Below, piece after piece: positions 1-28,810 of a DNA stretch of 28,810 bases (position 1 is the stretch's first letter; every line of letters starts with the position of its first letter). The notes beneath the pieces were generated by a model. The model had not been told where the DNA came from. It saw only the letters and a program-made list of their open reading frames with translations, and searched no databases. The translations under genes were made by a program, and so were the position numbers. The stretch lies in IMG/VR virus record IMGVR_UViG_3300021956_000061, positions 1 to 28,810 of that record, one strand, 5' to 3'. The stretch comes from a virus.

Positions 1-1
1 A

Positions 2-382
2 AACAATGTTCCACCAGAAAAACGTCATATCGTTCTTCATGGTAACAACTTAGCATCATTACTTTCAGAAACAGCAGTAACTTCTTCTGACTTTAATACA
101 GTTAAAGCTCTTGTAGCTGGTGAAATCAATACATTCTTAGGTTTCACATTCCACGTATTAGGTGATCGTTCAGAAGGTGGTTTAGCAATTGATGGTTCAA
201 ATGACAGAACAATCTTTGCATTCCATAAAGATGCTGTTGGTTACGCAGAAGGTATCGCTCCTCGCACAGAAATCAATTATATTCCAGAAAAAACTTCATT
301 CTTAGTGAATGCTGTATTTTCTGCGACTGCAACAACGATTGATGCAGAGGGTATCGTTTCATTAACATGCCGCGAAGCATAA
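2..382 (+). CDS. Major capsid protein, C-terminal part (5' truncated)
   Basis: The frame is open from the left edge to a TAA at 380-382 and gives 126 residues; the start lies outside the window. The text (RHIVLHGNNLASLL near the start, then FAFHKDAVGYAEG and PEKTSFLVNAVF, ending in LTCREA) resembles the C-terminal part of coat proteins of tailed phages with short tails, of the Phage_capsid_2 type. The following gene looks like a head decoration protein and the next like a head-tail adaptor, which fits the end of a capsid gene. Family assignment is from memory of the pattern, without a search. Confidence 0.75.
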   Translation, partial: NNVPPEKRHIVLHGNNLASLLSETAVTSSDFNTVKALVAGEINTFLGFTFHVLGDRSEGGLAIDGSNDRTIFAFHKDAVGYAEGIAPRTEINYIPEKTSFLVNAVFSATATTIDAEGIVSLTCREA

Positions 383-399
383 TTTAAGGAGAAACTAAT

Positions 400-675
400 A
401 TGGCTTTTACATCAACTGGTTTATCTGCTGCTGGCGGTCAATCAAAAGCTGGAAATGCTCCACAAGTTTGGACATATTCTAGCGGTGACGCTATTGCTAC
501 AGTTAATACAAGTGGTTACTTCAATTCAGTAGCTTCTTTATTAAAAGTTGGCGATGTTATTTACGTTCACGATTCAGTAACACCTACAATGAGTATTGTT
601 TGGGTTCGTTCAAACAATGGCACAACAGTAGACGTTTCTGATGGTTTAACTGTAACAGCAACAAACTCAGACTAA
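400..675 (+). CDS. Small head protein, probable capsid decoration/cement protein
   Basis: A 91-residue protein preceded by a good ribosome binding site (AAGGAG at 386-391, 8 nt before the ATG). It is rich in Gly, Ser, Thr and Val with a predicted beta-rich pattern (TVNTSGYFNSVASLLKVGD, then DVIYV and TVDVSDGLTV). Small proteins of this kind directly after the coat gene are common in short-tailed phages, and some decorate the capsid surface. It is followed by a strong terminator-like hairpin, so coat and decoration genes may be expressed more highly than the genes after it. Position supports the role more than sequence does. Confidence 0.55.
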   Translation: MAFTSTGLSAAGGQSKAGNAPQVWTYSSGDAIATVNTSGYFNSVASLLKVGDVIYVHDSVTPTMSIVWVRSNNGTTVDVSDGLTVTATNSD

Positions 676-702
676 TATCTGAGAAGTAGTATGTAACTTG
701 GG

Positions 703-735
703 TAAGGTGGGCGTTTAGGCGCTCACCTTATTCTC
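703..735 (+). terminator. Terminator-like hairpin after the capsid genes
   Basis: TAAGGTGGGCG (703-713) pairs with CGCTCACCTTA (720-730) through 11 base pairs, one of them G-T, around the loop TTTAGG. A short pyrimidine-rich run (TTCTC) follows rather than a full U tract. It lies in the 77-bp gap between the decoration gene and the adaptor gene. It may be a partial terminator or an RNA-processing and stabilising stem that sets capsid output above tail output. Confidence 0.55.
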
Positions 736-752
736 ACATTTGGAGATAAAGT

Positions 753-1367
753 ATGGCAGCTGGAGATTCAGCATTATCAGTATGTTCTGATTCATTATTG
801 ATGTTAGGCGCAAAGCCTATTTCTGCTTTTAATGAAGGCACAGATGAAGCCAACGTATGTGATCGACTTTACTCTGACATTAGAGACAATGCTTTAACAG
901 CATATCCATGGAGCTTTTCATTTAAGAAAGTAGCTCTCGCAAGATTGGTAACAACACCAACAACCGAATACAAATATGAATATCAAATGCCATCTGATCG
1001 TATAGCGCCACCAAGAGGCGTATTTGATTCAGATAGAGTAGGCGCACCATATCGAAAAGAATACAGAATTATGGGCGATAAACTATTGACAGACTATGAA
1101 GAAGTCTACGTTGATTATCAATATTCAGTTCCAGAATACGCAATGCCAGTCTATTTCATTCAGTTATTGAAATACATGATGGCATGGCATTTAGCACTTC
1201 CAATTACAGATCAAACAGAAAAGGCACAGTATTGGCAAGTCTTAGCAGTTGGCACACCAGGAGAAAATGGTCGTGGTGGCTATATGAGACAAGCTATGAA
1301 TATTGACGGACAAGGACAACCAGTCAATGCTATTCAAGACTTCTCACTTATTGATGTGAGGAACTAA
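753..1367 (+). CDS. Head-tail adaptor, T7 gp11-like (tail tubular protein A)
   Basis: A 204-residue protein starting at an ATG behind GGAGAT. The N-terminus has the alternating helical pattern typical of T7 gp11-type adaptors: ALSVCSDSLLMLGAKPISAF, then ANVCDRLYSDIRDNALTAYPWSFS at about residues 34-57, with the characteristic Y-P-W-S/N-F segment. In T7 this ring joins the portal to the nozzle. Its length is close to the roughly 196 residues of T7 gp11. Its stop overlaps the start of the nozzle gene (TAATG), a coupling typical of co-translated structural genes. Confidence 0.85.
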   Translation: MAAGDSALSVCSDSLLMLGAKPISAFNEGTDEANVCDRLYSDIRDNALTAYPWSFSFKKVALARLVTTPTTEYKYEYQMPSDRIAPPRGVFDSDRVGAPYRKEYRIMGDKLLTDYEEVYVDYQYSVPEYAMPVYFIQLLKYMMAWHLALPITDQTEKAQYWQVLAVGTPGENGRGGYMRQAMNIDGQGQPVNAIQDFSLIDVRN

Positions 1368-3367
1368 TGGCAAGATTTGTCACAGTTCAGACAAACTTCA
1401 ATACTGGAGAACTTGATCCATTAATGCGCGCTAGGGTGGATCTCAAAGCATATGAAAATGCTATGGAGACTGCTACTAATGTTGTATGCCAACCACAAGG
1501 CGGAATAACAAGACGTTCTGGATTACGTTATATCAATGCATTGCCTAACAGTGGATCATCATCTGCTGCTAATGGAGTTCGTTTAGTTTCATTTGAGTTC
1601 TCAACATCAGATAGTTATATGCTTTGCTTTACACATAATCGTATGTATGTATATAAAGCTGGAGCATTGGTTACTAATATTAATTCATCTGGTAACGATT
1701 ATCTGGATACATCTAGCGTATCATTAACATCAGCTAAATTAGCTAATCTATGTTGGACACAATCTGCTGATACATTGATTGTAGTGCATGAAGATTTATC
1801 CCCAGTTAAGATTGTGCGTGGTGCATCAGATTCATCATGGACTGCATCAACTATTACATTTGATAGCACGCCAAAATATGCATTTACTTTATCAGCAAGC
1901 AGTCCATCAGCTACCTTAACTCCAACAGCTATATCTGGAAAAACAAAAGTTACTGCATCAGCAAGTGTCTTTAGTAGTGGAAATGTTGGTCAATATATTA
2001 ATGCAAATCCACAAGGAAGAGCTAAAATAGTGCAATATATATCTGGCACAGAAGTTAATGTAGTTACAGAATTTCCATTTTTTGATACTAGCGCTATTGC
2101 TTCTGGAAGCTGGGAAATAGAAAGTGGATATGAATCAGTATGGTCAAGCACAAAAGGATATCCAAGAACAGTAACTTTTCATGAAGGTCGTTTATATTTT
2201 GGTGGATCTAAGACTAGACCATCTACAGTATGGGGATCTAAAGTTGGATTGTTTTTTGACTTTGAGCCAACAGAAGGGTTAGATGATGATGCTATTGAAG
2301 CAACATTAGATACTAATACATTTAATGCTATTACAGATATTATTTCTGGTCGTGATCTTCAATTTTTTACGACTGGTGGTGAGTTCTATGCTCAACAAAG
2401 TTCACTAGAGCCTATTACACCAACTAATTTCTCAGTTAAGACAGTTAGCCGACATGGAAGCAAACCAGGTATTCGAGTTAAACAACTTGAATCTGGCACG
2501 TTATTTATTCAAAGACAAGGCAAAACACTTAATGAGTTTGCTTATTCTGATACACAAGCTACTTATTTAACATCTAAGATATCTCTATTATCTGGTCATT
2601 TACTTAAAACTCCAACAAGAATGGGTTTGCGTAAGGCTGTGGCTACTGATGAAAACGATTTATTATTGATTGTTAATAGTGGTGATGGATCTATGGTGGC
2701 ATATTCTTTACTTAGATCAGAAAATGTTATAGCACCATCTAAGTTTATTACTGGCACAGATTCATTTGTAGATGTTAGCGTTGATATTACGACTATCTAT
2801 ACTGTAGTTAAAAGAACAATATCTGGCACAGATCAATATTATGTAGAAAGATTTGATGATTCATTATTAGTAGATTCAGCAAAAATTGGTGGAGCTGCAT
2901 CGTCTGTATCTATGAGTCATCTTGTAGGAAGATCAGTTAATATTCTTCTTGATGGAACAGTGCAAGCTAATCAAACAGTGCCTAGTGGTGGCACAATAAC
3001 ATTCTCAAGATCATCTACATCAAGCTATGAATTAGGCTTGCCAATTAATGTGCAAGTGACTACAATGCCTGTAGATCTAAAAATTCAAACAGGAACTAGA
3101 TTAGGCTTTAAAAAACGTATTGTTGAAGTTAATGCTTTAGTATTAGAAACACAGAATATGGTGGTAAATGGCATTGAAGTTCCATTTAGATCATTTGATA
3201 CACCATCTATTCTTGATGCGGATATACCAGATTTTACTGGAACTAAAGTGCTTCATGGTATACTTGGATATAGCACAGATGCAAAGATTACAATTACTCA
3301 AAGTGCGCCATTAAAAATGACGTTATTGGGTATGGAATATAAAGTAGCAGTTCATCAAGGAACATAA
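1367..3367 (+). CDS. Tail nozzle protein, T7 gp12-like (tail tubular protein B)
   Basis: A 666-residue protein whose N-terminus contains the family's typical elements: F-N-x-G-E-L-D/S-P at about residues 10-17, then DLKAYENAMETATNVV and P-Q-G-G-I-T-R-R-S-G-L-R. The middle has the T-F-H-E-G-R-L-Y-F-G-G block found in this group, followed by a ring-protein beta domain. T7 gp12 is about 790 residues, so this is slightly short. It forms the distal nozzle of the tail tube and directly follows the gp11-like gene, as in T7. Confidence 0.85.
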   Translation: MARFVTVQTNFNTGELDPLMRARVDLKAYENAMETATNVVCQPQGGITRRSGLRYINALPNSGSSSAANGVRLVSFEFSTSDSYMLCFTHNRMYVYKAGALVTNINSSGNDYLDTSSVSLTSAKLANLCWTQSADTLIVVHEDLSPVKIVRGASDSSWTASTITFDSTPKYAFTLSASSPSATLTPTAISGKTKVTASASVFSSGNVGQYINANPQGRAKIVQYISGTEVNVVTEFPFFDTSAIASGSWEIESGYESVWSSTKGYPRTVTFHEGRLYFGGSKTRPSTVWGSKVGLFFDFEPTEGLDDDAIEATLDTNTFNAITDIISGRDLQFFTTGGEFYAQQSSLEPITPTNFSVKTVSRHGSKPGIRVKQLESGTLFIQRQGKTLNEFAYSDTQATYLTSKISLLSGHLLKTPTRMGLRKAVATDENDLLLIVNSGDGSMVAYSLLRSENVIAPSKFITGTDSFVDVSVDITTIYTVVKRTISGTDQYYVERFDDSLLVDSAKIGGAASSVSMSHLVGRSVNILLDGTVQANQTVPSGGTITFSRSSTSSYELGLPINVQVTTMPVDLKIQTGTRLGFKKRIVEVNALVLETQNMVVNGIEVPFRSFDTPSILDADIPDFTGTKVLHGILGYSTDAKITITQSAPLKMTLLGMEYKVAVHQGT

Positions 3368-3368
3368 T

Positions 3369-3833
3369 ATGGAACAAGTATTTTTAGCAGCTAAAGTATT
3401 TGGAGCAATTAATACATTGCAACAGGCATCTGCTCAATCTAATTTATATAAAGTTCAAGCTGAACAAGCAAAGTTAGAGTCATCACAAAAGGCTTTGCAA
3501 TATGAAGAAAGAGCTAATCAGACTTTAAGAAAATTAAGAGAGACACAATCTACATTAGTAGCTAGTGGGTATGCACGTGGTATATTAGGCACAGAAGGAT
3601 CTCAGGCTACATTGGCTGCTGCTAATGAACGTATAGCTGGCGAAGAGTTTACTAAGGATGTGGCTAATGCTAGAAATGCATTAACATTTGGTCAAATACA
3701 AAGTAATATATTCAATACCGCATCAGAAACATCTATGACATCTGGATTATTATCATCAGCTGCTGGATTAGGTGAAGCTGCTTATGGATATTATAAGTTA
3801 GGTAAACCAACAGAAACAACTAAGAAGGCATAA
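3369..3833 (+). CDS. Internal virion/ejection protein, T7 gp14-like by position
   Basis: A 154-residue, mostly helical protein. Residues 15-75 are a long Gln/Glu/Ala-rich coiled coil, followed by YARGILGTEGSQATL and a Gly/Ala-rich weakly hydrophobic C-terminal segment (SGLLSSAAGLGEAAYGYYKLGK). T7 gp14 has a comparable size and also an N-terminal helix plus an apolar portion that enters the outer membrane on ejection. It is one base from the nozzle stop and one base from the next gene. Assignment rests on size, helicity and gene order. Confidence 0.65.
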   Translation: MEQVFLAAKVFGAINTLQQASAQSNLYKVQAEQAKLESSQKALQYEERANQTLRKLRETQSTLVASGYARGILGTEGSQATLAAANERIAGEEFTKDVANARNALTFGQIQSNIFNTASETSMTSGLLSSAAGLGEAAYGYYKLGKPTETTKKA

Positions 3834-3834
3834 T

Positions 3835-5526
3835 ATGGCAGATAATATTAGATATCAGCGTTCTGGCATTATGTATGCAGAGTTTCCTACTTTGCAATAT
3901 GCTAACATTCAAGAAGAGATTAAACAAGCTAGATCACTTAATGCTAGCTTAGATCGTATTAGTGAATTTGCATATAAAGGCGCTGTTAAAAAAGCAGAAG
4001 AAGCTGGTATGCAATATGGCATTGAGAATACACCATCATTGAAACAAGTGATGGAATCTATCAAAAATAAAGAGAAACCATCTGACTTATTCCAACCATC
4101 TGATACTTATTTTGGTGAGGCTGCACGTAAGATTCAAGTGGCTACATTTAGAACAGAATTAGAAAAAGAAGCAAGAGCATCATTTACTGACATTGATGCT
4201 GTTGTTAATTCTGGCAATCCATATAATATGCAAGAGATTGACGATGAACTTAATGGTATCGTTGATGGCCATTCAAAAGTATTGGCTGGGATTGATCCAG
4301 AAGAATCAGCTAAATATAGACAATCTGTTACTATTTTAGGCAATGCTACTCGTAAGAATGCATTAGATCGCATATCTAAACGCATTGAAGCTGAAAACTT
4401 AGCTAAAGTAGACGAAGAATTAGATAATCTTAAGAAGCAAGTTCCTACACTTTTAGATACATATACTACATTTGAAGATTATAAACTCGTTGAAAAGCAA
4501 CTTAAACTATCAGTAGATGAATTAATTACACGTATTGATCCTACTAAAGTTGCAGAGAAAAAGAATGAGATCAATAAGATATTTAAGAATGCTGTAATTG
4601 ATCGTATTGGTAACTATGTATTAAAAGATAAAACATTTGCTTCTACACCAGGAGAAGCATCTATGAAGATCATGGATGGTCAAGCTGGTGATATGACTCA
4701 GTTCCTTAATGACTATGTTGCTCCAGAAGATCGCATGGAAGTTGTTAAGAAACTAACAGAGAAAAAAGTAGCTCAAAGCAATCTTATTGAGGCTAATGAA
4801 AAACTTACCAAAAAGCTAAGAGAAGATGACTATCGTATTATCATGAAAGATTTTTATGATGGTAAAGTTGGTCCGAATGAAACTATTACTGCATTGCATG
4901 CTAAAGAAATACCTATTAGCAATGATGAATATAAGTCTATTGTAACTGCACAAGATGAAACACCAGGAAATCTTGCTGAATATAATAAGATGTTTAATCG
5001 AGTTAATGTTGATCTATTAAGTGTTGGTGAGATTGATGCTGCTGCTAAAGCAAATAGAATTACATACAAACAAGCATTGCAACTTAAAGATAAATATTTT
5101 AGCAGATCAGATAATGATCGTGAGATTAAGCAAGCTGTATTAAATGCAGTTAATATTACATCAGAGCAAATGCTTATGCTTAAACCAGAACAAGATGCTG
5201 TTGTGGCTAAAAGTATTCTATCAACTACAAAAGAAGTTGAAGCATTAAGAGCTAAAGGACTTCCAGTTAATGTAGCTGAAATAGCAAGAAAAAATGCTAT
5301 TCAAATTATGGATACTAATTCTACAGAAATATATACTAAAGCTAAAGCAGATTTAGAGAAAATGTCTACTACTTATAAGTTTTTATATCAAGAAAATGCT
5401 TATAAAGCTACAGATGTGGATAAGTTATTTAAGAACATACCAAAAGAAGATAGGCGAATAATTAAACGTGCATTAAGAGATATAGATACTTATAATCAAC
5501 AACAAAAGAATAAAGCGAGCTTCTAA
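3835..5526 (+). CDS. Probable internal virion/ejection protein, T7 gp15-like by position
   Basis: A 563-residue, highly charged helical protein with long Lys/Glu-rich stretches (for example residues 180-260 and 300-345) and no membrane segment. It occupies the place of T7 gp15 between a gp14-like gene and a very large gene. In T7, gp15 and gp16 form the channel that carries DNA across the periplasm. I recognise no catalytic motif. The stop overlaps the next ATG (TAATGA). Role is inferred from order and composition. Confidence 0.6.
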   Translation: MADNIRYQRSGIMYAEFPTLQYANIQEEIKQARSLNASLDRISEFAYKGAVKKAEEAGMQYGIENTPSLKQVMESIKNKEKPSDLFQPSDTYFGEAARKIQVATFRTELEKEARASFTDIDAVVNSGNPYNMQEIDDELNGIVDGHSKVLAGIDPEESAKYRQSVTILGNATRKNALDRISKRIEAENLAKVDEELDNLKKQVPTLLDTYTTFEDYKLVEKQLKLSVDELITRIDPTKVAEKKNEINKIFKNAVIDRIGNYVLKDKTFASTPGEASMKIMDGQAGDMTQFLNDYVAPEDRMEVVKKLTEKKVAQSNLIEANEKLTKKLREDDYRIIMKDFYDGKVGPNETITALHAKEIPISNDEYKSIVTAQDETPGNLAEYNKMFNRVNVDLLSVGEIDAAAKANRITYKQALQLKDKYFSRSDNDREIKQAVLNAVNITSEQMLMLKPEQDAVVAKSILSTTKEVEALRAKGLPVNVAEIARKNAIQIMDTNSTEIYTKAKADLEKMSTTYKFLYQENAYKATDVDKLFKNIPKEDRRIIKRALRDIDTYNQQQKNKASF

Positions 5527-5978
5527 TGAACTTAGATGAAAGATTTAAGCAATATAAACTAAATGCTTACGCTCCAGATGAGGAAGAGATTGTTACGCCT
5601 ATGCCAAAGACAGAGGTGCTAAAAGAGATTCCTCAGACTCCATTTGAAAACGTATTGCAAAAGACTGGCTTAACATTAGAAGAAGTTGGTAATGCATTAG
5701 ATAGCATTGGTAAGATTAATATTAAAGGCGTAGAGATTGGATTACGCGATCTATTGCCATTTGTAGGTAGCGTTGAGGATGGTAAAGTAACTGGCACTCC
5801 AGCTGCATTGCAAGCTGCTGGTCGTGGTGAAAGTTTAACAAGAGGCAAAGGCATGGCAACTGAATTAACTCCAGATGCTAAACTTATGGCTGCTGATGTT
5901 CTTACTGCTGGTGTTGCTGTTCCAGCTGGCAAAGGTATTGCAAAAGGTATATCAAAGATGACAAAGGCTATTAAATGA
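5526..5978 (+). CDS. Small protein between ejection genes
   Basis: A 150-residue protein with an acidic, proline-containing N-terminus (EEEIVTPMPKTEVLKEIPQTPFENVL) and a Gly/Ala-rich, weakly hydrophobic C-terminus ending in a basic tail (GKGIAKGISKMTKAIK), which could insert into or perforate a membrane. It overlaps the preceding gene by one base and the following one by four (ATGA). T7 has no counterpart at this position. It is probably part of the virion or ejection apparatus by context only. Confidence 0.6.
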   Translation: MNLDERFKQYKLNAYAPDEEEIVTPMPKTEVLKEIPQTPFENVLQKTGLTLEEVGNALDSIGKINIKGVEIGLRDLLPFVGSVEDGKVTGTPAALQAAGRGESLTRGKGMATELTPDAKLMAADVLTAGVAVPAGKGIAKGISKMTKAIK

Positions 5979-8977
5979 CAATCGACAATAGATCATTAGA
6001 TACAAGACTTAATGCTTTAGATAATGTTAATGCTGACTTAGAGCAAACAACTAAAGCTATTAATCCAGATGAGAACATTCAACAAGCAATAGATATTTCT
6101 GTTCCATATACAACTCAAGGCGATGAGTTAGAAGATCCAACAAGTAACTTGCCAGATGAAACAGATTTTACATTCACTGGCGAGAAAGTTGATGTTGCTA
6201 TCAATCTTAAGAAGCCTATTGATATTGTTAAGAAGATTATCACAAAGACTGCTAAAGATGTTACTAAAGACTTAGATCAGCCATTAGTAACTCCTGGGAA
6301 AGTATTTGAGAAGAAGGGTAAATTTACTGTTATTCCAGAAGCTGGCCAAGAAACAACACAAAAAGTTATTCAACAAATGGTTAAGCCAGATCCTAAAGCT
6401 GAGATCGATAAATTACTTTATGATCCAACATCATCACTAGACTTCAATAATCTAGGTAAATCTATTACAGATACATATGATTTAGCTAAGTATGAAAAGA
6501 TGTCATATAAAGACATTATTGAAAACATCAAAAAAGATGGAGTTTATGATGAAAACTTCCTTGAATATGTTGTTAATACAAATGCTAAGACTATTGCAGA
6601 TCCTAAACAATTTGCAATGCTTCCATATGTAGCACGTAGCATTCAAGATAAGAACGTAGAATTATGGCAAAAGTATGTAGCTGCTAAAGCTAAAGATCCA
6701 TTAAGCCTTGAGACTAAAGATTTAGCTGCTCAGTTTGCATTAGGCATCAACATGGAAGGTAACTTCATGAAAGGTGCTGTTGGCAAACGTAGAGACGTAG
6801 CAAGAACATTTGGTATCTTAAGACAAGCCTACAAAGAATCAACAATTAGCGCACAAAGAACAGAGATGCTTGATAAAGTATTAGAAAGCTCTGGTGGCTT
6901 AGATAACATAGATGATCTTGGAAATCATTATATTGCGCTTAATGCTGGCATGGATAGATCAATGCTTGCAGAAAAAACACTTTATAGTAGCGCCAAAGAT
7001 ATTTGGTATGCAACATGGGTCAATGGATTATTATCATCTCCAGTAACTCATGCTAAGAACATTGCTGGTAATGCATTATTTGGCATGTGGCAAACTCCAG
7101 AAAGATTAGTTGCTTCTGTATTAGGTAAAGGTAGATCAGTTGTTACTGGAAGCAAAGACTATATTCAAATGAATGAAGTCATGGATCAAGCTCAAGCTAT
7201 GATGGCAGCATCAACAGATGCATTCAGATTGGCTGGTAAAGCATTCAAAACCAATATGCCTACAGATCCAACTACTAAACTAGAGATGGCTAAGATTGGT
7301 CGAGATGACTTTAGTCTTAACTTTGGTGATAGCGTATTTGGTAAAGGCATGTCTGAGGCTATTAAATATTATGGAAACATAGTGACTATTCCTGGTAGAA
7401 CATTAATGGCAGAAGATGAGTTCTTTAAGGCCATTGGCTATAAGAGTGAGTTAGCTGCATTAGCTAGACGTGAAGGCAATAGAAAATATGATGAACTTGT
7501 AGCATCTGGCATTGATGAAGAAAAAGCACGTGTTCAATCTACTAAATATATGGCTGATCTATTAATTAATCCAACAGATGAATTACATGAAGCTGCAACT
7601 AAACAAGCTCGCACAGTAACATTTACTGCTGAACTTGAAGGTAGCATGAGATCAATTAATCAAGTGATTAACAAAGAGTTCTTAGGTATGCCATATCTTA
7701 AACTATATGTGCCTTTCGTTAGAACTCCAGCTAATATTGTTAAAGAAACATTATCACGCACACCAGTAGCTCCTATCTTACCATCTGTAAGAAAAGCTAT
7801 TTCAGCTGGTGGTATTGAAGCAGATCAAGCATTAGCTAAGATTACGCTTGGTAGTATGGCTATGTATGGCACATATCAATATACATTAGGTGGACAACTC
7901 ACTGGTCCAGGTCCAACACGATATAAAGACTTAGAAACACTTAAGGCTACTGGATGGCAACCATTCTCATTTGTATTAAACAAAGCAGATGTAAGTGATG
8001 AAGAACTTGATAAATTTAGCGAAATATCAAACGTCAGCGTTGGTCCAGATAAAGTATATATTTCATATGAATCATTAGGTCCATTAGCATCACTATTAGG
8101 CATGGCATCAGCATCTGCTGAATACTCAATGCAAGATCCAGATGAAGAAGGATTAAATGCTTTAGCTATGAATGGAGCTATGGGTCTTTATGATTACATG
8201 AGTAATCTTGATATGCTGCAAGGTATCAGTGATTTACATGATACATTCTCAAGTGATTCAGTCACTGCTAAACGTAAGCTATTTGATATACTTACTAAAG
8301 TATCACAAAAAGGCACAGAATTTGCTTTAGGTGGATCTCCAGTCATTATGGTAGATGGTAAGGTTTCAACTGGAACTTATAGTTCACTATCAGCTACTGC
8401 TGAAAGATATCTACATCCAGAGAAATCAAATCTTATGCGTGAAGATACATCATTAAGAGATGATGTAAATCCATTCTATGAAGGCTATTGGAAAGCATTA
8501 GCTAATATTAAGTCACGTAGTCCACGTATGAGCGATGCATTACCACCAGCATTAGATCCATTAACAGGAGAAGAAAAGACTGCTGGTCAAGGTAATTTCT
8601 ATGAAACATTTAACCCATTTAGAACATCAGAAGGTAAGCCTATCGCTGGCTATGCTACATTAATTGAGTATGGTGTTCCTGTATTTGTGCCACCAAAATC
8701 AAAAGATGGCGTTATGTTATCTGGTGAACAATATAATAGATGGATAGAACTTGCTACTGACAGTGGAAAATTAGAACAACGTGTAAGCAAATTAGGTGAA
8801 TTATATAGACGTATTAAAGGCATGGATATGTCTGTGGCTCAAAAGGCTATTTCTAATGAGATATCTGAGACTTATGGTAGAGCATGGAAAATGCTTGTAA
8901 ACGAAGATATTGATTTACAAATGGGACTAGATGAGGTAAAACAACAACAACAAGAGATGGGCATTTATAAAAGGTAA
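5975..8977 (+). CDS. Large internal virion/ejection protein, T7 gp16-like by position
   Basis: A 1000-residue protein, the last of the ejection cluster. It is helical throughout, with an acidic disordered N-terminal 80 residues and weakly apolar helices in the middle (WYATWVNGLLSSPVTHAKNI at about residues 342-361) and near residues 620-650. The C-terminus is charged and glutamine-rich (EVKQQQQEMG). T7 gp16 is 1318 residues and starts with a lytic transglycosylase; I see no convincing transglycosylase motif here, so wall cleavage may come from elsewhere. It starts within an ATGA overlap and ends 5 bases before the fibre gene. Confidence 0.6.
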   Translation: MTIDNRSLDTRLNALDNVNADLEQTTKAINPDENIQQAIDISVPYTTQGDELEDPTSNLPDETDFTFTGEKVDVAINLKKPIDIVKKIITKTAKDVTKDLDQPLVTPGKVFEKKGKFTVIPEAGQETTQKVIQQMVKPDPKAEIDKLLYDPTSSLDFNNLGKSITDTYDLAKYEKMSYKDIIENIKKDGVYDENFLEYVVNTNAKTIADPKQFAMLPYVARSIQDKNVELWQKYVAAKAKDPLSLETKDLAAQFALGINMEGNFMKGAVGKRRDVARTFGILRQAYKESTISAQRTEMLDKVLESSGGLDNIDDLGNHYIALNAGMDRSMLAEKTLYSSAKDIWYATWVNGLLSSPVTHAKNIAGNALFGMWQTPERLVASVLGKGRSVVTGSKDYIQMNEVMDQAQAMMAASTDAFRLAGKAFKTNMPTDPTTKLEMAKIGRDDFSLNFGDSVFGKGMSEAIKYYGNIVTIPGRTLMAEDEFFKAIGYKSELAALARREGNRKYDELVASGIDEEKARVQSTKYMADLLINPTDELHEAATKQARTVTFTAELEGSMRSINQVINKEFLGMPYLKLYVPFVRTPANIVKETLSRTPVAPILPSVRKAISAGGIEADQALAKITLGSMAMYGTYQYTLGGQLTGPGPTRYKDLETLKATGWQPFSFVLNKADVSDEELDKFSEISNVSVGPDKVYISYESLGPLASLLGMASASAEYSMQDPDEEGLNALAMNGAMGLYDYMSNLDMLQGISDLHDTFSSDSVTAKRKLFDILTKVSQKGTEFALGGSPVIMVDGKVSTGTYSSLSATAERYLHPEKSNLMREDTSLRDDVNPFYEGYWKALANIKSRSPRMSDALPPALDPLTGEEKTAGQGNFYETFNPFRTSEGKPIAGYATLIEYGVPVFVPPKSKDGVMLSGEQYNRWIELATDSGKLEQRVSKLGELYRRIKGMDMSVAQKAISNEISETYGRAWKMLVNEDIDLQMGLDEVKQQQQEMGIYKR

Positions 8978-8982
8978 ATAAT

Positions 8983-11900
8983 ATGGCTGATTATCCAATA
9001 ACTAATGTATCAAGACGTGTAGTCTATACTGGCTCTGCTGGCGTAGGCCCATATGCTTTTTCGTTTCCAGTATTAACAAGCACAGATATCGCAGTATACA
9101 AGAATACCACACTTTTGACTTTAACAACAGATTATACTGTAAGTATTAATTCATCTACTGGTGAAGGATCGGTTACATTAGTATCAGCTGCAACAGGATC
9201 TGACCAAATTACAATTGTCGGTGCTAGAGCTATTCAACGATCTACAGACTTTGTAACTGGTGGTGATTTCTTTGCAAATGCTCTTAATACCGAATTAGAT
9301 TCAGAAGTTATATTTGCACAACAAGTTGCTGAAACAGCTGAGCGTTCTATTAAAGCTCCTGTTACAGATCCTACTTCTATTAACATGACATTGCCAGCTA
9401 AAGCATCACGCGCTGGTAAATATTTATCATTTAATGCTACAACTGGTAATCCAGAGGTAGTAAATGCAGTTACAGATATTACAACTATTGCTGGTATTGC
9501 TACTGATATTTCAACAGTAGCTGGAATAGAAACAGAAATTGTTGATGTTGCTGGTAATGAATCAAATATTAATACAGTTGCTGGTATTGCAAGTAATATA
9601 TCTACAGTCGCTGGCATCTCATCAAATGTAACAACAGTAGCTGGTAATACATCTAATATTAATACAGTAGCTTCTGATCTTAATGAGCCTGTATCAGAAA
9701 TCAATACAGTTGCAGTTAATATTGCAAATGTAAATCTAGTTGGCAATGACATTGCTAATGTTAATTCTGTAGCTGGTGACTTAACAAATATTGATGCTGT
9801 TAATACTAATAAAACTAATATTGATACAGTAGCTGGTAACAATTCTAATATATCAACTGTTGCTGGTATATCTTCTAATATATCAACTGTTGCTGGAATT
9901 TCATCAAACGTAACATCTGTAGCTGGTAATTCTACTAACATCAATACTGTAGCTACAAATAATACTAATATTAATACTGTAGCAACTAACATATCATCTG
10001 TTAATAGCGCTGCAACAAATATGTCTGCTATTGTTGCTGCTCCAACAGAAGCATCTAATGCAGCTGCCAGTGCTACATTAGCAAGTAATTGGGCTACTAA
10101 GACTTCTGGTCCAGTATCTGGTAGTGAATATTCTGCTAAATATCATGCTCAAGCAGCAGTTACATCAGCTAATAATGCAGCGACATCAGAATCAAATGCA
10201 GCGTCAAGTGCATCATCAGCAGCAACATCAGCTACAAATGCTGCTAATAGCTATGATGCTTTTGATGATAGATATCTTGGATCTAAATCATCTGCACCAT
10301 CTTTAGATAATGATGGAAATGCACTGCTTACTGGTGCTTTATATTGGAATACATCATCTAATCAATTATATGTATGGGATGGTTCTGCATGGAATCAAGC
10401 AGCTTTGAATGTATCTGGTGCTGTAACAGCATTTAATACAAGAACAGGAGCTGTAACATTATCATCTACTGATGTAACAAATGCATTAACATATACTCCA
10501 CTTAATAAAGCAAGCAATCTATCAGATCTTAATAGCGCTACTACAGCCAGAACAAATCTAGGTTTAGGATCTATTGCAACACAATCATCATCTAATGTAT
10601 CTATTACTGGTGGAGCTATTGCAGTAAGTGCAGATCCTTCTAATGCTCTAGATGTAGCAACAAAACAATATGTAGATGCTGCTATTACAAACCTTCATGT
10701 GCATGATTCAGTAGCCGCTGCAACAACTGCTGCTTTATCTGGAACAGTTACATATAACAATGGAACTTCTGGAGTTGGAGCTACACTTACATTAGGCACA
10801 GCACTTACAACATTAGACGGATATTCACTTGTTAATGGTGATCGTATCCTTATTAAAAATCAAGCTAATGCTGCTCATAATGGTGTATATACATGGGCTA
10901 CTGGTGGAACAGTATTAACAAGAGCAACTTCTGCGGATCAAATAGTTGAATTAAATGGCGGTGATTTTTTCTTTATAGTCAATGGCACAGTGAATGGTGA
11001 TACTGGATGGGTAATTACAGCTCCAGTAACTACTATGGGATCGTCAGATATATTATTCACACAATTCTCTGGTGCTGGATCATATACAGCTGGCAATGGA
11101 TTAAGTGTATCTGGAACACAATTCTCTATTGATACATCAATTACTGTCGATAAGACAACTGCTCAAACATTAACTAATAAAACAATTAGTGGTGCTAGCA
11201 ATACTATTACAAATGTATCATTAACGAGTGCAGTAACAGGAACTCTTCCAGCAGCAAATGGTGGAACAGGATTAACATCTCCTGGCACAAGCGGTAATGT
11301 TCTTGTATCTAATGGATCATCATGGGTAAGTCAAGCACCAGCAAGTGGATCAAGATCTGGAGCTTCTTATTTAACATTAAGCACAGGCACACCAAATGTT
11401 ACCTTAACTTATTCAAGCAATCAATTACAAGTTGTTACTGCAACAGCAGAAGGTCAATCAATTACATTACCAGATGCTACTTTAATGACTAAAGGATCTG
11501 GTTATTTTGTATTCTATAATACATCTTCATTCCCAGTAGCAATAAAAGATAATGGCGGAACAATTAGAGAATATTTATATCCAAGTGCTAGTGGAAGTCC
11601 AATCGTATCAGTCCCATTAAATTTAGAAGATAATTCAAGTTCTAATGGTGTATGGCACTTACACAATCCTATCACTGCTGGCGCACCTACAACCGCATCT
11701 TATACATTATCAGCTAGCTCTTTAAGTCTTGCATCTGGAGCTGGAGTATCACATATATGTAAGGTTACTGATACATACTATATACTTGTGAGCTCAACAG
11801 CTGGACCATCTACTATATATGCACAATTATTAACATTAAATAGAAGCACTTTAGCTATAACTGTTGGATCTCCTGTATCAGTTTATACTTACCCATCAAT

Positions 11901-12873
11901 TCCAAGTTATGCTGGTGGTGGTGTAAGAACAGCTACTGGATTTGGATCTGATAGTAATAGATCTGATAGAGGAATTATTTGTTGGGGTGCTGGACAAAAT
12001 AATGGTGGTGAGCCAATATGGCCAGGGTATGCAGCATTTGCAATTGTAAGTGGTTCTTTATATGTATCTGGTGCAACTTACGATGTAAATAATGATGCTG
12101 GTCAAGGTGAAGAACGAGCTGATGTTATGTATACTGGATCTAATAATTGTTTCTGGGTATGGCAACGAGACAGAAATGGTTACTATAATAGAAATAGAGC
12201 TGCTTTAGCTGGAGCTAGAGTTGATGTATCTGGAACAACAGTTACTATTACAAAAGCATCTGGCACATTAAGCACATCAGATACTGGTAATAGTTATTAT
12301 TACTATTGTTCACCAACAAGCAAAACAACAATGGTTGTTGATTATAGTGGATCTGGAACAAGTTATAGATATTATGCGTCTTATAATACTTCAACTAATG
12401 CTATTACGTCTGGATCAAGAACATCACAAACAACACAAATAGCTGGAAATTTAATTCCAACTATACCATCTCATAAAGGTGAGGATTATTATTTATTTAC
12501 ATCAGATGGAAGTAAGGCAATATATGATGCATATTGTTATAGTATTGCTAATGCTGGATCTGCAACTGTTACAGTATCTGGAAGTCAATATTATAATTGG
12601 AAAGCATTTCCATCAAAGAGTTATTCTAGTGTAAATAACTTAGCAACAACTTATAACTACTATGCACAATCATCAAGTAGTTATTGGATTATTGGTTATG
12701 GAAAAATTATTAATGCTGATCCAACAAATAATAACTTTAACTTTAACTTTGCTAGTTATAGTAATCCAGGATCTCAAAACTTTTGGACATCCGGAACTAT
12801 TACATCAATGATTCTTGGTGATAACAATATTTATACAGCTATATTAACCCCAGCATTACCATTCGTAGCTTAA
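8983..12873 (+). CDS. Tail fibre, T7 gp17-like N-terminus with long repeat shaft
   Basis: A 1296-residue fibre. Residues 1-135 match the T7-type attachment domain: RRVVYTGSAGVGPYAFSFPV, then the YTV...GSVTL strand pair, DQITIVGARAIQRSTDF and an A-E-x-S-I-K-A-P end. Residues about 165-350 are an imperfect 7-14-residue repeat of the form NISTVAG, expected to form a trimeric shaft. An Ala/Ser/Asn-rich stretch follows (about 355-425), then a YWNTSSNQLYVWDGSAW module common in fibres and a TKQYVDAAI segment. The last 400 residues are beta-rich, with many Tyr/Trp/Ser, and probably form the receptor-binding tip. Attachment to the tail follows from the N-terminal family; the receptor is unknown. Confidence 0.88.
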   Translation: MADYPITNVSRRVVYTGSAGVGPYAFSFPVLTSTDIAVYKNTTLLTLTTDYTVSINSSTGEGSVTLVSAATGSDQITIVGARAIQRSTDFVTGGDFFANALNTELDSEVIFAQQVAETAERSIKAPVTDPTSINMTLPAKASRAGKYLSFNATTGNPEVVNAVTDITTIAGIATDISTVAGIETEIVDVAGNESNINTVAGIASNISTVAGISSNVTTVAGNTSNINTVASDLNEPVSEINTVAVNIANVNLVGNDIANVNSVAGDLTNIDAVNTNKTNIDTVAGNNSNISTVAGISSNISTVAGISSNVTSVAGNSTNINTVATNNTNINTVATNISSVNSAATNMSAIVAAPTEASNAAASATLASNWATKTSGPVSGSEYSAKYHAQAAVTSANNAATSESNAASSASSAATSATNAANSYDAFDDRYLGSKSSAPSLDNDGNALLTGALYWNTSSNQLYVWDGSAWNQAALNVSGAVTAFNTRTGAVTLSSTDVTNALTYTPLNKASNLSDLNSATTARTNLGLGSIATQSSSNVSITGGAIAVSADPSNALDVATKQYVDAAITNLHVHDSVAAATTAALSGTVTYNNGTSGVGATLTLGTALTTLDGYSLVNGDRILIKNQANAAHNGVYTWATGGTVLTRATSADQIVELNGGDFFFIVNGTVNGDTGWVITAPVTTMGSSDILFTQFSGAGSYTAGNGLSVSGTQFSIDTSITVDKTTAQTLTNKTISGASNTITNVSLTSAVTGTLPAANGGTGLTSPGTSGNVLVSNGSSWVSQAPASGSRSGASYLTLSTGTPNVTLTYSSNQLQVVTATAEGQSITLPDATLMTKGSGYFVFYNTSSFPVAIKDNGGTIREYLYPSASGSPIVSVPLNLEDNSSSNGVWHLHNPITAGAPTTASYTLSASSLSLASGAGVSHICKVTDTYYILVSSTAGPSTIYAQLLTLNRSTLAITVGSPVSVYTYPSIPSYAGGGVRTATGFGSDSNRSDRGIICWGAGQNNGGEPIWPGYAAFAIVSGSLYVSGATYDVNNDAGQGEERADVMYTGSNNCFWVWQRDRNGYYNRNRAALAGARVDVSGTTVTITKASGTLSTSDTGNSYYYYCSPTSKTTMVVDYSGSGTSYRYYASYNTSTNAITSGSRTSQTTQIAGNLIPTIPSHKGEDYYLFTSDGSKAIYDAYCYSIANAGSATVTVSGSQYYNWKAFPSKSYSSVNNLATTYNYYAQSSSSYWIIGYGKIINADPTNNNFNFNFASYSNPGSQNFWTSGTITSMILGDNNIYTAILTPALPFVA

Positions 12874-12882
12874 AGGAAAATT

Positions 12883-13206
12883 ATGAAATATATTTTAACA
12901 AGTGATAGTGGTCAAGTATATGGTCCATTTTCAACAGCAGATCAGTTTGATGGCGGTTATACTTGTGATAATGCTATCTATTATACAGTAACTACTGGAA
13001 ACGTAATTAAATCAGAAGTATCTGATGATTATGAAACTCAAAGTCAAAAGGATATTTATAACCAATCTCAAAGTGATAAAAGATCAGAAGCATATAAAGC
13101 AGAGTCTGATCCAATATTTTTCCAATATCAACGTGGAATTAAAACACAACAGGATTGGTTAGATGCAGTAACTTCAATTCAAAATCGTTATCCGTATAAG
13201 GTTTAA
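12883..13206 (+). CDS. Tail-fibre-associated protein, possible assembly chaperone
   Basis: A 107-residue protein. The N-terminus reads as a short beta domain (YILTSDSGQVYGPFST). The C-terminal third, ESDPIFFQYQRG then QDWLDAVTSIQNRYPY, is a pattern I know from small proteins encoded directly behind fibre genes and often annotated as fibre-assembly or tail-associated. It has a clear site AAAGGAAAATT before the ATG, 9 bases after the fibre stop. It may help trimerise the fibre or stay on it as a cap. Confidence 0.6.
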   Translation: MKYILTSDSGQVYGPFSTADQFDGGYTCDNAIYYTVTTGNVIKSEVSDDYETQSQKDIYNQSQSDKRSEAYKAESDPIFFQYQRGIKTQQDWLDAVTSIQNRYPYKV

Positions 13207-13208
13207 TC

Positions 13209-13367
13209 ATGGTTAAATCAGATGTAGAATCAAGACTTAGCACACATGAAGAAGTATGTGCTATTCGTTATGAACAAATTAATGCAAGACTTAAAAGACT
13301 AGAACAGATCCTTATTGGCACTGCTGGATTTGTTATTGTATTTCTATTAACTCATAGATTCATGTAA
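13209..13367 (+). CDS. Small coiled-coil plus transmembrane protein (XhlA-like)
   Basis: A 52-residue gene with AAGG 7 nt before the ATG. Residues 8-34 are an amphipathic helix (SRLSTHEEVCAIRYEQINAR, then LKRLEQIL), and residues 35-50 a hydrophobic membrane segment (IGTAGFVIVFLLTH). This arrangement matches XhlA-type holin accessory proteins and similar small phage proteins near lysis genes. It probably sits in the inner membrane with the coil in the cytoplasm. Real by codon flow and spacing; function uncertain. Confidence 0.55.
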   Translation: MVKSDVESRLSTHEEVCAIRYEQINARLKRLEQILIGTAGFVIVFLLTHRFM

Positions 13368-13371
13368 TCAA

Positions 13372-13836
13372 ATGAAAATACTATTAGGCATATTTCTAAC
13401 TCTTGTTGTTTTATATTGCGTTCATTCATACGCTGATACAACAACCATTAATAACAAAGGGATGCCAGTGCCAAGTGCTATGGCCCCATCAATGTCTGGC
13501 TTTTCTAATGATATGTGTAAGTCTGGTATCTCTGGTGGCGCTAATACAGGCATGTTCTCTATCAGTGGTGGCTCTACTATTACAGATGAAAACTGTGAGC
13601 GTATCAAACTAGCCAAGACACTTAATGACTTAGGTTTAAAAGTAGCAGCAGTATCAGTATTATGTCAAGATCCTAGAGTATGGGATGCTATGGAAATGTC
13701 TGGATCACCTTGCCCTATTGGTGGATCACTAGGCTATACAGCTAAACGTGCATGGCATGAGAAAGATCCTAAACGATTTGAGAAACTCTATGGTCCGACA
13801 TATACGTTACCTCTTGTTAATCCTTCTGTGGAGTAA
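13372..13836 (+). CDS. Secreted protein with signal peptide and four cysteines
   Basis: A 154-residue protein. Residues 1-21 form a clear Sec signal peptide ending in a V-H-S-Y-A cleavage site, so the mature part should be periplasmic or on the outer side. Mature residues include four Cys (in DMCKSG, DENCERI, VLCQDP and GSPCPIG), which may form two disulfides. I do not recognise the family. It starts four bases after the preceding stop and overlaps the next secreted protein by about 47 bases. A role in superinfection exclusion or lysis is possible but unsupported. Confidence 0.65.
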   Translation: MKILLGIFLTLVVLYCVHSYADTTTINNKGMPVPSAMAPSMSGFSNDMCKSGISGGANTGMFSISGGSTITDENCERIKLAKTLNDLGLKVAAVSVLCQDPRVWDAMEMSGSPCPIGGSLGYTAKRAWHEKDPKRFEKLYGPTYTLPLVNPSVE

Positions 13837-14791
13837 CACAAGTTATGCATGGTATTGCACATATGTTCCAACAACTCAAGGATGGATTAGTAACTTACAG
13901 TGCTATGGCATTGACGATGCTACAGCGCTTACTACAGCATGGTGTCCGTATAGGCCAGATGATCCTATCTGCGCTCCATACATTCAGCCAGTCTGCACTG
14001 ATTCAGTCGAGTATCAATCGCTTAGTTGCCCTTTACCACACTATAGTGGCGTGGTTAATCAAAGTCGTTCCTATACTTGTAGCTCGCATACTTGGACTTC
14101 TTGGACAACTACGTCAGATAATTGCACACAAGATCCACCAACTTGCTTCACGTCTACTGAACAAAGGACAGTAGCATGCGAAGCTGGATACACTGGATCA
14201 ATACTAGAGCAAAGAACTTCGACATGCTCAGATCCATACTCGACTCCAGTGTTTGGTTCTTGGATTCAAGTTACCAACAGTTGTGTCAAGTCGATGGACA
14301 ATCCGACAAATCCAATCAGTCCGACAAGTCCGTTAAATCCAACGAGTCCACTGAATCCCATCAATGCACAGCCCATAGTAACAGATCCTGTAACTGTGCC
14401 ACAGGATGTTGCGCAGACTCAGACAACGGAAACAACTACTTCGGTCAAGGAAGAAGTGAAGTCTACAGAAACTTCAACGACAGTCTCAACGAGTCCCACA
14501 ACATCTACGCAAGAAGTCAAGACGGAACTACCAAAGTCAAAAGAAATAGTGCCTGGGTTTGGGATTGTTATGAGCATGCAACTACTGACTCAAGCATACA
14601 CGATACAGAATCAACAGATCATAGAAGCAATCAACATGGAGCAAGAGAATGACTACGCCAGAGAACAAGAAATATACTTTAAACTTATCCTCGCAGATGA
14701 TATTGGGGATACTCTTGTCGGTATTAGTTCCTATCAGTGGAGCAGTCTACTACGGGATAACCCTATTCAACGATTTGACTTCGACAATTGA
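13790..14791 (+). CDS. Secreted Cys-rich protein with tandem modules and Pro/Thr linker
   Basis: The start was chosen at the ATG at 13790 because it gives an N-terminal signal peptide (MVRHIRYLLLILLWSNTSYA, cleavage before WYC); a GTG at 13748 would add 14 residues. The mature protein has two similar Cys-containing modules of about 45 residues, each with S/E-Q-R/S-x-C...W-x-x-W/W-I-x-x...C spacing, recalling thrombospondin-like folds. A proline/serine and then Thr/Ser/Glu-rich linker follows (NPTNPISPTSPLNPTSPLNP region), then a helical C-terminus. The last 143 bases overlap the next gene in another frame. Function unknown; probably periplasmic or envelope-associated. Confidence 0.6.
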   Translation: MVRHIRYLLLILLWSNTSYAWYCTYVPTTQGWISNLQCYGIDDATALTTAWCPYRPDDPICAPYIQPVCTDSVEYQSLSCPLPHYSGVVNQSRSYTCSSHTWTSWTTTSDNCTQDPPTCFTSTEQRTVACEAGYTGSILEQRTSTCSDPYSTPVFGSWIQVTNSCVKSMDNPTNPISPTSPLNPTSPLNPINAQPIVTDPVTVPQDVAQTQTTETTTSVKEEVKSTETSTTVSTSPTTSTQEVKTELPKSKEIVPGFGIVMSMQLLTQAYTIQNQQIIEAINMEQENDYAREQEIYFKLILADDIGDTLVGISSYQWSSLLRDNPIQRFDFDN

Positions 14792-15050
14792 AGAAGTAAA
14801 GAAGATGAGTGATGTTGAAACACGCATCACTGTATTAGAAGATAAGGTTAAGAATGCTGACAATCGTATGATTGAATTAGCTATGTCTAACAATAGAGCT
14901 TATGAGAAAGCATCAGAAGCATTTGCATCTTCTAAAGAAACAGCAGCCATTATCAAAGGATCACAACGAGAAGTTGATGTATCTCTTAACGCAGTGCGTG
15001 AGGAGATGAAAGCATTACGCAAATCAACAATCAATCCATTGGCTAAATAA
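14649..15050 (+). CDS. Membrane-anchored coiled-coil protein in the lysis region
   Basis: A 133-residue protein with GGAG seven bases before the ATG. Residues 15-40 are a transmembrane helix (SQMILGILLSVLVPISGAVY) and the rest is one long coiled coil (EEVKKMSDVETRITVLEDKV and onward). One membrane anchor plus a coil near holin and endolysin genes would suit an inner-membrane spanin component, but no lipoprotein partner is evident. It starts inside the preceding gene and its stop overlaps the next start (TAATGG). Confidence 0.6.
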   Translation: MTTPENKKYTLNLSSQMILGILLSVLVPISGAVYYGITLFNDLTSTIEEVKKMSDVETRITVLEDKVKNADNRMIELAMSNNRAYEKASEAFASSKETAAIIKGSQREVDVSLNAVREEMKALRKSTINPLAK

Positions 15051-15388
15051 TGGTCTTATTGACTAAACAAAACTTGCGTAAACTGTATGCTTGTTTTGTT
15101 AGGATGCCACCATTCTGTAACTATAGGATGCCAGCTCCGCACAAGGTAATCTTTAAGGTAGTCAATGATCCAGATACATATGGATGGTTTGTAAATGATC
15201 CACCAAGGATAGAGATATCTAGGTTATGTGAGGACTTCAATAAGATCAATGAAACTTTATTGCATGAGATGATTCATTGCATGTTGTGGTATAACAAACA
15301 TAAAGATTTTGATGCACATGAAGATAAGTTTAATAAGTATGCAGAGATTGTATGTAATCTCTATGGATATGATAAAGAGGAGTTTTAA
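15050..15388 (+). CDS. SprT-like zinc metalloprotease
   Basis: A 112-residue protein with the zinc motif H72-E73-M-I-H76 in LLHEMIHCMLW and a further histidine at about residue 90 (DAHEDKF) as a candidate third ligand. It is about the size of a minimal SprT-like domain, which is common in phages of this type; the substrate is unknown. It is translationally coupled to both neighbours, lying between the coiled-coil membrane protein and the holin, though protease action in lysis is not established. Confidence 0.7.
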   Translation: MVLLTKQNLRKLYACFVRMPPFCNYRMPAPHKVIFKVVNDPDTYGWFVNDPPRIEISRLCEDFNKINETLLHEMIHCMLWYNKHKDFDAHEDKFNKYAEIVCNLYGYDKEEF

Positions 15389-15889
15389 ATGTTAGCAATA
15401 TTAAGTGGTATCTTAGGCTTTGCAACCAGTGGTCTGCCAAGCATTCTTGGTTTCTTCCAACAACGTGGAGACCAAAAGCATGAGCGTGATATGGCTAAAC
15501 TACAGAATGAACAGCAAATGGCTATGGCTCAAGCTGGATTCCAATCACAAGAAAAGATTGCAGCTATTGAATTAGAAGGTATCAATGCTCAAACCTATGC
15601 ACAAGAACGTGAAGCATTATACCAACACGATGCTAAGTTAGTAGCAGAAGCAGCACCATGGGTTAAGACATTGAATGCATCAGTCAGACCCATCATTGCT
15701 TTTACATTCGTTGGCTTATTACTATTCGTTGATATTGCTGGTTTCATATGGGCTGTTAAATCTACTAATGGTTTTACTCCAGAAGCTATGGATACCATAT
15801 TCTCAGAAGATGAGATGGCAATCGTATCATCAATCATTGGTTTCTATTTCGGATCTCGAACATGGGAAAAGAAAAAGGGCGGTGAATGA
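15389..15889 (+). CDS. Holin, three-transmembrane GTA-type family
   Basis: A 166-residue protein with an apolar start (MLAILSGILGFATSGLPSIL), a charged Gln/Glu-rich middle (residues 25-80), and two C-terminal membrane helices (SVRPIIAFTFVGLLLFVDIA and EMAIVSSIIGFYFGSRTWEK). This layout, with S-V-R-P-x-I and a Y-F-G-S-R-T-x-E-K end, is that of the holin family named after gene-transfer-agent release (three TM). It overlaps the endolysin gene by four bases (ATGA), a standard holin-endolysin cassette. Confidence 0.8.
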   Translation: MLAILSGILGFATSGLPSILGFFQQRGDQKHERDMAKLQNEQQMAMAQAGFQSQEKIAAIELEGINAQTYAQEREALYQHDAKLVAEAAPWVKTLNASVRPIIAFTFVGLLLFVDIAGFIWAVKSTNGFTPEAMDTIFSEDEMAIVSSIIGFYFGSRTWEKKKGGE

Positions 15890-16338
15890 AAGTAAGTGAT
15901 AAATGTATTAAAGTTATTAAGCATCATGAGGGAGTTAGGAATAAACCTTATCGTTGTCCCGCTGGTCTGTGGACTGTTGGGGTGGGTCATCTTATTGGTG
16001 ATGGTAAGTCACTGCCTGAATCTTGGAATAAGACTTTTACTAATGAGGAAATAGATGAACTTCTTAAACACGATCTCAATCGCTTCGAGTTGGGAGTATC
16101 TAAGATGCTACCTAACGTGCACCTTAAGCAATGCGAGTTTGACGCTCTTGTCTGCTTTAGTTTTAATCTTGGTCTGGGAACATTTCAGCGTAGCACCATC
16201 CGTCAAGCGCTTATTCGCGGAGATAAAGAAGAAGCTATGGAGTCGCTCTTAAAGTATTGCAAGGCTGGTGGTAAAGTCTTGCGTGGTCTTGAGAACAGAC
16301 GCAAAGATGAAAAAGCAATGTTCCTTGCAAACTATTAA
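15886..16338 (+). CDS. Endolysin, GH24 lysozyme
   Basis: A 150-residue lysozyme of the T4/lambdoid class, which hydrolyses the MurNAc-GlcNAc bond of peptidoglycan. The N-terminal catalytic block is intact: E15-G in KHHEGVRNKPY, then C24-P-A-G-x-W-T30-V-G-x-G-H. In many members the second catalytic position is Asp; the YxCPAG variant seen here is a recognised alternative. There is no signal peptide, so release to the wall depends on the holin upstream. The C-terminus (ENRRKDEKAMFL) is also family-typical. Confidence 0.9.
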   Translation: MKVSDKCIKVIKHHEGVRNKPYRCPAGLWTVGVGHLIGDGKSLPESWNKTFTNEEIDELLKHDLNRFELGVSKMLPNVHLKQCEFDALVCFSFNLGLGTFQRSTIRQALIRGDKEEAMESLLKYCKAGGKVLRGLENRRKDEKAMFLANY

Positions 16339-16349
16339 TTAATGTGATA

Positions 16350-16384
16350 TCGTTTCGTAACTCCACTATGAGGATACGAAATGA
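16350..16384 (+). promoter_or_regulatory. Hairpin that includes the start codon of the phosphoesterase
   Basis: TTTCGTA (16353-16359) pairs with TACGAAA (16375-16381), extendable to 10 pairs (16350-16359 with 16375-16384, one G-T). The loop holds GAGG, the ribosome binding site, and the 3' arm contains the ATG at 16381. A similar motif, TTTCGTA...GAGGATACGAA, occurs at 23979-24002. This could make translation depend on opening the stem. Confidence 0.45.
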
Positions 16385-17085
16385 AATACAAATCAGTATT
16401 AGTCATATCAGATCTACACATTCCATATCACCATCCAGATGCATTCAACTTTCTTAAAGCGCTCAAGGCAAAATACAAACCAGATCTCGTTGTTAATATT
16501 GGTGACGAGCTTGATATGCATGCGATGTCTATGCATGATAGCGATCCAGATCTATTCTCTGCTGGCCATGAATTGGCAGCGTCTATTGCATACGTTCAAA
16601 CGCTAGAAAAAATTTTTCCGAAGATGGTGCTAGTGCATAGTAACCATTCATCTATGCTTTATCGTAGAGCATTAAAGCATGGCGTTCCTAAAGGTTACCT
16701 CAAAGATTACAATGACTTCCTTGGCATTGGCAAAGGATGGCAATGGGTAGAAGATCATACGATTACACTATCTGATAACACTAGATGTTTCTTTACACAT
16801 GGACTATCTGCTGATGTATTAAAGGTAGCTATGCAGTATGGTATGAACACAGTTCAAGGTCACTATCATACTAAGTTTAGCATTGGTTATTACTCTAACC
16901 CAGATGCTTTAGTATGGGGTATGCAAGTCGGTTCACTTATCAATCAAAAGTCTATGGCATTTAATTATGCTAAGAACTTTAAGACAAGATTCATTGTTGG
17001 ATGCGGCATGATTATAGATGGCCAACCTAAACTAATGCCAATGATACTTAACACAAATGGAAAGTGGCATGGTAAACTTGTTTAG
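16381..17085 (+). CDS. Calcineurin-like metallophosphoesterase
   Basis: A 234-residue protein with the two-metal phosphoesterase motifs in order: D11-L-H13 (VISDLHIP), G41-D42-E (VNIGDELD), S-N-H (VHSNHSS, in place of GNHD/E), H-G in FFTHGLS, and G-H-Y-H in VQGHYHTKF. Phages often carry members of this superfamily; substrates range from protein phosphates to nucleotides and nucleic acid ends, and sequence alone does not decide. It lies after the endolysin with its start codon in a hairpin, suggesting separate control from the lysis genes. Confidence 0.8.
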   Translation: MKYKSVLVISDLHIPYHHPDAFNFLKALKAKYKPDLVVNIGDELDMHAMSMHDSDPDLFSAGHELAASIAYVQTLEKIFPKMVLVHSNHSSMLYRRALKHGVPKGYLKDYNDFLGIGKGWQWVEDHTITLSDNTRCFFTHGLSADVLKVAMQYGMNTVQGHYHTKFSIGYYSNPDALVWGMQVGSLINQKSMAFNYAKNFKTRFIVGCGMIIDGQPKLMPMILNTNGKWHGKLV

Positions 17086-17285
17086 TGGAAAATCCAACAT
17101 CAGAACAATTAGATATCTTAGACAAACTTATTGGTCGTAAGATTTGGGATATCGAGATCATTGAAGAGTCACCTCTTGCAATCTTAAGAATTTTTTTGTC
17201 AGAAAACGAGGATGATTACATAGAAATTAATGCAGAATATATGCAAATGCTCTATGTTTATCCAAAACCTAAGCAACTACACTAA
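17085..17285 (+). CDS. Small acidic protein of unknown function
   Basis: A 66-residue frame beginning with GTG that overlaps the preceding TAG by one base; there is no strong ribosome binding site, so it may depend on coupling. The protein is acidic with a beta-rich pattern (KIWDIEIIEESPLAILRIFL then DDYIEINAEYMQMLYVY). I recognise no family. It is the last rightward gene before convergent leftward genes begin. The following 86 bases (17286-17371) contain no convincing terminator. Confidence 0.5.
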   Translation: MENPTSEQLDILDKLIGRKIWDIEIIEESPLAILRIFLSENEDDYIEINAEYMQMLYVYPKPKQLH

Positions 17286-17371
17286 AACTAGGTATACCAA
17301 AGTATCAACTCATATACGATCGTGCGTTATAGAGCGATTGTGTAGGTCTTTCTTTATAATCAATGACTTAG

Positions 17372-17584
17372 CTAGAACTTTCTTTGCTCAAAGCATTCGA
17401 GATGGCTAGACACAAACATATTCTTCTTTACTTCTTCAAATAATCTACCATCAATACACTTGATATCTTTATCTGCAAAACTTCTTGGCTTAATCTGATT
17501 AATGTTTATATCAACACTAACAAATAGCATGATAAAAATACATACAATACTTACAAGCGTTAATAACTTTTCTTTATTCGTCAT
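17372..17584 (-). CDS. Small membrane-anchored protein with two cysteines
   Basis: A 70-residue protein. Residues 6-26 form a hydrophobic helix (LLTLVSIVCIFIMLFVSVDI) that may be an uncleaved signal-anchor. The C-terminal part (DIKCIDGRLFEEV then VSSHLECFEQRKF) holds two Cys that could pair outside the cytoplasm. This short beta-like C-terminus is seen in small phage membrane proteins of unknown role. It overlaps the preceding leftward gene by 11 bases. Confidence 0.6.
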   Translation of the reverse strand: MTNKEKLLTLVSIVCIFIMLFVSVDININQIKPRSFADKDIKCIDGRLFEEVKKNMFVSSHLECFEQRKF

Positions 17585-17720
17585 AATGATCCTTTATTCC
17601 ATGGTCATATTTAAAATCATTGATGTCATCATTATCCTCAGTAGGATCATCATATAATTTTTGAAGCACCTTAACTGGCTTCTTAATTTTTTTAGCTTCT
17701 AAATCAAATTCATTATCCAT
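17574..17720 (-). CDS. Small acidic hypothetical protein
   Basis: A 48-residue frame on the minus strand, starting at the ATG at 17720 behind a perfect GGAGG five bases upstream (an in-frame ATG three bases earlier is also possible). It begins MDNEFDLEAKKIKKP and continues with an Asp-rich stretch (YDDPTEDNDDINDF). It overlaps the next leftward gene by 11 bases. No family is recognised; the site strength, tight packing and strand agreement support it. Confidence 0.5.
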   Translation of the reverse strand: MDNEFDLEAKKIKKPVKVLQKLYDDPTEDNDDINDFKYDHGIKDHYDE

Positions 17721-17729
17721 CATGGCCTC

Positions 17730-18083
17730 CTAATAGAATACATGGTTATTAATAACTGCTCTTGGTTTCATGCCCCATTGATTTGGCATGCTTACATTAT
17801 GAAAATAACTAGCACCCTTACTACTATCTTTGATCTCTTGCTTTATGATCTTCTCAGACAATAACACAAAAGGTTTAAGCTGTGAATAAGGTGGTATGTA
17901 TTTAGTCTTTTGAGTCCATTCAAATTGATCTGCCTTGAAAGTCTCTGAGCATATCTTCTTCTGATTAAAGTCAGCTCTTCGATAAAGCACATACCCTACT
18001 GCCACTTGGCCAGGGACAGGCTCGCCCCTAGCTTCGTGATACATCGTTAAACTCATACACATGACTGCTGCAACATCTAACAT
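17730..18083 (-). CDS. Cell-wall hydrolase, SleB/Hydrolase_2 family
   Basis: A 117-residue protein with the family's signature M-Y-H-E-A-R-G-E (catalytic Glu at residue 17), then P-G-Q-V-A-V-G-Y-V, a D-Q-F-E-W block and the late A-S-Y-F-H-N motif. The family cleaves peptidoglycan, in SleB as a lytic transglycosylase. No clear signal peptide is present, although the first 14 residues are fairly apolar. AAAGGAG precedes the ATG at good spacing. It is divergent from pqqA and far from the holin/endolysin cassette, so the phage has two wall-cutting enzymes in oppositely oriented operons. Confidence 0.82.
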   Translation of the reverse strand: MLDVAAVMCMSLTMYHEARGEPVPGQVAVGYVLYRRADFNQKKICSETFKADQFEWTQKTKYIPPYSQLKPFVLLSEKIIKQEIKDSSKGASYFHNVSMPNQWGMKPRAVINNHVFY

Positions 18084-18116
18084 AAAGTCTCCTTTGCTTA
18101 GGTAGCTTTCATGGTT

Positions 18117-18160
18117 TTGCGTATATACTTTCTATATACTTTTGGCATAATGAACTCACG
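18117..18160. promoter_or_regulatory. Divergent control region between hydrolase gene and pqqA
   Basis: The gap of 91 bp holds two direct copies of TATATACTTT (18122-18131 and 18133-18142), spaced 11 bp start to start, about one helical turn. A -10-like CATAAT lies at 18146-18151 on the plus strand, 24 bases before the pqqA ATG. No good plus-strand -35 is present, which would suit an activator-dependent promoter at the repeats. On the minus strand the same repeats give TATATA elements for the hydrolase gene. Function inferred from position. Confidence 0.4.
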
Positions 18161-18174
18161 AAAGGAGAACGATT

Positions 18175-18246
18175 ATGTGGACAAAACCAGCAGCTACTGA
18201 AATGCGCTTCGGCTTTGAAGTTACAATGTATGTAATGAATAAGTAA
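18175..18246 (+). CDS. pqqA: PqqA-type PQQ precursor peptide
   Basis: A 23-codon gene followed by TAA, with a strong site (AAGGAG at 18162-18167, 7 nt before the ATG). The peptide begins M-W-T-K-P-A and contains F-G-F-E15-V-T-M-Y19, matching PqqA peptides (M-W-x-K-P-A...G-x-E-V-T-x-Y), which are 22-24 residues long. In the known pathway the radical-SAM enzyme PqqE, with PqqD, links this Glu and Tyr, and the peptide is then processed into the cofactor PQQ. No pqqB, C, D or E is in the window, so host enzymes would be needed. It is on the opposite strand to its neighbours and its last 26 bases overlap the 3' end of the convergent gene. It is too short for ordinary gene callers. Confidence 0.9.
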
Positions 18247-18421
18247 GCCAAGCATACAAAGATAGAGCAATGCCTATGGAAATCCTAGTGGCTTTCCATA
18301 TGCGTTGCCTTTTCTCTTTGGGTGACTCTAATGTCACCTCGTATTCATAACCATTAAGCTCTTTAAATGAGCGTGGGAAACGCCATTCAAAAGCATTGAA
18401 GTTAGTTTTGTATTGTTTCAT
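18221..18421 (-). CDS. Small protein with C-terminal transmembrane helix
   Basis: A 66-residue protein: a hydrophilic N-terminal half ([20 protein letters not shown]), a very basic junction (KEKRQRIWK), and a membrane helix at residues 45-63 ([17 protein letters not shown]). The basic flank suggests the N-terminal half stays in the cytoplasm. It overlaps the ERF gene upstream by 20 bases and pqqA, antisense, by 26. The F-E-W-R-F-P-R-S-F element is reminiscent of small proteins in other phages, but I cannot name a function. Confidence 0.6.
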
Positions 18422-19085
18422 TTGATTTTCCTTTCACATTATTGATGCGTGTGGCTTGCTTGCCTATGTATTGCATCTTAACTGTTACTGGTAAGCGGTT
18501 TAGTGTAGGCTGGTTAGCTTCTACTAATGCTTTTAGTTTCGATATCTTATCCTCTGGGTTTAGGCTAGAATTAACTAGCTGTTCACTCATTTCATCGAAT
18601 TTTCCTTGCCATGTCAATACATCCGATAGCTCTAGTGGGTCTTTTCCTGGAATATAGAAGGTAAATCCACTAGATTGTTGCTTTTTTACAACACTCTGAG
18701 CGCTAACTGCTGCGTTCCCATCGTCATCTTCTGGTGCAATACCACAAGTAGCCATTAAAGAATAGCGTCTAGCGTAGGTTAATGCTGACCCATAACCTTG
18801 AGCATCTTGCTTAGTGGCTGGCACTTGTAGGATACCTCCAGTTAATATCTCACCACTTTCATGAATAAGAATAGTCTCTACCTTAACGCCATTATCACAC
18901 TCATGCGTTGATTGGATAAGTGCAATGCCATTGTTATTGAGCGCATCTAATACAGCTTCAATACATCCATCTAAAGACACATACTTTGATCTAAAGTGTG
19001 GGTTAGTTGATGTCTTGAGTGCTGGTGCAAATTCTTTCTGTGCTTTGACGAATGCCTTAGCAATCGCCGATACTGATTGAGTCAT
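18402..19085 (-). CDS. ERF-family single-strand annealing protein
   Basis: A 227-residue protein of the ERF family (Essential Recombination Function, P22). Diagnostic elements: an N-terminal K-A-x-x-x-A-Q-K-E-F helix, N-P-H-F-R-S-K-Y-V-S-L-D-G, a G-I-A-L-I-Q segment, and the signature Y-G-S-A-L-T-Y-A-R-R-Y-S-L followed by EDDDGN. ERF anneals complementary single strands and can circularise or concatenate phage DNA. The gene is one small gene away from a YqaJ-type exonuclease, a standard exonuclease-annealase pairing. AGGAG sits nine bases before the start. Confidence 0.92.
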   Translation of the reverse strand: MTQSVSAIAKAFVKAQKEFAPALKTSTNPHFRSKYVSLDGCIEAVLDALNNNGIALIQSTHECDNGVKVETILIHESGEILTGGILQVPATKQDAQGYGSALTYARRYSLMATCGIAPEDDDGNAAVSAQSVVKKQQSSGFTFYIPGKDPLELSDVLTWQGKFDEMSEQLVNSSLNPEDKISKLKALVEANQPTLNRLPVTVKMQYIGKQATRINNVKGKSNETIQN

Positions 19086-19218
19086 CTTTAGTTTCTCCTA
19101 TGTAAGATTTAATAATATCACTTGCTTTTACTTTTACCTTTGCTACTTTTGTTTCTAATTCTTGAAGCTCTTGCATTGCTACTGTTGAATACCATTGAAT
19201 ATCATCATCTGCCATCAT
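19057..19218 (-). CDS. Small charged helical protein between exonuclease and ERF genes
   Basis: A 53-residue frame starting at ATG 19218 (ATGA overlap with the exonuclease stop; an in-frame ATG at 19215 is also possible) behind AGGA six bases upstream. The text is acidic at the start (MMADDDIQWY) then helical (MQELQELETKVAKVKVKASD). It overlaps the ERF start by 29 bases. The coupling on both sides supports expression; function unknown, perhaps helping the annealase or nuclease. Confidence 0.5.
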   Translation of the reverse strand: MMADDDIQWYSTVAMQELQELETKVAKVKVKASDIIKSYIGETKDDSISIGDC

Positions 19219-20171
19219 ATACGATCCTTTATAGAAAGTTTAGATTGTCTAATGACATAGGCTTCTTTAGCTGGCACAGTTTTTGCTGGCTGTGCTTTGT
19301 ATTGACGCATAGGCCATGAGATTTTATAACGACCAGCATTGCATACTTCTGCATCACGCATCTGTTCCATGATATTGATTTGTAAACGATCAATCGCATT
19401 CTCTAACTCCATGATTTGCTCACGAAGTTCTATGATCTTCTCAGCTTGGATCTCAATTTCTGGAATATCAATCGCACTCTTTTCAGCACGATCAAACACA
19501 CGACTCGCTTCATTGCTGCTTGATAATGGATACCAATCAATTTCTTCATTAGATTTATATTTATCTAACTTTGCTTGGAACTCTTCTACCGCTTGATGAA
19601 TCATATTCACTTGATCCTCATTGCGCTCATATAAGAATATCCTTAGTGTTGTGCCACGATATAATACACATAGCGCACCCCATTTAGCTTTCATAATATC
19701 CATTTGTCCTTGAAGTTGAATCACTCCACGATAAACCGCTGGGGTATCTTCGACATCCTGTGCAGTTAGTTTAGCCTCTAAAATACCTAATCCATCGAGC
19801 TTGATAGGCTTTGTGCCATCATTCATGACATAAATCCCATTGCCAATGTCTGTGAATATTTCAGTCCCAGCGCCTTGAGCAGTGCCATCAAGTGAGCAAG
19901 CCAAGGGTATGCTTTCATGAAAGTATGCCTCTGTGTGATCTAGATTATCAATCTCACAGCCTAAACGCTTGACAGCTTCGGCAAGGATTAACTTCTCTGT
20001 AAGATTGCCCCAGATCATTGGTTCATTCTCAATAAACTCTGGCTCAATGCCTTGATAATGATCTATGCTTTGCTTCAATTCATCATTTGGGGTTCTAAAC
20101 TTGCTAAATCCTAATAATGCTGGAAGCCTTGAGCATGACATCATGTCATTCGGCGTCAATTTCCCTACCAT
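19215..20171 (-). CDS. YqaJ-type recombination exonuclease (PD-(D/E)XK)
   Basis: A 318-residue nuclease. It shows the family order: S-C-S-R-L-P-A-L-L-G near residue 12, W-G-N-L-T-E59 (metal-binding Glu), S-L-D95-G, and G-I-L-E132-A-K134 (the ExK core). A C-terminal coiled coil (residues about 240-285) precedes a basic end. Lambda-exonuclease-like proteins of this group resect double-stranded ends and hand single strands to an annealing protein, here the nearby ERF. It overlaps the serine recombinase gene by 26 bases. Confidence 0.85.
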   Translation of the reverse strand: MVGKLTPNDMMSCSRLPALLGFSKFRTPNDELKQSIDHYQGIEPEFIENEPMIWGNLTEKLILAEAVKRLGCEIDNLDHTEAYFHESIPLACSLDGTAQGAGTEIFTDIGNGIYVMNDGTKPIKLDGLGILEAKLTAQDVEDTPAVYRGVIQLQGQMDIMKAKWGALCVLYRGTTLRIFLYERNEDQVNMIHQAVEEFQAKLDKYKSNEEIDWYPLSSSNEASRVFDRAEKSAIDIPEIEIQAEKIIELREQIMELENAIDRLQINIMEQMRDAEVCNAGRYKISWPMRQYKAQPAKTVPAKEAYVIRQSKLSIKDRI

Positions 20172-20847
20172 ATTTTCTCTCTCTTTCTTTGATTGTGTTG
20201 AAATACCATTGAACGTTAGAGCCTGTCCATTGGCGGTTAAGATAAGTCTTGATACCTAACTCATTGAGTTTCTTTGCAATGCCAGCGCATGTTGGTTTAT
20301 CCGCCTGTTGAATTGCAATATCAACCCATTGTTTAATACTTAAAGCGTATTGTGCTGTGTGATAGGCGCGTCTATTGCCACCCATAATTGAAATATCTTT
20401 TAGACGATCTCTAGGCGCCCCGAGCTTAATCCCTCGAGCCTTTGCGGCTCTCAAAGCATTCTTTGTGTTGATAGATATTTGACGCCTTGTCTCTTCATTC
20501 AATACAGCGCGAATATGTAATTCAAAGATGCTAGCTTTGGGGGTTTCAGCGATGACTAATGGCACTTTCTTTTCTAACAGCTCAGACATAAGATGCACCG
20601 AGCGCGTAAGTCTACATTGCTTAGCAACCAATAGGAATTGATCTTTTTCAAGCTCTAAAAGTGCAAGCGCCTTGAGCAGTTCGGGTCTATGATTATGAGA
20701 CCCGCTCTCGATGTCAGTATACTCGGCCACGATCTCAACGCCTTCCGCTCTTGCGTAAGCGTAGCACATTTGCTGCTGTGCTTCTAAACCTAGACCGCTT
20801 TCACATTGCTTATCAGTTGAGACGCGATAATAAGCTATAAATTTCAT
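20146..20847 (-). CDS. Serine recombinase (resolvase/invertase family)
   Basis: The start was chosen at the ATG at 20847 because MKFIAYYRVS begins the catalytic domain; it overlaps the preceding stop (ATGA). The 233-residue protein has catalytic Ser10 in Y-Y-R-V-S-T-D-K-Q, the D-I-E-S-G block, R54 in NHRPEL and R79-L-T-R82. In gamma-delta resolvase an Asp precedes the first of these arginines; here it is Cys78. The C-terminal part (CAGIAKKLNELGIKT...W-T-G-S-N-V) resembles the DNA-binding Recombinase domain of large serine integrases, shortened. It could integrate the phage, resolve multimers or invert a segment; no inverted fibre segment is seen. Confidence 0.85.
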   Translation of the reverse strand: MKFIAYYRVSTDKQCESGLGLEAQQQMCYAYARAEGVEIVAEYTDIESGSHNHRPELLKALALLELEKDQFLLVAKQCRLTRSVHLMSELLEKKVPLVIAETPKASIFELHIRAVLNEETRRQISINTKNALRAAKARGIKLGAPRDRLKDISIMGGNRRAYHTAQYALSIKQWVDIAIQQADKPTCAGIAKKLNELGIKTYLNRQWTGSNVQWYFNTIKERERKYGREIDAE

Positions 20848-21029
20848 AATAGACCCGCCAATCTCGAGGCCTCTGATTTGCAACGCTCTACAGTTTGAGC
20901 GGGTAAGCCTCGCATGAATGAATACGCCATTTCAATGCACTCGTTGGCCTTATCATTAGTTGGCGCTGTAATTGCAAGCGTTAGGGCTTGCGTTAAGAGT
21001 TCAATTTGCTGCCTTTGCGATGTATACAT
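20844..21029 (-). CDS. Small helical protein upstream of the recombinase
   Basis: A 61-residue protein, predicted all-helical (QRQQIELLTQALTLAITAPT then ANECIEMAYSFMRG), translationally coupled to the serine recombinase by an ATGA overlap. An AAAGG site and the shared leader element at 21034-21049 precede it. The LTLAITAPTNDKAxEC pattern is seen in small phage proteins of unknown role. Confidence 0.55.
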   Translation of the reverse strand: MYTSQRQQIELLTQALTLAITAPTNDKANECIEMAYSFMRGLPAQTVERCKSEASRLAGLL

Positions 21030-21033
21030 TTAA

Positions 21034-21049
21034 TTACCTTTCATGGTTT
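21034..21049 (-). repeat. Shared leader element of leftward genes (copy 2 of 2 exact)
   Basis: The 16-mer TTACCTTTCATGGTTT (plus-strand reading) is identical here and at 22373-22388. Related versions lie at 22126-22140 (CACCTTTCGTGGTTT), 21411-21423 and 18104-18116. Read on the minus strand it is AAACCATGAAAGGTAA, which includes the ribosome binding site of the downstream gene. Confidence 0.6.
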
Positions 21050-21050
21050 C

Positions 21051-21090
21051 GGGTAAAATTACCCCATAAGCGCCCGTTTAAAGGCGCTTA
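21051..21090 (-). terminator. Paired inverted repeats, possible leftward terminator or attenuator
   Basis: TAAGCGCC (21067-21074) and GGCGCTTA (21083-21090) form a perfect 8-bp stem with an 8-nt loop; GGGTAA/TTACCC (21051-21056 and 21059-21064) is a second repeat beside it. On the minus strand the GC-rich stem is followed within a few bases by TAATTTTA. It could partially terminate leftward transcription before the recombinase group, or be a protein-binding site. Confidence 0.45.
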
Positions 21091-21100
21091 AAGTGTAACT

Positions 21101-21187
21101 TTAGAATGATAAGAGTAGTAATAACCAGCAATAAAAACTTATCATGCCAAGCGTTAAAAATAGGAAGTGTTTAAGTAACTGAGTCAT
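21101..21187 (-). CDS. Tiny single-helix membrane protein
   Basis: A 28-residue frame with AAGGGG seven bases before the ATG at 21187. It reads MTQLLKHFLFLTLGM then a strongly hydrophobic C-terminus (WLLLLLSF), so it would be one membrane helix. It fills most of the otherwise empty 21030-21198 gap in the leftward operon. Support is limited to the binding site, location and hydrophobicity. Confidence 0.4.
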   Translation of the reverse strand: MTQLLKHFLFLTLGMISFYCWLLLLLSF

Positions 21188-21198
21188 ATTAAAGCCCC

Positions 21199-21402
21199 TT
21201 AATAATTGATTCTGAATTGATTATGATTATTAATAACGATTGATCCACGCTTTAAAAGCCCGTTTAAAGCTCTTAATGTAGTCTTATCGTTAGCATATGA
21301 GTGCCAACCTTGATACTTTTCAGCAAACTGCAACATGTTTACTTGATACTTGCCGACAGCAATTAAAGGCTTGCTGGTGCCATGATAAATAGCTAGTTTC
21401 AT
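21199..21402 (-). CDS. Hypothetical protein, possible small DNA-binding domain
   Basis: A 67-residue basic protein. The C-terminal half (KTTLRALNGLLKRGSIVINN) resembles the helix-wing part of a small winged-helix fold, but the match is too weak to assign. GAAAGGG precedes the start in a variant of the shared leader. It lies in a series of small unknown leftward genes. Confidence 0.5.
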   Translation of the reverse strand: MKLAIYHGTSKPLIAVGKYQVNMLQFAEKYQGWHSYANDKTTLRALNGLLKRGSIVINNHNQFRINY

Positions 21403-21426
21403 TTTATATACCCTTTCAGAGTTTAA

Positions 21427-22119
21427 TTAATAGATAAGACCGCCAGTAATAGTTTTAGCGCCAATTTTGGCAGCGATCTCGTTTCGTGCTTCACTATCTA
21501 AATAGTTACCTTCGAAGTCAGTCCACTCGCCGCTTAAATAGTCAATTTGATCGTTATCGCCCTCACCATAAGAAAAGCTGCAATATTCTGAAAATATAAA
21601 CTCGTTAAAGTCTATTTTAAATAGCTTGGCGTCAGTGTAACCGCCTCGAACATCTGCGCCGTTATGAATCTGCAATAGTAGGTAATCATCGCCATGCAGT
21701 TGAAGCTGCTGACCTTGCACAACTTGAGATAATGCAGAGTCGCCATTATAAGAATTGTAAGCCTCGCCAATAGCTTGGAAGCCTTGATTTTCTAACCATT
21801 CAAAACCCTCTGAACTCACGCCATAATAATCAGAGTTCCAGTTTTCAACTGGCATTGAGTTGAACTCATCGCATAAGTCATCGAGATCAAGTGAGCTGGT
21901 TAGCTTATGAAATAGATCAATAGTAGGAATCAAGTCCCAGTTATTGTCTTTGTAGTGATAAGACTCAAGTGTGCATTCGGGTGAGTCAATAAAGTCTTGA
22001 ATCGTCTTTTTTTGGTTTCGTTGCCAGTGGCGGCCATTGTCGCCACCACTATCGCAGATAGCGATTCCAGTTGATTCAGTTAGCATTGAATAGATAAGGT
22101 TTTGAAGTTTTGTTGTCAT
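21427..22119 (-). CDS. Hypothetical acidic phage protein
   Basis: The start was placed at the ATG at 22119 (MTTKLQNL), with AAAGG eight bases upstream, rather than the in-frame GTG at 22128. The 230-residue product is acidic and has an unusual conserved-looking N-terminal block (IAICDSGGDNGRHWQRN), many Asp/Asn/Tyr/Trp, and no membrane or signal segment. I have a general memory of D-S-G-G-x-x-G-R-H-W-Q-R-N in phage and plasmid hypothetical proteins. No catalytic function can be read. Early location suggests a host-takeover role, which is speculative. Confidence 0.65.
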   Translation of the reverse strand: MTTKLQNLIYSMLTESTGIAICDSGGDNGRHWQRNQKKTIQDFIDSPECTLESYHYKDNNWDLIPTIDLFHKLTSSLDLDDLCDEFNSMPVENWNSDYYGVSSEGFEWLENQGFQAIGEAYNSYNGDSALSQVVQGQQLQLHGDDYLLLQIHNGADVRGGYTDAKLFKIDFNEFIFSEYCSFSYGEGDNDQIDYLSGEWTDFEGNYLDSEARNEIAAKIGAKTITGGLIY

Positions 22120-22148
22120 GTTATTCACCTTTCGTGGTTTTTAAATGA

Positions 22149-22367
22149 TTAAAGTGTAACTGTTTTGTCTTGATTCCAGTCAGCTATGACTGTTAAAGCC
22201 TTAGCATCATCAGCATAGAGTTCGATGCTGATTCTATTGCCACTGATGTCAGTAATGTTTAAACGTCTTACGCTAAATGCTTCACGTAACTTATCTGCGT
22301 TGCGTTCAAAGTTAGATACTTCACTTAATGTTATTGATTTAATGTCATGTATGTTTAATGTTTGCAT
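22149..22367 (-). CDS. Small hypothetical protein, first gene of the leftward operon
   Basis: A 72-residue protein, mixed alpha/beta (LNIHDIKSITLSEVS, then RISIELYADDAKALTVIADW). The exact 16-mer leader element and an AAAGG site sit just before its ATG. It is the first gene after a leftward promoter at 22423-22451, so it should be among the earliest expressed. No family recognised. Confidence 0.55.
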   Translation of the reverse strand: MQTLNIHDIKSITLSEVSNFERNADKLREAFSVRRLNITDISGNRISIELYADDAKALTVIADWNQDKTVTL

Positions 22368-22372
22368 TTTAT

Positions 22373-22388
22373 TTACCTTTCATGGTTT
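22373..22388 (-). repeat. Shared leader element of leftward genes (copy 1 of 2 exact)
   Basis: Same 16-mer as at 21034-21049. In both exact copies the minus-strand reading contains an ATG starting a 4-codon frame (Met-Lys-Gly-Lys or -Asn, then TAA) that ends at or beside the real start codon. Confidence 0.6.
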
Positions 22389-22422
22389 GTTTAAAAATCG
22401 CATTTATTGCTGCGATGTGGTG

Positions 22423-22451
22423 ACTATGAACTCGTTTTTATTGATTGTCAA
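22423..22451 (-). promoter_or_regulatory. Leftward sigma70-type promoter with overlapping inverted repeat
   Basis: On the minus strand, TTGACA (22446-22451) is followed after 17 bases by CATAGT (22423-22428), pointing at the leftward operon. The perfect inverted repeat ATTGA-TTG-TCAAT (22440-22452) covers the -35 and is a candidate operator, perhaps for the adjacent winged-helix protein. Confidence 0.5.
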
Positions 22452-22486
22452 TAGGTTAAATAAAATAAATTTGATAAAATGTTTGA

Positions 22487-23113
22487 ATGAATAATAGCAA
22501 TTCGATAAGTAAAAACTATCATATACCGGAGCCTATAAAGCTCAAGGTCGTTAAAAATGAAGATTTACGCAAGTTCTGCGTAGTGCCATTAAAGGCATTT
22601 TTAAATAAAAGCGTTACTGGTGAGAATCTAAGAGTGCTGGCAGTGCTGGCAAGTTATTGCAATAAAGGAGGTTATAGCTTTGTTAGCTTGCAGCGCATTG
22701 CTGACGATCTAGGCTGCACGCATCAGAACATTGCAAAGCATTTAAAAAGACTAGAAAAGGCTGGCATTATCTCGAGTGTGCAGAACTCATGGCCAGCTTT
22801 AAAAGGTAATACTAGACGAATTATCTATGACGAAAAAATAAAAGATAGCGATCTAAAAGAACATCAATTCTTAAACTCTGATATCTCAGCGATAAGAAAA
22901 CATACCAAACTCATCAACGAGATAGATAAAACGATGCAACCTCATGAAGTTGGAAGATCAGAACATAATCAAGTGGATGATATAACTAGCTTGTTTGAAT
23001 ATATAGCAAGTGACAGCGATTTGTTGAAGCTAGAAAAGCTTATTAATAGCGGTAAGTCAGTAAAAGAACTTAAGAGCCTACTCTCGCAAGGCATTACAGT
23101 CGATAAGATATAA
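22487..23113 (+). CDS. Winged helix-turn-helix DNA-binding protein
   Basis: A 208-residue protein with a winged HTH at about residues 43-115: TGENLRVLAVLASYCNKGGY, then V-S-L-Q-R-I-A-D-D-L-G-C-T-H-Q-N-I-A-K-H-L-K-R-L-E-K-A-G-I and a wing with RRIIYDE. This HTH_36-like arrangement is found in phage replication initiators (O/RepA-like N-termini) and regulators. It lies between divergent transcription units and beside the long noncoding region, consistent with an initiator or a regulator. No Shine-Dalgarno is visible; a -10-like TAAAAT (22475-22480) seven bases before the ATG would give a leaderless message. Confidence 0.75.
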   Translation: MNNSNSISKNYHIPEPIKLKVVKNEDLRKFCVVPLKAFLNKSVTGENLRVLAVLASYCNKGGYSFVSLQRIADDLGCTHQNIAKHLKRLEKAGIISSVQNSWPALKGNTRRIIYDEKIKDSDLKEHQFLNSDISAIRKHTKLINEIDKTMQPHEVGRSEHNQVDDITSLFEYIASDSDLLKLEKLINSGKSVKELKSLLSQGITVDKI

Positions 23114-23120
23114 GTTCATA

Positions 23121-23146
23121 GTGTGCTAAAGGTTCGTTTAGCATAC
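23121..23146 (+). terminator. Hairpin after the winged-helix gene
   Basis: GTGTGCTAAA (23121-23130) pairs with TTTAGCATAC (23137-23146), 10 pairs including one G-T, around a 6-base loop. Only a short TCTT follows, so it is terminator-like but not a canonical one. It begins 7 bases after the stop codon. Confidence 0.5.
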
Positions 23147-23280
23147 TCTTAAACGATAACCCCTCTTGTGACATGCTTTATTTATCAAGGCTTTCATTAA
23201 ATCTCACTTGCCTATAATTGACTATCCGATATTTCAAAGGTGACCTATTGCCCCCCACACCCTCACTCATATCGAAGGGT

Positions 23281-23480
23281 ATATCTCACAAATTTTTCCC
23301 ACTTTTTTGAGATTTGTTATACTTTAATATAACTTTTGTATTTCTAGTAACACTAAAAAATGCTTGTTTTCTATGTATAATCAATAAGATATGTATACAA
23401 AAATGTCTTTTTTATACACATTAATTGTTAAAAAGTGATATATTGACAACTAAGATATCTGATAGATGGTATGTCTTAGC
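23281..23480. other. AT-rich segment, possible replication origin
   Basis: This stretch is markedly AT-rich and has no gene. It contains TTATACACA (23412-23420), which fits the DnaA-box consensus TTWTNCACA, plus inverted repeats GTTATA-CTTTAA-TATAAC (23316-23333) and ATCTCA/TGAGAT (23283-23288 and 23308-23313). A TTGACA hexamer is at 23443-23448 followed by the palindrome AGATATCT (23453-23460), without a good -10. An origin is suggested by the AT content, the box and the adjacent HTH gene, but only one box is seen. Confidence 0.35.
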
Positions 23481-23603
23481 AAAAACAAACCTTACCTTAG
23501 GATTTCCTTTATAAATATATAGACTAAATACAAACCAAATAGGATGATATAGAGAGCTTTGTAGACAATATAGATTAACATGATGTAGTTCGTGCCGAAA
23601 TAG

Positions 23604-23840
23604 AACCTAACCCGATAATAAACAGTATTGTTAAATTATCTTACTAACCTTTTAGGGTTGTAGCTTCTCGTTTATCTAGGTGACATAGATGGCACTACTC
23701 TCTATGTTCAGTGATCTGATCCCCGATACTGTTACTTGATCTCTGTCCAGAGAGCAACTAATAAGAAAGATCCACCGACTTACACCACGTTTATCCCTAT
23801 CTGTCAGCTACTACATTTAGGAGGGCTGGGTAATGGCCCC
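23604..23840 (+). ncRNA. Candidate structured noncoding RNA region (novel, by hand folding)
   Basis: No gene is present, and the text is richer in GC than its flanks. Stems found by eye: AACCTAA (23604-23610) with TTAGGGTT (23652-23659, one bulge) enclosing GATAAT-A-AACA-GTAT-TGTT-AA-ATTATC (23614-23640); ACATAGA (23683-23689) with TCTATGT (23701-23707); CAGT-g-ATC with GATACTG at about 23709-23731; TCTCT-GTCC-AGAGA near 23740-23753; and GGGCT/GGCCC (23823-23839). A perfect AGGAGG occurs at about 23818-23823 but only a four-codon frame follows. Strand is uncertain, and the stems could instead act as DNA. It matches no RNA family I know. Confidence 0.35.
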
Positions 23841-23892
23841 GTTATGATTAATATAAGCGATAAATAATTATGAGTCAAGTTATAAATGTATA

Positions 23893-23921
23893 TTGACATA
23901 GATATCTTTGTGATATATATT
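23893..23921 (+). promoter_or_regulatory. Strong sigma70-type promoter for the rightward operon
   Basis: TTGACA (23893-23898), a 17-base spacer and TATATT (23916-23921) give a near-consensus promoter; transcription should begin near 23928. The palindrome AGATATCT (23900-23907) lies in the spacer, as a possible operator. Downstream is a structured leader and then the 24060 operon running into the terminase genes. Confidence 0.65.
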
Positions 23922-23927
23922 GAGAAT

Positions 23928-24059
23928 ACTTCCATGAACTAATCCTTATCTTAGTCATGGTCGGAGTTGATAAGGCGCTTTCGTATTGTGCGAGGATACG
24001 AATTAAGATAATAGTCTCGGTGTCAATCGAACTATAGCTCGCACCAATTAAGGATATAT
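23928..24059 (+). ncRNA. Structured 5' leader with predicted H-type pseudoknot
   Basis: About 130 nt separate the predicted transcription start from the first ATG. CCATGAACTAA (23932-23942) pairs with TTAGTCATGG (23951-23960) with one bulged A. Seven bases of its loop, CCTTATC (23944-23950), pair perfectly with GATAAGG (23969-23975), giving a pseudoknot with a 1-nt first loop and an 8-nt last loop. A second stem TTCGTA/TACGAA (23980-23985 and 23997-24002) follows, similar to the start-site hairpin at 16350-16384. It may control translation or stability of the operon; no known riboswitch class is recognised. Confidence 0.5.
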
Positions 24060-24275
24060 ATGAGCAAAGTAAGAGAAATAAAACATAAGTCTTGGGTTAG
24101 ATACGAATATACAATAACCAATACATTGAATAAATATAGTCCAGAAGTGCAATATAGAAAAGTAAGATTTACTAAAGAATATATAGAGCAAAGTGCTTTG
24201 TTTGGATTAATTAAATGGACTACTTTATTAAAAGAATATCAAACTTATGGAAGATGGATAAAGGTAAAGAATTAA
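24060..24275 (+). CDS. Small basic hypothetical protein, first of the rightward operon
   Basis: A 71-residue basic protein with many Tyr/Lys/Arg (SWVRYEYTITNTLNKYSPEV, YRKVRFTKEYIEQ, then WTTLLKEYQTYGRW). AAGGA sits about seven bases before the ATG at the end of the structured leader. The composition would suit nucleic-acid binding. No family recognised. Confidence 0.6.
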   Translation: MSKVREIKHKSWVRYEYTITNTLNKYSPEVQYRKVRFTKEYIEQSALFGLIKWTTLLKEYQTYGRWIKVKN

Positions 24276-24279
24276 GTAT

Positions 24280-24474
24280 ATGAGCAAAGGATCACTAAGA
24301 CGACCATTATTAGTTTCTGAAGAAGAAGCCAATAATAATTGGGATCGTATATTTGGCAAGAAAAAGCAATCTCGTATCGACACCATTGGCCAAAATGGTA
24401 ACGATGGACAACACTATGAGTATGAACTCAACAAGTCTACTGGAGAAGTAGAGAAGAAGTTTGATGGAAGCTAA
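24280..24474 (+). CDS. Small hypothetical protein
   Basis: A 64-residue hydrophilic protein: MSKGSLRRPLLVSEEEANNN followed by WDRIFGKKKQSR and a YEYELNKSTGEVEKK end. The M-S-K-G-S-x-R-R-P...W-D-R-I-F-G-K layout is one I associate with small phage proteins in replication-recombination operons, with no known activity. It begins four bases after the previous stop and runs 11 bases past the next start. Confidence 0.6.
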   Translation: MSKGSLRRPLLVSEEEANNNWDRIFGKKKQSRIDTIGQNGNDGQHYEYELNKSTGEVEKKFDGS

Positions 24475-24718
24475 AGAGTGGATGAAATCCATGGCCAAAG
24501 AGTTTGGTAAATACGAATACAAAGTTAAATACCAAAATGAGAAAGGCATGGTGGAGTTAAAAAGTCCAGGATGGAAAGATGATCCACCAAATCTGAAAGC
24601 ATATAAAGCGATAGATTGTATTCTGCCAGCTTTCTTAAGGCCACAAAAAGTTAAAGCGCAAGGTAAAGACAAGAAAAAAGTAGTGAAGCAATTAACCAAG
24701 TATAAGGAATTGTTATGA
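24464..24718 (+). CDS. Small basic hypothetical protein
   Basis: The start was taken at the ATG at 24464 (a TTG one codon earlier is possible). The 84-residue product is Lys-rich with Tyr and Trp (WMKSMAKEFGKYEYKVKYQN) and ends in a strongly basic helix (KDKKKVVKQLTKYKELL). It overlaps both neighbours, the next by ATGA. Function unknown; nucleic-acid contact is plausible from charge. Confidence 0.55.
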   Translation: MEAKEWMKSMAKEFGKYEYKVKYQNEKGMVELKSPGWKDDPPNLKAYKAIDCILPAFLRPQKVKAQGKDKKKVVKQLTKYKELL

Positions 24719-24906
24719 CACTTTATGAAGCATTAAAAGAGTTAGTTGAAGTTGTAGAGCAAGCCATTGAAAATGGAGATTGGAAAGTTGATGGTGCTTG
24801 TGATCCAGATATGGCATTATTTTCTGCTAAACAAGTATTAAATGATAACGAATCTCTATTTGAAGATTTTTATGAACATATACCAGAAAGCGAGGATTCA
24901 CTATGA
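24715..24906 (+). CDS. Small acidic helical protein
   Basis: A 63-residue acidic protein (LYEALKELVEVVEQAIENGD then DPDMALFSAKQVL and FEDFYEHIPESEDSL). It follows a basic protein and precedes a ribbon-helix-helix protein, both with ATGA overlaps. Similar short acidic helical proteins are widespread in phages without assigned roles. Confidence 0.55.
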   Translation: MTLYEALKELVEVVEQAIENGDWKVDGACDPDMALFSAKQVLNDNESLFEDFYEHIPESEDSL

Positions 24907-25079
24907 GCGAGTCAGCATTAAAACCATTCCTAGTTAGACTAACACCAGATAGCGTAGCATTGTTAGATAAAGCATCTAAAGACCAAGGCAAAACGAAAGC
25001 TGCTATTATCAATAATGCCATTAAAGCACATTTATCTAATGACGATTTGAATAGCCGACTTAATAAAGTGATTGGTTAA
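24903..25079 (+). CDS. Ribbon-helix-helix DNA-binding protein
   Basis: A 58-residue protein: an N-terminal strand (LKPFLVRLTPD) followed by two helices (SVALLDKASKDQ and KTKAAIINNAIKAHL), the pattern of Arc/CopG-type regulators, which dimerise through the strand. A repressor of this operon or of the early promoters is a reasonable inference. It is coupled upstream by ATGA and downstream by TAATG. Confidence 0.7.
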   Translation: MSESALKPFLVRLTPDSVALLDKASKDQGKTKAAIINNAIKAHLSNDDLNSRLNKVIG

Positions 25080-25627
25080 TGAGAGTATTGGTTGCTTGCG
25101 AATATAGTGGAACAGTTCGAGATGCTTTTGCTAAGTTAGGGCATGACGCTATGAGTTGTGATATTATACCTACCGATGTTCCAGGCAAACATTATCAAGG
25201 TGATGTATTAGATATTATTAATGATGGATGGGATTTAATGATTGCACATCCGCCATGCACATATTTATCTAATGCTGGCGCAAGATTTCTTTATCCAAAG
25301 GGAATATTAAATGAAGATAGGCTTGCCAAAGGATTAGAAGCTAAAGAATTTTTTATGAAGTTATATAATGCAAATATACCAAAGATATGTGTAGAAAATC
25401 CTATACCATCTAAAGTTTATGCGTTGCCTAACTATACACAAACGATTCAACCATACGAATATGGGCATCCATTTAAAAAGAAAACTTGTTTATGGTTAAA
25501 AGGATTGCCTAAATTAATACCTACTAACATTGTAAATGAAAGACAAAGTTCTAAAGTTCCAGGTATTGGTTTAATAAAGGCGGTAAAGACAGACAAAAAA
25601 ATAGAGCTAAAACATTTCAAGGTATAG
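25079..25627 (+). CDS. DNA cytosine methyltransferase-like protein, probably frameshifted
   Basis: The 182-residue frame has a cofactor-domain start (MRVLVACEYSGTVRDAF), an acidic strand end (SCDIIPTD), the P-P-C60 motif in AHPPCTYLSN and E106-N-P in CVENPIP. These place it with the small Dcm-like methyltransferases of phages. From about residue 161 the frame reads unlike the family and stops at 25625-25627. The expected family ending is present in the -1 frame (see 25558-25665). A one-base deletion near 25556-25560, real or from assembly, is the simplest cause. There is no target-recognition domain, so specificity and activity are uncertain. Confidence 0.7.
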   Translation: MRVLVACEYSGTVRDAFAKLGHDAMSCDIIPTDVPGKHYQGDVLDIINDGWDLMIAHPPCTYLSNAGARFLYPKGILNEDRLAKGLEAKEFFMKLYNANIPKICVENPIPSKVYALPNYTQTIQPYEYGHPFKKKTCLWLKGLPKLIPTNIVNERQSSKVPGIGLIKAVKTDKKIELKHFKV

Positions 25628-25665
25628 CAGATGCAATGGCTCAACAGTGGGGAAGTCTGTGTTAA
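25558..25665 (+). pseudogene. C-terminal tail of the methyltransferase in the -1 frame
   Basis: Reading from 25558 gives RYWFNKGGKDRQKNRAKTFQ and then GIADAMAQQWG, ending at TAA 25663-25665. This matches the usual C-terminus of the upstream protein's family and has no start codon of its own. The -1 frame is blocked by TAA at 25552-25554, so the junction lies between 25555 and about 25560. The RusA gene starts just inside its end, as expected if this is the true gene end. Confidence 0.65.
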
Positions 25666-26009
25666 TAGAGTTACCTTATCCACCAAGTGTCAATACATAT
25701 TGGAGAGCAAATGGTAAAAGAAGATTCATCTCAAAAGAAGGTATGTTATTCAAGACAGCAGTCCAAGCGATCTGTCTTAGAGACCATGTTGGATCTTTTG
25801 GGAATGCTCGCCTTTCTGTTAATATTTATATTCATCCTAGAAGTCGGCGTATATTTGATCTCGATAATTGCCTAAAAGCTATTTTGGATGCATTGATGGC
25901 GGCTGGTGTATATGATGATGATTCGCAAATTGATATGTTATCTATTGCAAGAAGCACACCTAAACCAGGAGGAGCAGCAGTAGTTAGTATTAGTGAATAT
26001 GGCACTTAA
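25659..26009 (+). CDS. rusA: RusA-family Holliday junction resolvase
   Basis: GTG at 25659 was chosen as start because it gives the usual MLIELPYPPSVNTYWR beginning and has GGGGA upstream; a GTG at 25647 is also in frame. The 116-residue protein has all the RusA hallmarks: L-P-Y-P-P-S-V-N-x-Y-W-R, the metal-binding F-D67-L-D69-N with K73 and D77, and Y-D-D-D-S-Q-I. RusA dimers cut four-way junctions symmetrically. In this phage it would resolve intermediates made by ERF and the YqaJ nuclease and trim branches before packaging. Confidence 0.9.
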   Translation: MLIELPYPPSVNTYWRANGKRRFISKEGMLFKTAVQAICLRDHVGSFGNARLSVNIYIHPRSRRIFDLDNCLKAILDALMAAGVYDDDSQIDMLSIARSTPKPGGAAVVSISEYGT

Positions 26010-26187
26010 GCATGCACATTACATTGATGCAGAGCCAAGTCCATTAGGAACAAGATTCTGTTCAGCTTGTTCAAGACATAAACATAGTCACGATGGTAAG
26101 TGGAAAGTATCACTGAATGGTCGTAATAGAAGATGGTTATGTAAAGATTGTATGGACAGAAGAGTTAAAGTATCACCCATTAAATAG
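25999..26187 (+). CDS. Small zinc-ribbon protein
   Basis: A 62-residue basic protein with two Cys pairs, C-S-A-C at about residue 21-24 and C-K-D-C near residue 48-51, spaced as in a zinc ribbon, plus several His between. ATG at 25999 was chosen; an in-frame GTG at 25993 overlaps the rusA end further. The basic character (NGRNRRWLCKDC) suits nucleic-acid binding. Confidence 0.65.
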   Translation: MALKHAHYIDAEPSPLGTRFCSACSRHKHSHDGKWKVSLNGRNRRWLCKDCMDRRVKVSPIK

Positions 26188-26196
26188 GAGAATAGT

Positions 26197-26466
26197 ATGG
26201 CAGAACAAAAACAACCACGTAAACCAGGCACAGGCGTTGCATTCGTAAACGAAAATAAAAAAGAAGATTGGCATGCTGATTGGACTGGTGAGTTTGCAGA
26301 TCATGATGGCAATTTATTTTATCTAAATATTTCAAAGAAAACTGCTGGACATAGTGGTCGTGAATATATTTCAGTAAGTTTAGGTAAGCCTAAGTTAATT
26401 AAAGGCACACCAGTTAATGCAGTTAAAGCTGACTTTGATGATCTTCCAGATGATTTACCATTCTAA
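26197..26466 (+). CDS. DUF736-like protein with SSB-type acidic tail
   Basis: An 89-residue protein with a good site (AGGAG) before the ATG. The core (F-V-N-E-N-K-K-E-D-W-H-A-D-W-T-G, L-F-Y-L-N-I-S-K-K, Y-I-S-V-S-L) resembles DUF736 proteins of phages and mobile elements. The end is F-D-D-L-P-D-D-L-P-F, close to the D-D-D-I-P-F tip by which bacterial SSB recruits repair enzymes. It may be the phage's single-strand-binding-like factor or a decoy for SSB partners; neither is shown. Confidence 0.6.
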   Translation: MAEQKQPRKPGTGVAFVNENKKEDWHADWTGEFADHDGNLFYLNISKKTAGHSGREYISVSLGKPKLIKGTPVNAVKADFDDLPDDLPF

Positions 26467-26949
26467 ATGGTGGAAGAAGTCAAAAAGAAAAACCCTATTC
26501 CGTCTTTGGCTGGCTATGGTGGTGTTCGTAGCCTTCAAAAGAAGTTGGAGCGTTCAACTACGTTACAACAAAATCGTGAAGCTGTCAGCTATTCTTTACT
26601 CTGCATGGCGAATACGAAACTTACTGATATTATGGAATGGGATGAGCAAGGCAATATTAAAGTTAAACCGAGTAAGGATATACCAGACCACGCTTTACAG
26701 GCCATTAAGTCCATTAAGTCTAATACTAAAGTGGATAAGGAAGGTAATAGTTACACGACTCTTGACATTGAGTTGTGGGACAAAGTGGGAGTCTTACGTT
26801 TACTTGCAAAAGCATCTGGTTTACTAGATAATCCAGAAGAATCAGATAAACCAAGCGTATTAGGTATTAACATACGCGCACCCGAGATTATAGACAATGG
26901 CGAAAACACAGAAGAAACAGGATCAGATAAGTCAGATACTGGAAGCTAG
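26467..26949 (+). CDS. Terminase small subunit-like protein
   Basis: A 160-residue protein two genes upstream of the large terminase. The N-terminal half is helical and basic; the middle (DIPDHALQAIKSIKSNTK then LDIELWDKVGVLRLLAKASGL) matches the pattern near the end of many small terminases, where oligomerisation and recognition helices are followed by an acidic disordered tail (NTEETGSDKSDTGS). It would recognise the packaging site. The ATG directly follows the previous stop, and the tail overlaps the next gene by 53 bases. Confidence 0.7.
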   Translation: MVEEVKKKNPIPSLAGYGGVRSLQKKLERSTTLQQNREAVSYSLLCMANTKLTDIMEWDEQGNIKVKPSKDIPDHALQAIKSIKSNTKVDKEGNSYTTLDIELWDKVGVLRLLAKASGLLDNPEESDKPSVLGINIRAPEIIDNGENTEETGSDKSDTGS

Positions 26950-27205
26950 AGAAAAAGAACACGGCAATTTTTTAATGAAAGCTGTATTCATTCAAGAAAT
27001 CATGGAAGATATTTCTGGATTATATAGCTTTCAAGATATGATGCCAGATCAAAAAGAAGCAATACACATGATTGTTCATAAATTAAGTCGTATTTTATAT
27101 GGCAATGCTAATCATGTTGATTCATGGATTGACATTGCTGGCTATGCTAAGTTAGTATCAGATCGTTTACAACTAGAGGAGAGTTCTAATGAGTCAGCCA
27201 AATGA
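26897..27205 (+). CDS. DUF6378-like phage protein
   Basis: A 102-residue helical protein. Two blocks are typical of a conserved phage family: R-E-K-E-H-G-N-F near residue 18 and K-E-A-I-H-M-I-V-H-K-L-S-R-I-L-Y-G-N...H-V-D-S-W-I-D-I-A-G-Y-A-K-L in the second half. The family (which I recall as DUF6378) has no established activity, although the E/H/D-rich helices recall MazG-like nucleotide hydrolases. It lies between the two terminase genes and overlaps both neighbours. Confidence 0.65.
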   Translation: MAKTQKKQDQISQILEAREKEHGNFLMKAVFIQEIMEDISGLYSFQDMMPDQKEAIHMIVHKLSRILYGNANHVDSWIDIAGYAKLVSDRLQLEESSNESAK

Positions 27206-27356
27206 TTTAGAGTCACGTATTCAGAAGTTAAGAGATGCTTACGCATTAAATAACATTTACCAAACGGAATCTTTACAGATTATAGATGCATTGCAAGCTC
27301 GCATCCAAGTGCTTAATCAATTACTAGCACTCGAAATTAAAGATATCGATGGCTAA
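27189..27356 (+). CDS. Short coiled-coil protein before the large terminase
   Basis: A 55-residue frame starting at ATG 27189 behind GAGGAGAG. The whole protein is one amphipathic helix (RIQKLRDAYALNN, then SLQIIDALQARIQVLNQLLA). It overlaps the preceding gene by 17 bases and the terminase start by 8. A packaging accessory role is possible from position only. Confidence 0.6.
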   Translation: MSQPNDLESRIQKLRDAYALNNIYQTESLQIIDALQARIQVLNQLLALEIKDIDG

Positions 27357-28810
27357 TAAAAAAGAAGTATCAACCAAGGCACTTCATGGCCCTGGTATTG
27401 ACTTAGACTTTTCTACAGCGCCAACTACTTGGCAATTCCTACAGTCAGATGCATTCGTGCGTGGACTGATGGGGCCTGTAGGATCTGGTAAATCCTATGC
27501 ATGTGCCGCAGAGATCATGATGCGTGCAGTCAGACAGAAGCCATCTCCAGTAGATGGCATTCGTTATACACGATTTGTGATTGTGCGTAACTCATATCCA
27601 GAATTAAAAACAACAACGATCAAAACATGGCAAGATTTATTTCCAGAAAACACTTTTGGTCCGATGCTATATACTCCTCCTATTACTCACCACATCAGAC
27701 TCCCAGCACGGGGTGATGCTGCGGGGATTGACTGTGAAGTAATCTTCTTAGCGTTGGACCAACCTAAAGACGTAAGAAAACTTCTATCACTTGAACTTAC
27801 AGGAGCATGGGTAAATGAAGCTCGTGAATTACCTAAAGCAGTTATTGATGGACTTACACATCGTGTGGGTCGGTATCCGACACAACGTGATGGCGGACCT
27901 ACTTGGCATGGTGTGTGGATGGATACTAATCCAATGGATGATGACCACTGGTGGTATCGACTAGCAGAAAAAGATAAACTATCTGGTAAATATGCATGGC
28001 AATTCTTTAAACAACCAGGTGGTGTAACAGAAGTATCACCAGGTGATCTACCAGAGAATCCAGAAGCTAACGATCATATATTTTCTGGTGGCAGATGGTG
28101 GAAAATTAATCCTAAAGCTGAAAACGTAGGTAATTTACCAGCTGGTTACTATATGCAAATGCTTGGTGGTAAGAACTTGGACTGGATTAAATGCTATGCC
28201 GAAGGTAAATACACCTATGTTCAAGAAGGTAGACCCGTATGGCCAGAGTATGATGACCATTCTATGAGTGGTGAAGTTGAATATGATCCAGAACATTCAC
28301 TTCAAGTGGGTCTTGACTTCGGTTTAACACCAGCAGCAGTAGTTGGTCAGCGCTATCCTAACGGAAGATGGGTTATTTTAGATGAAATCGTTACCTTTGA
28401 CATGGGATTAGAGCGATTTGGTCAGCAATTACTAGCTGAACTTAACGCTAAATACCCAAAAGCTCAAGTGATGTTATGGGGAGACCCAGCTGGTATGCAA
28501 CGAGATGCGATTTATGAAGTCACTGCCTTCGATTATTTACGAACTTTAGGGTTACGCGCACAGCCAACACCATCTAATGACTTTAAAGTAAGACGAGAAG
28601 CTGCGGCTGCGCCTATGCAACGACTTATTAATGGCAAACCTGGTCTTATGATATCAACAAAATGCAAAATGGTGCGTAAATCGTTAGCTGGTGGTTATCA
28701 TTTCAAGCGTGTGTCAGTCGGTGCTGGTCAAGAACGATTTAGAGATGCGCCAAATAAGAACGAACACTCACACGTAGGTGATGCTTTTGGTTACTTACTA
28801 CTCGGTGGTG
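27349..28810 (+). CDS. Terminase large subunit (3' truncated by window end)
   Basis: The frame is open from ATG 27349 to the right edge, 487 residues. The ATPase part has Walker A G-P-V-G-S-G-K-S (residues 42-49) and Walker B with catalytic Glu in L-T-G-A-W-V-N-E157-A-R-E. The nuclease part has V-G-L-D-F-G-L-T-P-A as the first acidic strand, W-G-D-P-A-G, and H-V-G-D-A-F-G-Y near the right edge, which is close to the usual end of the protein. It drives DNA into the procapsid and cuts the concatemer. Confidence 0.93.
   Translation, partial: MANKKEVSTKALHGPGIDLDFSTAPTTWQFLQSDAFVRGLMGPVGSGKSYACAAEIMMRAVRQKPSPVDGIRYTRFVIVRNSYPELKTTTIKTWQDLFPENTFGPMLYTPPITHHIRLPARGDAAGIDCEVIFLALDQPKDVRKLLSLELTGAWVNEARELPKAVIDGLTHRVGRYPTQRDGGPTWHGVWMDTNPMDDDHWWYRLAEKDKLSGKYAWQFFKQPGGVTEVSPGDLPENPEANDHIFSGGRWWKINPKAENVGNLPAGYYMQMLGGKNLDWIKCYAEGKYTYVQEGRPVWPEYDDHSMSGEVEYDPEHSLQVGLDFGLTPAAVVGQRYPNGRWVILDEIVTFDMGLERFGQQLLAELNAKYPKAQVMLWGDPAGMQRDAIYEVTAFDYLRTLGLRAQPTPSNDFKVRREAAAAPMQRLINGKPGLMISTKCKMVRKSLAGGYHFKRVSVGAGQERFRDAPNKNEHSHVGDAFGYLLLGG

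Follow-up and report, generated by a model that had tools for sequence, protein, structure and literature searches.

The window, by which we mean the whole stretch of 28,810 nucleotides analysed here, is an IMG/VR fragment that ends inside the major capsid protein gene on the left and the terminase gene on the right, and it carries genes for podovirus tail-tube, internal virion and lysis proteins as well as for Erf, an exonuclease, replication initiation and RusA. The structural genes and the terminase mark it as phage DNA, and it represents a fragment of a MEP301-like podovirus, MEP301 being the closest isolate relative by gene order. On the plus strand, at 18175–18246, lies an ATG-to-TAA frame that translates into 23 residues and encodes PqqA, the precursor peptide of PQQ. 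The peptide covers all 19 positions of the Pfam profile PF08042 with 42.4 bits (cut-off 21.1, E 6.4e-11) and reaches 40.4 bits against the NCBIfam equivalog TIGR02107 (cut-off 20), and by profile it is a full-length PqqA. It also possesses the E-x-x-x-Y spacing, with Glu15 and Tyr19 separated by three residues. Neither a PHROGs search nor a comparison with solved structures gave a match to this PqqA, and no second PF08042 match and no other annotated pqq gene were found in the 28.8 kb of this fragment.

A strong ribosome-binding site (RBS), AAAGGAGA at 18161–18168, precedes the ATG by 6 nt, and a GGAGA/AAGGA motif before pqqA is conserved in relatives, phage isolates and hosts. Further upstream, a perfect 7-bp dyad (GTATATA-N5-TATATAC, GTATATACTTTCTATATAC, 18121–18139) followed by CATAAT (18146–18151) forms a tentative candidate promoter/operator at 18121–18151 on the plus strand. 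It is located between pqqA and the divergent gene on its left, which encodes a cell wall hydrolase (17730–18083, minus strand, PF07486 domain match), and could equally serve that gene. The exact dyad is a single site in the window and recurs in many members of the lineage, not in all. A consensus promoter scan left the candidate unscored and revealed no clear sigma-70 promoter ahead of the window pqqA, nor was a terminator scored 3' of it. To the right follow, all on the minus strand, the genes for an Erf-like ssDNA-annealing protein (18402–19085), a YqaJ-like exonuclease and a small serine recombinase with a resolvase domain (20146–20883), the last being conserved in MEP301 and having a PF07508 match below cut-off. 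An unassigned 66-codon ORF without Pfam or PHROG match (18221–18421, minus strand) appears in the ORF list and overlaps the final 26 nt of pqqA tail to tail with its 3' end. Two other readings of the locus were rejected, namely an RNA element, as there is no Rfam match in 17900–18500, and a tRNA-linked site, as there is no tRNA anywhere in the window. A first-pass annotation had proposed a 23-codon PqqA frame with a strong ribosome-binding site in a phage genome, on the strand opposite to its neighbours and with no other pqq gene. Translation, AAAGGAGA and both profiles confirmed the frame, the phage genes on both sides together with the structural genes and the terminase bore out the setting, the strands are as described, and the solitary position of pqqA holds within the 28.8 kb fragment.

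To see how the frame behaves in related phages we fetched relatives via neighbouring genes and DNA patterns, and PqqA itself played no part in the neighbour-based choice. An intact PqqA adjoins Erf in 20 of the 20 closest Erf relatives (68–88 percent identity) and the hydrolase in all 8 hydrolase relatives, and no disabled pqqA copies were seen in the phage lineage. Among the 23 distinct copies of this neighbour-selected set pS is 0.249 and pN 0.029 (pN/pS 0.117), and the identities at the three codon positions are 0.971, 0.966 and 0.853, the third position being the one that varies. A wider phage set, chosen partly by the PqqA motif, gave pS 0.56 versus pN 0.08 in the sense frame, a contrast far above that in the other five frames, of which antisense frame 1 came next (pS 0.35, pN 0.11). 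The opposite-strand ORF was accordingly rejected as a real gene, as the antisense frames lack the strong contrast of the sense frame. The codons for Tyr19 are TAT and TAC in about equal shares. A scan with the N-terminal half alone returned at least 120 contigs, and every one of the 120 matches listed retains both Glu15 and Tyr19, while a scan with the C-terminal motif also gave at least 120 contigs, with complete PqqA peptides in all among the matches listed. Thus neither a loss of the frame in close relatives nor a change at Glu15 or Tyr19, both of which the first-pass annotation had named as signs against a PqqA gene, was seen, and purifying selection acts on the phage pqqA as a protein-coding gene.

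The peptide is present well beyond these relatives. A tblastn search of INPHARED detected PqqA in Venkman, P19250A, MEP301, MEP401, MEP402, four near-identical Melnitz genomes and one uncultured podovirus, in every case preceded by a ribosome-binding site; the taxonomy-listed Methylophilales phages MEP431-434, HIM624-A, phiMB624-A and Venkman EXVC038S were not part of this comparison. The carriers belong to T4-like phages (Kyanoviridae), Zobellviridae and unclassified podo- and siphovirus groups, and they include isolates from OM43/LD28 hosts and complete genomes of isolated phages. As the first-pass annotation had expected, gene callers miss this gene: five cultured methylophages (Venkman, P19250A, MEP301, MEP401 and MEP402) lack an annotation for it, and in Melnitz-1 and a Manatee Spring record an opposite-strand ORF, probably an artefact, is annotated over it. 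With 72 nt pqqA falls below the usual gene-caller limit of 90 nt, and auxiliary genes of such size are therefore absent from surveys.

Its presence is patchy in some groups. Venkman-like loci with a neighbouring exonuclease of at least 92 percent identity carry pqqA in 26 of 26 cases where the contig reaches far enough, whereas it is cleanly absent in two Venkman-like loci at 79 percent (L419 and L420) and is also missing from relatives at 53 percent or less. Among the loci sharing the MEP401 neighbourhood it is found in 3 of 12 and is absent in 9. Such absences suggest that pqqA is useful rather than indispensable, or that its value depends on the host. One intergenic region could be compared with the pqqA segment (L417, about 4985–5185) and without it (L420, about 5980); the segment measures somewhat less than 200 bp, and we regard it as a moron-like cassette in the Venkman-like phages. 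A TAATGTAT-like motif flanks it on both sides in L417, and these repeats suggest insertion or deletion of the segment between short repeats.

The hosts themselves are rich in this gene. PqqA is present in 149 of 150 Methylophilaceae genomes; the median copy number is 4 and the highest 12. Published work describes 3–12 pqqA copies where pqqBCDE occur only once (PMC4109929), and a strain in which two of five pqqA copies are strongly expressed (PMC9851590). Dispersed stand-alone copies also occur in Methylophilaceae hosts (PMC4109929, PMC9851590). Several copies and one enzyme set imply that the hosts themselves invest in precursor dosage. In several Methylophilaceae MAGs (e.g. L140, L143, L210, L220 and L228) two pqqA copies lie in tandem at a distance of about 200 bp and encode differing peptides, MWTQP... 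and MWTKP/MWTTP.... In the comparison with Methylophilaceae genomes that the first-pass annotation had called for, the window peptide turned out to be identical, letter for letter, to 26 host copies, one of which (L132) adjoins pqqB and pqqC. Host and window copies thus share the 23-residue peptide with Glu15 and Tyr19 and a similar RBS, and they differ in that the window copy is encoded by a phage and has no other pqq gene in its record. As its peptide equals one found beside pqqB and pqqC, host enzymes of that type presumably accept it, and acceptance by PqqD/PqqE and conversion to PQQ are likely.

At the DNA level phage and host copies resemble each other from the RBS as far as the stop codon and no further (median −11 to +72). 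The best phage–host matches lie between about 85 and 100 percent, with 86 percent for the window copy, and several phage copies are DNA-identical to host copies, which points to a recent transfer in some cases. We therefore interpret the phage pqqA as a captured host gene that diverged later and forms a stand-alone unit of RBS plus CDS.

Regarding the rest of the pathway, tblastn revealed no pqqB, C, D or E beside pqqA in 359 viral loci, and no PqqE above cut-off was present in 40 whole records. One T4-like phage record of 72,356 bp, linked to Melnitz by its ORFs, combines pqqA with a quinoprotein-associated SoxYZ-like carrier, a methanol dehydrogenase (607.9 bits) and a formate dehydrogenase alpha subunit (884.8 bits) (G162; L043 718–1950, L481 5990–10784). 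Its methanol dehydrogenase contains a WDYDG motif, which we take to be the one expected of XoxF. The gene set is an apparent viral module from methanol to CO2, and the company of both dehydrogenases ties the viral PqqA to methanol oxidation. The same record further encodes a thioredoxin and an RpoZ-like protein, the latter just under cut-off.

Taking this together, we consider it probable that the window gene works as a phage version of the host pqqA and tops up the one input of PQQ biosynthesis that is consumed stoichiometrically, which would make it an auxiliary metabolic gene. It resides in bona fide phage genomes, and its host-identical peptide and the low pN/pS of 0.117 mark it as host-derived and kept by selection. 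One PqqA is consumed for each PQQ made. During infection the phage peptide would be translated and bound by the host PqqD, the host PqqE would cross-link it at Glu15–Tyr19, and PqqF/G, PqqB and PqqC would trim and complete it to PQQ, which could then load the XoxF/MxaF methanol dehydrogenase of the host and sometimes the phage's own. As host transcription falls, shortage would threaten the precursor before any other input, because one PqqA is destroyed per PQQ and because hosts keep several pqqA genes for one enzyme set; a phage pqqA would supply it, so that virion production continues to receive energy and C1 carbon. Sustained methanol oxidation or raised PQQ in infected cells from the phage pqqA may be expected from these sequence comparisons. 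Some points weigh against precursor supply. PQQ is stable and not covalently bound, so it is uncertain whether a single infection creates a need for newly made PQQ, and the patchy presence described above, with two Venkman-like loci and 9 of 12 loci of the MEP401 neighbourhood lacking pqqA, also counts against it, as does the lack of a clear scored sigma-70 promoter ahead of the window copy.

The peptide could instead act as a regulator or competitor, e.g. by titrating the host PqqD/PqqE in order to slow methanol oxidation or by signalling the C1 status. The precursor stands alone without pathway genes and an excess of a peptide substrate could in principle saturate its chaperone, but the PQQ-forming residues, for which a pure competitor would have no need, are always kept (at least 120 contigs), and the phage pairing PqqA with methanol and formate dehydrogenase points to promotion rather than inhibition, making this reading improbable. 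We give even less credence to a chance host gene fragment carried passively or to host DNA misassembled into viral contigs: although several phage copies are DNA-identical to host copies and one record of the phage collection looks bacterial, complete genomes of isolated phages carry pqqA, and its conserved place beside Erf in the lineage goes along with purifying selection. The bacterial-looking record, Acinetobacter phage MD-2021a (CAKLQF020000010.1, L382), contains ppk and pqqBCDE like a bacterial chromosome and was excluded as a PqqA case. Finally, an attachment site (attP) or another DNA element that copies the host pqqA, the peptide being incidental, is very unlikely, for although the resolvase-type recombinase gene lies only 2 kb off and the stretch resembles a host gene, synonymous sites vary freely while the peptide stays, identity limited to RBS and CDS and usually below 100 percent (86 percent between the window and its best host match) argues against such a site, exact DNA identity across a site beside an integrase is not seen at the window stretch, the recombinase is incomplete by Pfam, no integrase is annotated near pqqA in Venkman, P19250A or MEP401/402, and a functional serine recombinase in MEP301 was doubted by its authors (PMC8024684).

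Returning to precursor supply, we lean towards seeing it as a general strategy, in which unrelated phages of methylotrophs independently keep a stand-alone pqqA of less than 90 nt that pipelines miss systematically. It would span small podoviruses, siphoviruses, T4-like phages and one case of the alphaproteobacterial type, and would give viruses a common lever on methanol oxidation, a view we hold with moderate confidence. The alphaproteobacterial-type PqqA, MKWSAPIVQEVCVGMEVTSYESAEIDTFN, is encoded alone at 2715–2801 (plus strand) of a contig that has a phage DNA polymerase family (L388); no pqqBCDE was found in this locus, and a phage of a different group of methylotrophs may have acquired the gene independently. 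A search for Pseudomonas-type PqqA in viral contigs gave no matches. A known parallel is psbA, with which cyanophages bring along the fastest-spent component, the D1 protein; D1 is a protein subunit subject to turnover, whereas PqqA is a substrate consumed in the synthesis of a cofactor. In bacteria of the OM43/LD28 type methanol oxidation depends on PQQ, and it forms a considerable step of C1 turnover in aquatic habitats. Should it be routine for phages to carry the one input of PQQ that is consumed, viral control of methanol oxidation would be much commoner than the single earlier report suggests. Precursor supply can be tested at once, since cultured pairs exist (Venkman/H5P1, MEP301 and P19250A).

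The first-pass annotation was unsure about earlier reports, and phage-encoded PqqA has indeed been published: it was described in 2020 for the viral population VP_266 from Lake Baikal and predicted to support methanol oxidation in Methylophilaceae (PMC7678222), and the viral genes listed in a reservoir study likewise include pqqA (PMC13188868). VP_266 resembles the window in its phage-encoded PqqA; it is T4-like and has a methanol dehydrogenase, whereas the window is a fragment of a small podovirus with PqqA alone. MEP301 (MW452941) shares the genome plan and has pqqA at the same place beside the ERF and YqaJ genes, but there the gene is unannotated, PQQ is absent from the corresponding paper (PMC8024684) and the peptide sequence differs. 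Phage PQQ genes are also unmentioned in PMC10580990, PMC8163748 and PMC9004378. What appears to be new is the breadth among unrelated cultured methylophages, the systematic omission from annotations, the fact that small phages carry the gene in a stand-alone form, and the correction for P19250A; no earlier report of that breadth, of the stand-alone form or of the correction was found in a partial coverage of the literature, which makes this weak evidence. For P19250A it had been stated that it has none of these genes (PMC7678222). This claim needs correcting, as P19250A does encode PqqA.
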